Positions 1 to 64,000 of a DNA stretch of 64,000 bases are shown piece after piece (position 1 is the first letter of the stretch; every line of letters starts with the position of its first letter). Source of the stretch: Marinicella marina (GTDB taxonomy: Bacteria > Pseudomonadota > Gammaproteobacteria > Xanthomonadales > Marinicellaceae). Made by a program: the position numbers and the translations under genes. The DNA lies in the NCBI RefSeq assembly GCF_030065545.1, contig NZ_JASJNC010000010.1, forward strand, positions 62,001 to 126,000. Reading direction: 5' to 3'. The notes beneath the pieces are model-generated. The model ran no database searches, was not told the origin of the DNA, and was given only the letters and a program-made list of their open reading frames with translations.

Positions 1-350
1 GAGTTAAAAGAGGCGTTCAAGCACGCAAAAGACATAAAAAAGTTCTTAAATTAGCCAAAGGCTATTACAACGCACGCCGTAAAATTTACCGCGTTGCTAA
101 ACAAGCAGTCATCAAAGCGGGTCAGTACGCTTACCGTGACCGCAAAGCCAGAAAAAGAACTTTCAGAGCCTTATGGATCACCCGCATCAACGCCGGTGCC
201 AGAAACAATGGCATGAGCTATTCACGATTTATCAACGGCTTGAAAAAAGCTGATATCTCTTTAGATCGTAAAGTTCTGGCTGACATGGCTGTGCACGACA
301 AAGCAGGTTTCGCTGCTGTTGTTGAACAAGCCAAAGCCGCACTGGCTTAA
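1..350 (+). CDS. rplT: 50S ribosomal protein L20 (5' partial)
   Basis: Reading frame 3 is open from the window edge to a TAA at 348-350 and encodes about 115 residues, so only the first few residues of this roughly 118-aa protein are missing. The product starts [14 protein letters not shown], then KGYYNARRK, and is very rich in Lys and Arg, as expected for an L20 that binds 23S rRNA early in 50S assembly. The fit to L20 continues through the YRDRKARKR segment and an alanine-rich C-terminus. It is followed by pheST, the same order as in E. coli and many gammaproteobacteria, where infC-rpmI lie upstream (outside this window). Confidence 0.95.
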
Positions 351-353
351 ACA

Positions 354-373
354 GACCGTCCTTCGGGACAGTC
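354..373 (+). other. UUCG-capped hairpin downstream of rplT
   Basis: GACCGTCC at 354-361 pairs with GGACAGTC at 366-373, with one internal mismatch, around a TTCG tetraloop at 362-365. There is no T-run after it, so alone it is not a terminator. It sits just upstream of the canonical terminator at 392-422 and may stabilise the rplT mRNA 3' end. Confidence 0.5.
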
Positions 374-391
374 AAAGAAAGATCAAAAAGA

Positions 392-422
392 GGAATCAGT
401 GGTATAACTGATTCCTTTTTTT
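392..422 (+). terminator. Rho-independent terminator after rplT
   Basis: GGAATCAG (392-399) and CTGATTCC (408-415) form a perfect 8-bp stem with an 8-nt loop, followed by seven T residues. It separates rplT from pheS. No Phe-rich leader peptide like E. coli pheM is visible in the gap, so I read it as a plain terminator rather than an attenuator. Confidence 0.85.
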
Positions 423-468
423 ATGCAGCAACATAAATCATAAATAACAACCATTACAGAGAAATAAA

Positions 469-1467
469 GTGAGTGATTTGCAACAAATCGTAACCGATGG
501 CTTGGCTCAGATTGAGCAGGCCGATTCCGTTCAGGCATTGGATGATGTCAGGGTTCAATACTTGGGTCAAAAAGGCACAGTAACCTTACAGTTAAAACAG
601 TTGGGGCAGTTGCCAGCTGAAGAGAGAAAAACAGCGGGGCAGGCCATTAATCAAGCCAAAGGCCAACTGTTTTCAGCGATCCAAGAGAAAAAGAATACCT
701 TGATGGCAGCGGAATTGAATGCCAAGTTAATGGCGGAGTCTATTGATGTGACTTTGCCTGGACGCCAAAATGGCAAAGGCGGTATACATCCGGTTAGTAG
801 AACCATGCAACGCATCATTGATTTGTTTTCGCAAGTTGGTTTCGATGTGGTCACTGGTCCTGAAATTGAAGATGACTTTCATAATTTCGAAGCCTTAAAC
901 TTTCCAGCGCATCACCCAGCCAGGGCAATGCATGACACATTTTATTTTCCTGACGGACATTTACTAAGAACCCATACCTCACCGGTACAAATAAGGGCAA
1001 TGAAAACCATGGAGCCACCGATTAAAATCATTGCACCTGGAAAAGTCTACCGCAGTGATTCTGACCAAACCCATACGCCTATGTTCCATCAGGTTGAAGG
1101 TTTGGTGATTGGTGAGGATGTGACCTTTGCATCATTAAAAGGTGTGCTGAATCAATTTGTGAATGCTTTCTTTGAAGATGATTTACAAATCCGCTTGAGG
1201 CCTTCTTACTTTCCATTCACTGAGCCTTCAGCAGAAGTGGATGTGGAGTGGAAAAAAGATGATGGCAGCATTGACTGGTTGGAAGTATTGGGTTGTGGCA
1301 TGGTTCACCCCAATGTGTTGCGATCAGGCGGCATAGATCCTGAGAAATACACCGGTTTTGCTTTTGGTTTGGGCGTGGAGCGCTTCGCCATGTTGCGCTA
1401 TGGTGTACAAGATTTAAGAAACTTTTTTGAAAACGACATGGCCTTTTTACGCCAGTTTCAGTCATAG
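469..1467 (+). CDS. pheS: Phenylalanine--tRNA ligase alpha subunit
   Basis: This is the catalytic subunit of the cytoplasmic alpha2-beta2 PheRS, which charges tRNA-Phe. The 332-aa length is typical. Residues 1-90 form the N-terminal coiled coil; the class II core follows, with GPEIEDD at about 130, ARAMHDTFY at about 151, the VYRSD motif-2 region, and a motif 3 of GLGVER at about 300. The start is GTG at 469; no ATG lies in frame nearby and the N-terminus MSDLQQIV aligns with the family. pheT begins 11 bp downstream, so the two subunits are co-transcribed. Confidence 0.97.
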
Positions 1468-1478
1468 GATAAAGAACA

Positions 1479-3854
1479 ATGAAATTCAGTGAAAATTGGT
1501 TAAAACAATGGGTTAATTACAACCAATCCACCACCGAGGTGATGGAGCAATTAACCATGTTAGGCTTGGAAGTGGATGGTGTTGAACCCGCTGCTGGTGA
1601 TTTCAGTGGGGTGGTAGTGGCTGAGATTATGGCCTGTGAGAAACACCCAGATGCTGATAAATTAAAGGTATGTGAAGTCAATGCCGGTAATGAAACACTA
1701 CAAATCGTCTGTGGCGCGCCAAACGCCCGTGTAGGACTGAAGACAGCCCTGTCGAAAATTGGGGCCGTGTTGCCGGGTAATTTTAAAATCAAAAAATCTA
1801 AACTGCGTGGTGTTGAATCACAGGGTATGCTTTGTTCCGAGGTGGAACTGGGTATCAGTCAAGAGTCTGATGGCATCATCGAACTGCCAGCTGATGCACC
1901 GGTTGGCGAGGACGTCATTTCTTATATGGACCTGAATGACCAAGTCATTGATATTGACCTGACCCCCAATCGGGCTGATTGTTTTTGTATTCGTGGTGTG
2001 GCACGTGAAGTAGCGACTTTGAACCATTTGCCAGTTAAAACACCTGGTGCAGTCACAATCGAACCAAGCTGTGATGATAAGGTTGAAGTGACATTAAAAG
2101 CACCAGCCCAATGTCCGATATACGCCAGTCGTGTCATCAAAGGCATTGATAACACCCAAACCACACCTTTGTGGATGAAGGAATGCCTCAGGCGCAGTGG
2201 TATCAAATCAATCCACCCAGTGGTAGATGTAACCAATTATGTGATGTTGGAAATGGGCCAGCCCATGCATGCCTTCGATGCCGCTGAAATTGATGGTTCA
2301 ATCATTGTTCGTATGGCTCATAAGGACGAGGAAATTCAGCTTTTGGATCAGTCAACGGCTCAACTGAGCGAAGAATTCTTGGTGATTGCTGATGAAAACA
2401 AAGCATTGGCTGTGGCCGGTGTGATAGGTGGTTTAGGCAGTGGTGTCAATGATCAAACCCAAGACATTGTGTTGGAATCAGCTTATTTTGATCCCGCTAC
2501 CATCATGGGCAAATCACGAAAATTGGCCGTTCATACTGAATCTGGTTTGCGTTTTGAACGTGGCGTGGATTGGGCATTACAAACTGCAGCGATGGAAAGA
2601 GCAACAGAATTAATCACTCAAATATGTGGCGGCGAAGTAGCACCAATCAACATGGTGCGCTCAGAACAAGATGTACCACAACAACAAACCATCACTTTGT
2701 CAGTTGATCATTTGAATAAGGTACTGGGTTTTGTTGTGGAGACTGAAAAAGTCACACAAATATTCAATGACTTGGGTTTTGCATGCACCTTCGATAACAC
2801 TGTTTGGACAGTGCAATCGCCATCTTGGCGTTTTGATCTGGCCATCAGTGAAGATTTAATTGAGGAAGTGGTCAGGGTGGTAGGATATGACCAAATGCCT
2901 TCACACCGGTTGTCATCGACCGATGCGATTCGGGTAATCCCTGAACAAATGAAACAACTCAGGGCCATCAAACAACAATTGGCTGACATGTCTTATCAAG
3001 AAGTAATTAATTACTCTTTTGTCGGTGAAAAACAGCTCAGTGATTTGGATTTACAACAAGATGTTTTTGGCTTGGCCAATCCTTTGAACAAAGAAATGGC
3101 TGTTATGCGAACGCATTTATTACCTGGTGTATTGGGCAACATCAAAGCCAATTTGGCGCGCCAAGAACAGCAGTTGGCATTGTTTGAACTGGGTAAAGTA
3201 TTCAGCAAATCCGCTGAAATTCAACAGGACGATGTCTTGTTAATGGCCAAGACAGGTCAACAGTCTCCCGAACAATGGTCTGCGGATGATGCCAAAGTTG
3301 ATTTTTTCACACTCAAAGGTGATGTGGAGACCTTGTTGTCAGACAGTATCGATGAATTGTCGTTTGAGGTATCTGATCATAGTTATTTGCACCCAGGCAG
3401 ACAAGCAGCGATTAAATCAGCTGGCCGAATCATTGGTTATTTGGGTCAAGTTCATCCTTCGGTTTGTCAGAAAATGAAGATCAAACAAGAGGTGTATGTG
3501 GCTGAATTGAATGTCAGCGACATCCAAAAGATTAAATTACCGGCTTGGCAGGTGGTGTCAAAATTCCCTCAAGTGCGACGTGATTTGGCAGTTATCATCA
3601 AAGATGATGTCACTTGGGCAGCGGTTGCGGCTGCGGTGAGAGCCAGCTTGAGGGCTGATGAGTCTTTGCTGTATAAGCTTTGTTTATTTGATGTTTATAA
3701 GGGCGATAATATTGAAAAAGGATATAAAAGTCTCGCCATGGCTCTGATTTTTCAGGAAAATAATCGAACTTTAGAAGATAAAGAAGTAGACAAACTGGTA
3801 TCAAAAGCGGTATCCTTTTTAGCTGAACAACTTAATGCAGAAATTAGATCATGA
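1479..3854 (+). CDS. pheT: Phenylalanine--tRNA ligase beta subunit
   Basis: This is the 791-aa partner of PheS; it contributes tRNA binding and editing of mischarged Tyr. An N-terminal OB-fold tRNA-binding domain lies around residues 39-150 ([13 protein letters not shown], then GAPNARVG). B3/B4 editing and B5 domains fill the centre ([28 protein letters not shown]), and the C-terminus has the ferredoxin-like anticodon-binding domain (FPQVRRDLA). Length and domain order are standard. Its stop overlaps the ihfA start as ATGA at 3851-3854, implying translational coupling. Confidence 0.97.
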
Positions 3855-4159
3855 CCGATACCGTCACCAAAACTGACTTAGCTGAGATTCTCTATATGGA
3901 AGTGGGATTGAATAAGCGTGAAGCCAGTGAATTTGTCAGTGTGTTTTTTGAGACAATCAAAGCACAATTACTGGCTGGTCACGGCGTTAAACTTTCAGGT
4001 TTTGGTAATTTTGAATTAAGAGATAAAAAGTCAAGGCCAGGTAGAAACCCCAAAACGTTGGAGGAAATTCCTATTTCAGCGCGAAGGGTAGTGGCTTTTA
4101 AGCCGGGTCAAAAATTGAGGAATACGATAGAAACATATGCTGGATCAAGGTCACAATAA
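3851..4159 (+). CDS. ihfA: Integration host factor subunit alpha
   Basis: This 102-aa HU/IHF-family DNA-bending protein shows KTDLAEIL, the FFETIKAQL helix, [10 protein letters not shown] and the DNA-intercalating arm region GRNPKT followed by [16 protein letters not shown] bends DNA in recombination, replication and transcription as a heterodimer with IhfB. IhfA rather than IhfB is assigned because the pheT-ihfA-merR order is the conserved gammaproteobacterial context. It overlaps pheT by 4 bp and the next gene by 23 bp. Confidence 0.96.
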
Positions 4160-4490
4160 GTCCCTACCGCCCATCCCTGCAAAAAGATATTTCACCATCG
4201 GTGAAGTATCCACGCTGTGTGATGTGAAACAACATGTCTTGCGCTATTGGGAAAATGAATTTGATAACCTGAATCCAGTCAAGCGTCGTGGTAATCGCCG
4301 TTATTACCAAAGAAATGACGTGATGATGATCAGGCAGATTCGCAGTTTGTTGTATGATCATGGTTACACCATTTCGGGTGCCAGACAAAAACTCAATGGC
4401 AAAGTTTCTGAAAAAGAAGCCAGTAAATCTTATCAAGTGATTCAACAAACACGGATAGAACTGGAAGAAATCCTGGATTTATTGAAATAA
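4137..4490 (+). CDS. MerR family transcriptional regulator (ihfA-linked)
   Basis: This 117-aa protein has the MerR winged helix: [15 protein letters not shown], then LRYWENEF and RRYYQRNDV, followed by a dimerisation helix near [13 protein letters not shown]. There is no C-terminal cysteine-rich effector domain, so no metal or drug ligand can be proposed. A short MerR protein directly after ihfA and before tRNA-Pro is a conserved but functionally poorly defined arrangement in gammaproteobacteria. The start at 4137 lies inside ihfA; a downstream in-frame start cannot be excluded, but the HTH begins soon after residue 16. Confidence 0.9.
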
Positions 4491-4523
4491 CCAACTGCGC
4501 CCAAATTGGGTTCATCATTTAGC

Positions 4524-4551
4524 TTCAAAAATTACTTTCATGTGATAGAAT
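4524..4551 (+). promoter_or_regulatory. Candidate promoter for tRNA-Pro(GGG)
   Basis: TTCAAA (4524-4529) and TAGAAT (4546-4551) are spaced by 16 bp, with an extended -10 TGA immediately before the -10 box. The predicted start lies a few bases upstream of the tRNA at 4562. It is called by inspection only. Confidence 0.45.
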
Positions 4552-4561
4552 ACGCAACATT

Positions 4562-4638
4562 CGGAACGTGGCGCAGCCTGGTAGCGCACTACAATGGGGT
4601 TGTAGGGGTCGGAGGTTCGAATCCTCTCGTTCCGACCA
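4562..4638 (+). tRNA. tRNA-Pro(GGG)
   Basis: The 77-nt gene has acceptor arms CGGAACG and CGTTCCG, discriminator A and an encoded CCA. The anticodon stem CTACA/TGTAG encloses loop ATGGGGT, giving anticodon GGG. The T-arm contains GGTTCGAATCC. It lies just after the ihfA-merR pair, as in related genomes. Confidence 0.97.
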
Positions 4639-4657
4639 TTTTCTCTTTAATAAATCC

Positions 4658-4691
4658 ATCAATTTCCTCAATGAAATTGGAAATTGATTTT
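4658..4691 (+). terminator. Terminator-like hairpin after tRNA-Pro
   Basis: ATCAATTTCC (4658-4667) pairs perfectly with GGAAATTGAT (4679-4688) over 10 bp with an 11-nt loop, then TTTT. The AT-rich stem and short T-run make it moderate. It would end the tRNA transcript just before the mdh ribosome-binding site. Confidence 0.6.
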
Positions 4692-4711
4692 ACAATCATG
4701 CGGAGACATCA

Positions 4712-5686
4712 ATGAAATCACCAGTACGTGTCGTAGTTACCGGAGCTGCCGGTCAAATTGGCTACCAATTATTATTCAGAATTGCAGCAGGTAACATGCT
4801 GGGTCCAGATCAGCCGGTCATCTTGCACCTGCTTGAGATACCACCAGCGATGAATGCAGTTCAAGGTGTGGTGATGGAATTAGAAGATTGTGCTTTTCCA
4901 CTGTTGCATGGCGTGGTGGCTACTGATGATGCCAATGTCGCTTTCAAGGATGCAAATTATGCCTTGTTAGTCGGTGCCATGCCAAGAGGTCCAGGCATGG
5001 AGCGCAGTGATTTGTTGCAAGCGAATGCCAAAATTTTCTCGGTTCAAGGCAAAGCCATGAATGACCATGCAGCCAAAGACATCAAAGTATTGGTGGTCGG
5101 CAACCCAGCCAATACCAACGCACTGATTGCACAACAGAATGCACCAGACATCAACCCAGCACAATTCACCGCCATGACCCGTTTGGATCACAACCGTGCT
5201 TTGGGCCAACTGGCTGCAAAATTTGATGCACAAACCAATGACATCAAACGCATGACCATTTGGGGCAACCACTCATCAACCCAATACCCTGACATTTCAC
5301 AAGTTGAAATCAACGGTGAACAGCTTTCAGGTGTTGATAATGATTGGTATGTCGATGACTTCATCCCAACTGTACAACAACGTGGCGCAGCCATCATCAA
5401 AGCCCGTGGCGCATCAAGTGCGGCATCGGCTGCTTCATCTGCGATTGACCACATGCGCAACTGGGCGTTAGGCACAGCAGCTGGAGATTGGGTCTCAATG
5501 GCCATTCCCAGTGACGGCAGTTACGGCGTTGAGCCAGGTGTGATTTTTTCATACCCGGTTACCTGTGCCAACGGTGAATACACCATCGTGCAAGATTTGC
5601 CGGTCAGTGATTTCTCACAAAGCCGCATCGATGCAACCGAAGCTGAGTTGCGTGAGGAACGTGCTGCTGTAGAACACTTGTTTTAA
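4712..5686 (+). CDS. mdh: Malate dehydrogenase (NAD+)
   Basis: This 324-aa cytosolic TCA-cycle enzyme interconverts malate and oxaloacetate. The Rossmann glycine motif [11 protein letters not shown] is at about residue 10, the substrate-binding arginine loop at [20 protein letters not shown] at about 155, and the catalytic histidine in [11 protein letters not shown]. It belongs to the roughly 325-aa LDH-like MDH type found in Burkholderia/Xanthomonas and eukaryotic cytosol rather than the 312-aa enterobacterial form. GGAG at 4702-4705 lies 6 bp before the ATG and supports this start. Confidence 0.95.
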
Positions 5687-5707
5687 GCCACTTAATAAAG
5701 CCGTTTT

Positions 5708-5735
5708 AAAAGCCGCACATTGATGCGGCTTTTTT
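5708..5735 (+). terminator. Rho-independent terminator after mdh
   Basis: AAAAGCCGCA (5708-5717) pairs with TGCGGCTTTT (5724-5733) around a 6-nt loop, running into a T-run. It is a canonical intrinsic terminator ending the single-gene mdh unit. Confidence 0.88.
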
Positions 5736-5818
5736 ATTGCCTTGATTGAATCATTTCGCACTTGATGCACTGCAATGATTTAATCTGTATAATTCAGTTT
5801 TTTTTCGAGGTTAGTTCC

Positions 5819-7447
5819 ATGATCAGCGCCAACATTCCACAAACCCCAGAAGTTAAAAACGAACCCATCAACGAATACCGTCCTGATAGTGAGGCAACCA
5901 TTGCTTTACAACAAGCCATGGACAGCATGTCAAATGAACAAGCCGAGATACCTTGTTACATTGGTGGTCAAGAGGTCAGGACTGGTCAAGTCGAAAATGT
6001 GGTTATGCCACACAACCACCAACATGTCCTTGGCCAATTTCACAACGGTGGTGAAAAAGAGTTGAATGCCGCCGCCGATGCAGCCATCAAAGCACAACAT
6101 GATTGGGCTAACCTACCTTGGCAGACCAGGGCTGCGGTATTTTTAAAAGCCGCTGATTTAATTGCCGGCCCTTACCGCAATATGATCAACGCTGCCACCA
6201 TGCACGGCCAGTCGAAAAACTGCTTTCAGGCCGAAATTGATGCGGCTTGTGAGTTCATTGATTTTCTGCGTTTCAATGCCTACTTTTATGAACAAATCAT
6301 GGCGCAGCAACCAGTTTCCTCGCCAGGTGTTTGGAACCAGTTGGATTGGCGTCCATTAGAGGGCTTTGTGCTGGCCATCACACCATTTAACTTCACCGCG
6401 ATTGCCGGTAATTTGCCCGCCACCCCAGCGATGTTGGGTAACACAGTGGTTTGGAAGCCTTCGGGTACTCAGATGTTGTCAGCTTATGTCATCATGAAGG
6501 TGTTCAAAGAAGCTGGATTGCCAGATGGCGTCATCAATATGGTGGCCTCTGATGGTCCGGTGGCAGGTGCTGCTTTGTTGCCAAGGGCAGAATTGGCTGG
6601 TGTTCATTTCACCGGTTCAACCCCCACCTTCCAGCACATTTTTGCTGAAGTGGGTGGTAACATCGGTAGGTACCACTCATACCCACGTTTGGTTGGTGAA
6701 ACTGGCGGTAAAGATTTTGTCTTTGCACATCAGTCCGCTGACCCCACTGCGGTTGCTACGGCTTTGGCTCGCGGTGCTTTTGAGTACCAAGGACAAAAAT
6801 GCTCTGCCGCATCAAGGGCATACATACCGTCATCTATTTGGAGTGAGGTGAAGTCGCAATTAGTTGCAGACATTCAATCGTTCAAAATGGGCACCACCAG
6901 GGACTTCAGTAATTTCATCAATGCAGTCATTGATGAGCGTTCATTTGATAAGATCAAGTCCTATATTGATTTTGCTGCCAGTGCGTCTGATGCTGAAATC
7001 ATCGTCGGTGGTGGTTGTGATAAATCTGAAGGCTACTTTGTTGAGCCAACTGTCATTGTTACTACCAACCCCAAATTCAAAACCATGGCAGAAGAAATTT
7101 TTGGTCCGGTTTTGACCATCTATGTTTATGATGAAGCTGACTTTGAAGCCACTTTGGATTTGTGCGATCAAGGCTCTATTTATGCTTTAACCGGTGCTAT
7201 TTTTGCCCAGGACCGATTCATGATTGCTCACATGTCTGATCGCTTGCGTAATGCTGCTGGTAACTTTTATATCAACGATAAGCCCACTGGCGCTGTGGTT
7301 GGTCAACAACCCTTTGGTGGTGGTCGTGCTTCGGGTACCAATGACAAAGCAGGCAGTGCTTTGAACTTGTATCGTTGGTTGTCACCCAGAACCATCAAAG
7401 AGACCTTTGTACCACCCACAGATTATCGTTATCCGTTTTTGGGCTGA
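5819..7447 (+). CDS. pruA: L-glutamate gamma-semialdehyde (P5C) dehydrogenase
   Basis: This aldehyde-dehydrogenase-superfamily enzyme (542 aa) oxidises glutamate semialdehyde to glutamate, the second step of proline catabolism. The catalytic cysteine is in GQKCSAASRAY, the general-base glutamate in LVGETGGKDFV, with NAD-binding ITPFNFTA and a C-terminal FGGGRASGTNDKAG. It is the stand-alone P5CDH form (mitochondrial/Bacteroidetes-like), not a bifunctional PutA; no proline dehydrogenase is in the window. I chose the ATG at 5819 (MISANIPQ), preceded by GAGG at 5808-5811; the frame is open upstream to 5762, but that extension (MMHCNDLICII) does not look like family sequence. Confidence 0.92.
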   Translation: MISANIPQTPEVKNEPINEYRPDSEATIALQQAMDSMSNEQAEIPCYIGGQEVRTGQVENVVMPHNHQHVLGQFHNGGEKELNAAADAAIKAQHDWANLPWQTRAAVFLKAADLIAGPYRNMINAATMHGQSKNCFQAEIDAACEFIDFLRFNAYFYEQIMAQQPVSSPGVWNQLDWRPLEGFVLAITPFNFTAIAGNLPATPAMLGNTVVWKPSGTQMLSAYVIMKVFKEAGLPDGVINMVASDGPVAGAALLPRAELAGVHFTGSTPTFQHIFAEVGGNIGRYHSYPRLVGETGGKDFVFAHQSADPTAVATALARGAFEYQGQKCSAASRAYIPSSIWSEVKSQLVADIQSFKMGTTRDFSNFINAVIDERSFDKIKSYIDFAASASDAEIIVGGGCDKSEGYFVEPTVIVTTNPKFKTMAEEIFGPVLTIYVYDEADFEATLDLCDQGSIYALTGAIFAQDRFMIAHMSDRLRNAAGNFYINDKPTGAVVGQQPFGGGRASGTNDKAGSALNLYRWLSPRTIKETFVPPTDYRYPFLG

Positions 7448-7465
7448 TTGATGACATTGTGTTTT

Positions 7466-7487
7466 AAGGCCGGTTAACGGCCTTTTT
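7466..7487 (+). terminator. Rho-independent terminator after pruA
   Basis: AAGGCCG (7466-7472) pairs with CGGCCTT (7478-7484) around a 5-nt loop, followed by T residues. Confidence 0.85.
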
Positions 7488-7550
7488 AGTCGCTTCTTTC
7501 AACACAGATGTATCAATCAGAGCAATGACCAACCACCGAAAGGAATGACC

Positions 7551-8507
7551 ATGGGATTCATTAAAATCACCGTTTTGATACTTGTTCTTTGGAATGAATT
7601 TTCTTTTGCTCAGGTGTCTCAATCAGCGCTTGAAGAGAAACAATCGGCCCCACCATCCAATTACGCTCATTCTGTTTTGTGGAAAGTCACGGGCAACGGA
7701 CTTGAACAACCTTCTTATGTATTTGGCAACTGGCATTTTTTGTGTAGGAATGAAATTATTTTTAAAAACAAAGTCAAGCGGGCCATCATTGAAACCGATC
7801 AATTATTGCTTCAAAACTTCATTACTTATTTGTCTGATGATGATTACTATGCCGATTTAGCGGCCAATGAGGACATGGAACGAGGTGTTCCAATATACAA
7901 AATTGAAGACCGTAAAAAGCGGAAAAAATTGTTGAAGCTGATCAGTTCACATTTGGATTTAAAGGTTAATCTGGCCAAAAGAGTGAAGCCGGTTGTTAAG
8001 CGCATGACTGCTTTTGAGGTGTTCTTCGCCTCGATGCATTCATTCATCAATGACTGTAATCGTTTGGGGTCTTTTGATCAGTTGTTGTTTGACCATTACA
8101 GCAAAAAAAACAGCCAAATAGGTTCAGTCAACGACCGTAAATTGTTCGAGCAGTCTATATTGGCTTCAGGTTTTGTCAGCCCAGAGAGTTTGATCATGTA
8201 CATTGAGGACATTGAAAGTCAGCGTTCTTTGGTTAAAGAAATGAAGTTCAATTATTACCGCGACGAACGCCTGGACGAGTTGATGAAACTGTATCGCATA
8301 TTTTTGACCAATGACTACGTGGATGCGCAGCGCGTTGATCGTTATGTTTTTGGCATGGATATTAAGCCATGGGTTCAGGTGATGGTTGAGTGGATGCAAG
8401 AAGCACCCACCTTTATCTCCATCAATGCCAGCTACATGGTTGGTGAGGGTGGGGTGCTTGCATTTTTGGCTGATCAGGGCTATCAACTAGAGCCCATATT
8501 GGAATAA
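7551..8507 (+). CDS. TraB/GumN family protein, probably degenerate
   Basis: The 318-aa protein has an N-terminal signal peptide ending near FSFAQ, so it is exported. The N-terminal LWKVTGNGLEQPSYVFGNWHFLC block and the C-terminal VLAFLADQGYQLEPI block match the TraB/GumN (Tiki-like) family, which carries paired Gx2H motifs. The first is kept as GNWH. The second, usually GAGH, reads NASYMVG with no histidine, so peptidase-like activity is doubtful. GAAAGGA at 7538-7544 sits 6 bp before ATG 7551; an ATG at 7545 directly abuts the Shine-Dalgarno and is less likely. Substrate and role are unknown. Confidence 0.75.
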   Translation: MGFIKITVLILVLWNEFSFAQVSQSALEEKQSAPPSNYAHSVLWKVTGNGLEQPSYVFGNWHFLCRNEIIFKNKVKRAIIETDQLLLQNFITYLSDDDYYADLAANEDMERGVPIYKIEDRKKRKKLLKLISSHLDLKVNLAKRVKPVVKRMTAFEVFFASMHSFINDCNRLGSFDQLLFDHYSKKNSQIGSVNDRKLFEQSILASGFVSPESLIMYIEDIESQRSLVKEMKFNYYRDERLDELMKLYRIFLTNDYVDAQRVDRYVFGMDIKPWVQVMVEWMQEAPTFISINASYMVGEGGVLAFLADQGYQLEPILE

Positions 8508-8511
8508 TCCA

Positions 8512-9009
8512 TCAAGCTTCGGGCAGCACCCAGTCTGGTCTGATAAAGTGGCAGGTGTAACCATTCGGAATTCTTTCCAAGTAATCTTGATGTTCCGGTT
8601 CGGCTTCCCAGAAGTCGCTGGCTGCTGAGAGTTTTGTGGCTACTTTTCCAGGCCATAAGTCTGTTGCATCAACGTCCTGCATGGTTTTTAAGGCGATTTT
8701 TTGCTGTTCATCAGAGGTGTAAAAAATCTCCGAACGGTATGATTCTCCGACATCGTTGCCCTGTCTATTGAGGGTGGTGGGGTCGTGAATTTGAAAGAAG
8801 AATGCCAATATATCTCGATAGCTGATTACTTCATTGTCGAACACTATCTCAATCGCTTCAGCGTGACTGCCATGGTTGCGGTAAGTGGCGTTTGGTACAT
8901 CGCCGCCGGTGTAGCCAACGCGGGTATCCAGTACGCCATCCATTTTGCGAATTAAATCTTGCATGCCCCAAAAACATCCGCCGGCCAAAATTGCTATTTC
9001 TTTACTCAT
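8512..9009 (-). CDS. msrA: Peptide-methionine (S)-S-oxide reductase
   Basis: This 165-aa repair enzyme reduces methionine S-sulfoxide in proteins. The catalytic cysteine lies in AGGCFWGMQ at residues 9-17, followed by [25 protein letters not shown] and [11 protein letters not shown], all hallmark MsrA segments. The N-terminus is short with no signal peptide, so it is cytoplasmic. It is convergent with the TraB-like gene, 4 bp between stops, and neither shares an obvious operon partner. Confidence 0.95.
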
Positions 9010-9340
9010 ATCTATGCTTCGTTGTGGTTAAGTCTGTTTATCAGCCTGATAATCATTGTGACTCAATTTATATTTCTTGGTTTTAATGATACTGAGACTG
9101 TCTGGTATTTATTATAGTGCTGTGTTTGTCGATTTAAAGTGCGCATTTGTTCTGAAGATATCAATAATTGTTATAATCTTTATTATGGTAAATAAAGTAT
9201 ACATTAAATACTTATATTGTCCTTAATGTCTATATAACATGCCATTGCAGAAAAATCTAATTGATTTTAATGTATGTAAATGATAACATTAAGTTGATTT
9301 TTTAGTTGTTATGTATAGAAAACTATCCATATTAAGAATA
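9010..9340 (+). promoter_or_regulatory. AT-rich hipBA upstream region with paired inverted repeats
   Basis: This 330-bp stretch carries no credible gene. It contains four copies of the heptamer ACATTAA or its complement: ACATTAA at 9201-9207 with TTAATGT at 9223-9229, and TTAATGT at 9267-9273 with ACATTAA at 9286-9292. Two inverted pairs upstream of a HipB-type Xre repressor gene suggest autoregulatory operators, as known for E. coli HipB, although the heptamer differs from the E. coli TATCC/GGATA box. This is inference from layout. Confidence 0.45.
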
Positions 9341-9685
9341 ATGTTATTTGAATCGATGAATGATGCCGCTGTGGCGGCAGAAATAGGCCAACGCATTCGA
9401 CAGCTGCGCTTAGAGAAAAATTTAACCCAACAACAAGTGGCCGATGAAGTGGGTTTGTCGCGATTGAGCTACAGGCGCTTAGAAACTGGTGAGGCTAAGT
9501 TCGTTAATGTCATCGCAGTACTGAGGTTTTTGGGTGGCCTTGAAGCACTGAACCAAGCCATACCTGAGACTGTTTTTAGTCCGATAGAACAGCTGAAATT
9601 ACAAGGTCGAAAGCGACAACGCGCATCCAGCAAACGCCAAGATGAAAACGCCCAATCAAAGTCATTGGATGATCAGGGTTGGTAA
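9341..9685 (+). CDS. hipB: HipB-like Xre/Cro antitoxin
   Basis: This small DNA-binding protein (114 aa from ATG 9341) has an HTH_3 domain: IGQRIRQLRLEKNLTQQQVADEV, then LSYRRLETGEAKF. The basic C-terminal tail (GRKRQRASSKRQ) is disordered-looking. It lies directly before hipA with a TAATG overlap, the usual antitoxin-toxin arrangement. The start is uncertain: the frame is open from 9311, with ATGs at 9311, 9341 and 9356, and none has a strong ribosome-binding site. Expected role: neutralise HipA and repress the operon. Confidence 0.85.
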   Translation: MLFESMNDAAVAAEIGQRIRQLRLEKNLTQQQVADEVGLSRLSYRRLETGEAKFVNVIAVLRFLGGLEALNQAIPETVFSPIEQLKLQGRKRQRASSKRQDENAQSKSLDDQGW

Positions 9686-10989
9686 TGACACATTTGGCAG
9701 AAATCAGAATGTGGGACGAATTAGTTGGCGCATTGGTCTATCAACCCGATTCTCGCATCAGCGTGTTCGAATACGCACCTCAATGGCGCCAGTCTGGGGT
9801 TGAAATAGCGCCCTTAAAAATGCCATTGGGGCCACAGAAATACAGTTTTTCTGGCTTGAATTTCGATACTTTCAAAGGCTTGCCTGGGGTATTTGCTGAT
9901 GCTTTGCCAGATGATTTTGGTCATGCCGTGATCAATGCTTGGTTGACCCGGCAGGGGCGTGACGTGGCTTCTTTTTCTCCGGTCGAACGGTTGTTGTATA
10001 CCGGTACCAGGGGTATGGGGGCATTGGAATTTTTACCGATGTTGCAGCGCGATTATTCGCCAGCCGATCAGTTAGAAATGGCGTCTTTGGTGGCCATGGC
10101 GCAAAAGGTTTTGAACCAACGTGCCGGCCTCAAGCAAAACCTAATCAATGAAGCGGAACCCGAGGCCATGCATGCGATATTACAAGTGGGTACATCAGCT
10201 GGCGGTGCGCGGGCCAAAGCTTTGATTGCCATCAATAAAGAACGTAACGTAATTCGCTCTGGTCAAGTCGAAGCACCTGAAGGTTTCGACCAATTCCTGT
10301 TAAAGTTCGATGGTGTGGAGGAATATAAAACCGACCAAGAAACTTTTGGTGACCCGCAAGGCTATGGTCGCATGGAATACGCCTATTACCTGATGGCCCA
10401 AGCAGCTGGCATCGACATCAGTTACAGTGAGTTGTTTATCGAGGGTAAGCGTGCGCATTTCATGACCCAACGATTTGACCGAATTGGGCACCACAAATGT
10501 CATTATGTTTCTTTGTGTGGAATGGCTCATGCCGATTACAAGCAGCCGGGCTTATTCAGTTATGAGGAGCTGTTGTCAGTGGCCAGACAACTGCGCTTGC
10601 CTCGAGCAGATGCCATAGAAATATTCCGCCGCATGGTATTTAATGTGGTGGCCAGGAATCACGATGACCACACCAAAAACTTTGGTTTTCTGTTAACAGA
10701 TCGCAATGCCTCGTGGCGATTGGCTCCAGCCTTTGATGTGGCCTATAGCTACAAGCCAGGCTCGCCGTGGGTTAATTCACATCAAATGAGTCTGAATGGT
10801 AAGCGTGATGATTTCCAGCGCGAAGATTTATTGGCGGTGGCACAATTGATTGGTAATTTTGGCTCAGCAAATGAAATCATTGATGAGGTGCTGGAGGTGG
10901 TCTCAGGTTGGCACAAGTTTGCCAAGGAAGTGGAGGTTGATGCTTTGTTTGCAAATAACATACATGAAAACTTGCGCTTGGACATCTGA
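9685..10989 (+). CDS. hipA: HipA family serine/threonine kinase toxin
   Basis: The 434-aa protein has the N-terminal Couple_hipA region followed by a HipA kinase core: the Gly-rich segment GTSAGGARAKALIA, then FLLKFDGVEEYK, a catalytic loop at NVVARNHDDHTKNFG and the metal-binding PAFDVAYSY. HipA kinases of this family phosphorylate tRNA synthetases (GltX in E. coli) and cause dormancy; the target here cannot be read from sequence. Start ATG 9685 overlaps the hipB stop by 1 bp; a TTG at 9679 is the upstream alternative. All kinase motifs look intact, so the toxin is probably functional. Confidence 0.9.
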   Translation: MTHLAEIRMWDELVGALVYQPDSRISVFEYAPQWRQSGVEIAPLKMPLGPQKYSFSGLNFDTFKGLPGVFADALPDDFGHAVINAWLTRQGRDVASFSPVERLLYTGTRGMGALEFLPMLQRDYSPADQLEMASLVAMAQKVLNQRAGLKQNLINEAEPEAMHAILQVGTSAGGARAKALIAINKERNVIRSGQVEAPEGFDQFLLKFDGVEEYKTDQETFGDPQGYGRMEYAYYLMAQAAGIDISYSELFIEGKRAHFMTQRFDRIGHHKCHYVSLCGMAHADYKQPGLFSYEELLSVARQLRLPRADAIEIFRRMVFNVVARNHDDHTKNFGFLLTDRNASWRLAPAFDVAYSYKPGSPWVNSHQMSLNGKRDDFQREDLLAVAQLIGNFGSANEIIDEVLEVVSGWHKFAKEVEVDALFANNIHENLRLDI

Positions 10990-11049
10990 ATCACTGATTG
11001 GATTTGTGAAAATGTGGGCCTGATATCAAATCTCCTAAGGCCCAAATCG

Positions 11050-11886
11050 TTAACTGTTCAAGGCCTCGGCATGGTATTTGATGTGGTCTTGGATGAAACT
11101 ACTGATGAAATAATAACTGTGATCATAGCCAGTTTGTAGGCGCATGTTCAGCGGGTGCTTGTGTTCTGCACAAACTGCTTGCAGTTTTTCAGGCTGTAAA
11201 TATTCAGCCAAGAACTCATCATCAGAGCCTTGGTCAATAAATAAAGGCAGTTTATGTTGACAGGTTTTGATCAGCTCAACCGTGTCGTATTGTGACCATT
11301 GACTGGTGTCATCGCCCAGGTAGCCTTTGAATGCTTTCTGTCCCCAAGGGTTTTGGCTGGGTGCCACAATAGGGGAAAAGGCACTGACAGACTGGTATGA
11401 ATCAGGGTTTTTCAAAGCAATGGTCAAGGCCCCATGGCCGCCCATCGAATGGCCAAAAATACTGCGCCGCTCGCTGCACACAGGAAAGTGCTTCTCTATC
11501 AGTGCCGGCAGCTCTTGGGTAACATAATCATACATCTGGTAATTTTCCGCCCAAGGTTGCGCGGTGGCATTCAAATAGAAACCAGCACCTGAACCAAAAT
11601 CATAAGTCTCATCCTCTCCATCAATACCTAAATCACGGGGGCTGGTGTCCATGGTGACCAAGGCCAAACCATATTCAGCGGCGAAACGCTGGGCGCCTGA
11701 TTTGATCATGAAATTTTCTTCTGTGCAGGTTAAGCCTGAAAGGAAATAAAGTACCGGCACTTTCTCAGTGCGTACTTGTGGTGGCAGATAAATCGCAAAA
11801 CCCATCTGTGATTTGTTGACCGCTGATTGGTGTTGGTAAAAACTCAGTTCACCGCCATGTAATTTGTGTTGGTTTTTAAGTTCCAT
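11050..11886 (-). CDS. fghA: S-formylglutathione hydrolase
   Basis: This 278-aa alpha/beta-hydrolase cleaves S-formylglutathione to formate and glutathione, the second step of glutathione-dependent formaldehyde detoxification. The nucleophile is in GHSMGGHGAL, the acid in DQGSDDEFL, and the histidine in GYDHSYYF. Length matches E. coli FrmB. The frame extends upstream to 11925, but the ATG at 11886 (MELKNQHKL) is preceded by a GAGG ribosome-binding site and aligns with the family. It lies 7 bp after adhC in the same operon. Confidence 0.95.
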   Translation of the reverse strand: MELKNQHKLHGGELSFYQHQSAVNKSQMGFAIYLPPQVRTEKVPVLYFLSGLTCTEENFMIKSGAQRFAAEYGLALVTMDTSPRDLGIDGEDETYDFGSGAGFYLNATAQPWAENYQMYDYVTQELPALIEKHFPVCSERRSIFGHSMGGHGALTIALKNPDSYQSVSAFSPIVAPSQNPWGQKAFKGYLGDDTSQWSQYDTVELIKTCQHKLPLFIDQGSDDEFLAEYLQPEKLQAVCAEHKHPLNMRLQTGYDHSYYFISSFIQDHIKYHAEALNS

Positions 11887-11893
11887 GCTCGCC

Positions 11894-13036
<1,143 letters not shown>

Positions 13037-13153
13037 CTAACATGGAACTTGTGAATGTTGAGCAGACTGTGTTTTTGAATCCAGCTGTTTCTGTGTTTAT
13101 TAGCTGTCCTTCAGAAAAACACCTTGATAGGCGTTATTGTTTCAATTATCAGG

Positions 13154-13357
13154 TTATTCGCCGCGAGCCATATCCTCAGAGGATGGGTCAATTTTTATCA
13201 AGGTGCCGTCCTCTAATCCATTGAACAATTCAGCCATTTGCTTCATTTGTTCAAACGACAGAGAGAAATTTACGCCGTTCTTAACGAAAACAAACTGTTT
13301 TGAATTGTTTTGAATGGCGGTTCCGTCGCCTTTCCTGATCACTTTAATTCTGCTCAT
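13154..13357 (-). CDS. Small hypothetical protein (67 aa)
   Basis: This ORF lies in the 359-bp gap between adhC and sdaA, on the same strand as both. It reads MSRIKVIRKGDGTAI..., then VFVKNGVNFSLSFEQMKQMAELF and an acidic tail. It looks like a genuine small soluble protein rather than a shadow ORF because no other gene occupies the space, but it lacks a clear Shine-Dalgarno and I do not recognise the family. Confidence 0.45.
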   Translation of the reverse strand: MSRIKVIRKGDGTAIQNNSKQFVFVKNGVNFSLSFEQMKQMAELFNGLEDGTLIKIDPSSEDMARGE

Positions 13358-13392
13358 TTTTTAATTATTTTGTAGGTAGTAATTAATTACTT

Positions 13393-14772
13393 TTAACACT
13401 CAATGATATTCACTGCTAAGCCACCACGAGAGGTTTCTTTGTAGTGTTCTTTCATGTCATCACCGGTTTCTTTCATGGTCTTGATGACTTTATCCAATGA
13501 CACCGTATGCGCGCCATCATTGCGATCGGCCATGCGCACGGCATTGATGGATTTGATTGAGCCCATGGCATTGCGTTCAATACAAGGGATTTGTACCAAA
13601 CCACCAATCGGGTCACAGGTCAGACCCAGGTTATGTTCCATCGCAATCTCAGCGGCGTTCTCAACCTCATCGGGTGATAAGTGCAGGGCCGCAGCCAATC
13701 CAGCGGCAGCCATGGAGGAAGCCACGCCCACTTCACCTTGGCAGCCCACTTCAGCACCAGAAATAGAAGCTTTGGTTTTGTAAAGAATACCAACTGCCGC
13801 AGCCGTTAATAGAAAATCACGGATGCCTTGTTGGGTTGAATCTGGAACAAATTCTTTGTAGTAATGCAGTACCGCGGGGATGATGCCAGCTGCGCCATTG
13901 GTGGGTGCGGTAACCACGCGTCCACCTGCTGCATTCTCCTCACTCACCGCCAGTGCGTACATATTAATCCAATCCAAAACGGTCAATGGATCGGATAAGT
14001 CTTTTTCCGAGCGTTTATCCAAGTCACGGAATATTTTTGGTGCGCGCCTGGCCACTTTAAGTCCACCGGGTAAAACACCATCGGCTTTGATACCGCGTTG
14101 GACACATGATTCCATGGCTTGCCAGATTTCATCCAGCTTGGCATCAATCTGCGTCCTGTCATGCCACTTTTCTTCATTCACATACATGATTTGTGCAATG
14201 GTCATGTCATGCTCATGGCAAAGCTCAATCAATTCATCACCCGAGGTGAATTTGTAGGGTAACTCCGAATCATCTTCCATGATGTGTTCTTTGGCCAAGT
14301 GACTGTGGGCTAAAATAAAACCACCGCCGACTGAGTAATAGGCTTTGCGCAATAACTCATCGCCATTTTTATCCAATGCAGTGAATTGCATGCCATTGGA
14401 GTGTAGGGGCAGTTTTTTGCGTTTGTGCCACTTCAAATGCACTTTGTTTTTGAACACCAGAGTGAGTTGGTCATTGGCCTTGATTTGTTGTTCAACATCG
14501 ACTTGTTCAAGCATGCCTGGAATGGCATCTGGGTCCACTTGATCTGGTTCTTCACCCAGTAAACCCAGGATGATGGCCTTATCTGTGCCATGGCCACGAC
14601 CGGTGTGACTGAGCGAACCGTACAGTTCAGTAACTATGCTGTGGGTTTTGTCAGCTAAGTTATGTGACATCACTTGAGCGATGAACATATTGGCTGCACG
14701 CATCGGTCCTACGGTGTGTGAACTGGAGGGGCCTATGCCTATTTTAAAGAGGTCAAATACACTGACTGCCAT
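13393..14772 (-). CDS. sdaA: L-serine ammonia-lyase (iron-sulfur type)
   Basis: This 459-aa enzyme deaminates L-serine to pyruvate. The N-terminal beta domain starts FDLFKIGIGPSSSHTVGPM; the alpha domain has GCQGEVGVASSMAAAG and LGLTCDPIGGLVQIPCIERN, whose cysteines with a third near the C-terminus ligate the 4Fe-4S cluster. The C-terminus ends NIIEC, as in E. coli SdaA. Beta and alpha domains are fused as in proteobacterial enzymes. Its start is only 14 bp from the divergent glutaredoxin start, so promoters must lie within the opposite coding regions unless transcripts are leaderless. Confidence 0.95.
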   Translation of the reverse strand: MAVSVFDLFKIGIGPSSSHTVGPMRAANMFIAQVMSHNLADKTHSIVTELYGSLSHTGRGHGTDKAIILGLLGEEPDQVDPDAIPGMLEQVDVEQQIKANDQLTLVFKNKVHLKWHKRKKLPLHSNGMQFTALDKNGDELLRKAYYSVGGGFILAHSHLAKEHIMEDDSELPYKFTSGDELIELCHEHDMTIAQIMYVNEEKWHDRTQIDAKLDEIWQAMESCVQRGIKADGVLPGGLKVARRAPKIFRDLDKRSEKDLSDPLTVLDWINMYALAVSEENAAGGRVVTAPTNGAAGIIPAVLHYYKEFVPDSTQQGIRDFLLTAAAVGILYKTKASISGAEVGCQGEVGVASSMAAAGLAAALHLSPDEVENAAEIAMEHNLGLTCDPIGGLVQIPCIERNAMGSIKSINAVRMADRNDGAHTVSLDKVIKTMKETGDDMKEHYKETSRGGLAVNIIEC

Positions 14773-14786
14773 GATAAACTACGCAC

Positions 14787-15008
14787 ATGAAAAAATTGAA
14801 ATTATACAGCAGAATTGAGTGCCCGTTGTGCGAGTATGCAGCAGAAGAGTTAATGGCTGCCGGAATCGCTTTTACTGAGGTTGATATTGATACCTCTGAG
14901 GAACTGATCAAAGCCTACCACATCCGCATTCCAGTACTCTCCAATGGCGATACAGAGTTGAACTGGCCTTTCACCACCGACCAAGCCCAGGAGTTAGTCA
15001 ATGGCTAA
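14787..15008 (+). CDS. Glutaredoxin-like protein
   Basis: This 73-aa thioredoxin-fold protein has an N-terminal LYSRIECPLCEYA with a CPLC redox motif at about residues 12-15, and a cis-proline region at RIPVLSNG. It resembles the glutaredoxin/DUF836 group of very small thiol-disulfide proteins. It overlaps radA by 8 bp and is probably co-transcribed with it. Its physiological substrate is unknown. Confidence 0.85.
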   Translation: MKKLKLYSRIECPLCEYAAEELMAAGIAFTEVDIDTSEELIKAYHIRIPVLSNGDTELNWPFTTDQAQELVNG

Positions 15009-16365
15009 AGCCAAAACCCAGTTTGTCTGTAATTTATGTGGTCACTCCACCTCTAAATGGTCAGGGCAGTGCAGTGCGTGTAAAGAATGGAACTGTATCG
15101 ATGAAATTAAAATTGCAGCCACCACTGGTACTGCTAAAGTCAATCGCTACGCCAACTACTCGGGTGATTCATCGATTCAAAAATTGGGTAAAATCAGCAC
15201 CAAACAACAACAGCGCACTTCCTCACACATCAAAGAATTAGATCGTGTGCTCGGCGGTGGCATCGTACCGGGTTCAGTGATTCTATTGGGTGGTGATCCG
15301 GGTATCGGTAAATCCACCTTGATGCTGCAAGTTTCAGCACAGATTGCTGAGGTGATTACACCTTTGTACGTAACCGGTGAAGAGTCTTTGTCCCAAATCG
15401 CCATGCGCGCCAGTCGCTTAGGGTTAAGGGCTGATGATTTGGACTGTATGGCAGAAACTTCAGTCGAAGCCATCATCGCCACCACCCTTCAGAAAAAACC
15501 TGATTTGGTGGTGATTGATTCGATCCAAACCTTATTCAGTGAACAACTGACCGCCATCCCGGGTTCGGTCTCACAAGTGAAAGAAGCTGCGGCCCAATTG
15601 GTCAGAATGGCGAAACAAAGCAAAATCACTGTGATTTTGGTCGGTCATGTGACCAAAGATGGCGCCATCGCGGGCCCACGCATGCTGGAACACATGGTCG
15701 ATACCGTGTTGTACTTTGAATCAGATGGTAACAGCCGCTACCGTGTGTTGCGTGCTTTAAAGAATCGTTTTGGAGCGGTCAATGAAATCGGCGTGTTCGC
15801 CATGACCGAGACCGGAGTCAAAGAAGTCGAAAACCCATCGGCCATATTCTTGAGCGAGCGCCAAGCCGATAAAGCCGGTTCGGTGGTGATGTGTACCCGC
15901 GAGGGCACCCGACCGTTGTTGGTGGAAATTCAGGCATTGGTTGATCAGAGCCCCTTGGGTAATCCGCGCCGTTTATCGGTCGGTCTTGAGCACAATCGGT
16001 TGGCTATGTTGTTGGCTGTTCTTCATCGCATGTGCCATTTAGCCATACACGACCACGATGTGTTCTTGAACGCTGTAGGCGGCATGAAAATCACCGAAAC
16101 TGCGGCGGATTTAGCGATCATCATTGCCATCATCTCAAGTTTCAAAAACCGTTACCTGCCAGCAGGCACCATTGTCTTCGGTGAAGTTGGTCTGACCGGT
16201 GAAGTGCGTCCCGTACACAACGGCGAGGACCGCCTGAAAGAAGCCGCCAACCACGGTTTCAAAACCGCCATCATCCCCAAAGGCAACGCCGGTAAATGGG
16301 TCAAAGACTTGAACATCAAAATCATCACCGTTGATCAGGTCAGCGAAGTGGTGGATTTGGTGTGA
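15001..16365 (+). CDS. radA: DNA repair protein RadA
   Basis: This 454-aa RecA-like ATPase and branch-migration helicase works in recombinational repair. An N-terminal zinc finger (CNLCGH...CSACKEW) is followed by Walker A GGDPGIGKST at about residue 97, the RadA-specific KNRFG at about 257, and a C-terminal Lon-like domain with GGMKITETAADLA. AGGAG at 14989-14993 inside the upstream gene supports start 15001. Length is standard and motifs are intact. Confidence 0.96.
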   Translation: MAKAKTQFVCNLCGHSTSKWSGQCSACKEWNCIDEIKIAATTGTAKVNRYANYSGDSSIQKLGKISTKQQQRTSSHIKELDRVLGGGIVPGSVILLGGDPGIGKSTLMLQVSAQIAEVITPLYVTGEESLSQIAMRASRLGLRADDLDCMAETSVEAIIATTLQKKPDLVVIDSIQTLFSEQLTAIPGSVSQVKEAAAQLVRMAKQSKITVILVGHVTKDGAIAGPRMLEHMVDTVLYFESDGNSRYRVLRALKNRFGAVNEIGVFAMTETGVKEVENPSAIFLSERQADKAGSVVMCTREGTRPLLVEIQALVDQSPLGNPRRLSVGLEHNRLAMLLAVLHRMCHLAIHDHDVFLNAVGGMKITETAADLAIIIAIISSFKNRYLPAGTIVFGEVGLTGEVRPVHNGEDRLKEAANHGFKTAIIPKGNAGKWVKDLNIKIITVDQVSEVVDLV

Positions 16366-16381
16366 TTTTAAATTAGTGTAG

Positions 16382-16398
16382 GATGGGCTTTACCCATC
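16382..16398. repeat. GATGGG/CCCATC hairpin in radA 3' gap
   Basis: GATGGG (16382-16387) and CCCATC (16393-16398) form a perfect 6-bp stem with a 5-nt loop in the 56-bp gap after radA. No T-run follows in either direction. The GTAGGATGGGCT context resembles short dispersed intergenic palindromes of gammaproteobacteria. No second perfect copy was noticed in this window. Confidence 0.35.
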
Positions 16399-16421
16399 AA
16401 GGCCACTTTTGAGGAAAGAAA

Positions 16422-16979
16422 ATGAATTGTACAAGTTGTAATTTTGGCGTGCTGGAACCCAGTTTCATCGATGGTCTTTTCAGGGCCCACACCTGTTCAA
16501 AGTGTGGCGGTGATTGGATACTTGTCGAAGACTTTGTTGCATGGAAAGAAAACAACCTCGAACAGCAAATTTCTGGTGATGCCCAATGGTCAGAAGATTT
16601 ATCACAAGACTCATCAAAGGCACTGATGTGCCCTGTCACCGGCGCAATAATGACCAAGTACAAAGTCACCGCCCAAACCAAGCATCGATTGGATTACAGC
16701 AAAGCTGTTGGGGGCATCTGGTTGGATAAGGGCGAATGGGAGCTGCTCAAATCAGAGGGTGTGGCAGGCGCATTGAACAATATCGTCACTCAACAATGGC
16801 AAAATAGATTACTAAAACAAAGCGTTTCCGATAATTTAGCAGCCATCTATGAATCCAAGTTTGGTACTGAATCATACGAAAAAGTGAAAGCCATGAGGGC
16901 GTGGTTGAATGCCCAGCCCAACAAAGCAGATTTGCGTGCCTACCTGTTGGCAGAAGATCCCTATTCAATATCGAAATAA
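16422..16979 (+). CDS. Zinc-ribbon (zf-TFIIB type) domain protein
   Basis: The 185-aa protein has an N-terminal zinc ribbon, CTSCNFG...HTCSKCGGDW, then a second partial ribbon LMCPVTGAIM ending VGGIWLDKGEWELL, the signature of the zf-TFIIB domain family. The C-terminal 80 residues are helical and unrecognised. No signal peptide or membrane span is present. GAGGA at 16411-16415 supports the start. Function is unknown. It is the last backbone gene before the integron. Confidence 0.75.
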   Translation: MNCTSCNFGVLEPSFIDGLFRAHTCSKCGGDWILVEDFVAWKENNLEQQISGDAQWSEDLSQDSSKALMCPVTGAIMTKYKVTAQTKHRLDYSKAVGGIWLDKGEWELLKSEGVAGALNNIVTQQWQNRLLKQSVSDNLAAIYESKFGTESYEKVKAMRAWLNAQPNKADLRAYLLAEDPYSISK

Positions 16980-17137
16980 TGGGCTCTAGGAAATGGTTTA
17001 ATACCATTTTAAATGATTTTAATTTGATTATTATGGGCTTAGTATAGGTGTCATTTTGAGGGCGGCAAAGCAAAGTCGAATTTTTTATGCAACAAACTTA
17101 AGTCAAATTAATTGAATATTTGCTTTGGTCGGTATAT

Positions 17138-18100
17138 TTAAAGATAATCCAAAGGGCTAAAACGATTTTTTTCGCTAAGTTCTTTTACTACATGAGTGTA
17201 GATCATGGTCGTTTCTAAACGTTTGTGACCTAAAAGTTCTTGTATGGTTCTTATATCAAGGCCAGCTTGAAGTAAGTGTGTTGCATATGAGTGCCTGAAA
17301 GTGTGTGACGTTACCTTTTTATTTACCTGTGACTTCAAAACAGCTGTTCTGAGATTCCTACTAAAAGTGCTCTCTAATACATGATGGCGCCTATATATAC
17401 CTGATTTTTTATGACGTGAAATGTTTGACATTTGAAAAACATACTGCCATTTAAATTCCATGTGCGCATTAGGGTATTTTCTAGCTAATGCAGTGGGCAT
17501 TTCAACAGAGCCAAATCCATTTCTAATATCAATATTGTGTTGATTCTTGTTTTCATTAATGATGCATTTAAGCGGTTTAAACAGCTCCTTTGGTAAGGGA
17601 AGTGTCCGATCAGATAATGATTTACTGTCCCATATAATCAATCGATTGTAACTGAAGTCAATGTCTTTAATTCTTAAATTTAAAGCTTCAGACAACCTTA
17701 AGCCACATCCGTAAATTGTTTTTAAGATTAATTGATAATTGTTTATTGGGAAAGAATCGATGATGCTTTTAACCTCATTTGGACTTAAAACAATTGGTAT
17801 ATGCACCCTTTGTTTAGCTCTCAATGCATTGATTTTTTCGCCCTCAAGTGAAATTCCTAATACTCGATTATATAAAAATAACAAAGCATTGAACGCTTGA
17901 TTTTGAGTTGCTGCTGAAACATTTCTTTCTTTGGCTAAATGGCTTAGAAATATTTCAATCTCTACTTTCCCCATTTCTTGTGGGTGTCTTTTGCCATGAA
18001 AAACAATATATTTCTTTATCCAATAAATGTAAGTTAATTCTGTATTTTCACTGTAATGTAAAAATTTTATTTTTAATGCAACACGATCTAATAATTTCAT
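17138..18100 (-). CDS. intI: Integron integrase IntI (tyrosine recombinase)
   Basis: The 320-aa tyrosine recombinase shows the full catalytic set: R135 in [11 protein letters not shown]160, H266 and R269 in [16 protein letters not shown]292 in [10 protein letters not shown], and nucleophile Y301. It carries the extra IntI-specific segment between the second and third boxes ([18 protein letters not shown], about 208-225) that separates integron integrases from XerC/D. The N-terminus [12 protein letters not shown]...[11 protein letters not shown] is typical. The frame is open to 18163, but family alignment favours MKLLDRV at 18100. It is divergent from six cassettes, which it would insert at attI and shuffle. 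Confidence 0.95.
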
Positions 18101-18197
18101 AAAATGCACGTTTACCCGGTAATCAGCGTAAATTAATGCATTCGTGCAAATATATCCGCCCATAACTGGATATATGTGTATACATTAAATCCCTACT

Positions 18198-18227
18198 TTG
18201 TAAGAAATCAATGACTTATGCTAAGAT
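18198..18227 (+). promoter_or_regulatory. Candidate cassette promoter Pc
   Basis: TTGTAA (18198-18203) and TAAGAT (18222-18227) are spaced by 18 bp, between intI and attI and directed into the cassettes. Position and direction fit an integron Pc promoter; the boxes are imperfect and the call is by eye. Confidence 0.35.
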
Positions 18228-18297
18228 TCATGATTTCTAAGTGCATTAAAATACGCAAATATCGCGTTATACAGCATTAATGCACATATATTAAATT

Positions 18298-18304
18298 GTT
18301 ATGT
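18298..18304 (+). other. attI: attI core recombination site
   Basis: GTTATGT at 18298-18304 is the attI/first-cassette junction, with crossover after G18298. This is fixed by the first attC: its R'' core ACATAAC at 18675-18681 is the exact reverse complement of GTTATGT, as expected if TTATGT is the left edge of cassette 1. The full attI extends upstream toward 18230, but accessory integrase sites cannot be delimited by eye. Confidence 0.8.
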
Positions 18305-18317
18305 TTAAGGGAGCCCA

Positions 18318-18674
18318 ATGGGTGTCGAATACGTTCTGATAAATGAAACAAAAAAAGAAATGATTTCTTTTAGTCATTTGAACGGCAGTAAAAAGAGAGA
18401 GCTGGCTGGGAACTTTGCTCAGTCTTCAATAGTTACGTGGTATCTTTTACAAAACCAAGGCGACCAAATTCAGTTTGTATCTGACACATATGATGATTGG
18501 CCTTTTAAAAGTGGTAGTCGTGATAGTGGTTTCTCTTATCCAGATCGAACTGAACAGATATTAAATGAGCTAATAGATCAAGAAATACTAGAAGACTCTG
18601 GGTACCTTTTTCGTGATGAGGATGACCCTGAAAATGTATACGTAAAGAATATTACTAATGTTTGGACAAAATAA
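18318..18674 (+). CDS. Cassette 1: hypothetical protein (118 aa)
   Basis: Cassette 1 spans 18299-18783. It encodes a small, acidic, soluble protein starting MGVEYVLINETKKEMISF and ending VKNITNVWTK, with no signal peptide or membrane segment. A strong AAGGGAG at 18307-18313 precedes the ATG. As the cassette nearest attI it should be the best expressed and most recently inserted. I do not recognise the family; no toxin, acetyltransferase or resistance motif is visible. Confidence 0.8.
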   Translation: MGVEYVLINETKKEMISFSHLNGSKKRELAGNFAQSSIVTWYLLQNQGDQIQFVSDTYDDWPFKSGSRDSGFSYPDRTEQILNELIDQEILEDSGYLFRDEDDPENVYVKNITNVWTK

Positions 18675-18789
18675 ACATAACAAGTATATCGTAGGGACTT
18701 TTACTGCTACGCTCCGTTTTGGCATGGCTTCGCCATTTTACGCCAAAACTCCACTCCCGCAGCAAAAGCCCCACATATAGGCGTTATGC
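18675..18789 (+). repeat. attC1 recombination site
   Basis: R'' is ACATAAC (18675-18681) and R' GTTATGC (18783-18789); total 115 bp. The interior is an imperfect palindrome with arms around GTTTTGGC...GCCATTTTACGCCAAAAC. Crossover falls after G18783. Confidence 0.9.
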
Positions 18790-18809
18790 GCCAAAAGGAG
18801 ATCAACAAC

Positions 18810-19445
18810 ATGAAAATTTCTAGGGCATTCAAGACCAGTCTTTTGCTATTGCTTTTTCTGGGCATAAGTTCTGCCTATGTCAAAGCGTTTACTATCGCAG
18901 GGCCGTCTATGGCTCCTACGTATTGGTATGACGATATCGTCGTTTCTAATCACCTCGCTTATGACTTCAGGCTCCCTCATACAGATATAGTCTTGTTGGA
19001 AACGGGTCAGCCCAAGAGGGGCGATCTAATTATGTATTTTGATATTCCAAAAAATGTAGTTGCAACTAAGCGAATTATTGGAATACCGGGGGATACAGTT
19101 AGCATTAAAGATAACGTTGTTTATCTCAATGGTGAAAAAATCCGTCAGAACATTGAGCCTAAAAGTTTTTTCGGTAATGTCCCTGATAAAAACGGGATTG
19201 GAGAAATAGTGCTGAGCGAAGAAATTGACGGCACTTCTTATTTGATCACATTCACGCCGGGTGAAGGAAAAATAACCTCCCTCGAACCTATTAAGGTCAC
19301 AGAAGGCAAGTATTTCATTTTAGGCGATAACAGAGATAATAGTGCCGACTCTAGGTTCATCGGATTAATCTCAAGAGGTCAGATTAAAGGTAAGGTTATT
19401 CACGGAAATAGACCGCTAGAATCCTATGCCCCACCCAGCGCATAA
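18810..19445 (+). CDS. lepB-like: Cassette 2: type I signal peptidase (S26)
   Basis: Cassette 2 (18784-19544) encodes a 211-aa signal peptidase I. One N-terminal membrane span (about residues 9-29) is followed by GPSMAPTY with nucleophile Ser33, general-base Lys87 in ATKRIIGIPGD, and the ILGDNRDNSADSR box near the C-terminus. All family boxes are intact, so it should be active at the periplasmic face, cleaving exported precursors. It has one span rather than the two of E. coli LepB. The start is ATG 18810, 9 bp after AAGGAG; an in-frame ATG at 18786 lies inside attC1. Its presence in a cassette is unusual. Confidence 0.92.
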   Translation: MKISRAFKTSLLLLLFLGISSAYVKAFTIAGPSMAPTYWYDDIVVSNHLAYDFRLPHTDIVLLETGQPKRGDLIMYFDIPKNVVATKRIIGIPGDTVSIKDNVVYLNGEKIRQNIEPKSFFGNVPDKNGIGEIVLSEEIDGTSYLITFTPGEGKITSLEPIKVTEGKYFILGDNRDNSADSRFIGLISRGQIKGKVIHGNRPLESYAPPSA

Positions 19446-19550
19446 CAAACGCAAGCAGTCGGAAATATTTTCCGTTACTTGGTTTGTGCCTTCAGCTATG
19501 CTGGCACAAACCAATCCACTCCAAATATTCCGCTGTTGCGGGCGTTAGTT
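19440..19550 (+). repeat. attC2 recombination site
   Basis: R'' GCATAAC (19440-19446) is the exact reverse complement of the cassette 2 left-edge core GTTATGC (18783-18789). R' is GTTAGTT (19544-19550). Total 111 bp, with an internal imperfect palindrome (GGTTTGTGCC...GGCACAAACC). It overlaps the stop codon of the signal peptidase gene. Confidence 0.9.
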
Positions 19551-19564
19551 ACCAAAGGAAGCAT

Positions 19565-20110
19565 ATGCTAAATCTGCGAGTATTATTTTTAGCCGTTGTA
19601 CTGGCTGGCTTTAGTGTTGAAGCCATTGAAAAGGGAAATCAATTGAACCAAGAGCATTATATTCCACCTAAAATGCCTGAATACCCTAAGTCATATGATG
19701 ATGTAATGAGCACTTTGGCTCCTCATTATAAGGCACAGCAACCATTAGATTACTTCTTTGAACTCTATATCATTAGCGTGTTGGAAAAATTGCCAAATGA
19801 AACTGAAGTTGCCCTTCAAGAGTTTAACTTGAAACACCCAAGCTTTTTCGAATCAACTAATGGAGATTGGAGGCTTTACGTTAAACAGCAACTTCACTTA
19901 TCAGATACAATTGAAGTGGCAATTTGGGATCTATGGATTCGTAATTCCGCCAATGCTAAAAATAACGGCTGGGAGTACCACCCTTGGCATTTTGCTCAGA
20001 ATTTTCTTGATAACTATTTCGCTGAAGGTAGCAAAATAGATATCTGGGAAGGTAATTCGTTCGAGATAGCAAAACAAAGAATTGCCAAGTTCCGTGAAAA
20101 TGGTAACTAA
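19565..20110 (+). CDS. Cassette 3: secreted hypothetical protein (181 aa)
   Basis: Cassette 3 (19545-20198) encodes a protein with an N-terminal signal peptide (hydrophobic LFLAVVLAGF, likely cleavage after SVEA) and a mature helical, Trp/Tyr-rich domain (WRLYVKQQLHLSD, VAIWDLWIRNS, NNGWEYHPWHFAQNFLDNYF). It is probably periplasmic. The start is ATG 19565 after an AAAGGA box; the frame extends further upstream into attC2. I do not recognise the family. Confidence 0.8.
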   Translation: MLNLRVLFLAVVLAGFSVEAIEKGNQLNQEHYIPPKMPEYPKSYDDVMSTLAPHYKAQQPLDYFFELYIISVLEKLPNETEVALQEFNLKHPSFFESTNGDWRLYVKQQLHLSDTIEVAIWDLWIRNSANAKNNGWEYHPWHFAQNFLDNYFAEGSKIDIWEGNSFEIAKQRIAKFRENGN

Positions 20111-20204
20111 CAAGTTACTCAAAAGGACGCAAAACGCTTGGCTTGCGCTCCTTCGTCGCTAATTTTAGCCAAGCATTTATGCGCCCATTAGTAAGGCGTT
20201 AGGC
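20105..20204 (+). repeat. attC3 recombination site
   Basis: R'' AACTAAC (20105-20111) is the exact reverse complement of left-edge core GTTAGTT. R' is GTTAGGC (20198-20204). Total 100 bp. The stem CGCTTGGCT.../AGCCAAGC with CCTTCGTC in the loop closely resembles attC6. Confidence 0.9.
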
Positions 20205-20213
20205 ATCAAGAAC

Positions 20214-20576
20214 ATGCAGACACGTAGCTTTAGACTTCCTTTTTCTGTTGCTGATACCGAAGAAGGTCCAATTATCAAATGGGACAAGTATTCCTTATTG
20301 GTTCAATTTAAGTCATTTGAAAATCGGGCTTGTGAAATTGTTTTCTCCGAGGTATCTCATTTTGAGTTCTTAGTGGAAGACGAACTAGATTCGAAGATTT
20401 TCCAATATGATGGGGCGATAGAAATTATAGATTCTCAAACAATCAATAATCTCGTATCTATTGGAGAAATTAGCAAAGAGGAAATCTCTAGCTTTCATCA
20501 TGTGGTAATTGGCTTCAATGAAATAGGTTCATATTTAAGTGTCGTTTTTAAAGGGTATGCAACTAAACATGCCTAA
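20214..20576 (+). CDS. Cassette 4: hypothetical protein (120 aa)
   Basis: Cassette 4 (20199-20681) encodes a soluble, acidic, beta-rich protein (MQTRSFRLPFSVADTEEG..., then IIKWDKYSLLVQF). No signal peptide or transmembrane span is present. The 9-nt gap from R' to the ATG contains only a weak AAG-type ribosome-binding site. The family is unrecognised; the predicted compact beta fold is typical of small cassette-encoded proteins of unknown role. Confidence 0.75.
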   Translation: MQTRSFRLPFSVADTEEGPIIKWDKYSLLVQFKSFENRACEIVFSEVSHFEFLVEDELDSKIFQYDGAIEIIDSQTINNLVSIGEISKEEISSFHHVVIGFNEIGSYLSVVFKGYATKHA

Positions 20577-20687
20577 CAAGTTTGTCCAGTTGACGTTTTG
20601 GTCTTCACTCCTTTTTGTGCATGACCTTCGGCCACTTTTGCACAAAAATCCGCTACAACCAAAACGCGGCTGACAAAGGCGTTATAA
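20571..20687 (+). repeat. attC4 recombination site
   Basis: R'' GCCTAAC (20571-20577) is the exact reverse complement of left-edge core GTTAGGC. R' is GTTATAA (20681-20687). Total 117 bp, with internal arms GACGTTTTGG...CCAAAACG and TTTGTGC...GCACAAA. Confidence 0.9.
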
Positions 20688-20700
20688 CTAAAAAGAAATA

Positions 20701-21174
20701 ATGAAAATTTTACCTGGTAATGGAATTGGAAATGTACAATTTGGAATGCTAGAAAAGGAAATCATATCCAGTCTAGGCAAACCTGATCGAGTTGATGAAA
20801 GTGAATACGTTGAAGGTACAGGGGACTGGAATAGAGAGCTGTGGTATACGAACAGAAATCTAACATTCACATTTAACAAAGATGACAATTGGCGCTTAGG
20901 CACTATCACAATCATGGGAAGTGGTCATACATTATTTAATAAAAACTTATTTGGTGTAGAAATAGACGAAATCAAAAAGATTATAACGAAGCATACAAAT
21001 GAAATTGCAAGATTTGAAGATTGGTCATCAGAGGAAATTCCAGAGCATGAATTATTAATGTATGACACAATTGGTATCATGTTTTGGTTTGATTATAAAA
21101 AATTATCCCAAATGCAATGCAGTTATCTCTTTGAATCTGACAATGAAACAATTTTATGGCCAAACAAGTTATAA
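20701..21174 (+). CDS. Cassette 5: hypothetical protein (157 aa)
   Basis: Cassette 5 (20682-21255) encodes a soluble protein starting MKILPGNGIGNVQFGMLEKEIISSLGKPD. The N-terminal IGxxxFGMxxxEIxxxLGxP pattern resembles short BamE/SmpA-like or SMI1-type folds seen in proteins of unknown function. The C-terminus is Tyr/Trp-rich. No signal peptide is present. The start follows a weak AAAAGAAA stretch. Function not assigned. Confidence 0.78.
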   Translation: MKILPGNGIGNVQFGMLEKEIISSLGKPDRVDESEYVEGTGDWNRELWYTNRNLTFTFNKDDNWRLGTITIMGSGHTLFNKNLFGVEIDEIKKIITKHTNEIARFEDWSSEEIPEHELLMYDTIGIMFWFDYKKLSQMQCSYLFESDNETILWPNKL

Positions 21175-21261
21175 CAAGTCGTTCAAGCCGTGCGTGCAAA
21201 AAGCATGCACACACTGGGACCAAGCAAACAGCTTGCTTGGCCCCTTAACTCGGCGTTAGGC
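21169..21261 (+). repeat. attC5 recombination site
   Basis: R'' TTATAAC (21169-21175) is the exact reverse complement of left-edge core GTTATAA. R' is GTTAGGC (21255-21261). At 93 bp it is the shortest of the six; internal arms include GTGCGTGCA...TGCACACAC and CCAAGCAA...TTGCTTGG. Confidence 0.9.
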
Positions 21262-21298
21262 GAACCTCTAATCTAGGTGTATTTAAAGGAATTGATAA

Positions 21299-21889
21299 TT
21301 GGTAGAATCATTTATTGTATTAATCACAACTACGGCACTCTTACTTGGCTCACCCGGACCAGCACCATTGGCGTTAGCGGCCACTGGGGCGACATTCGGC
21401 GTTAAAAAAGGTATTCCATTTTTAGCTGGTATATTAGTTGGACTTAGTGTCGCAATTGTTGGTGCTACCGCTGGATTGGCTGCGTTGTTTTCTCAGTTTC
21501 CAAGTTTTCGCGTTACATGCCAAGTCGTTGGCGGGGCATACATTTTATATATCGCATTTAAAATCGCTTCTACGCCTGTAGTTAACTCTCATAAAGCTCA
21601 ATCTGCTCCAAACTTTAAAGATGGCTTTATTCTTAATTTACTAAATCCAAAAGCTTACGCGGCATTTTTAGCTATTTTTTCCCAGTTCTTGTTACCTTTC
21701 TCAGATACGACTATTGGTTACATTGTAACTGGCTTAACTTGTCTTATTGTGGCTACTTTAGTTGATACTGTCTGGTTAATGTTTGGTGGTCTACTACGAC
21801 CCATATTCTCCAATCCTAAACAAGCAAGAGCAATTCGCATAGTATTCGCCATTTTTATGGTAATAGCTGTAGTCTATGCATTGATGTAA
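21299..21889 (+). CDS. Cassette 6: LysE/RhtB family exporter
   Basis: Cassette 6 (21256-21986) encodes a 196-aa inner-membrane protein with about six transmembrane segments. The LysE-family signature is clear: LLGSPGPAPLALAATGATFGVKKGIPFLAGILVG near the N-terminus and the central FILNLLNPKAYAAFLAIFSQF. Members export amino acids or other small metabolites; the substrate cannot be read here. Initiation is at TTG 21299, 8 bp after AAAGGA, giving family-like VESFIVLITT. As last cassette it is furthest from Pc, so a local promoter would be needed for strong expression. Confidence 0.9.
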   Translation: MVESFIVLITTTALLLGSPGPAPLALAATGATFGVKKGIPFLAGILVGLSVAIVGATAGLAALFSQFPSFRVTCQVVGGAYILYIAFKIASTPVVNSHKAQSAPNFKDGFILNLLNPKAYAAFLAIFSQFLLPFSDTTIGYIVTGLTCLIVATLVDTVWLMFGGLLRPIFSNPKQARAIRIVFAIFMVIAVVYALM

Positions 21890-21893
21890 ATTC

Positions 21894-21992
21894 GCCTAAC
21901 AAGCAATTAAACAGGGACAAATTACGCTTGGCTTTGTTCCTTCGTCACAATTATAGCCAAGCAACAATTTGCCCGTTAGTCGGGCGTTAAAG
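21894..21992 (+). repeat. attC6, terminal attC of the array
   Basis: R'' GCCTAAC (21894-21900) is the exact reverse complement of left-edge core GTTAGGC. R' reads GTTAAAG (21986-21992), and no matching CTTTAAC follows, so the array ends here. Total 99 bp. It shares the CGCTTGGCT, CCTTCGTC and TAGCCAAGCA segments with attC3. Confidence 0.9.
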
Positions 21993-22016
21993 TAAATATA
22001 TAAAGGTTGCTTAATT

Positions 22017-24245
22017 TCACCGCTTCCAAGCATAACTGAACTTAACGAACACATTTTTATCGGTTTTGACGAAAGATTCGATGTCGTCGAATTCGGTGCC
22101 GGCATCGGAATAACCGACGAACAGCAGGGTTCTGGGGTTGACCTTGTAGGAGTAAATCAGTTGGGTAGAGAGGTTTTCGCTGTTTTTATTGAAGTCATCG
22201 GGTTCGTTATACAGGCTTAAATCGCGGTTCACATCGGTGTGGATGAGGGCCAGGCGCAGCCTTTGTCTGAGGTTAAACTGGTAGGACAATCTGATGTCGT
22301 ATTGGTTGGCGGTGAAAATGTGGTCGCCATCAATCGATAGGTTATTATAGACGTAGGATACGCGGTAGTTGAAATGACGGCCAAAGTTGCCACCAAAATG
22401 ATAGTCAATGCGTTTTGAGTCGGCCAAGCGGCTGTTGGCAAAATCCACCGCATGACCGCGGTTCAAATGCAAACCAAAGTCATAACCGCTGACGGGCTTC
22501 ATGTGCAGGTTGGCGTATTGAAAGTTTTCTCTGAACAGTTGGTCGTCCCAGAAGCGGTCGCGCACGCCCAAGCCTGACCTGATGTTGGTTTGTAAGGGCA
22601 GGTCAATACTGATTCTGCCTTCAAACTCCTTTTCAAGCACTTGGTCGTTCTGGTCATGGGTGATGTCCCAATCTGAGTAGATGTCTATTTGGTTCCATGT
22701 GGTGTCACTGGTGCCGATCCATTGATAGCCACCGCCAATCACCGAGCGCTTGATGCCGACTTGACTGATGAAGCCACTGTCAGCGCGAAAGCCATCGTCT
22801 TTGTTCTCATGAAAGGCGTTGAGGCGCCAGTTGCGACCGTTGTGGTTGTATTGGGCCAGGTAATATTGGCCAGTGAACGATTCATCGGGCTGGTCGTTCG
22901 ATTCACTGATTTCATCAGGGTATTCAGTCTCAGAGCGGGCGAATTGGACCCGAAATGAATCTTTGGGTGTGAGGCGGTAATTAACATCAGCTGATGCCAC
23001 GGTGTTGCTGTAAGTTTGGTTGTTTTGGCCGCCTTCACGACTGGTGATGGTGGCGCCAAAGGTGGAAGCATGTTCACCAAAATCGCGGCGGTATCGGCCG
23101 ACTAAGTTATTTGATTCGGTCATTAAAGTGGTGAAACCAGAGCCTAGGGTACCAGGTATGAGTAGGTTGGTGATGGTGTCTTTGGCGTAATAAAAGCCGT
23201 AGGCATTGGCATCGTATTTACCCACCAAGCGCACCCCATAATCTGGGTCAGCTATGTTTCTGGTGTAGACCAAGTTCATATTCGAATCGAAATAATCTGA
23301 ATTTTCTAAAAAGAAGGAACGGCGCTCAGGAAAGAACAGGGCGAAGTTGTTATTCACATTCAATTGCGCTGAATCGGCCTCTACTTGGGAGAAGTCAGGG
23401 TTGAGTGTGGCGTTGAGTGTGAGGTTTGAGTTGATGCCCCAGTTGACATCCAAGCCGGCCTCAAAGTCGGTGTCACTGGGGCCATAGTCGGTTTCTGTGA
23501 CTTCGCGGCTTTGAGATGACAGTCCGGTCAGCGTTGGGGTGATTTCAAGATCCAGGCCACGATCGGCGTTGTGAAAGCCGCTGTATTTTGGGGTTTGGCA
23601 GAGGAAGCAGTTGTTGTTGCGGTCATTGGGTACTGAACGGTACTGTCGGCGAACATCTCTGGGGTGGGTTCTTTGCACGTAAATGCCCCAAGTCTTTTCA
23701 CCCTGTAAATCGGGCATTTGTAATTCGTTATAGGGGATGTCCATTTCTACCACATAACCGAACTCAGTGATCTTACCGGCCGAGTCCCAGATCGCATCCC
23801 ATGATGAGTCCTCAGAGTTATCAGTTAAAATCAGGTCCATTTGAACACCCAAAGGATTAACGAAAAATTCCAGCGCGCGACGTTCGTCGTTATAGGTGTC
23901 CAAAATCACACCCACAAAATCATCATCAAAGGCCGAGTCACGATCGCGCAAGAACGCCCTGATTTTTTCAGGTTCAGGTTCTTCCGCCCTGAAGCCAACC
24001 AATAAGCTGTCGCCGCGATCAATCAAATAGGCTTCGGTTTTGACCATGGCGGGGATGTTTTCAGCCGGCGAGGCTTCTATGGTCAGCGGAATGATGAGGG
24101 CTTGTTGCCATTCGGGTTCGTCTAACTTGCCATCAATTTGGAAGGTGGCATCAATAACAGGTATTTTTTGTGGGTCGATGCGGGTGTCAATGGTTTGTGC
24201 CATTGCATGGAATGATATGAATGTGAGCCCCAAAAATCTAAGCAT
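22017..24245 (-). CDS. DUF5916 outer-membrane protein with CBM9-like N-terminus
   Basis: The 742-aa exported protein has a short signal peptide (cleavage near AMA-QTIDT). An N-terminal CBM9-like domain (IDGKLDEPEWQQA, VGFRAEEPEPEKIRAFLRDRD, DDFVGVILDTYND) is followed by a long DUF5916 region of alternating beta strands (YVQRTHPRDVRRQYRSV, FFPERRSFFLEN), consistent with an outer-membrane barrel. The strand-rich C-terminus ends FVKFSYAWKR. The family is common in marine gammaproteobacteria and Bacteroidota, and its substrate is unknown. Its stop lies 24 bp from the integron's last R' core. Confidence 0.85.
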   Translation of the reverse strand: MLRFLGLTFISFHAMAQTIDTRIDPQKIPVIDATFQIDGKLDEPEWQQALIIPLTIEASPAENIPAMVKTEAYLIDRGDSLLVGFRAEEPEPEKIRAFLRDRDSAFDDDFVGVILDTYNDERRALEFFVNPLGVQMDLILTDNSEDSSWDAIWDSAGKITEFGYVVEMDIPYNELQMPDLQGEKTWGIYVQRTHPRDVRRQYRSVPNDRNNNCFLCQTPKYSGFHNADRGLDLEITPTLTGLSSQSREVTETDYGPSDTDFEAGLDVNWGINSNLTLNATLNPDFSQVEADSAQLNVNNNFALFFPERRSFFLENSDYFDSNMNLVYTRNIADPDYGVRLVGKYDANAYGFYYAKDTITNLLIPGTLGSGFTTLMTESNNLVGRYRRDFGEHASTFGATITSREGGQNNQTYSNTVASADVNYRLTPKDSFRVQFARSETEYPDEISESNDQPDESFTGQYYLAQYNHNGRNWRLNAFHENKDDGFRADSGFISQVGIKRSVIGGGYQWIGTSDTTWNQIDIYSDWDITHDQNDQVLEKEFEGRISIDLPLQTNIRSGLGVRDRFWDDQLFRENFQYANLHMKPVSGYDFGLHLNRGHAVDFANSRLADSKRIDYHFGGNFGRHFNYRVSYVYNNLSIDGDHIFTANQYDIRLSYQFNLRQRLRLALIHTDVNRDLSLYNEPDDFNKNSENLSTQLIYSYKVNPRTLLFVGYSDAGTEFDDIESFVKTDKNVFVKFSYAWKR

Positions 24246-24399
24246 TTTCTACGAAGTGTGTCCTAAGCGCATGGCATTGTAAGTTATAGGGATAAACGCA
24301 TCCTATCCCCCAAAGGTAACGGATTATTTTAGGCGTTTTTGTAGTTGGCTATTTGGGGTGGGTATTTGTTGAAGTTTTATGGTTTTCTCATAAGCAGTA

Positions 24400-24432
24400 A
24401 TCAGGAAGGTTCATGTCCGAGACCTTCCTGAT
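24400..24432. other. Strong 11-bp hairpin between two minus-strand genes
   Basis: ATCAGGAAGGT (24400-24410) pairs perfectly with ACCTTCCTGAT (24422-24432), loop 11 nt. It lies in the 201-bp gap downstream of the dienelactone hydrolase and upstream of the DUF5916 gene. No T-run follows on either strand, so it may be an mRNA-stabilising or Rho-assisted structure. Nothing else was recognised in this gap. Confidence 0.5.
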
Positions 24433-24446
24433 ACCATTCTTTGGTT

Positions 24447-25349
24447 TCAGCTGAGTTTATCTTTGAAAAAAGCCAAGGTGCGTTGCCATGACAATTCGGC
24501 ATTCTCCTCATCATAACGCCCTGTTGAGTCATTGTGGAAACCGTGGTGCGCGCCCGCATACATGTGCATTTGGTAGTCGACCTTATTGGCTTTCAAATCT
24601 GCTTCGTATTCGGGCCATGAGGCATTAACGCGTTCATCCAATTCGCCCAATTGAATCATTAAAGGGGCTTTGATGTTGCTGCGCAGCTCTTTACTGGCTG
24701 GCGTGCCATAGTAGGGTACACCTGCAGCTAATAAGTCACTGTCCACAGCGGCCAAATAATTGACAATGTAACCACCAAAACAGAACCCCACAGCGCCCAA
24801 TTTACCGTTGCTGAGTTTGTGTGCTTTCAAGAAATTGGCTGCGGCTACAAAATCATTCTGGATCTTGCCGCGATCCATACTTCGTTGCATGGTTCTGCCT
24901 TCATCATCATTACCGGGGTAACCGCCCAAAGGAAACAGCGCATCCGGTGCGAAGGCCACAAAGCCCGCCTTGGCCAGGCGTCTGGCCACGTCTTTGACGT
25001 AAGGATTCAAGCCGCGGTTTTCATGGATCACCAGCACCACAGGGTAATTGGCTTTCTCAGTGGTTGGCTTGACCAAATAGCCTTGGCCTTTGCCATGGCC
25101 GTCAGGTGAATCAAAAGTTTCATAAGTGGCAAGGATGTCATCATCATTGAAAGAGACTTGTTCGGCCAGTGCATAATTAGGTATCAAGGCCGAGGTCAGA
25201 AAGGTCATGGAATAGCCGAGTGCTGCCAATGTGCCTAATTTGTTCATGAACGTCCTGCGATCCATGCCGCCATGGGCATATTCGTCATACCAGTCAAAGG
25301 CTTCTTGTGGGATGTGATGATGTTGGTTTTTTTCTTCTGTCATTTTCAT
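24447..25349 (-). CDS. Dienelactone hydrolase family protein, Tat-exported
   Basis: The 300-aa alpha/beta-hydrolase has a Tat-like leader (DRRTFMNKLGTLAALGYSMTF, then a hydrophobic stretch ending near ALAEQ). The catalytic triad is Cys in GAVGFCFGGY, Asp in GELDERV and His in AGAHHGFHN, the dienelactone hydrolase pattern. The Tat leader implies periplasmic localisation, unlike the classical cytoplasmic ClcD. The 5' end has an upstream ATG (MKMTEEKNQHHH), so roughly 28 residues precede the twin Arg. The substrate is unknown, probably an ester or lactone. Confidence 0.88.
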   Translation of the reverse strand: MKMTEEKNQHHHIPQEAFDWYDEYAHGGMDRRTFMNKLGTLAALGYSMTFLTSALIPNYALAEQVSFNDDDILATYETFDSPDGHGKGQGYLVKPTTEKANYPVVLVIHENRGLNPYVKDVARRLAKAGFVAFAPDALFPLGGYPGNDDEGRTMQRSMDRGKIQNDFVAAANFLKAHKLSNGKLGAVGFCFGGYIVNYLAAVDSDLLAAGVPYYGTPASKELRSNIKAPLMIQLGELDERVNASWPEYEADLKANKVDYQMHMYAGAHHGFHNDSTGRYDEENAELSWQRTLAFFKDKLS

Positions 25350-25478
25350 TGTTTATCCTGTTGTACTGATTATCAAAGCGATATTACAACAGGCGATGTC
25401 AACGAAAAATGTAAATGTTGGAATTAATATTAATGTCAGAATGAATGGTGTTGTGACAGGCTGTAAGAGGTAGAGGTG

Positions 25479-25793
25479 TTAAGGGCAGTCATCACTGCAA
25501 TACAACTCATGCAACAGGTGAATGATTTGGACGGCTTTGCTGTCGGTCAATGAATAGTACATGGTTTGGGCGTCGCGCCGTACTTTAACCAGTTCAGCTT
25601 TTCTTAATTGGGCCAAATGTTGAGACAATGCTGATTGGCTCAATTGTGGCAGGGTTTCATTGAGTTGAGATACCGACATTTCCTTGTCATGAATCAAACA
25701 CAGTATCAACAACCTCTGTTGGTTAGAAATTAACTTCAACAGCTCAGATGCTGAGCCGGAATGAGCCATCATTTCATCAATTGATAGTTGCAT
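25479..25793 (-). CDS. ArsR/SmtB family repressor
   Basis: The 104-aa winged-helix protein has ISNQQRLLILCLI, then the recognition helix LSQSALSQHLAQLRKAELVKVRRDAQTMYYSL. Cysteines occur at the alpha-3 region (LCLIHD) and the C-terminus (YCSDDCP), reminiscent of thiol-responsive ArsR proteins such as BigR/YgaV or SqrR; this is a suggestion only. It is divergent from the RND operon, with a candidate operator between them at 25857-25874. Confidence 0.9.
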   Translation of the reverse strand: MQLSIDEMMAHSGSASELLKLISNQQRLLILCLIHDKEMSVSQLNETLPQLSQSALSQHLAQLRKAELVKVRRDAQTMYYSLTDSKAVQIIHLLHELYCSDDCP

Positions 25794-25856
25794 TTGTCCT
25801 TACTGGGTTCATAAAGGCAGGTATTTTGCACCAATTGGCTTGAATAAACAACTTTT

Positions 25857-25874
25857 AAATATTAGAAAATACTT
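25857..25874. promoter_or_regulatory. Candidate ArsR operator
   Basis: AAATATT (25857-25863) and AATACTT (25868-25874) form an imperfect inverted repeat with a 4-bp centre (6 of 7 positions match). It lies between the arsR-type gene and the divergent RND gene, 37 bp before the latter's start. AT-rich TATT-N4-AATA palindromes are typical ArsR-family sites. Confidence 0.4.
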
Positions 25875-25897
25875 ATATACAATGCCAGTGATTCATT

Positions 25898-25903
25898 TAT
25901 AAT
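25898..25903 (+). promoter_or_regulatory. TATAAT box immediately before the RND gene
   Basis: A consensus -10 hexamer lies only 7 bp upstream of ATG 25911, which would place the transcript start at or beside the start codon. No Shine-Dalgarno is visible in the same gap. No good -35 was found, so the call is tentative. Confidence 0.3.
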
Positions 25904-25910
25904 AGCGACC

Positions 25911-28451
25911 ATGCAAAAACAAATCACACAATTCGTCCTGAGAAAGCCCAAACTGATCTTCTTTATGTTGCTGTTATTAACGGCGGTAACCGCAGCTTTG
26001 ATACCGATGATTCAGATTGATACTGATCCTGAAAACATGCTGTCAGAGGACCAAGTGTCACGACAGTTTCATAACCAGGTCAAAGCCAGGTTCAACCTAC
26101 ATGACATGATTGTAGTGGGTGCTGTCAGTGAACACGAACAAGGTATTTATAACCAAAGCTCATTGACAGCGCTGCACGCAATAACTGAGCAAGTGATACA
26201 AATAACCGGTGTGATTGATTATGATTTGATGTCGCTTTCAACCGTGGACAACATTTCGCAGGTCAATGATGAGCAACTATCAGGTGGTGGTATCCGCTTT
26301 GAGTGGCTTATGAAAGAGCCGCCCGTCAATGATAAACAGGCGGCAGAATTGGCCGCGAAAGTGGCACGCCTGCCTTTGTTGCAAAACACGTTGGTTTCTG
26401 CTGATCAAAAAGCAGCCAGTATCTATGTGCCGATTGCTGATAAGAATGAAAGCCACCGCATCGCCACAACAATCCAGAGTATCATTGATGACACGGCTTC
26501 CGACGATGAGTACCACATCACTGGTTTACCGGTGGCAGAGGATACGTTTGGTTACCAGATGTTCATTCAAATGGGTATTTCAGCACCGTTGGCAGGTTTG
26601 ATGATTTTCGTGATGTTGTGGTATTTCTTCCGCAACTTTAAATTCATTGCGGCGCCGATGATAGTGGCAATGGTGACCGTGATTACTGTGATGGGAACCA
26701 TGATTGGTATGGGTTATACGGTACATATCATGAGTTCCATGATCGCCATATTTTTGATGCCGATTGCGGTGGTGGACTCGGTTCATATCATGTCGGATTT
26801 TGTTGAGCGTTACCATGACGATGAGGACAGAGCCGGTGTGATAGGCCGTGTGGTGGCTGATTTATTCAAACCCATGCTGTTCACCAGTGTCACCTCAGCC
26901 ATCGGGTTCTTCTCTTTGATGTTAACGCCGATTCCACCGGTACAGATCTTTGGTGCTTTTGTCGGTGGTGGTATTTTATTGGCTTTTATCCTGACAATTT
27001 TATTCATCCCAGCTTATTTGATTGTGTTAAAGCCCAGTTCTTTGGCTGGTTTGAAGCAGTTGCACCACAGTGAGTCAGCCCTGTCGGCCTTGATTAAAAA
27101 ACTCGGTGGTTTGGGTTTGGCGCACAGTAAGTCGGTGTTGTTTTTCTTTTTGTTGACTTTGGCCATCAGTGTTTGGGGCATCATGAAAATTCAAATCAAC
27201 GACAACCCCGTGCGTTGGTTCAAAGCCGATCACCCCATCAGGGTGGCTGATCAAGTGCTGAATGCGCATTTTGCTGGGACCTATGATGCTTATTTGGTGT
27301 TAGAGGCTGATGTAAAGGCCATTGAGCAGGATTTCAAAGCGGTGTTAGAGGCAGAATTTGTCAGTATGCCATGGTTTGAACAAGCCAAATCAACCTACAG
27401 TGAAGCCAATGGTGGCCTGGCAGAGCGCCTGAATGAATTGTTATTTTGGGCCGAAGATCAGTTGTTTGCAGTTGATGAGGATGAGGCCGCTGGCTTGGAT
27501 CAGTTAATAAGCGTGATTGAACAAACCGTCAGTGACATCAACGTTTTCAAATCACCGCCTCATTTGGCTTATGTCGCGGCTTTACAACAAGGTTTACAAA
27601 ACTCAGGCTGGGTGGGTAAATCCAACTCTTTGGCAGATTTGGTTAAAACGGTGAAACGTGAGCTTCAAGGCGGCGGCCAGGATGCCTACCAACTACCACA
27701 ATCTCAATCCGGTGTGGCACAAACCTTATTACAATACCAATCATCACACCGGCCACAAGATTTATGGCATTTTGTCAGTCAAGATTACACCAGTACGGTG
27801 ATTTGGGTACAGTTAGCCAGTGGTGATAACCAAGACATGAGCCGGGTGGTGGATTACATGCGTGAATTTACTGAAACAAACCCGCCGCCAGAAAATATCA
27901 GCGTGCAATGGGCTGGCAAAGCCTATTTGAATAAAGTTTGGCAAGAACAAATGGTGGCTGGTATGGGTATGAGCCTAATCAGTGCCTTTGTGGTGGTGTT
28001 TGTGATGATGGTGGTTTTGTTCAGGAGCTTGCTCTTTGGTTTGTTGGCGATGTTACCGTTGACGCTGACCATCTCGTTTATCTACGGCTTGATTGGTTGG
28101 GTGGGCAAAGACTATGACATGCCAATTGCGGTGCTCTCAGCACTGACTTTGGGCTTGTCGGTGGATTTTGCCATACACTTTTTACAACGGGCCAGAGACA
28201 TCCATGCAACGACCAATGACTTTCAAGCCACCATGGTACAGATGTTTGAGGAGCCAGCGGCTGCCATCAGTAAGAATGCCATGGTCATAGCCATCGGCTT
28301 CACACCGCTGTTGTTGGCGCCACTGGTACCTTACATCACCGTGGGGGTGTTTTTAGCCAGCATCATGGCGGTCTCGGCTTTGGTTACCTTGGTGATGCTG
28401 CCAGCGGTACTGAATTTATTAAAAACTTGGGCTTTCCGGAGTGAATCATGA
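25911..28451 (+). CDS. RND/MMPL family transporter
   Basis: This 846-aa inner-membrane protein has two repeats, each with one span, a large periplasmic loop and five more spans. RND/MMPL features include SSMIAIFLMPIAVVDSVHIMSDF and its counterpart LGLSVDFAIHFLQRARD, each with the membrane-embedded acidic residue. The family (MmpL/HpnN-like) exports lipids or hydrophobic compounds. It heads a three-gene operon with a LolA-like protein (4-bp overlap) and an outer-membrane barrel, suggesting lipid transport to the outer membrane. Substrate unknown. Confidence 0.9.
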   Translation: MQKQITQFVLRKPKLIFFMLLLLTAVTAALIPMIQIDTDPENMLSEDQVSRQFHNQVKARFNLHDMIVVGAVSEHEQGIYNQSSLTALHAITEQVIQITGVIDYDLMSLSTVDNISQVNDEQLSGGGIRFEWLMKEPPVNDKQAAELAAKVARLPLLQNTLVSADQKAASIYVPIADKNESHRIATTIQSIIDDTASDDEYHITGLPVAEDTFGYQMFIQMGISAPLAGLMIFVMLWYFFRNFKFIAAPMIVAMVTVITVMGTMIGMGYTVHIMSSMIAIFLMPIAVVDSVHIMSDFVERYHDDEDRAGVIGRVVADLFKPMLFTSVTSAIGFFSLMLTPIPPVQIFGAFVGGGILLAFILTILFIPAYLIVLKPSSLAGLKQLHHSESALSALIKKLGGLGLAHSKSVLFFFLLTLAISVWGIMKIQINDNPVRWFKADHPIRVADQVLNAHFAGTYDAYLVLEADVKAIEQDFKAVLEAEFVSMPWFEQAKSTYSEANGGLAERLNELLFWAEDQLFAVDEDEAAGLDQLISVIEQTVSDINVFKSPPHLAYVAALQQGLQNSGWVGKSNSLADLVKTVKRELQGGGQDAYQLPQSQSGVAQTLLQYQSSHRPQDLWHFVSQDYTSTVIWVQLASGDNQDMSRVVDYMREFTETNPPPENISVQWAGKAYLNKVWQEQMVAGMGMSLISAFVVVFVMMVVLFRSLLFGLLAMLPLTLTISFIYGLIGWVGKDYDMPIAVLSALTLGLSVDFAIHFLQRARDIHATTNDFQATMVQMFEEPAAAISKNAMVIAIGFTPLLLAPLVPYITVGVFLASIMAVSALVTLVMLPAVLNLLKTWAFRSES

Positions 28452-29233
28452 AGCATAAATTATTTTTATTGGGCTTTCTTCTCTGCAGCACTATCGCGGT
28501 TACTGCCGCTGAACTGAAAGTGGATCAAATCATCGAAAAAGCCAACTTAGCCTCGTTCTATGCAGGTGAAAATGGTCGCAGTGATGCAAGGATGATCATT
28601 GTTGATGCCAAGGGCAACAAACAATTGCGCCAGTTTGTGATTTATCGACAAGATGTGGTGGAAGATGGCAAGGATAACGGTGATCAAAATTTTTTGGTGG
28701 TTTTTTCTCGACCAGCAGATGTCAGAGGCACGGTGTTCTTGGTACACAAAAAAGCCGGTAGCGATGATGATCGGTGGTTGTACTTACCAGCATTGGATTT
28801 AGAGAAGAGGATTTCAGCCAGTGACAACCGCACCAGTTTTGTTGGTGCCAATTTCTTTTATGAAGATGTCTCTGGGCGCCACCCAGCTGCAGATGAGCAT
28901 CAATTGGTGTCTGAAACTGACCAGTATTACGTGATAAAAAGCACCCCCAAAGCACCGGCTGAAGTTGAGTTTGTCAGTTACGAGTTGAACATAGACAAAC
29001 AAACATTCTTGCCAATGAAAATCGCATACAGCAACCAAGCCGGTGAAGTGTATCGACAGGTGGAGGTGGTGGAAGTGGCAATTGTACAAGGCCACCCAAC
29101 GGTGATGAAATCCAAAGTCAGTGACCTGAGGAGCAACGGTTATACTTTATTAGAGTTCAGAAGACCCAGTTATGATGTAGAGATGGCTGATGGTATGTTC
29201 ACCACACGCTCGTTACGAAACCCACCTAAATAA
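28448..29233 (+). CDS. Outer membrane lipoprotein-sorting (LolA-like) protein
   Basis: The 261-aa protein has a signal peptide (MKHKLFLLGFLLCSTIAVTAA) and a LolA-like half-barrel fold: FLVVFSRPADVRGTVFLVHK, DRWLYLPALDLEKRISASDNRTSFVG, VSYELNIDKQTFLPMKI. The LolA-like/DUF1329-type family is regularly encoded beside MMPL-type RND pumps, where it is thought to shuttle hydrophobic cargo across the periplasm. It overlaps the pump by ATGA and precedes the barrel gene by a few bases. There is no lipobox. Confidence 0.88.
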   Translation: MKHKLFLLGFLLCSTIAVTAAELKVDQIIEKANLASFYAGENGRSDARMIIVDAKGNKQLRQFVIYRQDVVEDGKDNGDQNFLVVFSRPADVRGTVFLVHKKAGSDDDRWLYLPALDLEKRISASDNRTSFVGANFFYEDVSGRHPAADEHQLVSETDQYYVIKSTPKAPAEVEFVSYELNIDKQTFLPMKIAYSNQAGEVYRQVEVVEVAIVQGHPTVMKSKVSDLRSNGYTLLEFRRPSYDVEMADGMFTTRSLRNPPK

Positions 29234-29245
29234 GCGATTGTGGTG

Positions 29246-30568
29246 ATGCTGAAACTGATTGTTATTGGGCTGCTCACTTTGAGTGGTTTCAATGCCTTTG
29301 CCCAAGACACTCAAAAGGATGTTGACACTGAGCAAGCCGGAACTGATATTCAACAAGATGATTGGGGTGATGACTGGGGCGATGACTGGGATGAGGAGCC
29401 ATCAGCCTGGCAACACGCTGGCTTTCTTGAGTTGGCCTATGGTGATCGATTGGACAGCGATCGATTGTTTGCTCGTCAGCAGGTATTGAGTGAATTTAGG
29501 TGGCATCAGGAACTTGAGTATGAACATGATGCTTTCAATTTTAATTGGGCACATGATGTTTGGTACGATGATGTGTTGCAAACATCACAATTTGATTTGC
29601 GTGAGCTCAATGTGCAGTTTTCAAAATTCGGTCAAACTGATTTCCAATTAGGCCGCCAAATCAGCACTTGGGGCACCGGTGATTTACTGTTTATCAATGA
29701 CTTGTTTCCGAAAGATTGGGTGTCGTTTTTTGCAGGGCGTGATGACAATTACCTCAAGGCACCAGCTGACGCATTACGCATCACCAGCTATTTCGATATC
29801 GCCAACGTGGATTTAGTCGTAACTCCGAAAGCTGAACCAGACCGCTTTATCAATGGCGAACGTTTTTCGCTGTTTTTTCCCTTGCGCTCATCGCAAGTGG
29901 GGGGTGGTGAAGTTATCAATCCGAAAAACCCTTCAACAACAGAAATTGCCTTGCGGTTATTCAAGAACATCAACGGCCATCAGTTCGCACTGTATGGTTA
30001 TCATGGCATCGAAAAATCACCCACTGGTATCAACCCCAATGGCGATGCCTTTTTTCCTCAGAAAAATGTTTTTGGTGCCAGTTACCAAGCGGCTTTGGGC
30101 ATAGGCATATTTAACTTGGAAATAGGCCATCATCAAGCCAGAGAAGACCGCCAAGGTAACCAAGCATTGATTCCTAATTCACAATGGCGAGGCTTGGTCG
30201 GGTATAACATGGAATTGGTCAAGAAGTTGAATTGGGGTTCGCAGATTTACCTGGAACACACCGACAATCACGTTACGCTGATAAACAATTCATTCAACCC
30301 GGAATTTGAGCCAGAACAAAATCGCTATGTCATCACCAATCGTTTGACCTACCAAGCGATGCAAGACAAGCTCACATGGTCTTTGTTCGTTTTTTACTCA
30401 CCCACCGATGAGGACAGTTATTGGCGACCATCGGTCAACTACCGGCACAACGACCAATGGCAATTCACCCTGGGCGGTAACTTATTTACAGGTCAAGATA
30501 ATCACACCTTCTTTGGTCAGTTTGAAGATGCCAGCAACTGGTATACCCGCATCCGTTACCAATTCTGA
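29246..30568 (+). CDS. Predicted outer-membrane beta-barrel protein
   Basis: The roughly 440-aa exported protein has a signal peptide ending near FNAFAQD, an acidic tryptophan-containing linker (DDWGDDWGDDWDEE, about residues 38-51) and then amphipathic beta strands to a terminal aromatic (RYQF), the classical barrel-assembly signature. It fits DUF1302/porin-like barrels that accompany RND plus LolA-like genes. ATG 29246 is preferred; a GTG at 29240 is in frame. It is the third gene of the operon and probably the outer-membrane exit or acceptor component. Confidence 0.8.
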   Translation: MLKLIVIGLLTLSGFNAFAQDTQKDVDTEQAGTDIQQDDWGDDWGDDWDEEPSAWQHAGFLELAYGDRLDSDRLFARQQVLSEFRWHQELEYEHDAFNFNWAHDVWYDDVLQTSQFDLRELNVQFSKFGQTDFQLGRQISTWGTGDLLFINDLFPKDWVSFFAGRDDNYLKAPADALRITSYFDIANVDLVVTPKAEPDRFINGERFSLFFPLRSSQVGGGEVINPKNPSTTEIALRLFKNINGHQFALYGYHGIEKSPTGINPNGDAFFPQKNVFGASYQAALGIGIFNLEIGHHQAREDRQGNQALIPNSQWRGLVGYNMELVKKLNWGSQIYLEHTDNHVTLINNSFNPEFEPEQNRYVITNRLTYQAMQDKLTWSLFVFYSPTDEDSYWRPSVNYRHNDQWQFTLGGNLFTGQDNHTFFGQFEDASNWYTRIRYQF

Positions 30569-30668
30569 TTCATTTAAGGTCTATGATTTAACCACCGCAG
30601 CCTAATAATTCCTTGCTATAATTATGGGATGAGGGGAAATGTAGTGTGTGTTTTTATTGTAGTGATTG

Positions 30669-30845
30669 ATGAGTAGCTTGTTCAGCGAACTGAAACGACG
30701 CAATGTGTTTCGGGTCGGAACAGCATATCCAGTCAGTGCCTGGCTGATTGGGTGTTGGATGGCATCGATGCACCCACTTCTCGTTGCTTCACCGCACATC
30801 GGAGATGATGATTTCATGTGCATAAATCTCACAGGCAATAGGTGA
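30669..30845 (+). pseudogene. Remnant of an ELKRRNVFRVG-type membrane protein
   Basis: A 58-codon ORF starts MSSLFSELKRRNVFRVGTAYPVSAWLIG, which matches the conserved N-terminal membrane anchor of a large family of CadC/cyclase/TPR-type proteins in related gammaproteobacteria. After WLIG the reading frame diverges; the +2 frame continues VLDGIDAPTS, the expected family continuation, so a frameshift occurs near 30750 and the rest of the gene is gone. Its stop TGA overlaps the ATG of the first tandem paralogue. It is probably non-functional. Confidence 0.6.
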
Positions 30846-31624
30846 TGTTACTCAGGCGCATCACACAACATGTTCAAAACCAAAACTGGTTCGCCGTCTT
30901 TATCGACTTCCTGATCGTAGTAGTGGGTGTCTTTATTGGTATCCAAGTGGCTAATTGGAATGAAACCAGGCTGGAAAACCAACTTTCTGCTGACTTCACG
31001 GAACGATTGAGGGATGACATCTTTGAGGAAGCTTGGGATTTTGAATACATGATTGAGTACTACACCGATGTGCAACAAAACGCTGAAAGGGTTCTAGCTG
31101 ATTTGGAATCGGGTAAACAGCTCAAAGACATTGATTTGGTGATTGCGGCTTATCGGGCATCTCAGATCAATATCATCACCAGACGCCGGTCTACCTATGA
31201 TGAACTGGTCTCAATCGGCAAGATGGACCTCATCAAAGATCAGTTACTCAGAGACACCGCCATCGCTGTGTATGAGTTTCCTTTTTATGACTCCATTTAC
31301 ACCAGTGGCTATGAGTCTAAATACCGAGAAATATTCCGCATGCACATCCACAGTGAAGTGCAAATGGCATTGAGTATTCACTGTGGTGACAAAAATGTTG
31401 AGCCACTCGACTATCAAGGCATCATTGATTCCATAGACTACCCATGTGATCCTTTATTAAATGAGGACTTGGTTGCTGATGCAGCTGCTACCATCAGAAC
31501 GCATGAATTGTTTTTGCCTTACTTAAGGCTGAGGTTGGCTCAGCTACAAGCCAGCTTATACAGTCTGAAAAATTATTACCCAGAGTTAACTGATAACCTC
31601 AAGAAATTCAGAGGAGCCAACTGA
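30845..31624 (+). CDS. DUF6090-like membrane-anchored protein, copy 1
   Basis: This is the first of five tandem paralogues (259 aa). Residues 1-40 (LLRRIT, then FIVVVGVFIGIQVANWNE-like segment) are nearly invariant across the set and form a single N-terminal membrane anchor with basic residues on the cytoplasmic side. The remaining ~215 residues are helical, presumably periplasmic, and share only the core STYDELVSIGKMDLIKD...LRD. Cysteines at 180 and 201 differ in position from copies 2, 4 and 5. ATG 30845 is used; a GTG at 30842 precedes it. No function is known; I believe DUF6090 is the family name. Confidence 0.8.
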   Translation: MLLRRITQHVQNQNWFAVFIDFLIVVVGVFIGIQVANWNETRLENQLSADFTERLRDDIFEEAWDFEYMIEYYTDVQQNAERVLADLESGKQLKDIDLVIAAYRASQINIITRRRSTYDELVSIGKMDLIKDQLLRDTAIAVYEFPFYDSIYTSGYESKYREIFRMHIHSEVQMALSIHCGDKNVEPLDYQGIIDSIDYPCDPLLNEDLVADAAATIRTHELFLPYLRLRLAQLQASLYSLKNYYPELTDNLKKFRGAN

Positions 31625-32355
31625 TGTTACTAAGAAGAATAACCCAACACGTCCAAAACCAAAATTGGTTTGCCGTATTTATCGATTTCATCATCGTTGT
31701 GGTCGGTGTTTTTATTGGTATTCAAGTGGCCAATTGGAATGAGGCGCTGAGGGAAAAGCAAGCAGAAAAGGTGTATCTCGAGCGCATGCATGAGGACATT
31801 AAATTTGCACAAGCTTTTGTCGAAGAATCAATCAGGCGTCGAATTCGAGATTTTGAAGCAAGTTTAGTCATGATTGAAATCATGAATGAAGACGGCAGTG
31901 AGTTAACTGATGAATACATTGAGTGTGCGCTTCCATCTTCAATCAATATCTTGATTGATCTGCCATTTTTGAACACCATCAAAGAGTTATTGGAAACTGG
32001 GAAAGTTAACATACTGGATGATGCTGCATTACGAAATGGCATACTGGAATTACAAAATAGAAGTGAACTATTGACTCGTTTTCAAGACCTGACTCTGAGC
32101 TCAATTATCAACATCACAAATGAGTTTTCAAATTCTATCAAGCAGCGAGCCAGTAGAGGAGATGCAGATGAAATAAGATTGGTTCGTCATTGCAATTTGA
32201 AAGCATTACATGCCAATAATCGATTCATCAATGCCATCAGTGAAAATATGGACATTGCCGATGCATTCATCAATAAAAGACTAATTCCTTGGTCTGAACA
32301 GATTGAAAAGCTGCATCAATTAATCGATCAATCACTTAACTTGAGTCACCCATAA
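31624..32355 (+). CDS. DUF6090-like membrane-anchored protein, copy 2
   Basis: The 243-aa second paralogue overlaps copy 1 by 1 bp (TGATG). The anchor is identical to copy 1 except for single substitutions (FLIV to FIIV). The helical C-terminal part contains the shared core FLNTIKELLETGKVNILDDAALRN and cysteines at 101 and 190, a spacing echoed in copies 4 and 5. Coding density and overlap imply co-translation with copy 1. Confidence 0.8.
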   Translation: MLLRRITQHVQNQNWFAVFIDFIIVVVGVFIGIQVANWNEALREKQAEKVYLERMHEDIKFAQAFVEESIRRRIRDFEASLVMIEIMNEDGSELTDEYIECALPSSINILIDLPFLNTIKELLETGKVNILDDAALRNGILELQNRSELLTRFQDLTLSSIINITNEFSNSIKQRASRGDADEIRLVRHCNLKALHANNRFINAISENMDIADAFINKRLIPWSEQIEKLHQLIDQSLNLSHP

Positions 32356-33123
32356 ATGCTTTTAAGAAGAATAACAAAACACGTCACCGAGCAAAACTGG
32401 TTTGCGGTATTTATCGATTTTATCATTGTAGTAGTCGGTGTTTTTATTGGTATCCAAGTGGCCAATTGGAATGAGGCCAGGGTGGAAGCCGAACGGGAAC
32501 AAGAGGTGCTTATAGCAATACTTGATGACCTAAAGCTTGATTTAACTATGTTGGAATCAGCATCAGCCATGGCAAAAATTAATATAGACACTTCAAACTA
32601 TATGCTTGAACAAGCTGGTTTTATCCCTTTAGATAAAATTTCCATACCTGTTGTTAATTCATCATTAATTGGTCAAGAATTACTTTTATCACCCCACGAA
32701 TTAATTCCTGAAGATCGAAAAAACCAACTCTGGAAACTGGTGAGTGTACATTTTTATCCCATACAATCCAATACAGCTTTCAGCTCTTTGATTGCTGCTG
32801 GTGATTTAAAGATTATTTCAAACCAGGACCTCATTAGTAACCTACAAAGCTATACACAGCATTGGAATTCATTGCGAGATTCAAATGTAACTACCTATAA
32901 AAAGTTTCGTGACCGAACTATTTTTGTTGGTCAGGAATTTGGCCTGAGTCCATTTATTAAAATTCCAGAAAAAGATTTAATTGGCATGATACAGGACAAT
33001 CCCAAACTCAAGGCGGTGCTCAGAACATTGCTTGAATACACTGTGTTACATAAAGCACAGTTTGAACAAACTAGTAATCAAACATTGAAATTGATCGATA
33101 AAGTAGAAAAGGAAATTCGATAA
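32356..33123 (+). CDS. DUF6090-like membrane-anchored protein, copy 3
   Basis: The 255-aa paralogue starts directly after the copy 2 stop (TAAATG). The N-terminal 40 residues are conserved (MLLRRITKHVTEQNWF...). The C-terminal domain is helical, with the core TAFSSLIAAGDLKIISNQDLIS, but it is the only copy with no cysteine at all, so a disulfide proposed for the others cannot form here. Confidence 0.8.
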   Translation: MLLRRITKHVTEQNWFAVFIDFIIVVVGVFIGIQVANWNEARVEAEREQEVLIAILDDLKLDLTMLESASAMAKINIDTSNYMLEQAGFIPLDKISIPVVNSSLIGQELLLSPHELIPEDRKNQLWKLVSVHFYPIQSNTAFSSLIAAGDLKIISNQDLISNLQSYTQHWNSLRDSNVTTYKKFRDRTIFVGQEFGLSPFIKIPEKDLIGMIQDNPKLKAVLRTLLEYTVLHKAQFEQTSNQTLKLIDKVEKEIR

Positions 33124-33124
33124 G

Positions 33125-33868
33125 ATGCTACTTCGTAGAATAACCGAACACGTTAAAGACCAAAACTGGTTTGCTGTTTTTCTGGATTTTCTGATAGTGG
33201 TCGTTGGGGTGTTTATTGGCATCCAAGTGGCCAATTGGAATGCTGAGCGACAGAATCAAGCAAAAGCAGAGTTTCTGGTTGATCGATTGTATGAAGAGGT
33301 CAAAGATGTTGAAGTTAAGTTACAGATGTATATTGAAACCCATAAGAATATCTTAAAACAACGAACTCAATTTGCTTTGGCTGTTCAAGATAAGCAAGCA
33401 TGCAGCAATCAAATTGACAAAATGAAGGAGTCGGTGCTGTCAGTGGGCGACTTTCCACCACCAAGATTTTCACTGCCCATTGCTACTCAAGCATTGAACA
33501 CCGGTGAACTGGCCATCATCACTGCAGACACCCTCAGAGATGAAGTGCAAAATACCACCGATGAAATGCAGTTTTTATCCCGACAATGGCAACGTTACAT
33601 CAAAACCGTTCAGGAAGTAGAAAAGCTGATCAATACACAATCAGGCCTGGCCATTAACTCAGGTCGAGACAAACCCCTTTACTCGACTGAACCTTATTCA
33701 CTCGATCGTTATGAATTATTGTCAGTGGAGAAGCTCTGTAATAACACGGAAATTATTGGCTCACTGTCTGGCGTAGAGGTCTTACAGCAAATTTATGTGG
33801 CTTATATGCTAGAAATACAAACAAGATTGAATCAATACTTGAACACATTAAAGGGTTACCAGAGCTGA
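33125..33868 (+). CDS. DUF6090-like membrane-anchored protein, copy 4
   Basis: The 247-aa paralogue starts one base after copy 3 ends. The anchor is conserved, with WNAER replacing the WNE of the others. The shared core appears as ATQALNTGELAIITADTLRDE. Cysteines at 93 and 205 match the spacing in copies 2 and 5. A coiled-coil tendency is visible in the first 60 residues after the membrane span. Confidence 0.8.
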   Translation: MLLRRITEHVKDQNWFAVFLDFLIVVVGVFIGIQVANWNAERQNQAKAEFLVDRLYEEVKDVEVKLQMYIETHKNILKQRTQFALAVQDKQACSNQIDKMKESVLSVGDFPPPRFSLPIATQALNTGELAIITADTLRDEVQNTTDEMQFLSRQWQRYIKTVQEVEKLINTQSGLAINSGRDKPLYSTEPYSLDRYELLSVEKLCNNTEIIGSLSGVEVLQQIYVAYMLEIQTRLNQYLNTLKGYQS

Positions 33869-33912
33869 GATTAAAGTTAATTTTATGAATAAAACATCAT
33901 CTTTAGATAATC

Positions 33913-34653
33913 ATGCTACTAAGAAGAATCACTAGACACGTCACTGAGCAAAACTGGTTCGCCGTCTTTATCGACTTCATCATCGTAGTAGTTGGTGTAT
34001 TTATTGGTATCCAAGTGGCCAATTGGAACGAAACACAAAACAACAAAAAAGGCATGGTTGCTGCATTGGAACGCCTTAACCGAGAAGTGAGTCAAAACAT
34101 CAGCAGCATTGATAAAATATTAGATCATTACCAAGCAAATAACAGCGACATGAGTGCAGGGCGTGAGTCATTGGATACTTGTACTTATTCGGCAGAAGGT
34201 CAGGCGGCATTAGAAAGGTTGTTGTTTGATTTTGTTGAAGATGTTCAACCTAATTTTGTGACTGTTGTGGCCGATCAGTTGGCTGCTCAAAACAGTTATC
34301 AAGTGCTGTTATCAGTTGAGCTCAGAGAGGGGTTTGGTGATTACATCGCTGACATTCAAGAGGAGGAAGAGCAACTGACCAGTCATTATAATAATATGTG
34401 GGCTCACCACATTAATCGGCACCCCTTTGTTGATGCGTATTTTTCCAATGATGTCAGTTCAATTCAAGATTATTCTGGTTGGGGCTTTAGGTTAGACAAG
34501 CCTTTCGAAGAGGTGTGTAAAGATGCCTCTTTTAGAAATCGGTTCATAAACACCATGGGCTTTTATACATCGATTAATCATCGTTTAATTGATTTTAAAG
34601 TCAAGGTTGAAGCTTTTCAGCAGTTGTTAAAAGTGGCACTTGAATCGCAATAA
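33913..34653 (+). CDS. DUF6090-like membrane-anchored protein, copy 5
   Basis: The 246-aa last paralogue is separated from copy 4 by 44 bp rather than tightly abutting, so it may have its own translation signals, though no clear Shine-Dalgarno is seen. The anchor is conserved (MLLRRITRHVTEQNWF). Cysteines are at 90 and 202. The core is more diverged (VVADQLAAQNSYQVLLSVELREG). Function unknown. Confidence 0.8.
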   Translation: MLLRRITRHVTEQNWFAVFIDFIIVVVGVFIGIQVANWNETQNNKKGMVAALERLNREVSQNISSIDKILDHYQANNSDMSAGRESLDTCTYSAEGQAALERLLFDFVEDVQPNFVTVVADQLAAQNSYQVLLSVELREGFGDYIADIQEEEEQLTSHYNNMWAHHINRHPFVDAYFSNDVSSIQDYSGWGFRLDKPFEEVCKDASFRNRFINTMGFYTSINHRLIDFKVKVEAFQQLLKVALESQ

Positions 34654-34686
34654 GATAATAGAAAAAATTAAATCAAGAGAAATTAA

Positions 34687-35043
34687 ATGCAAAAAAACCA
34701 CTTAATCATATGGCTATTGGCCACCTTTTTGATCATTTATCACACCTTTAAAATTTATGCTGGCTTGGTGTCCGAAGATGATGCTGCCGCCGCCGTTTTA
34801 AGTTGGTCTTATGAAAATTCAGTGCGTTTGTGGCTTATTTTTTCATTGATGCTGGTGATCATGTTCAAGCGCGTGGGATTGGTCTCTATGTGGCTGGCTA
34901 TTTTTACTTTGATTGGTTTTCTGTATGCCAACTTGTCAGGCCTCAATAGTTTGCTCGGATACGCTGCTCCACTGAAGGAGTTAATCATACCGGTCTTGTT
35001 GACTTGGGTTTACTGGCACAACGCCCGTATGTCTCATCAATGA
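34687..35043 (+). CDS. Small four-span membrane protein (hypothetical)
   Basis: The 118-aa protein has about four hydrophobic segments (LIIWLLATFLIIYH, LWLIFSLMLVIMF, MWLAIFTLIGFLYA, LIIPVLLTWVYW) joined by short loops. It follows the five-paralogue array by 33 bp on the same strand and ends before a bidirectional terminator, so it may be the last gene of that operon. A functional link to the paralogues is inferred only from position. Family not recognised. Confidence 0.7.
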   Translation: MQKNHLIIWLLATFLIIYHTFKIYAGLVSEDDAAAAVLSWSYENSVRLWLIFSLMLVIMFKRVGLVSMWLAIFTLIGFLYANLSGLNSLLGYAAPLKELIIPVLLTWVYWHNARMSHQ

Positions 35044-35058
35044 GGCGTGTTAAGGTAT

Positions 35059-35091
35059 AAAAAAACCCGCTTAATGATTGGCGGGTTTTTT
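35059..35091. terminator. Bidirectional rho-independent terminator
   Basis: AAAAAACCCGC pairs with GCGGGTTTTTT (35081-35091) around a 10-nt loop. The A-run and T-run on opposite sides allow termination in both directions. It lies between convergent genes ending at 35043 (+) and 35111 (-). Confidence 0.9.
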
Positions 35092-35110
35092 GTGTATTAA
35101 TCAACCGAAA

Positions 35111-36340
35111 TTACTTGTGTATTCTGAATTCAGCGTAACAGTTGTTAGTCACGTATAATTGACCTTGTCGGTTGATGCCCCAATTACCTTCGCAGGGGTA
35201 CTTGCCTTTGCTGATTTCGCGTTTGAATTCAACATCACGAAAGGGCCCATCGGTGTCACATATTTTGACTTTGTTCTTGCGTGATTTACACTTGATGTTG
35301 AATGATTCACGTTGGGGAGGCTGGTTAACAATGCCGGCATTGCCAGGGTAAGTCATGAACCTGGCACGACAACCATCTTTGACCCAAATGCCGTTGGTAT
35401 CATAACCCCAGCGTTGGTCACAGCTGGTGTTGGATAACTGTTGAACAAACTCCACGCGTCCAGAGGTATCGGCACGACAGGTTCGAACTTGGCTGTAATT
35501 AGATTCACAAACCACTTCGCGGCCTTGGTTATTTGGGTAGTTGGGTCGATCATTACGAGATTCGTATTCAACCACTTGAAAGCGGGCATGGCAGCCATTT
35601 CTTACCCAGATGCCATGACTTGAATAGCCCCAGTTTCCGCGACAAGAATCACGGTATGAATTACCCAGTTCCTCGACCAACTCAATACTTTGCAGTTCAG
35701 GCACCTGGCAGTGTTCAATGTTAGTGCCAAAACTGCGACATTCAACCACGCCATTACCATAGTTTGATCCGGAGCCGTAGTTATTTCGCATGATCAGAAA
35801 ATCAGCTTTACAGCCATTGGCGACCCAAATTTCATTGCGGTTGAAACCCCAGTTGCCGCGGCAGCTGCGGTTACTTAATTGGTGAATCAGTTGTACCTCA
35901 GCGCCTTGTAGGTTGGTGGCACAGGTTTGACGGCGGTAACTGTATGATTCACAGCGCACCACATCATCCTCTTGGCCATAATAATCTTGATAGCGGTCTA
36001 TTTGAAATTCACCGCGACAGCCATTGGTTACCCACACGCCATAATAATCATAGCCCCAATTGCCTTGGCAGGAGTTGTAGCCGATTTGTCTGATCAGCCT
36101 GACACCACCGTTGGTGTCGGCACGACAGTGCTGTCTTTGGCCGCGGTTTGATTCACAAACAAAGCGATCACCGCGGTTGTAATTGGTATTGCCCCAGCTT
36201 TTGCTGTTCTTACTGGTGTTGAACTGTTCCTCGGTTGAATTATTTTCTGTTGAGAGTTTGGCCAGTTCTTTTTTTTCTTCATCAGCAGCAAAAACCAACC
36301 CTGAAAATAAAACCAGTCCCCAAATCAAATGCTTTTTCAT
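35111..36340 (-). CDS. Secreted protein with five DUF3011 repeats
   Basis: The 409-aa exported protein has a signal peptide (MKKHLIWGLVLFSGLVFA) and five tandem units of about 60-70 residues. Each has VxCESN...CRA, then SCxGNWGYxxxGIWVxNGCRAxF, the DUF3011 pattern with four conserved Cys and a GNWG turn. The fifth unit is shorter and more diverged. The repeats probably form small disulfide-bonded beta folds; function is unknown, and binding of a surface ligand is speculation. GGAG 7 bp before ATG 36340 decides the start over an ATG further upstream at 36355. Confidence 0.85.
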   Translation of the reverse strand: MKKHLIWGLVLFSGLVFAADEEKKELAKLSTENNSTEEQFNTSKNSKSWGNTNYNRGDRFVCESNRGQRQHCRADTNGGVRLIRQIGYNSCQGNWGYDYYGVWVTNGCRGEFQIDRYQDYYGQEDDVVRCESYSYRRQTCATNLQGAEVQLIHQLSNRSCRGNWGFNRNEIWVANGCKADFLIMRNNYGSGSNYGNGVVECRSFGTNIEHCQVPELQSIELVEELGNSYRDSCRGNWGYSSHGIWVRNGCHARFQVVEYESRNDRPNYPNNQGREVVCESNYSQVRTCRADTSGRVEFVQQLSNTSCDQRWGYDTNGIWVKDGCRARFMTYPGNAGIVNQPPQRESFNIKCKSRKNKVKICDTDGPFRDVEFKREISKGKYPCEGNWGINRQGQLYVTNNCYAEFRIHK

Positions 36341-36468
36341 AATTAACTCCATCAATGAATGCCAATTATTTTAGCCCCATCTGCTGGGTTGTGGGGACTA
36401 GTTTGTAAACAATTTTAAAGTTAGCCTTAACTTGTTGTTGCTTGCTAGTCAGTGAGGAATTTGATTAT

Positions 36469-37221
36469 TTAAACCAAATAACCACCATCAACAGGCAAAG
36501 AGACGCCGGTGATGTATTGGGCTGCATCGGATGCCAAGAACAAATAGGCCGGCGCAATTTCTTCAGGTTGGGCCATTCGACCCAGTGGTATTTGTGGCAG
36601 TATCATCTTCAACATGGCATCGTTCTGAGTCAACGCAGAAGCAAACTTGGTGTCAGTTAAACCGGGCAAGACCGCATTGACTCTGATACCAAAGGCGGCA
36701 CATTCTTTGGCGAATGATTCAGTCATCGAAATAATTGCGGCTTTGGATGCCGAATAAAGTGACTGGTTGTAACCGGTGATGCGACCATTGACTGATGAAG
36801 TGTTGATGATCACACCGGATTTTTGCTCGCGCATGACCCTGCCTGCCAGTTGAGACATGTGAAAGTAGCCTTCGATGTTAACTTCAATGGTTTTTTCAAT
36901 TGCAGCAAAACCCATGTCCAAAACATTGCCGAAGTAGGGATTGGCTGCTGCGTTGTTAATCATCACATCAATGCGCCCCAATTGTTCAACTGTTTGGCTG
37001 ATCAGTGCTTCTCTAGAATCATGCTCACCATTATGACAAGTGATGGCAGAGGCTTTCCCACCATCGGCTTTGATGGCGTTGGCCACTTTATCAATGCCTT
37101 CTTGTGATCTGGATGAGACCACCACATGAGCACCTTGGGCGGCAAATTGGTGGGCGATGGCTTCACCGATACCGCGACTGGCTCCTGTGATGAGCACTAC
37201 TTTGTCTTTGAATTCTGTCAT
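36469..37221 (-). CDS. SDR family oxidoreductase
   Basis: This 250-aa classical short-chain dehydrogenase has cofactor motif TGASRGIG at residues 13-20, NNAAANPYFG, catalytic SSVNG...YSASKAA and the C-terminal YITGVSLPVDGGY. The length and FabG-like C-terminus suggest action on an acyl or hydroxy substrate, but the substrate is not determinable. It is the last gene of the four-gene minus-strand operon that includes an acyl-CoA dehydrogenase, a TetR regulator and a phosphotransferase; the 42-bp gap leaves room for independent transcription. Confidence 0.88.
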   Translation of the reverse strand: MTEFKDKVVLITGASRGIGEAIAHQFAAQGAHVVVSSRSQEGIDKVANAIKADGGKASAITCHNGEHDSREALISQTVEQLGRIDVMINNAAANPYFGNVLDMGFAAIEKTIEVNIEGYFHMSQLAGRVMREQKSGVIINTSSVNGRITGYNQSLYSASKAAIISMTESFAKECAAFGIRVNAVLPGLTDTKFASALTQNDAMLKMILPQIPLGRMAQPEEIAPAYLFLASDAAQYITGVSLPVDGGYLV

Positions 37222-37262
37222 TGTTATCTCTTAAGTATTAGGGTTTATTGTTATTCTGGGAT

Positions 37263-38264
37263 CTATTTCAAATGAGCAAGGGCCTGTTTCAGAATCAGGT
37301 CTCTGATCATACCCATGGGCTTAAAAGCAGGGTTGTCTGTTTGGCCACGCTCATAACGGTAGAATATTTGTTGTACAATTACAGCCAGCCTGAATAAGCC
37401 ATAAATGTAATAAAAGTGGTAGTCGTCAATCGTCAAACCACTACTTAAACTGTATTGATGCACTAACTCATCGCGTGTCATCATGCCATCCAAATAAGTG
37501 GGCATCATGCTGATTTTTTGCATGGCCTCGTGGTCATTGGCTTCGAACCAATAGGCCAAAGAACAGCCCAAATCCATCAAAGGATCTCCAATGGTGGTCA
37601 TTTCCCAATCCAAAACGCCGATGATTTTGTGGGTATTGGTTGGGTCAAAAACTACATTGTCAAATTTGTAATCATTGTGAATCAAGGTATAGTCGCGGTT
37701 ATCCTGCGGCATGTTATTGCTGAGCCACTTGATGACTGGTTGCGCGATGTCAGCGGTTGGGGTGACCCGGCTGTAGCGGTGAACCCAACCGCTGATTTGT
37801 CGTTCTATGTAACCTGGACCTTTGTTGAAGTTTTGTAATTCTGTGGTTGGCGCTTGGTGCAGCTGGACATGAACATCAATTAACTCTTTACACAGCAGAC
37901 TTAAATCTGCGTCTTGATAAACTGCTGGTAGTTGTTGTCTGATGATGATGCCGTTGATGGGTTTCATCAAATAAAATTCTCTGGGGAAAATCGTCTCATC
38001 ACCACAAAACAGTACCACTTCTGGACACAGGTCAAAGTTTGGGTGAAGTTTCTTTAAAAGATGATATTCCCGGTTCATGTCATGCGCCCCTTTGGCTTTG
38101 GTGCCAGGTGGTGAAGTACGCATGATCCATTCGTGTTGATCGGCTTTGACCGAATATGTGAGGTTTGAAGCCCCGCCTTTGAAAGCTTTAAATACAAAGT
38201 CTTCTGTGGTGTTCAGTTCGGCAGCCAAAAATTGACTGATGCTTGCCTGTTCTTCAGGTGTCAT
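37263..38264 (-). CDS. Phosphotransferase family protein (APH-like, ACAD10-type)
   Basis: The 333-aa protein has an aminoglycoside-phosphotransferase/choline-kinase fold: GGASNLTYSVKADQHEWIMRTSPP at the N-lobe, catalytic TLIHNDYKFDNVVFD, and metal-binding GVLDWEMTTIGDPLMDLG. The family is often encoded with acyl-CoA dehydrogenases, and homologues of human ACAD10/11 kinase domains phosphorylate 4-hydroxyacyl-CoA. This neighbourhood fits a role in hydroxyacid breakdown. GGGAG before ATG 38264 supports the start; the frame is open to 38351. ATGA overlap with the upstream TetR gene implies coupling. Confidence 0.87.
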   Translation of the reverse strand: MTPEEQASISQFLAAELNTTEDFVFKAFKGGASNLTYSVKADQHEWIMRTSPPGTKAKGAHDMNREYHLLKKLHPNFDLCPEVVLFCGDETIFPREFYLMKPINGIIIRQQLPAVYQDADLSLLCKELIDVHVQLHQAPTTELQNFNKGPGYIERQISGWVHRYSRVTPTADIAQPVIKWLSNNMPQDNRDYTLIHNDYKFDNVVFDPTNTHKIIGVLDWEMTTIGDPLMDLGCSLAYWFEANDHEAMQKISMMPTYLDGMMTRDELVHQYSLSSGLTIDDYHFYYIYGLFRLAVIVQQIFYRYERGQTDNPAFKPMGMIRDLILKQALAHLK

Positions 38265-38956
38265 GATTTCACTCCCAATAATTGGTATACGCTGAGTAGC
38301 AGATTGGCTACGTATTGATCGGCATTGATGTCTTTCTGAATGTACTTCCATGATTTAAGGTACCATTCTTGTAACATCACTTTTAACATCGCAGCCACAA
38401 AATCAGGATTGGTACACTGGCAGAAGTTCTGTTGTTTGGCTTTGACGATGCGTTTTAATATCGCATCTTCCATGGCTTGTTCTGAAGCAATGATGGTTTC
38501 GACCAATGGACGTTCCAAGCATTTGGCTTCCATAAAGACAAAATAAAACCATTTTTTCAGCCGCTCACTGATGTAAATGTGTCGGGCTAACAATTCGTTC
38601 AACTCAAAAATAGGGTCTTCACTGTGTTCATCGTTTAAGTGCAAACAAGTGGCTGCCATGTGAACCATGGCGGCATGAATCATTTCCACAATTTGAGTTT
38701 TGTTACTGAAATACTTGTACAAGCCGCCCATGCTGATACCTGATTCTTGGCTCAAGTCGCGCATGGTCATGGCCTGAAAGCCTTTTTCATTGGATAGTTT
38801 AAAAACCGTCTCAATAATCAGTTTAAATTTTTTGGTGGCGATGTTGCGGTTTTTAAGATTGAGTTTTTGATGGTTTAAATCAAAAAGACACGACCACTCA
38901 TCACCAATCAAGGTGTTGAAGTCTTGGTTAAATGTTTCGTAGCTGAGGTTGATCAA
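38261..38956 (-). CDS. TetR/AcrR family regulator
   Basis: The 231-aa protein has an unusually long (about 45-residue) N-terminal extension before the HTH (KGFQAMTMRDLSQESGISMGGLYKYFSNKTQIVEMIH). The C-terminal ligand-binding domain is all-helical. It is embedded in the ACAD-TetR-phosphotransferase operon, with ATGA overlaps on both sides. The palindrome at 40168-40191, between this operon and a divergent SDR gene, is the obvious candidate operator. A downstream start would remove the extension but break the 4-bp overlap. Confidence 0.88.
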   Translation of the reverse strand: MINLSYETFNQDFNTLIGDEWSCLFDLNHQKLNLKNRNIATKKFKLIIETVFKLSNEKGFQAMTMRDLSQESGISMGGLYKYFSNKTQIVEMIHAAMVHMAATCLHLNDEHSEDPIFELNELLARHIYISERLKKWFYFVFMEAKCLERPLVETIIASEQAMEDAILKRIVKAKQQNFCQCTNPDFVAAMLKVMLQEWYLKSWKYIQKDINADQYVANLLLSVYQLLGVKS

Positions 38957-40131
38957 AATTGTTTCAGTAGGCTTTTTGCCAATGATATTTTATGAACTTC
39001 ATCTGGGCCGTCATAAATGCGTGCGGCACGCTCCTCACGGTAGAAAAATGCCACAATACTGTCATCAGTCATGCCCAGCGCTCCCATGGACTGTAATGTA
39101 TTATCCGTGACTAATTGTAACATGTTAGCGCATTCAAATTTGATCATGGAAATGTGGTGTTTAGCGGCACTCCAGCCTTCATCATCGATGATTTTTGCGG
39201 TTTCTAAAACCAAGGCCCGTGACGCATTCATGGCAGCAAAAGATTCAGCGATTTTGGTCTGTATCACTGGCTGGTCTGCCAATGTGGCCTGTGGTGTTAT
39301 TTGCCTTTGTTTGACATGTTTACACATGATTTCAAAGCACCTTCTGGCGATGCCGAGCCAGCGCATACAATGCTGAATGCGACCAGGTCCCAGGCGTTGT
39401 TGTGCCATTTTAAAACCTTGGCCACGTTCACCAATCAAGTGATTGGCAGGTACCCGACAGTTGGTGAACTCCACTTCACTGTGTGAATAATAACCAGAGC
39501 CTTCGTGGCCCATCACTGGAATGTTGCGGATGTTGTGGTAGCCTGGATTGTCCAATGGAACAATGATCATACTGGCTCTGAGGTGTTTGGGTGCATCCGG
39601 TTCTGTGACTGCCATAACTATGGTGAATTGACTGCCATCGGCTGCAGTGGTAAACCATTTCCTGCCATTGATGACCCAGTGGCCATCAACCAGTTCAGCA
39701 GTGGCATCCAGCATGGTGGGGTTGGAGCCAGCCGTGTCTGGTTCAGTCATGGCAAAACAGCTGCGGATGTCGCCATTGGCCAATGGCAGTAAAAAATTTT
39801 CCTTAATGAAATCATTGGCATACAAATGCAGTAACTCGGCATTACCCGCATCAGGTGCTTGGCAGCCAAAACAATAATGGCCTAATGGGGATTGGCCGCT
39901 GACTTCAGCGATTTTACCCAGCTCCTCAGTGGTTAAATTCATGCCGCCCACTGATGCCGGCAAATTAGGAGCCCATAATTTTTGTTTTTTAACTTCATGT
40001 CGGATGGCATCCATTTTGGTGTATAGTTGTTCCCATTGTTGGGTCAACAACAAGGGTTCCAATGGAATGATTTGGTTTTTTACGATGGCATCAATGCGTT
40101 TTAAAAAAGCATCAAAATCTGTTTGCGACAT
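38953..40131 (-). CDS. Acyl-CoA dehydrogenase
   Basis: This 392-aa flavoenzyme of the ACAD superfamily catalyses alpha,beta-dehydrogenation of acyl-CoA. Motifs include FAMTEPDTAGSNPTM, WVINGRKWFTTAADGSQ, and C-terminal YREERAARIYDGPDEVHK, where a catalytic Glu/Asp and the R/YxG nucleotide contact lie. The ACAD10/11-like subgroup (acting with an APH-like kinase on 4-hydroxyacids) is suggested by the neighbouring phosphotransferase. First gene of the operon, divergent from the SDR at 40209. Confidence 0.9.
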   Translation of the reverse strand: MSQTDFDAFLKRIDAIVKNQIIPLEPLLLTQQWEQLYTKMDAIRHEVKKQKLWAPNLPASVGGMNLTTEELGKIAEVSGQSPLGHYCFGCQAPDAGNAELLHLYANDFIKENFLLPLANGDIRSCFAMTEPDTAGSNPTMLDATAELVDGHWVINGRKWFTTAADGSQFTIVMAVTEPDAPKHLRASMIIVPLDNPGYHNIRNIPVMGHEGSGYYSHSEVEFTNCRVPANHLIGERGQGFKMAQQRLGPGRIQHCMRWLGIARRCFEIMCKHVKQRQITPQATLADQPVIQTKIAESFAAMNASRALVLETAKIIDDEGWSAAKHHISMIKFECANMLQLVTDNTLQSMGALGMTDDSIVAFFYREERAARIYDGPDEVHKISLAKSLLKQF

Positions 40132-40167
40132 GCGATTCCTCGGTTAAATTTTGCTTGATTATACAAC

Positions 40168-40191
40168 AAAAGCGAGCAAATGTTCGCTTTT
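40168..40191. promoter_or_regulatory. Probable TetR operator (24-bp palindrome)
   Basis: AAAAGCGA (40168-40175) and TCGCTTTT (40184-40191) are perfect inverted arms; the eight central bases are also partly symmetric, for 20 of 24 positions overall. It sits in the 77-bp gap between the divergent acyl-CoA dehydrogenase/TetR operon and the SDR/reductase operon, so one regulator could control both directions. Confidence 0.6.
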
Positions 40192-40208
40192 CTTGATAAG
40201 ATGAAAAC

Positions 40209-41021
40209 ATGAATAATACTACAAATAAAAAAGTAATGGTAATCACTGGTGCTGCCAGTGGTCTGGGTAAATCTTTGGCGCTTCAAGCTTGCCGCAGGGG
40301 CTATGACATCGCAGTGGCTGATGTGCAGGTTGAAGCAGGGCAAGAGGTGGTCGAAGCCATCAAGGCACAAGGACAACATGCGCACTATTTTGATTGTGAT
40401 GTGTCAGGCAGTGAGAATTTGAAACAACTCAAAACATTGGTACTTGCCGAGTTCGGTCAGGTGGATGTGATGGTTAATAATGCCGGTGTTGGTTCCCAAG
40501 GCAATGTCGAGTTCAGCACTGAGGCAGAATGGGAACGCCAATGGCAAATCAACTTAATGGGCGTGGTCAGAGGTTGTCAGGCCTTTATTCCGGCCTTGCG
40601 CAAGAGTTCCGATGCAGCCATTGTTAATGTGGCATCATTTGCAGCCATCGCGCTGGCACCTGGTGTGGCATCATATAACGTGGTCAAAGCAGGCGTTTAT
40701 GCCCTGAGTGAGACCTTGCGCTGTGAGCTGGCGGATGATGACATCCATGTCAGTGTGGTCTGCCCAGCGTTTTTTAAAACTAATTTAGTATCATCAATGC
40801 ATGGCACCGATGAGAAAGTCAAGAATCAAATCAATCGCTGGATGCAAAAGTCTAAGTACACTGCTGATGATGTGGCTAATATGATTCTGGATGCAGTCGA
40901 ACGCAAACAATTCATGGTGCTGTGTGACAGTCAAACCAAATGGCAATACCGCCTATCGAGGTGGTTTCCCAACTATTTCTTCAAACAAAAAGTCAAGATG
41001 ATTAAGAGGATGTTTAAATGA
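40209..41021 (+). CDS. SDR family oxidoreductase
   Basis: This 270-aa classical SDR has cofactor motif TGAASGLG at residues 13-20, NNAGVGSQG, catalytic SFAAIALAPGVASYNVVKAG and a C-terminal part typical of proteins acting on lipophilic alcohols or ketones. It is divergent from the acyl-CoA dehydrogenase operon across the palindromic operator and overlaps the next gene by ATGA. The substrate is unknown. Confidence 0.88.
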   Translation: MNNTTNKKVMVITGAASGLGKSLALQACRRGYDIAVADVQVEAGQEVVEAIKAQGQHAHYFDCDVSGSENLKQLKTLVLAEFGQVDVMVNNAGVGSQGNVEFSTEAEWERQWQINLMGVVRGCQAFIPALRKSSDAAIVNVASFAAIALAPGVASYNVVKAGVYALSETLRCELADDDIHVSVVCPAFFKTNLVSSMHGTDEKVKNQINRWMQKSKYTADDVANMILDAVERKQFMVLCDSQTKWQYRLSRWFPNYFFKQKVKMIKRMFK

Positions 41022-42073
41022 GCAAAAAAAAGTGGATGATTTATGGTGCAACTGGCTATTCAGGTCAATTGATTGTTGAAAAAGCAGTCAGTGCTGGCAT
41101 GCGGCCGGTGCTTGCAGGTCGCAGCAGGGATAAGGTCAAGGCATTGGCTGCCAAACACAATCTAGATTTTCAGGTATTCAGTATAGAAACCTTGGAAAAA
41201 TCAAACATATTGATAGAAGAAATGGACTTGGTATTGAATTGTGCAGGGCCTTTCTCACAAACGGCTGATGTGATGATGAAAGCCTGTTTGAAAAACCAAG
41301 CACATTATATAGACATCACCGGTGAAATTGATGTCTTTGAGGCTGCAGCGCGATTGGACCAAGCTGCCAAAGAGAGCGGCGTGGTGCTGTGTCCTGGTGT
41401 TGGTTTTGATGTGATCCCCACTGACTGTGTCGCTGCCACGTTAAAAACCATGATGCCTGATGCCACGCACCTGGCGCTGGGTTTTGACTCCCGGTCAGGT
41501 TTCAGTCCTGGCACAGCGAAAACCTCAGTGGAAGCTTTACCCCAAGGCGGTAAAGTACGCAAAGACGGTGAAATAGTTACGGTACCTTTGGCAGCCAAAA
41601 CCCGTAAAATTGATTTTGGTGATGGTGAAAAACTGGCCATGACCATTCCTTGGGGTGATGTTTCAACCGCCTACCACAACACCCAGATACCAAATATAGA
41701 AGTGTATATCCCCGGCTCACCTGGCATGGTGAAACAACTGAAAAGAATGAACTGGTTCAAGCCCATTCTGGGTTTAGGGTTTGTGCAGAATTTCTTGAAA
41801 AAGCGGGTTGAGAACAAAGTCAAAGGGCCCGATGAAAAAACCCGCGCCAAACTGAAAACCCATGTATGGGGTGAAGTTAAAAATGCCGCGGGTGAAAGTA
41901 AAACATTTCGCATCAAAGTCAATAATGGTTACGAAGTGACTGCCGATGGCGCGGTATATGTCGCCAATGCGCTTTTGGGCAGGCGCGCGGGCGCTTCTGG
42001 CTACCACACACCCAGTATGTTGTTGGGTGCTGATTTGATCGAGAAACTGCCAGGGACTGAGTTGCTCAAGTGA
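41018..42073 (+). CDS. Saccharopine dehydrogenase-like NAD(P)-binding protein
   Basis: The 351-aa protein has an N-terminal Rossmann motif (YGATGYSGQLIVEKA), GRSRDKVKALA, then VLNCAGPFSQTADVMMKAC and CPGVGFDVIPTDCVA, the pattern of saccharopine dehydrogenase-like/trans-acting enoyl reductase proteins. True saccharopine dehydrogenase function is unlikely. Its overlap with the SDR suggests both reduce or rearrange a shared lipid-like substrate. Confidence 0.85.
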   Translation: MSKKKWMIYGATGYSGQLIVEKAVSAGMRPVLAGRSRDKVKALAAKHNLDFQVFSIETLEKSNILIEEMDLVLNCAGPFSQTADVMMKACLKNQAHYIDITGEIDVFEAAARLDQAAKESGVVLCPGVGFDVIPTDCVAATLKTMMPDATHLALGFDSRSGFSPGTAKTSVEALPQGGKVRKDGEIVTVPLAAKTRKIDFGDGEKLAMTIPWGDVSTAYHNTQIPNIEVYIPGSPGMVKQLKRMNWFKPILGLGFVQNFLKKRVENKVKGPDEKTRAKLKTHVWGEVKNAAGESKTFRIKVNNGYEVTADGAVYVANALLGRRAGASGYHTPSMLLGADLIEKLPGTELLK

Positions 42074-42134
42074 TACAAGAAAAATAGCTGGCAATTTGCT
42101 AGAATGTCTATCCATTAGATTAAGGGATTGAGTG

Positions 42135-43688
42135 ATGAAATTATTATTGGCTATTTTACTGTTGGCGTTTTTCAACTTGGCTCATTCTGCTTTGAAACCA
42201 GCAGATGGCTTCTGGCGCAGCACCGATGACCCTGATATCGGCTCGGGTTTTGTGTTGTTAACCCAAGGTGATATCACCTTGCTCAGTGTCTATACATACT
42301 CTGCTGAAGGGCAGCCTAAATGGTATATCGCAGCTGGACAAGTTGATGAGAATGGATTGTTTTCGGCAGAACTCAGAGAGAACATGAACGGCAGTTACAT
42401 CCTTTCTGAGAATCCACAATCGGCGGAGTTTTCAGCTGATTTTCGACAGCTGGAGATTTATTTTGAAGGCTCTGAAACAGCCCGTTTTTCCATTGATGGC
42501 AGTGAAAATAAATCCATGCAACCACTCACATTTGGACATGCATTCTGGCCAACGGAGCACCACAATTTATATGATGGCAGTAGTTACTCAGTCCCAGACC
42601 CGGTTGGAAATTGGGCTTTCGGTCAATTGACTGGTCAAGAGTCTTTCATCTTGTCATTGGCGGCAGATGCAAGCACATCAGAGGGTGTTTTCATTCAACG
42701 CACCTATACCAGCACGCATGGCAGCAGTGCCGGATGGGTTTTGAGCTGTCCCTATCAATTTTTGCCAAACACCTTGCCAGCTGCGCAATCATTCTGTGTC
42801 TTGGATCGCAGTGTTGATGAGCTGCCGTCATTGAAAGTTGATTTTGCCGAGCTAGGCAATGAAGCCATGGTGCTGAAAACTGATCAAGATGATAACCCCT
42901 TTCTGGGTAAACGAATTAATTACGGTAACACATTAAAACCCAGTGATGGCCATTGGCGAGCAGAAGATGATCCAGAGGTTGGCAGTGGGTTGGTGATGAC
43001 GACACAAGGTGATATAACTGTGGTTGTGATTTATAGTTACGATGAACAAGGTTTACCAAGTTGGGAAATTGCCAGTGGCAGCTTTGATGCCAGTGGTTTG
43101 TTTCAAACAACATTAAGAAGTGCTTCAGGTGGTTCGCCAATAGAAAGTGACAGCAAAGTCACTGCGGCCTTCACTGCGGTTGAAAAAAGCTTAACCATTC
43201 AATTGTTAGGCACAGAACTGGCTACATTCAGTATTGACGGCTCTGCGCCAAAACACATTCAAACCATCAATTTTGGTAGGCCCAGTTTAAAAACTGAAAA
43301 CTATCAGGTTGCTGGCACTGATTATGAGTTTCCCTCACCTCAAGGCCGCTGGTTATTTTATACCAGAGGCAATGAACTGAGCTCTGCGATGAATCTTGAT
43401 TTGACCAGTGAGGCATCTGACTTTGGGCCTGGGGTGTTGCAGTTCGAGGGAGTCTTTAATACCTCTGGCGGCTATTTGACGCCTTACGGTGTGAGGTTGA
43501 TCTGTCAACTGGCCTTTGATGGTTCATCAAGAGATTTTTGCGGGGGTGCCTATTTGGGCGGCGATTACATGCAGTCATTGCATGCAAAATACAGCAATTT
43601 TGGCCACAAAAAAATCACCTTGACCTCTGGTGAAGAGCCCTTTCCGAATGAGGAAAATCATTACTATGAACTGATTCGTCTGGACTGA
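42135..43688 (+). CDS. Secreted tandem paralogue A (two beta-domain repeats)
   Basis: The 517-aa exported protein has a signal peptide (about residues 1-20, ending HSA). It has two copies of a roughly 110-residue unit: PADGFWRSTDDPDIGSGFVL...TLLSVYTYSAEG...WYIAAGQVDENGLF, then PSDGHWRAEDDPEVGSGLVM later. Each ends in an ATFSIDGS...FG segment. It is the most diverged of the three genes 42135-46875. AAGGGA at 42122-42127 precedes the ATG. The family is unrecognised; it may be a surface or periplasmic beta protein. Confidence 0.75.
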   Translation: MKLLLAILLLAFFNLAHSALKPADGFWRSTDDPDIGSGFVLLTQGDITLLSVYTYSAEGQPKWYIAAGQVDENGLFSAELRENMNGSYILSENPQSAEFSADFRQLEIYFEGSETARFSIDGSENKSMQPLTFGHAFWPTEHHNLYDGSSYSVPDPVGNWAFGQLTGQESFILSLAADASTSEGVFIQRTYTSTHGSSAGWVLSCPYQFLPNTLPAAQSFCVLDRSVDELPSLKVDFAELGNEAMVLKTDQDDNPFLGKRINYGNTLKPSDGHWRAEDDPEVGSGLVMTTQGDITVVVIYSYDEQGLPSWEIASGSFDASGLFQTTLRSASGGSPIESDSKVTAAFTAVEKSLTIQLLGTELATFSIDGSAPKHIQTINFGRPSLKTENYQVAGTDYEFPSPQGRWLFYTRGNELSSAMNLDLTSEASDFGPGVLQFEGVFNTSGGYLTPYGVRLICQLAFDGSSRDFCGGAYLGGDYMQSLHAKYSNFGHKKITLTSGEEPFPNEENHYYELIRLD

Positions 43689-43729
43689 AAAGTCAACCAG
43701 ACAACCAGTTGATAAAGGAGAAATTAACA

Positions 43730-45277
43730 ATGAAATGTACGCTGTTTTGTTTTCTGTTCATGTTATGCCCTTTTGCGATGGCTGAAATCACTCCAGCTGA
43801 TGGTTTGTGGACCACTGAGGATGACCCCGCCATTGGCAGCGGCTTGATGTTGACCACCCAAAACGGTACCACATTGATCAGTGTCTTTACCTATGATGAT
43901 ACCGGGCAAAATGTTTGGTACATTGGTTCGGGTGTGGTTGATGAGGCGGGTGTGTTAGAAGTAGAACTGCGTCAAACAGAAAATGGCCAAAACCTGTTGT
44001 TAGAAAATCCACAATCTGCATCATTTCTTGCCACTGAAAAACGGTTAAGATTGGTTTTTACAGGCAGCCAATTAGCCACAATGGAAATCGATGGGTCCGA
44101 ACCCAAACTGATTCGATCCAATCATTTTGGTATCAGTGCCAGCAACAGCGTGCCTAACCCAATTGGCAAATGGGTGATAGCCAGTGCAGAAAATAATTCA
44201 TCTTATGTGTTGGATATTGAACCTGGAGTCACTGTGTCACCGGGTATCCGACCACCAGCCTTTCCCGTTAACTATCAAAGCATTCACCCACAAACTTCAG
44301 GTTGGGGAATTTATTGTGTGGACGTCAGCAGTAACCTTTCGGGCAATAATTATTGTGTGTTTTCTCCAGATCAGGCCAGTGATTTGAATGATTTGATTGT
44401 ATTTGACAATGATTTAGGGGCCAAACAAATGCAACTAACACGAAATTTTTCAGATGGTAGTGCCAGCCAAGTCTACCAGGCTTTTCGCCTCAGTGATGAC
44501 CGTCGATTGTTGCCTAACGATGGTCACTGGCGACCAGCCGATGACCCTGAAAACGGCAGTGGTTTGGTGCTGCGTACTCAAGGTGATTACACTGTTGTTG
44601 TGGTTTATAGCTATGACGAACAGGGTAAGCCGAAGTGGCAGAATGCGGCGGGTCAGTTCGATGAAAACGGTCGAATGGTTGCCGAGCTGGTTTCGCCCAA
44701 TGACGGCACAGCGATTGAAAGCGAAACACCGCAAAGTGCTGCTTTTGAGGGGCAACCTCAAACGCTGGAAATTCAACTTGAGGGCTTGGAGTTGGCGACA
44801 TTCAGTATTGATGGGTCTGAGCCCAAGTACATGCAGAACTATAATTTTGGTGGTGATAACAATGCCACCGAACATTTCGAAGTCAATGGAGAGCCTTTTC
44901 AATTTCCCTACCCAAGAACTCATGGGGTTTTAGTTAACCAAAATACAGCTTTCACGGGTTCTCAAGTGTTCTCTCTGGCTGATTCAAGGGCTGTCATTTC
45001 GCCAATACCACCGACTTTCCCTTTCTTATTATATTCGGCTACTTTGGAAGACAGTTTCATATCAGCCATTGAGTATTTTACCTTCAATTGTGAAACTGTG
45101 ATATTCGAAGAATTGATTTCACCAGATTGTTATGGCCAGATGACTGATTTGGGCCAAGAAAAATTCACCAAGGTATATTTCGAAGATTTAGGTGTGAATC
45201 AATTTCGCATGTATTTCGATGCGGATGAGGCACCGGACAGGAATGCAAACTTTTTACAGATGTTTATGCTGCAATGA
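43730..45277 (+). CDS. Secreted tandem paralogue B
   Basis: The 515-aa paralogue has a signal peptide (MKCTLFCFLFMLCPFAMA). The two conserved units are PADGLWTTEDDPAIGSGLML... and NDGHWRPADDPENGSGLVLRTQG.... Between and after them lie segments rich in Cys and unlike those of A or C. AAAGGAG at 43714-43720, 9 bp before ATG 43730, fixes the start; the frame runs upstream to 43709. Its stop overlaps the start of paralogue C (ATGA). Confidence 0.78.
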   Translation: MKCTLFCFLFMLCPFAMAEITPADGLWTTEDDPAIGSGLMLTTQNGTTLISVFTYDDTGQNVWYIGSGVVDEAGVLEVELRQTENGQNLLLENPQSASFLATEKRLRLVFTGSQLATMEIDGSEPKLIRSNHFGISASNSVPNPIGKWVIASAENNSSYVLDIEPGVTVSPGIRPPAFPVNYQSIHPQTSGWGIYCVDVSSNLSGNNYCVFSPDQASDLNDLIVFDNDLGAKQMQLTRNFSDGSASQVYQAFRLSDDRRLLPNDGHWRPADDPENGSGLVLRTQGDYTVVVVYSYDEQGKPKWQNAAGQFDENGRMVAELVSPNDGTAIESETPQSAAFEGQPQTLEIQLEGLELATFSIDGSEPKYMQNYNFGGDNNATEHFEVNGEPFQFPYPRTHGVLVNQNTAFTGSQVFSLADSRAVISPIPPTFPFLLYSATLEDSFISAIEYFTFNCETVIFEELISPDCYGQMTDLGQEKFTKVYFEDLGVNQFRMYFDADEAPDRNANFLQMFMLQ

Positions 45278-46875
45278 AAAAAATCTTCTGCATTGGGCTA
45301 TTTTTGATAAGCGTCCTTCTACAAGCTCAAACACGCCCAGCCGATGGCCTTTGGACCACTGAAGATGACCCGGCGATTGGCAGTGGCTTGATGTTGACCA
45401 CTCAAAATGGTGTCACGTTGATCAGTGTCTTTTCCTATGATGATAGCGGGCAGAATGTTTGGTACATTGGCTCGGGTGTGGTTGATGAGGCGGGTGTGTT
45501 AGAGGTAGAACTAAGTCAAACAGAAAACGGCCAGAATCTGCTGCTAGATAATCCACAAGCGGCATTCTTTGCAAATGAGACCAGCAGTTTAAGGCTTGAG
45601 TTTCAAGGCAGTCAATTGGCGACCATGCAGATTGATGAATCAGAACAAAAAAACATTCAGGCAAACCATTTTGGCACAACTTCTACATTTGATTTTCCAG
45701 ATTTAACCGGTAAGTGGGTGTTAGCAAATAAAAATATTGGTGATTCATATTTGTTGAATTTTGGTGAAGCTCAATTAAACCCAGGCAGTATTGGTGCTTT
45801 GCCTTTTTTAGATGTCAGTTTTGTTAGCAGTCACCCAAGCACTCAAAACTGGCAAATGGAATGTGTCGTTATTAGTGATCAATCAAGTCCCTCTTCATGC
45901 AAGTTAGTTAATACAATTGAAGATATACAAGACTTATTTGTCAGTGCCTCTGACATAGGAACAAATGTTTTGACTTTAAAATCATTTGGTGGTGAACCAA
46001 AATACCAAGCTTTTCGCCTCAAAAATGATCGTCGCTTGCAACCCAATGACGGTCATTGGCGGCCAGCCGATGACCCTAAAAACGGCAGTGGTTTGGTGCT
46101 GCGTACGCAGGGAGAATACACCGTGGTTATTATTTACAGCTACGATGAAAATGGCAAGCCGAAGTGGCAAAACGCGGCGGGTCAGTTTGATGAAAACGGG
46201 CTGATGGTTGCCGAGTTGGTTTCGCCCAATAACGGCACAGCGATTGAAAGTGAGACGCCACAAAGTGCTGCTTTTGAAGGGCAGCCTCAAACGCTGGAAA
46301 TTCAACTTGAGGGCTTGGAGTTGGCGACGTTCAGTATAGATGGTTCAGAACCGAAGTATATGCAGAACTATAATTTTGGGGTGGAATTGTTTGAAACAAA
46401 AATTTTTCAACCTACGCTTAAACCTTATGCATTTCCTGCCCAATTTGGTCAGTGGGTTCTGGTGGATACTGAGAGATCAATTTCATCAGTTTGGAATATC
46501 TTTGCTGATTACCCTAATGGATGTCAGAGTCCGCCCAATCCTATGTATTTTGATTCTGTTGTCTATTCTAATGGTTTTTCTTGTTCTCCCCGGCCTGAAC
46601 CAATATTTGAAAATCAATATTTTAATGTTTCGATAAATTGTATTAAAAGCTTCGTTCCAGTACCTGGTCTGGTATATCCAGATTATGACTTTTGCTATGG
46701 AACTAGTTTTTCAGCAAATGAAAATGAAAGAAACCTGAAAATCAATTTTTCTGACATGGGTTTTAAAAAGTTTAGATTTTATACTGGCACAACAGATGAC
46801 TCAATTTCATATTTTGACTCATTTTTTGATATTGACCGAAGCTCGCCAATGTTTCAATTGTTTAGATTAGAGTGA
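45274..46875 (+). CDS. Secreted tandem paralogue C
   Basis: The 533-aa paralogue has a signal peptide (MKKIFCIGLFLISVLLQA) and overlaps B by 4 bp. Its second repeat (NDGHWRPADDPKNGSGLVLRTQG...) is almost identical in protein and DNA to that of B, while the middle and C-terminal parts are diverged and again Cys-containing. The contrast suggests recent duplication or gene conversion restricted to the conserved units. Function not recognised. Confidence 0.78.
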   Translation: MKKIFCIGLFLISVLLQAQTRPADGLWTTEDDPAIGSGLMLTTQNGVTLISVFSYDDSGQNVWYIGSGVVDEAGVLEVELSQTENGQNLLLDNPQAAFFANETSSLRLEFQGSQLATMQIDESEQKNIQANHFGTTSTFDFPDLTGKWVLANKNIGDSYLLNFGEAQLNPGSIGALPFLDVSFVSSHPSTQNWQMECVVISDQSSPSSCKLVNTIEDIQDLFVSASDIGTNVLTLKSFGGEPKYQAFRLKNDRRLQPNDGHWRPADDPKNGSGLVLRTQGEYTVVIIYSYDENGKPKWQNAAGQFDENGLMVAELVSPNNGTAIESETPQSAAFEGQPQTLEIQLEGLELATFSIDGSEPKYMQNYNFGVELFETKIFQPTLKPYAFPAQFGQWVLVDTERSISSVWNIFADYPNGCQSPPNPMYFDSVVYSNGFSCSPRPEPIFENQYFNVSINCIKSFVPVPGLVYPDYDFCYGTSFSANENERNLKINFSDMGFKKFRFYTGTTDDSISYFDSFFDIDRSSPMFQLFRLE

Positions 46876-46887
46876 GCTAGAATGACT

Positions 46888-47514
46888 TTAAGATAAAAAT
46901 TCTTCAGACAGTTCGTCCAAAAATTGTCGGGTTTTCTCATCCAGGAATGGTGTGATCATTTGCAGGATGTGAAAAATACCATGTGACAGTTTCTTCTGTT
47001 CATCGAAACTGTCATCAAAAATAGCCACTGAATAGTTCAGCCAGAAGGTTGAGGTCAGGGCAATCTGGTCAGCCAGATTGGCAGTGGTTCGCTGGTCTGC
47101 TTTGATGATGCCTTCAGTCCGCAGCTGTTCCAGTATGCGCAAAGCCGTTTGTGACTTCATCGCCAGGATATGACGAAAATGCCTTTTGAGAAACTCAATC
47201 CGATTCATCAACTGAATTAAATTTCGGTAGAGGAAGCGGTATTCAACAATCACTTCAAACACCATGTTGAGGTACAGCCACATGTCCTTCATCGACGCAT
47301 GGTTCAACTCAGAAGATTCTAAGACTGATTTGATTTTGGCCTCATATTGCAGAAAAATCTGCCAGATGATGTCGTCTTTGCTTTTGTAGTGGTAGTAGAG
47401 GTTACCCGGACTGATGTCCATCTCATCAGCAATGTGATTGGTGGTTACATTGGGCTCTCCTTCCTCGTTGAAGAGGACCAATGCGGTGGCCAGTATACGT
47501 TCCTTGGTTTTCAT
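46888..47514 (-). CDS. TetR/AcrR family regulator
   Basis: The 208-aa protein has a standard HTH at residues 3-50 (TKERILATALVLFNEEGEPNVTTNHIADEMDISPGNLYYHYKSKDDI) and an all-helical ligand domain. The YHYKSKDDI recognition-helix end is typical of fatty-acid-responsive members. It is minus-strand, downstream of the acyl-CoA-binding protein gene, and near a fatty acyl-CoA reductase, which it may control. Confidence 0.87.
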   Translation of the reverse strand: MKTKERILATALVLFNEEGEPNVTTNHIADEMDISPGNLYYHYKSKDDIIWQIFLQYEAKIKSVLESSELNHASMKDMWLYLNMVFEVIVEYRFLYRNLIQLMNRIEFLKRHFRHILAMKSQTALRILEQLRTEGIIKADQRTTANLADQIALTSTFWLNYSVAIFDDSFDEQKKLSHGIFHILQMITPFLDEKTRQFLDELSEEFLS

Positions 47515-47535
47515 TGTTTATTGAATGAAACCCAA

Positions 47536-47793
47536 TCAAGCAGACAGTTTATTAACTAGGTCGATGTATTGTTGTTTTGCTTCTTCGCTGTCAGTGCCTT
47601 TTACTTTTTCCCAAGCTTCGTATTTAGCGGCGCCAACAAAATCAAAAAAACCTGGTTTATCACCTTGAACATCACCCACTGAACCCTGTTTATATAGCGC
47701 ATAAAGCTTTAACATGGTAGCGTCATCGGGTCGTTGGCTTAATTTTTTTACGTCTATCTGTGCATTCTCAAATGCATCATTTAATTCAGTCAT
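47536..47793 (-). CDS. Acyl-CoA-binding protein
   Basis: This 85-aa ACBP four-helix protein binds long-chain acyl-CoA and buffers the cytosolic pool. Signature residues include LYALYKQGSVGDV, then KPGFFDFVGAAKYEAWEKVKG. The start is MTELNDAFENAQ at 47793, giving the usual length; a longer ORF to 47823 adds ten residues. It is encoded next to a TetR regulator and divergent from a fatty acyl-CoA reductase. Confidence 0.92.
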   Translation of the reverse strand: MTELNDAFENAQIDVKKLSQRPDDATMLKLYALYKQGSVGDVQGDKPGFFDFVGAAKYEAWEKVKGTDSEEAKQQYIDLVNKLSA

Positions 47794-47827
47794 GGTATGA
47801 TAATCAAAAAATTGAATACTCATTATT

Positions 47828-47852
47828 TGACACGATTTTTATAAATCGGTCA
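47828..47852. promoter_or_regulatory. Hairpin/operator candidate between ACBP and acyl-CoA reductase
   Basis: CGATTT-TTAT-AAATCG is a perfect 6-bp inverted repeat (47833-47848). It extends by four further pairs (TGAC/GTCA) with one bulged A, for a total of 47828-47852. It lies in the divergent gap, about 22 bp before the reductase start, so a TetR operator or a 5' UTR hairpin are both possible. Confidence 0.4.
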
Positions 47853-47874
47853 ATCAAAACACGGGAGAAAATTA

Positions 47875-49860
47875 ATGTCATATTTCATTACGGGTGCCAC
47901 AGGCTTTCTGGGTAGACACTTGTTAGAGAAACTTTTTGCACGCACGGGTCACATTTACCTGTTGGTTCGCTCAGGTTCTAAAACCAAATTGAAGAAAATG
48001 TTAGAAGAGATGGATGCGCCGATGAAGCGCATCGATATGATCACTGGTGACTTGACTAAAAACAGTTTGGGTGTGAGTAAAAAGAACAGAGACATGATGA
48101 AAGGCAAAATCAAGCACTTTTATCATTTGGCAGCGATATATGACATGAAAGCGGGTTTGGACGAGCAGATGGCAGCCAATGTGGATGGTACTTCGCATGC
48201 GGTACATCTGGCTGAAGCCATCAATGCCAAATGCTTCCATCACGTTTCTTCAATTGCCGCTGCTGGTATGTATCCTGGGGTATTCAGAGAGGACATGTTT
48301 GAGGAGGCAGAGGAATTGGATCATCCTTACTTCAAAACCAAGCACGAATCAGAAGGCGTGGTCAGGCACACATGTCAGATTCCATACCGAATTTATCGTC
48401 CGGCGATGGTGTTGGGTCATTCTAAAACCGGAGAAATTGATAAGATTGATGGGCCGTACTATTTTTTCAAACTCATCCAAAAAATGCGTAATGTTTTTCC
48501 AAAATGGATGCCGATGATGGGTGTTGAAGGTGGGCGGTTAAATATGGTGCCGGTAGATTATGTGGTTGATGTGTTGGATCACATTTCGCATCAGAAAGGT
48601 TTAGACGGTGGCTGCTTTCATATCACCGATTCAAATCCCAAGCGCATCGGTAATGTATTGAATATTTTTGCGGAAGCAGCTAATGCGCCGCAGATGAACA
48701 TGCGTGTGGATGCAAGAATTTTTAATTTTATTCCAGGTGCTGTGAAACAAGGATTGATGATGCTGTCACCGGTTAAGCGCATTCGCTCACAAGTATTTAA
48801 AGATTTGGGAATTCCACCAGGCATCCTGACATTCATCAATTATCCAACTCGATTTGATGACCGTGAAACACAAAAAGCCCTGAAAGGGTCAGGTATTAAA
48901 TTACCTAAGCTGAAGAAATACGCTTGGCGTTTGTGGGATTATTGGGAGAGAAATCTGGATCCGGACTTGTTCATAGACAAGTCCCTCACAGGACGCGTTA
49001 AAGACAAACGCGTCATGGTCACTGGTGCCACTTCTGGCATTGGTTTGGCTGTGGCTGAAATGTTGGCTGATGCTGGTGCCCATTTGATTATTGTGGCTCG
49101 TGGACAAGAAAAATTAGATGAAACTGCCAAAGCCTTGAAAAAGCGGGGCGCAAAAGTGTCTTCTTACACCGCGGACATAGCCAATGAAAAATCGGCCAAC
49201 AAGCTGGTTAAGGAAGTGCTCAAAGATTTAGGCGGTGTGGATATATTAGTGAATAATGCTGGACGCTCAATCCGTCGCTCAATCGCTTTATCATACGATC
49301 GTTTTCATGATTTCGAACGCACCATGGATTTGAATTACTTTGGTTCATTGCGCCTGATTATGGGCTTTTTGCCTGGAATGAGTGAGCGAAGATCCGGACA
49401 TGTGATTAACATCTCATCGATTGGGGTACTGACCAATGCGCCAAGATTTTCTGCTTATGTGGCTTCAAAAGCAGCATTGGATGCATTTTCTCGATGTGCT
49501 GCGGCTGAGTATAATGACCTCAATGTGGCGTTCACCACCATTAATATGCCGTTGGTAAGAACCCCTATGATTGCGCCAACAAAAATGTACAACAACGTGC
49601 CGACCATTTCACCTGAAGAGTCAGCGCTTTTCATCAAAGATGCCATCATCAGACGTCCGCAAAGGGTCGCTACACGTTTGGGTATTTTTGCCCAAGTAAT
49701 GCATGCGGTGGCGCCAAAATCAATGGAAGTGATGATGAACACGGCTTTCAATATGTTCCCGGATTCGGCAGCAGCCAGAGGTGAAAAAGGTGGCGCACCA
49801 AGAGAGGTGTCACCAGAGCAGATGGCGTTTGCCAGTTTGATGCGTGGTGTCCACTGGTAA
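47875..49860 (+). CDS. Fatty acyl-CoA reductase (two-domain SDR)
   Basis: The 661-aa protein has an N-terminal NAD-binding_4/extended SDR domain (YFITGATGFLGRHLLEKLF, YDMKAGLDEQMAANVDGTS, PYRIYRPAMVLG) and a C-terminal classical SDR domain (VMVTGATSGIGLAVAEML, NNAG, SAYVASKAALDA). Architecture and length match Marinobacter-type fatty acyl-CoA reductases (Maqu_2507-like), which reduce acyl-CoA through the aldehyde to fatty alcohol for wax esters. A GGGAG ribosome-binding site lies about 8 bp before the ATG. Neighbouring ACBP and TetR genes support lipid metabolism. Confidence 0.88.
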   Translation: MSYFITGATGFLGRHLLEKLFARTGHIYLLVRSGSKTKLKKMLEEMDAPMKRIDMITGDLTKNSLGVSKKNRDMMKGKIKHFYHLAAIYDMKAGLDEQMAANVDGTSHAVHLAEAINAKCFHHVSSIAAAGMYPGVFREDMFEEAEELDHPYFKTKHESEGVVRHTCQIPYRIYRPAMVLGHSKTGEIDKIDGPYYFFKLIQKMRNVFPKWMPMMGVEGGRLNMVPVDYVVDVLDHISHQKGLDGGCFHITDSNPKRIGNVLNIFAEAANAPQMNMRVDARIFNFIPGAVKQGLMMLSPVKRIRSQVFKDLGIPPGILTFINYPTRFDDRETQKALKGSGIKLPKLKKYAWRLWDYWERNLDPDLFIDKSLTGRVKDKRVMVTGATSGIGLAVAEMLADAGAHLIIVARGQEKLDETAKALKKRGAKVSSYTADIANEKSANKLVKEVLKDLGGVDILVNNAGRSIRRSIALSYDRFHDFERTMDLNYFGSLRLIMGFLPGMSERRSGHVINISSIGVLTNAPRFSAYVASKAALDAFSRCAAAEYNDLNVAFTTINMPLVRTPMIAPTKMYNNVPTISPEESALFIKDAIIRRPQRVATRLGIFAQVMHAVAPKSMEVMMNTAFNMFPDSAAARGEKGGAPREVSPEQMAFASLMRGVHW

Positions 49861-49879
49861 CAACAAAAGTTTGAAATAG

Positions 49880-49920
49880 AATCTGTAAAGTTAATCGCTG
49901 GTTTTCTTTACAGATTTTTT
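49880..49920 (+). terminator. Rho-independent terminator after acyl-CoA reductase
   Basis: AATCTGTAAAG (49880-49890) pairs perfectly with CTTTACAGATT (49906-49916), 11 bp, loop 15 nt, followed by a six-T run. It separates the reductase from the exbB operon. Confidence 0.88.
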
Positions 49921-49978
49921 CTTTCAGTGTCTATACAATACACAGCAATTGAGTGTGCGATAAATAGGAGTATGTTGA

Positions 49979-50587
49979 GTGTTTGAAATTGTCAGTAGCG
50001 GCGGTGTGGTGATGATCTTTTTGTTGGTCTTAATGGCCTTGGCCATGATGATTGTTGGCGAAAGGTTTTGGTCGCTGCGAGATAAGGAAATCATTCCCAA
50101 AGAATTGCCGGCTCAAGTCATAGACTGGTCAAAGAAGAAGCATTTAGATCATAAACACATCGATCAATTGGCCGCCACCTCACCTTTGGGTCATTTGATG
50201 GCGGTGGCATTGCGCAAGCGCGATGAAACCAGAGAGCAAATCATAGAAGCCGTTGAGGATGCTGGTCGCCATTTATCACACCAGTTAGAAAAGCCACTCA
50301 ATTGGCTCCATGCCATTGGTGAAGTGGCACCCTTGTTGGGGCTGTTGGGGACCGTCATAGGTATGATGAAGGTGTTTGCTAACATCATGGAATTTGGGGT
50401 TGGTAATGCCAACCAACTGGCTGGCGGTATATCACAAGCTTTAACCACCACAGCTGCTGGCCTCATAGTGGCTATCCCAGCAGTGCTGTTTTATCGTCAC
50501 TTTAAGAACAAAATATCTGACCAAACCATTGTTATGGAACAACAAGTGATGCAACTCATTGATTCAATCAGCCAAGAGAAGTCATGA
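49979..50587 (+). CDS. exbB: MotA/TolQ/ExbB proton channel family protein
   Basis: The 202-aa inner-membrane protein has three spans (near residues 8-26 and two in the C-terminal third: GEVAPLLGLLGTVIGMMKVF, then ALTTTAAGLIVAIPAVLFY). It pairs with the following ExbD to energise transport or cell-envelope functions. The start is GTG 49979 after AGGAG (49966-49970). It heads the exbB-exbD-msbA-lpxK-kdsB run, an order also seen in Pseudomonas. Confidence 0.88.
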   Translation: MFEIVSSGGVVMIFLLVLMALAMMIVGERFWSLRDKEIIPKELPAQVIDWSKKKHLDHKHIDQLAATSPLGHLMAVALRKRDETREQIIEAVEDAGRHLSHQLEKPLNWLHAIGEVAPLLGLLGTVIGMMKVFANIMEFGVGNANQLAGGISQALTTTAAGLIVAIPAVLFYRHFKNKISDQTIVMEQQVMQLIDSISQEKS

Positions 50588-51009
50588 AATTCAGTGCCTC
50601 AGAGACCACAGGCAACAACAAACTCAATCTGACGCCATTGATTGATGTGGTGTTCTTGTTGTTGATTTTTTTTATGGTCTCAACCACCTTCGAAAAACAA
50701 GCCAAACTTAAAATTGAATTGCCCGAGGCGAGCAACCAGCCCAGCGTGTCAGAACAACAAGACTTGGTGATCTCTATCAGTGAAAAGGGGGTGTTCTTCG
50801 TGAACAACAACGAACTGGTCAATGCACAAAGCCAATCGTTGAAAAATGCCTTGCAAAATATAGTTGCTGATGTCCGAGACATGCCAGTAATCATTCGTGC
50901 TGATGCCAATGTGGCACATAAACATGTGGTGATGGCGATGGACGTGCTCGGCACCATGGGATTCAGCAAAGTTTCGATGGCAACAACCCAACCCAAATCA
51001 AACCCATAA
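50584..51009 (+). CDS. exbD: ExbD/TolR family biopolymer transport protein
   Basis: The 141-aa protein has one N-terminal membrane span containing the conserved aspartate in NLTPLIDVVFLLLIFFMV, then a periplasmic domain ending in GFSKVSMATT. It overlaps exbB by ATGA. Forms the ExbBD motor with the upstream protein. Confidence 0.9.
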   Translation: MKFSASETTGNNKLNLTPLIDVVFLLLIFFMVSTTFEKQAKLKIELPEASNQPSVSEQQDLVISISEKGVFFVNNNELVNAQSQSLKNALQNIVADVRDMPVIIRADANVAHKHVVMAMDVLGTMGFSKVSMATTQPKSNP

Positions 51010-51015
51010 GTTGCC

Positions 51016-52791
51016 ATGAAGCAGCCTAAAATGCGTCCGCAAAGAAATCCCAACAGTGATTTAACTTATTGGGGCTTGATGAAATACGTCAAACCTTACC
51101 GGTTGATTTTCATCATTGCCATATTAGGTGCGGCGATAGATGCAGGTACCCGGGCGTTCTTCATGGCTGCATTATCACCCATATTAGAAAATGCCTTTTC
51201 CAAGCAGGATCCGCTGTGGATTAAGTATCTGCCGCTGTTTGTGGTGGCTATCTTTTTGGTGCGCTCATTTGGCAGTTTTTTGTCCTCCTATGGTTTCACC
51301 TGGGTGGGACGAAAAATAGTCAATGACTTGAGGCGCAAAGTGTTTCAGAAATATTTAGTCTTGCCGCAAAAGTTTTACGATGAACATTCCGCCGGTGGCT
51401 TGATTTCAAGAATTACCTTTGATATCGAACAAATGGCCAATGGTGTGTCTAAGAATTTTGTCATGATCATCAGGGAGCTGTTGAGTATCGTTGGTTATTT
51501 AGGCGTGATGTTCTGGTATTCATGGCAGTTGGCTTTGATAACCTTGGTGGTTTTCCCCTTGATTGCTCTGATCATTCGTCTCATCAACAAAAGATTCCGT
51601 AAGATTGGTCATGGCATCCAGGATTCAATTGCTGACATCACGCAAACCGTCGAGGAAGTGGTCAAGGGTCATAAGATTGTTAAAATTTATGATGGCCACG
51701 AAAAAGAAACCACCCAATTTAATAAAGACACCAAACGCAACCGCCAATTACAAGTCAAGATAGTAGCGACCCAAGAAGTGATGTCTTCGGTGAATTTGAT
51801 GTTAGTGGCTTTCACTTTGGCATTGATCATGTATTTGGCTGCTAAATCTGGCATGAGCACCGAAGATTTTATGTCATTTTTATTGCCCATGCTGGCGCTG
51901 CTACCTACTATTAAAAACTTATCCGCTGTTTTCTCAACCATCCAAACCACCATGGCTGCGGCTGACAGTGTCATGATGGTGTTGAATGAGGGGGCAGAAA
52001 AAGATGGGGGCAGTAAGCAGCTTCAGGCGGGAACAATGGCGTTGTCATTCAATCATGTGGATTTCTCTTATGCCGATGAAACGACAGCTTTAACAGACAT
52101 CAATTTAGACATTGAGTCCGGTATGAGTGTGGCATTTGTTGGCGCTTCTGGCGGTGGAAAAAGCACATTGGTGAATCTGGTGCCCCGGTTTTATGATGTT
52201 TCAGCTGGTGAGATTCTGATCAATGGTGAAGACATCAAACAATTCAGTTTACCCAGTTTGCGATCGCAGATTGCTTTGGTCTCTCAAGATGTGGTGTTGT
52301 TTAATGATTCGGTGCGCAACAACATTGCTTATGGGTCGCAACAGTCCTGTGATGATGAAGCTATCAGGCAGGCGGCAGAAAAGGCCAATGCACTGTCGTT
52401 CATTGAGCAGTTGCCTGATGGCTTTGATACCCAGTTGGGTGATAATGGCACGCGATTATCTGGAGGACAAAGGCAGCGCATAGCCATTGCACGGGCGATC
52501 CTGAAAGACGCGCCGATTTTGATCCTGGACGAGGCCACTTCGGCATTGGACACGGAATCAGAAAAACACATCCAAAATGCACTGGAACAACTGATGGCGG
52601 ATCGCACCACTTTGGTCATTGCTCATCGACTTTCCACCATAGAAAATGTAGACAAAGTGGTGGTTTTGGATCAGGGCAGGGTGGCCCAAATCGGTACCCA
52701 TGAAGCGCTGATCCAGCAGTCAGGTATTTACGCCAACCTACAAAGCAGCCAAAACAACCTCAGCATTGGGTCTAAGACACAGCATGAATGA
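51016..52791 (+). CDS. msbA: Lipid A export ATP-binding/permease protein MsbA
   Basis: This 591-aa ABC half-transporter flips lipid A-core across the inner membrane. The N-terminal part has six spans, and the C-terminal ABC domain has Walker A GASGGGKST, signature LSGGQRQR, Walker B ILILDEATSALD and the H-loop in IAHRLST. The gene lies between exbD and lpxK, both in the same lipid A pathway context, supporting MsbA rather than another ABC exporter. Confidence 0.92.
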   Translation: MKQPKMRPQRNPNSDLTYWGLMKYVKPYRLIFIIAILGAAIDAGTRAFFMAALSPILENAFSKQDPLWIKYLPLFVVAIFLVRSFGSFLSSYGFTWVGRKIVNDLRRKVFQKYLVLPQKFYDEHSAGGLISRITFDIEQMANGVSKNFVMIIRELLSIVGYLGVMFWYSWQLALITLVVFPLIALIIRLINKRFRKIGHGIQDSIADITQTVEEVVKGHKIVKIYDGHEKETTQFNKDTKRNRQLQVKIVATQEVMSSVNLMLVAFTLALIMYLAAKSGMSTEDFMSFLLPMLALLPTIKNLSAVFSTIQTTMAAADSVMMVLNEGAEKDGGSKQLQAGTMALSFNHVDFSYADETTALTDINLDIESGMSVAFVGASGGGKSTLVNLVPRFYDVSAGEILINGEDIKQFSLPSLRSQIALVSQDVVLFNDSVRNNIAYGSQQSCDDEAIRQAAEKANALSFIEQLPDGFDTQLGDNGTRLSGGQRQRIAIARAILKDAPILILDEATSALDTESEKHIQNALEQLMADRTTLVIAHRLSTIENVDKVVVLDQGRVAQIGTHEALIQQSGIYANLQSSQNNLSIGSKTQHE

Positions 52792-53767
52792 AGATAAAAT
52801 CAGGAAACGTTGGTATGGTGGTGCGGATGTTGGATTCTTTACTAAGTTAGCTGCAGCTGTGTTTGCAAAATTGGTGGCTTTTAGGAGAAAATTATATGCC
52901 ATTGGTTTATTAAAAAGCCACAAGCTAAAAGTGCCGATTATAGTGGTGGGTAACATCACAGCCGGTGGCGGTGGCAAAACACCCTTGGTGATTTGGTTGG
53001 TTGAACAATTACAACAAGCCGGCTACAAACCGGGCATCATTTCCAGAGGTTATGGCGGTAAGCGCAAGGTGGAGCCGATGTTCGTGACGGCCAACGCCAA
53101 CCCCGCAGCCACCGGTGATGAACCTTTGTTGATGGCGAAAAAAACCAAGCTGCCTGTGATGGTGGGTAAAGACCGCGTCAAAGCCGCTAAATCATTGATT
53201 CAAAACTATTCAGTCAACGTTATAGTTGCTGATGATGGCATGCAACATTACGCCATGCAAAGAGATGCTGAAATTGTCATGCTGGATGCCAAATGGCGCA
53301 CCGGTAATCACTTGATGATACCAGCAGGCCCACTGCGAGAACCGTTGGAGCGATTGAATGAGGTGGATTTGGTGGTGTTTAAAGGTGTGGTGGAACAACA
53401 ACATCATTATGAATTTACCATTGATCAAATTCATCAACTCAATCACCCCAGCGTGACCAAAGAAATCACTGAATTCAGAAACAAAAAGGTGGTGGCCATG
53501 GCTGGTATTGCCAACCCTGACAGTTTTTTCTCGATGTTATCGGCCGCTGGTATGGCCATCATTAAATACCCTTTACCCGATCACCACGACATCAAAGCCA
53601 CTGATTTTGATCCACATAAAGACACCACAGTGTTGATCACTGAAAAAGATGCGGTCAAATGTGAGGACATGAAGTTGGATAATGTTTGGGTAGTAACCAT
53701 GCGAGTTGTGGTGCCGGAAAAAACCCAAGCTGCGGTTAAGGATTTGATTCAAAAGGTGATGCAATGA
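52784..53767 (+). CDS. lpxK: Tetraacyldisaccharide 4'-kinase
   Basis: This 327-aa membrane-associated kinase phosphorylates the 4' position of the lipid A disaccharide, an essential step. The P-loop is in VGNITAGGGGKTPLV at about residue 55, SRGYGGK follows, then VIVADDGMQHYAMQRD. Start ATG 52784 overlaps the msbA stop; a TTG at 52766 is in frame but less likely. Length equals E. coli LpxK. Confidence 0.93.
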   Translation: MNEDKIRKRWYGGADVGFFTKLAAAVFAKLVAFRRKLYAIGLLKSHKLKVPIIVVGNITAGGGGKTPLVIWLVEQLQQAGYKPGIISRGYGGKRKVEPMFVTANANPAATGDEPLLMAKKTKLPVMVGKDRVKAAKSLIQNYSVNVIVADDGMQHYAMQRDAEIVMLDAKWRTGNHLMIPAGPLREPLERLNEVDLVVFKGVVEQQHHYEFTIDQIHQLNHPSVTKEITEFRNKKVVAMAGIANPDSFFSMLSAAGMAIIKYPLPDHHDIKATDFDPHKDTTVLITEKDAVKCEDMKLDNVWVVTMRVVVPEKTQAAVKDLIQKVMQ

Positions 53768-54531
53768 GTGATTTTGAGTTTGTCGTGTGTATTCCTGCCA
53801 GGTATGCCTCCAGTCGCTTGCCCGGTAAACCACTGATCAAGCTGAAAGGCAAAGAGCTGATTTTGTGGGCCGTTGATGCGGCCAATCAACTGGGTGCCAG
53901 TGCTGTGGTAGTTGCCACAGATGATCAGCGCATTGCCAGTCTGGTTGAGTCACATGGTCATCATGTGGTGATGACCCGCAAAGACCACCAAACTGGTACT
54001 GACAGATTGGCGGAATGTGCGGCCATCATGGGCTGGAGTGATGAAACCTGGGTGCTCAATTATCAAGGCGATGAACCTGATGTGCCACAGGCCAATGTAC
54101 AACAAGTCATTGATGTGGTGAAAAAACACCCCAATGCCAGTATCGGCACCTTGTACCAGAGCATCAACTCAGTGGCTGATTTATTCAGCCCAAATGTGGT
54201 CAAGTTAGTCACTGGCGCTGACGATCGTGCCCTTTATTTCAGTCGGGCGCCGATTCCATGGTCACAAAAGCAGTTCAATCAACCGATTGAAAACATCAGT
54301 CATTTGCCTGAGGGAGTGACATACAAACACCACATTGGTTTGTATATGTATAAAACCAGTTTCTTGCATCGCTTCACCCAATGGCCAGTTGGTCAAATGG
54401 AAAAAATTGAGTCATTGGAACAATTACGGGCCCTTGAGCACCATGAAATCATTGTTGCTGCTGCAGCTGTAAAACCCATGCCTCATGGTATAGATACCCC
54501 CGCTGATGTAGAAAGGTTCGAAAACAGTTAA
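53764..54531 (+). CDS. kdsB: 3-deoxy-manno-octulosonate cytidylyltransferase
   Basis: The 255-aa enzyme activates Kdo as CMP-Kdo for LPS inner core synthesis. N-terminal CIPARYASSRLPGKPLIKL, then ATDDQRIA, MTRKDHQTGTDRLAE and NYQGDEP form the standard nucleotidyltransferase core. It overlaps lpxK by ATGA, so the operon is tightly coupled. Confidence 0.95.
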   Translation: MSDFEFVVCIPARYASSRLPGKPLIKLKGKELILWAVDAANQLGASAVVVATDDQRIASLVESHGHHVVMTRKDHQTGTDRLAECAAIMGWSDETWVLNYQGDEPDVPQANVQQVIDVVKKHPNASIGTLYQSINSVADLFSPNVVKLVTGADDRALYFSRAPIPWSQKQFNQPIENISHLPEGVTYKHHIGLYMYKTSFLHRFTQWPVGQMEKIESLEQLRALEHHEIIVAAAAVKPMPHGIDTPADVERFENS

Positions 54532-54587
54532 TGGAATCTAACTTATTTGTGTTTAACAGCCACATCGTGCGCATTAAAGGTTGTATA

Positions 54588-54603
54588 TTGAACGACGGTT
54601 CAA
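54588..54603. other. Small inverted repeat before alaS
   Basis: TTGAAC (54588-54593) and GTTCAA (54598-54603) form a 6-bp stem with a 4-nt loop and are followed by TAAAATTT. This could be a weak terminator after kdsB or a regulator site upstream of alaS; too short to decide. Confidence 0.3.
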
Positions 54604-54638
54604 TAAAATTTCTGGCGTAATTTCAACGTCATTAAACT

Positions 54639-57257
54639 ATGTTAACAACCCAACAAATCAGAGCGAAATTCATTGAGTTCTTTGAGCAGCAACAGCATCA
54701 GGCTGTTAAAAGCAGCTCACTCATTCCCGGCAACGACCCCACCTTGTTATTTGTGAATGCAGGCATGGTTCAATTTAAAGATGTTTTTCTGGGTGCTGAA
54801 AAACGCCAGTACACTCGAGCGACATCCTCACAACGTTGTGTTCGAGCTGGTGGCAAACACAATGACCTTGACCAAGTCGGTTATACCGCCAGACACCACA
54901 CCTTTTTTGAAATGTTAGGTAACTTCAGCTTTGGTGATTACTTCAAACGTGAGGCCATCCAATATGCTTGGGACTTTTTGACCAAAGAGCTGAATTTACC
55001 GGTTGAGAAACTGTGGGTGACGGTGTTTGAGGAAGATGATGAGGCGGAACGTATTTGGCGCGATGAAATTGGTTTCCCAGCCGATAAAATATCTCGAATA
55101 GGCGCCAAAGATAATTTCTGGCAAATGGGTGACACTGGTCCCTGTGGCCCGTGTACTGAAATATTCTATGACCACGGTGAGGCCATTGAAGGAGGTCCGC
55201 CAGGTACGCCAGAGGAAGATGGCGATCGCTATATCGAAATATGGAATTTGGTCTTCATGCAATACGATAAACAGGCAGATGGTTCGCTGGTGCCTTTGCC
55301 GAACCCTTGTGTAGATACCGGTATGGGATTGGAGCGCATTGCCTCCATCATGCAAGGCAAGCACAATAATTACGACATCGATTTGTTCCAGCACCTGATT
55401 AAACGTGCGGCTGAATTAACCGGTGCTGCAGATTTGGGTGACCCATCATTGAAAGTGATTGCAGACCACATCAGGACTTGTGCTTTTTTGATAGCTGATG
55501 GTGTCATGCCATCGAATGAAGGGCGGGGTTATGTATTAAGGCGCATCATTCGACGGGCTGCCAGGCATGGTCATAAATTGGGCGCTCAAGGCTTGTTTTT
55601 TTATCAAATGGTCGAGCCATTGAAGGCAGTTATGGGTGAGGATTATCTTGAATTGATAGAACAACAAGCAAGCATTGAAAAAGCGTTGAAAAAAGAGGAA
55701 CAAAAGTTTTCCGAGACCCTTGATATAGGCATGCAAGAATACAGAAAAGCCACGCAGAAGTTACCTCCTGGTGCTGATGTCAGTGGTGCTGTTGCTTTTA
55801 AATTGTATGATACTTTTGGTTTTCCCTTCGATTTAACCCAAGATGTGGCCCGTGAGGATGGACGGTTGGTCGACGAGGAGGCTTTCATTGCCAACATGCA
55901 AAGCCAAAAAGAACGTTCCAGATCGAGCAAACAATTTACCCAAAGTAATCAAATATCAGCTGATTTGATACAGGCGCTTAAACCCACTGTTTTCACTGGT
56001 TACCAGAGTTTTGCTGGTGACGCTAAAGTCAAAATGATACTGAAAGACAACCAAGCTGTTGATCATTTAAATGAGGGTGAGACTGGCGTGGTGGTTTTGG
56101 ACCAGACGCCTTTCTATGCAGAATCAGGTGGGCAAGTTGGGGACATTGGACAGCTTAAGAACAGTCAGTTTTCTGCCAAAGTGACAGACACCCAAAAAGC
56201 AGCTGGACAATTTCACTTGCATCACATAACAGTTGAATCGGGGGTGTTGAATAACAGCACGCCAGTGCAGGCTGAAGTTGATGGCGAATATCGGCAAAAA
56301 GTTATATTGAATCATTCGGCCACGCATTTGTTGCATAAAATTTTACGCGCAGCGTTGGGTAATCATGTGCAACAAAAAGGTTCTTTGGTGAACGCTGATA
56401 AATTGCGTTTTGATTTTTCTCATGATCAGCCCATAACCCCAGAGGAACTGGCTGAAGTCGAACGCGAGGTGAATGAGGCAATCAGACAAAATTTTCACGC
56501 TCAAGATGTTGAAATGAGCTACGATCAAGCCATCGAGTATGGGGCAATGGCATTGTTCGGAGAAAAATACGGCGATCAAGTCCGAGTTATGGATTTTGGT
56601 GGTTTTTCTGTAGAGTTATGTGGTGGTACACATGTCAACAGCACCGGTGAAATTGGTTTATTCAAAATCATTGAAGAAACGGCAGTGGCCTCAGGTATTA
56701 GGCGTATTGAGGCAGTGACTGGAGATGCAGCCATTGCTTTGGTTCAAACCCAAGCTGCTCAGTTGAAAGCCCTCAGCCAAAGGTTCAATGTGCAACCAGC
56801 TAATCTGGATGCGGCTGTTGAAAGTTTGTTAAGTCAGAACAAGCAGCTAGAAAAATCATTGAATGATATTTTGAAAGCGCAAGCCAGTGAATCTTTGAGT
56901 GACATCAATCAATCAGTGGTTGAAGTTGATGGTGTCAATTACTTGCAACATGTCTTTAACAATTCCGATCTTGATGTGTTGCGAGACGCCATAGATGGTT
57001 TTAAAAGTCGCTTTGAACAAGGTGTGGTAGTTTTAGCCAACCTAACCAACGGCAAAGCCCAGGTATTGGTTGGTGTTACCAAAGCAATGACTCAGACAGT
57101 CAAGGCTGGAGATGTGATTAAACAAGTATTAGGACACATTGGCGGCAGGGGCGGCGGTAGACCTGATTTTGCTCAAGGTGGCGGTGAAGCAAATGAAGCT
57201 GAATTGACCAAGGCCATAGGCCAAACTTTAGAGGCTGTTCAAGTAAATTTGAAATAA
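54639..57257 (+). CDS. alaS: Alanine--tRNA ligase
   Basis: The 872-aa class II synthetase charges tRNA-Ala. The catalytic core has LFVNAGMVQFKDVFLG, CVRAGGKHNDLDQVGYTARHHTFFEMLGNF; the editing domain contains HSATHLLHK and CGGTHVNSTGEIG (zinc/editing residues), and the C-terminal DHHA1 region ends GGRGGGRPDFAQGGG. Length is standard. It is monocistronic, with csrA 115 bp downstream. Confidence 0.97.
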   Translation: MLTTQQIRAKFIEFFEQQQHQAVKSSSLIPGNDPTLLFVNAGMVQFKDVFLGAEKRQYTRATSSQRCVRAGGKHNDLDQVGYTARHHTFFEMLGNFSFGDYFKREAIQYAWDFLTKELNLPVEKLWVTVFEEDDEAERIWRDEIGFPADKISRIGAKDNFWQMGDTGPCGPCTEIFYDHGEAIEGGPPGTPEEDGDRYIEIWNLVFMQYDKQADGSLVPLPNPCVDTGMGLERIASIMQGKHNNYDIDLFQHLIKRAAELTGAADLGDPSLKVIADHIRTCAFLIADGVMPSNEGRGYVLRRIIRRAARHGHKLGAQGLFFYQMVEPLKAVMGEDYLELIEQQASIEKALKKEEQKFSETLDIGMQEYRKATQKLPPGADVSGAVAFKLYDTFGFPFDLTQDVAREDGRLVDEEAFIANMQSQKERSRSSKQFTQSNQISADLIQALKPTVFTGYQSFAGDAKVKMILKDNQAVDHLNEGETGVVVLDQTPFYAESGGQVGDIGQLKNSQFSAKVTDTQKAAGQFHLHHITVESGVLNNSTPVQAEVDGEYRQKVILNHSATHLLHKILRAALGNHVQQKGSLVNADKLRFDFSHDQPITPEELAEVEREVNEAIRQNFHAQDVEMSYDQAIEYGAMALFGEKYGDQVRVMDFGGFSVELCGGTHVNSTGEIGLFKIIEETAVASGIRRIEAVTGDAAIALVQTQAAQLKALSQRFNVQPANLDAAVESLLSQNKQLEKSLNDILKAQASESLSDINQSVVEVDGVNYLQHVFNNSDLDVLRDAIDGFKSRFEQGVVVLANLTNGKAQVLVGVTKAMTQTVKAGDVIKQVLGHIGGRGGGRPDFAQGGGEANEAELTKAIGQTLEAVQVNLK

Positions 57258-57327
57258 CACTTCTCATTTACTGGTAAATATAGTCTAATTTAAAAAGATG
57301 TGGGTTGTGTGTGTGACAGCTTGTGTC

Positions 57328-57351
57328 TTCAGTTCTACCCGAGGAACTGAA
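57328..57351 (+). promoter_or_regulatory. csrA leader hairpin with GGA
   Basis: TTCAGTTC (57328-57335) pairs with GAACTGAA (57344-57351) around an 8-nt loop TACCCGAG. The loop-stem border carries GAGGA, a CsrA-type ANGGA-like element, and the csrA Shine-Dalgarno AAAGGAG (57360-57366) supplies a second GGA 15-20 nt downstream. That arrangement is compatible with CsrA repressing its own translation. Confidence 0.4.
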
Positions 57352-57372
57352 CAATAACAAAAGGAGAATAAT

Positions 57373-57588
57373 ATGTTAATTTTAACCCGCAGAGTCGGTG
57401 AGACACTGATGATTGGGGACGACGTGACAGTTACCGTTTTAGGTATAAAAGGTAATCAAGTCAGAATCGGAATCAATGCACCAAAAGAAATTGCAGTGCA
57501 CAGAGAAGAAATCTATGAACGCATCAAAAACGAACAAAGTGGTGATGCTGAACCAGCAATAGATGAAGATAACCTAGGCAACCAATAA
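57373..57588 (+). CDS. csrA: Carbon storage regulator CsrA
   Basis: This 71-aa RNA-binding post-transcriptional regulator starts [24 protein letters not shown] and contains [22 protein letters not shown], including the RNA-contact Arg and conserved GVNAPK-like turn. It is slightly longer than E. coli CsrA (61 aa), with an acidic C-terminal tail. AAAGGAG precedes the ATG. The alaS-csrA-tRNA-Ser order is conserved in gammaproteobacteria. Confidence 0.97.
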
Positions 57589-57729
57589 CAAAAGTTATTT
57601 TAAGGTTGCATTCAATAATTATTGAATTAAAATACTCGCCCTCAAGGATGTTTTAACTGAACCCATTGATGATAAGTATGGATGTGTTTGATACATTCAA
57701 ACATAACAGTTCTAATTGTTGATTGGTTA

Positions 57730-57758
57730 TTGTTTAGTAAAGTTTTTTTACATATCTT
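57730..57758 (+). promoter_or_regulatory. Candidate promoter for the tRNA cluster
   Basis: TTGTTT (57730-57735) and TATCTT (57753-57758) are separated by 17 bp, with a predicted transcript start just before tRNA-Ser at 57769. The rest of the 180-bp gap after csrA holds a 16-bp palindrome TTCAATAATTATTGAA (57611-57626) and no gene. Confidence 0.35.
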
Positions 57759-57768
57759 GAGATAATCC

Positions 57769-57859
57769 GGAGAGTTGGCCGAGCGGCTGAAGGCGCTCCC
57801 CTGCTAAGGGAGTATACGTTAATCGCGTATCGAGGGTTCGAATCCCTCACTCTCCGCCA
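57769..57859 (+). tRNA. tRNA-Ser(GCT)
   Basis: The 91-nt gene has acceptor GGAGAGT/ACTCTCC, discriminator G, encoded CCA and a long variable arm. Anticodon stem CTCCC/GGGAG with loop CTGCTAA gives GCT. Confidence 0.97.
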
Positions 57860-57950
57860 TTACAATTTGTGATGTTTTAATGTGTCACAAAATTGTGTAG
57901 AATTGTTGTTGACTTCGTCGCCGAAAAGCAACATAATTCGCAACCCTTGA

Positions 57951-58028
57951 GCGCCCGTAGCTCAGTTGGATCAGAGTACCTGGCTACGAACCAGGTGGTC
58001 GGAGGTTCGAATCCTTCCGGGCGCGCCA
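57951..58028 (+). tRNA. tRNA-Arg(ACG)
   Basis: The 78-nt gene has acceptor GCGCCCG/CGGGCGC, discriminator G and encoded CCA. Stem CCTGG/CCAGG with loop CTACGAA gives anticodon ACG (read as ICG). Confidence 0.96.
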
Positions 58029-58162
58029 TTTTTAGTTTGATTTGAAATGTCATGTTTTAATCAGACGCCCATTGAAATATGGGCAATAAACCTCATTTTA
58101 TCGTTGAACTTGGCGGTTTTAGGTATTAAAATTCGCCAGCTTGATGAAATGAGTGAATATGT

Positions 58163-58239
58163 CGGGGTATAGCGCAGCCTGGTAGCGCAACTGCTTTGGG
58201 AGCAGTGGGTCGGGAGTTCGAATCTCTCTACCCCGACCA
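58163..58239 (+). tRNA. tRNA-Pro(TGG)
   Basis: The 77-nt gene has acceptor CGGGGTA/TACCCCG, discriminator A and encoded CCA. Stem ACTGC/GCAGT with loop TTTGGGA gives anticodon TGG. Confidence 0.96.
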
Positions 58240-58258
58240 TTTTACAGAAAACCGTTAC

Positions 58259-58335
58259 GCGCCCGTAGCTCAACTGGATAGAGCATCGCCCTTCTAAGGC
58301 GAGGGTTGCACGTTCGAGTCGTGCCGGGCGTGCCA
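58259..58335 (+). tRNA. tRNA-Arg(TCT)
   Basis: The 77-nt gene has acceptor GCGCCCG/CGGGCGT with a G-U pair at 1-72, discriminator G and encoded CCA. Stem TCGCC/GGCGA with loop CTTCTAA gives anticodon TCT. Confidence 0.95.
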
Positions 58336-58348
58336 AACGGTCGACTAT

Positions 58349-58425
58349 GGTGGCTGTAGTTCAGTTGGTAGAGCGCCAGATTGTGATTCTGGTTGTCGTG
58401 GGTTCGAGCCCCATCAGCCACCCCA
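58349..58425 (+). tRNA. tRNA-His(GTG)
   Basis: The gene has acceptor GTGGCTG/CAGCCAC with the encoded G(-1) at 58349 facing C73 at 58422, the hallmark of tRNA-His. Stem CCAGA/TCTGG with loop TTGTGAT gives anticodon GTG. CCA is encoded. Confidence 0.96.
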
Positions 58426-58455
58426 TATTCATTCCTCATCATTAATAATTATCAT

Positions 58456-58540
<85 letters not shown>

Positions 58541-58551
58541 AATATATGATG

Positions 58552-58571
58552 ACAGAGTAATCTGTTTTTTT
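58552..58571 (+). terminator. Terminator after the tRNA cluster
   Basis: ACAGA (58552-58556) pairs with TCTGT (58561-58565) around a GTAA loop, followed by a run of T to 58571. The stem is short but directly after the last tRNA, with a good T-tract. Confidence 0.65.
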
Positions 58572-58653
58572 GCCATGTGAGGTTTGGATTTCACCGTACT
58601 TACAACCTCCTGCGCAATAATAAAAGTTGAATGAACCGTTTTAACCGTGACTT

Positions 58654-58669
58654 ATTCACATCTGTGAAT
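58654..58669. promoter_or_regulatory. Palindrome upstream of tig
   Basis: ATTCACA-TC-TGTGAAT is a perfect 7-bp inverted repeat with a 2-bp centre, 54 bp before the tig start. It may be an operator or part of the leader; no matching regulator is in the window. Confidence 0.35.
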
Positions 58670-58722
58670 GAAGTTTGCGGTTTATTTCAGTTCTTATATT
58701 ATGTTTTACATGTGGAGTTAAG

Positions 58723-60027
58723 ATGCAAATCTCAATTGATCAATCTGAAGGTTTAGAACGTATAGTTAATGTTGCTTTGGAAGCAGACGATATTCAACCG
58801 CAAGTTGATAAAAAGTTAGTTGAACTTGGTAAAGAAGTTCGTTTGAAAGGGTTCAGACAAGGCCGCGTTCCTAAAAATATTTTACAACAAAGATTTGGTC
58901 AGCATGCCCGACAAGAAGTTTTGGGCCAATTGATGCAAGACTCTATCGAGAAAGCCATCAAGGACAATGAGCTGGAAATCATTGCCGCACCTGAAGTAAC
59001 CAAAGCAGATGATACCGACAATGGTGGTTTCGAATTTCAAGCAAAAGTTGAATTGATGCCAGAAGTTCCAGCCATTGAGTTGGACCAGTTAAAGGTAGAA
59101 AAAATCAAAGCTGAAGTCACAGATAAAGACATTGATGGCATGATTAAAAACCTACAGAAACAAAAGCAAGATTGGAAAGAAAGTAAAGGTAAAATTGCTA
59201 ATAAAGATTTAGTGACCATCGAATACAGTGCCAAAGGCAAAGAGGTCACTTACCCTAATGAAGGAACTGAAAAAATGGGTATTTTATTAGGCGAAAGCAA
59301 AATTCCTGATGCATTGAAAGATGCGGTCGTTGGCCTGAAAGCCAAAGAGTCTGCTGAGCTTGAATTGGAATTTCCAGAAGATTTTAATGTGGCTGATTTG
59401 GCTGGTAAAAAAGCCAAAATGAGTTTCGAAGTCACTGACGTTCGCAAAGCCAAACTGCCTAAAGTTGATGAGGAATTCATCAAATCTTTTGGTATTGAAA
59501 GCGGTGAAGAAGAAGACTTCAGGAATGACATCAGGAAAAATTTAGAGCGTGAGTTGACTCAAACTGTAAACAACTCTTTTAAAACCAATGCTTTAAAAGA
59601 ACTGCGTGATGCTTGTAAAGACACTTTGTTGCCTGAATCAATGGTCACCAAAGAGAGCCAGCATATGGCTCAACAAGAACAACAACGTGCCAAGCAAATG
59701 GGTCAAGAAGATGCGCCATTGCGTGATGCGGCTGATTTTGTTGATGCGGCCAAAGACCGCATTTTGAACACGTTAATCATCCAAGACATCGCGAAGAAAG
59801 AAGACATCAAAACTGACTTTGCTAAGGTTCGTGAACAAATCAATGAAATTGCACAAACATTTGAACAACCACAAGAGGTGGTTCAAATGTACTACCAAAA
59901 CCAAGAACTGATGGCCAGCATTGAACAGAGTGTGATTGAGTCTCAAGTGATGGAATGGGTTGAATCAAAAGTGCAATTGAAAGAAAAGAAAAAGTCATTT
60001 GATGATCTGATGAAACCAGCGGCTTAA
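58723..60027 (+). CDS. tig: Trigger factor (ribosome-associated chaperone)
   Basis: The 434-aa chaperone and prolyl isomerase docks at the ribosome exit tunnel. The N-terminal ribosome-binding loop signature is present as [18 protein letters not shown], then a PPIase domain ([34 protein letters not shown]) and a helical C-terminal domain. GGAG at 58714-58717 lies 5 bp before ATG 58723; the longer frame to 58675 adds a hydrophobic leader that does not belong to the family. First gene of the tig-clpP-clpX-lon group. Confidence 0.96.
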
Positions 60028-60031
60028 TCCT

Positions 60032-60634
60032 ATGAAAAATATCGAAGAAGCAATGAATTTAGTCCCAATGGTTATCGAAAGAACCGCTCGCGGAGAGCGT
60101 TCATTTGATATTTATTCAAGACTGCTGAAAGAGCGCATCATTTTTATGGTTGGCCAGGTCGAAGATCACATGGCTAACTTGGTGGTGGCTCAATTGTTAT
60201 TCTTAGAGGCCGAAAATCCAGACAAAGACATCAGTTTGTACATCAACAGCCCTGGTGGGGTCATTACCGCAGGTATGTCAATATACGATACCATGCAATT
60301 CATCAAGCCTGACGTCAGCACCATGTGTATTGGTCAAGCTGCCAGTATGGGCGCTTTTTTGTTGAATGCTGGTGCGCCAGGTAAGCGTTTTGCACTACCG
60401 AATTCTAGGGTGATGATTCACCAACCCTCAGGCGGATTTCAAGGCCAAGCGTCTGATATTGATATCCAGGCTCGTGAAATTCTGAAGATCAAACAAAAAA
60501 TGAATGAGCTGATGGCAAAACATTCAGGTCAATCAGTTGATAAAATCAAAGAAGACACCAACCGCGATCACTTCCTCAGTGCTGATGAAGCCAAAGACTA
60601 CGGCTTGATTGATCAAGTTGTAGACGCCAGATAA
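60032..60634 (+). CDS. clpP: ATP-dependent Clp protease proteolytic subunit
   Basis: The 200-aa serine protease forms the tetradecameric chamber used by ClpX/ClpA. The catalytic Ser is in [11 protein letters not shown], His in [12 protein letters not shown], and Asp near the DTNRDHF segment. Four bases separate it from tig. A short N-terminal propeptide is expected, as in E. coli. Confidence 0.96.
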
Positions 60635-60652
60635 CATCACAAATCACGTCAT

Positions 60653-60685
60653 ATGAGCTGTTATCATCCTTGAATAACAGCTCAT
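60653..60685 (+). other. 12-bp hairpin between clpP and clpX
   Basis: ATGAGCTGTTAT (60653-60664) pairs perfectly with ATAACAGCTCAT (60674-60685), with a 9-nt loop. No T-run follows. It may define the 3' end of a tig-clpP transcript or an RNase stop, separating clpP from clpX expression; a GCTATAGGCATAGC element lies downstream before clpX. Confidence 0.55.
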
Positions 60686-60792
60686 TATCCTTATATAGTC
60701 CAAGACAATACAAAATTAGTGGTTACGCTATAGGCATAGCTATACAATTTTTGTATGATATCTCTATTACAACTTGAAAAGAATTTTACTAA

Positions 60793-62052
60793 ATGAGTGA
60801 AACCAAAAGCTTAGAAGAAGTTAAACATTGCAGTTTCTGCGGCAAAAGCCAGCAAGAAGTCACCAAATTAATCGCTGGTCCCAGCGTGTTTATTTGTGAT
60901 GAGTGCGTTGACTTGTGTAATGAAATCATTCGCGATGAAATGGAAGACAGCTTGTCAGAAAGTCTGGAAGATTTGCCGACTCCTAAAAGAATACATGAAT
61001 TATTGAATGAATATGTGATCGGCCAAGAAACAGCTAAGAAAGTACTGGCTGTAGCTGTTTACAACCACTACAAACGCATTCGCTCCAACCACGCTGAAGC
61101 TGAAGAGGTTGAACTTTCAAAATCAAACATATTATTGGTTGGTCCTACAGGGTCGGGCAAAACATTATTGGCCGAAACATTGGCTCGAATTTTGAATGTG
61201 CCTTTTACCATAGCTGATGCAACCACGCTGACCGAAGCCGGTTATGTCGGTGAAGATGTGGAAAACATCATTCAAAAGTTGTTACAGAATTGCGATTATG
61301 ATGTGGATAAAGCTGAATCAGGCATCATTTATATCGATGAAATCGATAAGGTCTCGCGTAAATCTGAGAACCCATCCATCACCCGTGATGTATCAGGAGA
61401 GGGTGTGCAACAAGCCTTGTTGAAACTGATTGAGGGCACTGTTGCTTCAATCCCACCTCAAGGTGGCCGTAAGCACCCACAACAAGAATTTCTACAGGTT
61501 AATACCAAAAACATCTTATTTATATGTGGCGGTGCATTCTCAGGTTTAGAAAAAATCATTCAAGAGCGTTCAGTCAAAACCGGTATTGGTTTCTCTGCTG
61601 AAGTTTCATCAAAAATTGAAAGCGAAGCTGAGTTGGCGATATTCAAAGGTCTGGAATCAGATGATTTAGTTAAGTATGGTTTGATTCCTGAATTTGTTGG
61701 CCGTTTGCCTGTATCTGCCACTTTAGAACGATTGGATGAAAATGCCCTGATCAGAATTCTGAAAGAGCCTAAAAACGCCATTTCTAAACAGTTCATGCGT
61801 TTATTTGATATGGAAAGTGTGGAGTTAGAAATCAGAGAAGATGCATACGATGCCATCGCGAAATTGGCATTAGCAAGAAAAACAGGAGCGCGAGGTCTGC
61901 GTACCATCATGGAGTCGGCATTACTGGACATCATGTATGAATTACCCGATCAAGAAAACATTGAAAAAGTCGTTATCGATCGTGCAGTGATTGAAGATGG
62001 CAATAAACCCTATTTAGTTTATGGCAAGATTGCCAACCAACAGACTGAGTAA
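60793..62052 (+). CDS. clpX: ATP-dependent Clp protease ATP-binding subunit ClpX
   Basis: The 419-aa AAA+ unfoldase recognises ssrA-like tags and feeds ClpP. An N-terminal zinc-binding domain (CSFCGKSQ...CDECVDLC) is followed by Walker A GPTGSGKT, Walker [11 protein letters not shown] and the sensor region FVGRLPV. The [10 protein letters not shown] pore motif is present. Length is standard. It is separated from clpP by 158 bp with a strong hairpin. Confidence 0.97.
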
Positions 62053-62057
62053 AAAAT

Positions 62058-64000
62058 ATGACAAACCCACAAGAAAAAGCATCAGTATTACCCTTGCGAG
62101 ATGTGGTGATCTTTCCCGGCATGGTGGTGCCACTGTTTGTAGGCCGTGAAAAATCGGTATTGGCATTGGAAAGTGCCATGAAAACCAATTCACCAGTGGT
62201 CTTGGTGGCACAAAAACAGTCTGAAATTGATGACCCACAGGCCGATGATGTCTATGAAATTGGGACGCTCTCATCAATCCTGCAAATGGTTAAGCTGCAA
62301 GATGGCACACACAAAGTGCTGATCGAAGGTAAGGTGCGGGTGCAAATCAAAGATTTAGAGGACACCGATTACTTCAAGGCCAATTACACAGAATTGCGCA
62401 ACGCCGATGCGGTGCCTGACAGCGAAGGCACGGCTTTAAGAAGGGCACTGAAAGAACGTTTCAAAGACTACGTTCGCAAACACAAAAAAATTCCCAAAGA
62501 AATCACAAACAACATCAGCAACATTGATAATTTGTCAAAACTGACTGATACCATCGCAGCCCACCTGGTGATTAAGCACCAAGAAAAACAACGTTTGTTG
62601 GAAATGCTGGATGAAAAGGAACGCTTAGAACACATCCTGGCTATGATTGAAGCAGAGCTTGAATTGATTGTTATGGAGAAAAAAATTCGTGGCCGAGTCA
62701 AAGGTCAAATTGAGAAAAATCAGCGCGAGTATTACCTCAATGAACAAATGAAGGCAATCAAAAAAGAATTGACTGATATCGATGATTCCAATTCTGAGTT
62801 TGCTGATTTAGAAAAGAAAATAGCTGAAACCAAACTGTCAGATTCAGCCCGTGAAAAAGTTGATTCTGAGTTCAAGAAATTACAAATGATGTCCCCTATG
62901 TCAGCTGAGGCGACTGTGGTCAGAAACTACCTGGAAACGATCCTCGGTTTACCATGGCAACAGCGCAGTGACCTGAAACTTGATTTGGCTTATGCGAAAA
63001 AAGTTTTGGATGAGGATCATTATGGTTTGGATGAAATCAAAGAGCGCATTCTGGAATATTTAGCGGTACAACAAAGAACCCCTAAAATGAAAGGTGCCAT
63101 CATGTGTTTGGTAGGACCGCCAGGTGTGGGTAAAACTTCACTGGGTAAATCAATTGCCAAAGCGACAAACCGCAAATTCAGCCGTTTTTCCTTGGGTGGT
63201 GTATCAGATGAATCAGAGATACGTGGACACCGCAGAACGTACATTGGTTCTATGCCTGGCAGAGTCATACAGAACATTGCTAAGACCAAAAAATGTAACC
63301 CGGTTATGATTTTGGATGAGCTGGACAAAATGTCACGTGATTTCAGGGGCGATCCTGCGGCAGCACTTTTAGAAGTACTGGATCCAGAACAAAACAGTCA
63401 TTTCACCGATCACTATTTAGAAGTGGATTTCGATTTGTCTGAAGTAATGTTCATAGCCACTGCAAATTCATTGAATATTCCTGCACCATTGCGTGATCGC
63501 ATGGAAATCATTCGTATCCCTGGTTACACAGAAGAAGAAAAAATTGAAATTGCCGTACGCTATTTGTTACCAAAACAACTCAAAGCACACGGTTTAAAGA
63601 AATCTGAAGTGAAACTGAGCAAAGCAGCAATCAAAGACATTGTGCGTTATTACACCCGTGAATCAGGGGTCAGAAACCTTGAGCGAGAAATTGCCAAGAT
63701 ATCTAGAAAAGCCGTTAAACAATTACTGACTGAAAAATCGCTAAAAAGCATCAGCGTATCAGTTAAAAACTTGAATGATTATTTGGGCGTCAGAAAAGTC
63801 AGTTTTGGTGTGGCTGAGAAAGCCGATGAAGTGGGTATAGTGACAGGTCTTGCTTGGACTGAAGTAGGTGGAGATTTATTGCAGATCGAAGCGGCTGTAT
63901 ATCCAGGTAATGGCAAATTGAATTTGACCGGTCATTTAGGCAACGTGATGAAAGAATCCATCCAAGCAGCTTTGTCAGTGGTCAAATCCAGAGCGGCTTT
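62058..64000 (+). CDS. lon: Lon protease (3' partial)
   Basis: The frame opens at ATG 62058, 5 bp after clpX, and runs to the window edge (about 647 codons). The N-terminal LON substrate domain (VLPLRDVVIFPGMVVPLFVGR) is followed by a coiled coil, Walker A GPPGVGKTS, Walker B NPVMILDELDKM, and the start of the proteolytic domain (GLAWTEVGGDLLQIEA). The catalytic Ser-Lys dyad lies beyond the window. It degrades misfolded and regulatory proteins in the cytoplasm. Confidence 0.96.
   Translation, partial: MTNPQEKASVLPLRDVVIFPGMVVPLFVGREKSVLALESAMKTNSPVVLVAQKQSEIDDPQADDVYEIGTLSSILQMVKLQDGTHKVLIEGKVRVQIKDLEDTDYFKANYTELRNADAVPDSEGTALRRALKERFKDYVRKHKKIPKEITNNISNIDNLSKLTDTIAAHLVIKHQEKQRLLEMLDEKERLEHILAMIEAELELIVMEKKIRGRVKGQIEKNQREYYLNEQMKAIKKELTDIDDSNSEFADLEKKIAETKLSDSAREKVDSEFKKLQMMSPMSAEATVVRNYLETILGLPWQQRSDLKLDLAYAKKVLDEDHYGLDEIKERILEYLAVQQRTPKMKGAIMCLVGPPGVGKTSLGKSIAKATNRKFSRFSLGGVSDESEIRGHRRTYIGSMPGRVIQNIAKTKKCNPVMILDELDKMSRDFRGDPAAALLEVLDPEQNSHFTDHYLEVDFDLSEVMFIATANSLNIPAPLRDRMEIIRIPGYTEEEKIEIAVRYLLPKQLKAHGLKKSEVKLSKAAIKDIVRYYTRESGVRNLEREIAKISRKAVKQLLTEKSLKSISVSVKNLNDYLGVRKVSFGVAEKADEVGIVTGLAWTEVGGDLLQIEAAVYPGNGKLNLTGHLGNVMKESIQAALSVVKSRAA

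Follow-up and report, generated by a model that had tools for sequence, protein, structure and literature searches.

How a bacterium comes to carry a row of genes with one membrane anchor and many different outer domains, and what such a row could be used for, is the question raised by a locus of Marinicella marina. Tandem arrays are usually taken as the product of local duplication and divergence. The window (the whole stretch of 64,000 nucleotides analysed here) contains the following features.

30669..30775, + strand: relic of a membrane TPR gene of the 'ELKRRNVFRV' family (5' end), MSSLFSELKRRNVFRVGTAYPVSAWLIG (single-frame translation; tblastn)
30845..31624, + strand: DUF6090 gene 1, 259 aa (35.3 bits; AlphaFold2 pLDDT 93.6)
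30845..30961, + strand: 39-codon anchor module of gene 1, with a short helix at the N-terminus and then a membrane helix that contains the invariant G28
31624..32355, + strand: DUF6090-like gene 2, 243 aa (22.9 bits; cut-off 23.5)
31624..31740, + strand: anchor module of gene 2 (this and the next three from DNA and protein alignment of the five genes)
32356..33123, + strand: DUF6090 gene 3, 255 aa (29.4 bits)
32356..32472, + strand: anchor module of gene 3
33125..33868, + strand: DUF6090-like gene 4, 247 aa (17.6 bits, below the cut-off; invariant anchor residues kept)
33125..33241, + strand: anchor module of gene 4
33913..34653, + strand: DUF6090 gene 5, 246 aa (29.5 bits; AlphaFold2 pLDDT 87.8)
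33913..34029, + strand: anchor module of gene 5
34687..35043, + strand: small hydrophobic protein, 118 aa, 3' of the array (retained at the empty site of genome G009)
35060..35092, no strand: possible terminator hairpin AAAAAACCCGC..GGCGGGTTTTTT, read by eye

The array and its constant anchor

The five tandem genes at 30845-34653, with a constant anchor and diversified outer domains, had been described in an initial annotation, and the alignment confirmed them: of the first 39 residues, 34 do not vary between the five genes, and further on only one column (N206) is invariant, while identity in the outer parts, beyond residue 44, is 16-25%. Genes 1 and 2 share 1 bp, genes 2 and 3 abut, and genes 3 and 4 and genes 4 and 5 are separated by 1 bp and 44 bp, respectively. 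The same architecture of anchor and outer domain is found at other loci, with a maximum of 17 anchor hits in one locus (L089), so that the array in the window is not due to chance. Consecutive array genes lie on the same strand in all of 180 pairs, and the gap is within 20 bp, mostly -4 or -1, in 166 of them. The 118-aa hydrophobic protein, for which no Pfam match was found, belongs to the flank because it is kept at the empty site of G009. The hairpin does not appear in the output of the automatic hairpin scan, which has a loop limit of 8. A promoter scan gave fewer sites than shuffled sequences and is uninformative.

With a curated cut-off of 23.5 bits for DUF6090 (Pfam PF19578), genes 1, 3, and 5 are members by score, and genes 2 and 4 fall below it with the same anchor; in a genome search, together with its neighbours in frame, gene 2 reached 23.8 bits and thus exceeded the cut-off. 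No other Pfam family scored above its cut-off for any of the five genes. DUF6090 is a family name only, and a literature search on DUF6090 and PF19578 found no paper, in agreement with the earlier statement that this family has no assigned function. A second DUF6090 anchor type, FFRKIRKNLL..GEILLVVIGILIALQINNWN, which we take to be typical of Bacteroidota, occurs beside the present type in the loci L065, L066, and L111.

Among 282 anchor-bearing proteins, G28 is present in all 282, and position 16 is F in 162 and T in 91. Type IV pilin-like proteins have a prepilin cleavage site with a glycine before the hydrophobic helix; a pilin-like reading of the anchor was rejected because position 16 is preceded by W15, not by glycine, in 278 of the 282 proteins. 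Positive charge predominates on the N-terminal side of the membrane helix.

The outer domain and the membrane TPR neighbour

The 282 proteins have a core motif of the approximate form T-[YF]-x-E-L-x-S-x-G-x-[LI]-x-[LI]-I-x-[DN]-x-x-L-R, and the short core L-x3-G-x-L-x-I-I-x4-LR noticed earlier is therefore real and family-wide. Confident AlphaFold2 models of genes 1 and 5 have one membrane helix and an all-helical outer domain, with a long helix extending out of the membrane segment. Of 279 proteins, 264 have an even number of cysteines after residue 44, against 145 expected under a Poisson distribution; exactly two are found in 157 proteins and none in 81, and gene 3 has none. Such even counts fit disulfides outside the cytoplasm, and the outer part is presumably periplasmic.

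Sensing is the main alternative to an immunity-like use of the array, which is discussed below. In a sensory repertoire, the outer domains would bind a small molecule or an envelope cue, and the anchor would signal across the membrane or to a TPR protein. This is rather unlikely. In its favour, the model of gene 5 weakly and non-significantly resembles the periplasmic domain of the aspartate receptor, 2asr (E 0.25, target-normalised TM-score 0.52); this match and one to 4z9i are the weak hits to four-helix-bundle periplasmic sensors (E 0.25-0.43), and neither is among the 50 fold matches listed for gene 1. Searches with the models of genes 1 and 5 against the PDB and with the model of gene 1 against BFVD gave no match at E <=0.001, and a sequence search for a solved structure gave no credible one (best E 0.27). 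A further point against a chemoreceptor-type sensor is that the part before the membrane helix has only about 20 residues and no cytoplasmic signalling or other output domain. The NCBIfam matches of the TPR proteins include the membrane-bound regulator CadC, which would suit signalling, but three TPR neighbours scored far below the cut-offs of the CadC and HilA models.

In addition, the TPR neighbour is often missing. A membrane TPR gene adjoins some gammaproteobacterial arrays, and in the window a relic of one precedes gene 1: in a tblastn search of the whole window with 13 TPR-family members, a match was found at 30687-30752 (best E 2.5e-6), and the similarity changes frame after MSSLFSELKRRNVFRVGTAYPVSAWLIG, with a shifted-frame piece at 30740-30775, and then stops. 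Genome G002 has two TPR-family genes at the site of this relic. A TPR gene lies <=6 kb from an anchor gene in only nine of 20 other genomes, eight of these nine being genomes picked for such a neighbour. In 18 genomes of the genus, both genes occur in seven, anchors only in three, TPR genes only in three, and neither in five. This link by presence and absence is not convincing, and co-location is the stronger sign of an association. The TPR neighbour is not an obligatory one, since three of the ten anchor-bearing genomes of the genus lack any TPR-family match.

Relatedness, turnover, and recombination of array genes

For cross-genome relatives, the dN/dS of the outer domain has a median of 0.16 and a range of 0.06-0.33 (64 unsaturated of 122 pairs). 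These outer domains are thus under purifying selection, with no sign of positive selection. The view that they are hypervariable and fast-diverging is not supported, this being one of the results that the initial annotation itself had named as contradicting its reading. Purifying selection and the single common core motif would also be expected of an old envelope housekeeping family, whose tandem copies diverged by relaxed selection and whose anchor is a mere conserved membrane signal, as would the recurrence of some gene types at one site in the genus. At the equivalent chromosomal site, genus genomes have 10, 5, 1, or 1 genes, a relic, or none, and types like genes 1, 3, and 5 recur there in G006, G008, and G014 as a relic, a partial gene, and a gene. 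Judged from these sites, turnover within the genus is not total, and content changes mostly gene by gene. A housekeeping family is nevertheless improbable: at other loci of the genus only two of 26 anchor-bearing proteins closely resemble a gene of the window (the partial gene at a contig end in L069 being counted in), anchor genes are patchy, with four of 185 genomes in a class sample including the window's own, nearest relatives are not siblings, and the histories of anchor and outer domain often differ.

Copy number differs between species, as had been suspected, with 0-12 anchor hits per genome among the 18 genus genomes. Where genes are related, their neighbours are rarely so (4 of 67 downstream, 3 of 64 upstream). 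The nearest outer-domain relative is found in another genome for 269 of 279 proteins and, with the genes through which the loci entered the set left out, for 188 of 197 array genes. Array siblings, with a median outer identity of 22%, are no closer to each other in the outer domain than members of different genomes. Identity above 0.5 occurs in two of 784 same-locus pairs and in 177 of 37,664 between-genome pairs; as the same-locus rate is near or slightly under the between-genome rate, active avoidance of redundancy need not be invoked. By single linkage at 0.35 identity, the 279 proteins form 99 outer-domain clusters, and 19 of the 50 clusters with several members span Alpha- and Gammaproteobacteria, with class taken from record titles.

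The two parts of the genes differ in their silent divergence: 19 of 22 cross-genome pairs have the greater value in the anchor and the lower one in the outer domain. The 22 pairs are not mutually independent, and some come from metagenome bins. The greater anchor divergence points to outer domains having recombined onto other anchors, and suggests that they move between genomes and species. In one example, silent divergence is 0.51 in the anchor and 0.08 in the outer part, with a break in identity near codon 20. In the strongest pair, L089/L123, a mis-binned contig is possible. The outer part is the more diverged in three of the 22 pairs, including the only one that involves a gene of the window (gene 3/L125; pS 0.41 in the anchor and 0.46 in the outer part). 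In a wider test, sibling anchors were on average closer than the anchor of the relative in only 91 of 157 genes.

Within the window, the 123 bp of anchor DNA show 74-85% identity between genes; per pair, 11-20 of 41 codons have synonymous differences only. Recent homogenising gene conversion in this array is therefore rejected, and the protein sequence of the anchors is held by selection. Of the proposed gene conversion of the 5' ends, only a reshuffling of 5'-end DNA in the family at large stands. Standardised by amino acid, codon agreement within arrays is 0.61 for the anchor and 0.41 for the outer domain (0.45 and 0.36 between genomes), and four sibling pairs have 96-99% identical anchor DNA with outer identities of 0.23, 0.25, 0.27, and 0.47. 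Both observations would suit the origin first annotated, in which tandem copies arose recently, their outer domains became hypervariable, and gene conversion acted on the 5' ends, but given the diverged window anchors, the low dN/dS, siblings no closer than strangers, and nearest outer relatives in other genomes, this origin was already weakened and is highly improbable.

A proposed repertoire of exchangeable outer domains

The reading preferred here is that the array forms a repertoire, arranged like an operon, of helical periplasmic proteins anchored in the inner membrane, in which a constant N-terminal module of 39 residues (short helix and membrane helix) is combined with any one of many outer-domain types of old origin. 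Outer domains appear to be exchanged by recombination in, or just 3' of, the anchor DNA. Taken as array, recombination, and a repertoire of binding modules, the immunity step being excluded, this model is fairly probable. The genes would be co-expressed, and each outer domain may bind a different external ligand. The invariant anchor may serve to dock all members, either with one another or with a membrane partner that they share; candidate residues are G28xxxG32, D21, and Q34, within the membrane helix or close to it, and in some Gammaproteobacteria the adjoining membrane TPR protein is a conceivable partner.

Recognition-type diversity, as suggested initially, is plausible for a constant anchor with diversified outer domains. 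The likeliest use, put forward tentatively, would be protective periplasmic recognition, with the repertoire acting against toxins or phages from outside in the manner of immunity. Nine proteins, five of them from the window, had no convincing match among the PADLOC profiles of anti-phage defence proteins (best E 0.028). No cognate toxin was recognised by eye in flank clusters common to at least three loci (485 flank proteins clustered), and profile scans of the flank covered selected neighbours. T6SS_VipA (PF05591), as a marker of an own type VI secretion system, was found in one of 26 anchor-carrying genomes and not in the window's genome, a result compatible with immunity against foreign attackers. 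In a search for mobile carriers, viral contigs searched with the five-protein alignment and plasmids and phages searched with gene 3 only gave no match; phage families gave weak matches only (best E 0.0033).

Integron gene cassettes are similar in that single genes, all in one orientation, can be exchanged at a fixed site. However, attC sites would be too large for gaps of mostly -4 and -1 bp, and no integrase was noticed among the recurrent flank clusters listed. Other systems are described in PMC9484751. There, the type VII secretion immunity arrays EsaG, TipC, and TsaI consist of paralogues that lie in rows, differ in sequence, and vary in copy number; in EsaG and TipC genes, recombination takes place at conserved internal DNA blocks, and TsaI keeps about 75 similar N-terminal residues with little evidence of recombination. 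Staphylococcal tandem lipoproteins (lpl) also vary in copy number and recombine at a conserved stretch of about 130 nt within the gene (PMC9484751). Tandem non-identical paralogues and recombination via conserved blocks are likewise found in the present family. This family differs from the type VII immunity arrays in its low sibling outer identity, its related outer domains in other classes, and its constant block being a single-pass membrane anchor, and in that no cognate toxin was recognised among the flank clusters. The lpl genes have a central constant block and belong to one species, whereas here the anchor is N-terminal and transmembrane and exchange crosses classes.

In a still broader and somewhat doubtful generalisation, the arrays would be a general bacterial display system, whose fixed transmembrane docking module doubles as a recombination handle: units would be taken up singly from a very large pool of periplasmic binding domains that extends across classes, fused in frame with the resident anchor, and displayed together with little redundancy among them. 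If so, the array would be a heritable, horizontally updated recognition repertoire. Array neighbours behave like random draws from the pool of outer-domain clusters, and where a swap is clean, a seam can be measured at the anchor. The family, which has no assigned function, provides a testable case of modular envelope-protein exchange across bacterial classes, and the TPR gene is a candidate partner for finding the role of DUF6090 arrays.

The five genes, their anchors and their outer domains

The array of DUF6090-type genes comprises the following:
30845-34653, + strand, genes 1-5, encoding proteins of 243-259 aa

Across these five genes, 34 of the first 39 residues, which form the anchor (a short helix and a membrane helix), are invariant, with a single invariant column in the alignment beyond them. 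The outer parts, which follow residue 44, share 16-25% identity between siblings, bearing out the constant anchor with a diversified outer domain proposed in the initial annotation. Its suggestion that gene conversion homogenises the 5' ends is not supported for this array as a recent event. The first 41 codons have a DNA identity of 74-85% between pairs of genes and differ synonymously at 11-20 positions, which argues for selection on the anchor protein sequence and against freshly homogenised copies. Genes 1, 3, and 5 are DUF6090 members by Pfam, and genes 2 and 4 fall under the cut-off. The sole further anchor-type copy with a convincing E-value in this genome is located on another contig (C17), its anchor being 72% identical to the query.

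The family was sampled from the window, 69 named loci, many from metagenome bins, and 15 fetched stretches, of which one belongs to the window's genome and the other 14 to same-genus genomes. As the named loci were merged from the best 80 of 155 matches, the locus sample is biased to gene 1. Without duplicates, 304 distinct anchor-bearing ORFs were obtained, 282 of which are 200-330 aa long. Conserved anchor columns in these 282 proteins are G28 (282), W15 (278), R4 (275), Q34 (274), and W38 (272). The outer domain has one conserved motif, approximately T-[YF]-x-E-L-x-S-x-G-x-[LI]-x-[LI]-I-x-[DN]-x-x-L-R. The number of cysteines after residue 44 is even in 264 of 279 proteins and exactly two in 157 (Poisson expectations of 145 and 72, respectively), in line with disulfide-bonded domains outside the cytoplasm; genes 1, 2, 4, and 5 have two each, and gene 3 has none. 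The AlphaFold2 models, with a pLDDT of 93.6 for gene 1 (70 sequences) and 87.8 for gene 5 (60 sequences), are all-helical, with a single helix extending from the membrane segment far outward. Fold searches at E 0.001 gave no PDB match for either model and no BFVD match for the gene 1 model.

Array layout and exchange of outer domains

At least two full genes are found at 53 of the 70 loci counted. All 180 consecutive gene pairs lie on one strand, and 166 have a gap within 20 bp, most commonly -4 (94) or -1 (50). Among 279 proteins, the nearest outer-domain relative belongs to a different genome in 269 cases, to the same locus in seven, and to another part of the same genome in three; for the 197 array genes that remain after removal of genes that themselves brought in a locus, these numbers are 188, six, and three. 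Outer identity exceeds 0.5 in 2 of 784 same-locus pairs versus 177 of 37,664 between-genome pairs. Judged from these relationships, the arrays are not local duplications, and the earlier view of the tandem copies as locally diverged duplicates is not supported. Positive selection on the outer domains is not seen between cross-genome relatives either: among 122 pairs whose outer parts are ≥0.55 identical, which are not independent of each other, the 64 unsaturated ones have outer dN/dS values of 0.06-0.33 (median 0.16), indicating purifying selection, one of the outcomes that the initial annotation had named as refuting.

Single linkage of outer domains yields 99 clusters at 0.35 (54 singletons) and 153 at 0.45 (103 singletons). 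Alpha- and Gammaproteobacteria, assigned by record title, occur together in 19 of the 50 multi-member clusters at 0.45. Relatives of gene 5 are present in a Marinicella bin (outer identity 0.74) and in a Marinicaulis bin (0.57). Shared neighbours are rare among related genes (downstream 4/67, upstream 3/64).

In the 22 pairs with an outer silent divergence (pS) <0.5, anchor pS is above outer pS in 19, a sign of recombination at the anchor; non-silent divergence (pN) is higher in the anchor in 11. In a pair from loci L089 and L123, pS is 0.51 in the anchor and 0.08 in the outer part, and nucleotide identity rises abruptly around codon 20 (47% before, 90% after); the similar tract spans the outer domain, the following gene's anchor, and part of that gene's outer region. 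Two Kangiella genomes have pS values of 0.52 in the anchor versus 0.14 in the outer part. The opposite pattern, near-identical anchors with diverged outer parts, is found for L089_12248/L123_3765. Amino-acid-standardised codon agreement at identical residues is 0.61 (anchor) and 0.41 (outer) within arrays, 0.45 and 0.36 between genomes, and intermediate for other loci of the same genome (0.54 and 0.39). On anchor distances, outer-domain swapping is frequent but not universal: 157 genes have distant siblings as well as a close relative in another genome, and the relative's anchor is less similar than that of the best-matching sibling in 122 of them, but less similar than the sibling average in only 91.

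Mini-ORFs with the first ~18 anchor codons (..QNWFAV) and no outer domain were seen at L105:6776-8358 (several consecutively), L085:884-1096, and L123:5451-6876. As read from the sequence, these anchor starts run into a repeat-like, partly palindromic element, and their break point is close to that of the L089/L123 pair.

Turnover in the genus and neighbouring genes

Between the flanking 442-aa gene (29240-30568) and 414-aa gene (35111-36355), ten array genes are found in G002, five in the window, one each in G014 and G003, and none in G009, which nevertheless retains the 118-aa flanking gene. The 442-aa gene is adjoined by a broken, gene 1-like 3' remnant in G006, by two genes in G008 (one truncated at the contig end), and by no array gene within the fetched stretches of G005 and G012. 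In G011, two genes adjoin the 414-aa gene and none its 442-aa gene. The place is interrupted by contig ends in G015 and G016; G010 and G013, which also carry the 442-aa gene, were left out of the comparison. The other loci of the genus encode 26 anchor-bearing proteins, the C17 copy of the window's genome among them, and two of these are close to a window gene. An L071 protein resembles gene 5 (outer identity 0.74), and a 193-aa contig-end piece at L069 resembles gene 3 (65% over 149 outer residues); L078, a bin placed only as Lysobacterales, carries relatives of gene 1 and of gene 3 and was excluded from this count. Copy number, for which a comparison between relatives had been proposed, does vary, with 0 to 12 anchor matches per genome in 18 genus genomes. 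In the class sample, 4 of 185 genomes, the window's own counted, have anchor matches. At L064, L065, L073, and L077, DUF6090 and/or TPR genes adjoin putative glyQ-glyS genes (read from sequence), a second favoured place in several Marinicella genomes.

Flank-gene names are largely readings of sequence. A cluster of 35 neighbouring proteins, including some fragments and some members without the typical start, is mostly 600-740 aa long, with an 'ELKRRNVFRV'-like start, TPR repeats, membrane segments as read from the sequence, and weak CadC/HilA/TolB similarity in three members scanned. At 18 of 73 loci (counting the overlapping L104 and L112), a gene of this cluster lies at most four genes from an anchor gene, and at 13 the two adjoin directly. 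In 20 genomes, nine of which were picked for such a neighbour, 27 of 73 genes with the TPR-family N-terminus lie no more than 6 kb from an anchor gene (~0.9 expected by area), all on its strand; the remaining 11 genomes have 29 such genes, of which 4, from a single genome, are this close (0.35 expected). In the genus, 6 of 12 TPR genes are near anchor genes on the same strand by our own reading of match lists. Both TPR-family matches in the window's genome lie beside the C17 copy. A TPR-gene relic lies directly upstream of the window array, where G002 has two TPR-family genes.

At L063, array and TPR genes are separated by a 310-aa gene (L156:12297-13226) that reads as serine-hydrolase-like; its protein start, MSLFKELKRRFVFRS, resembles the TPR family's N-terminus and may mark one more swap through a conserved gene start. 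Close to genes of the proteobacterial type, five proteins (L065:8098-8895, L066:1368-2942, L111:3372-8741) carry a second kind of anchor, FFRKIRKNLL..GEILLVVIGILIALQINNWN, typical of Bacteroidota; their closest local similarities to outer domains carried by the proteobacterial anchor amount to 21-35% identity. Two more small families, in which a single hydrophobic segment precedes an 'EVRQN'/'QVRQN'-like stretch, one of them well conserved across loci, are interspersed in or near arrays at L079, L086, L094, L097, L117, L122, L127, L132, L133, L135, L136, and L141, mostly titled Alphaproteobacteria.

Proposed working and function

The module structure, the abutting arrays on one strand, the exchange of outer domains, and the changing content are supported. 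The array genes would be co-expressed and their products oriented N-in/C-out, with the anchor as the docking part of each member and each outer domain binding one ligand. The closest described process is recombination between tandem type VII secretion system immunity genes (PMC9484751). Compared with those arrays, sibling outer parts are barely related here, and exchange crosses classes.

No toxin genes were recognised by eye among flank clusters common to at least three loci, one of 26 anchor carriers has a type VI sheath gene, and defence profiles gave no convincing match among nine proteins scanned, five from the window. Weighing these results with the type VII analogy, we place sensing, which seems rather unlikely, second and tentatively offer immunity-like protection as a first guess at what the family may do.
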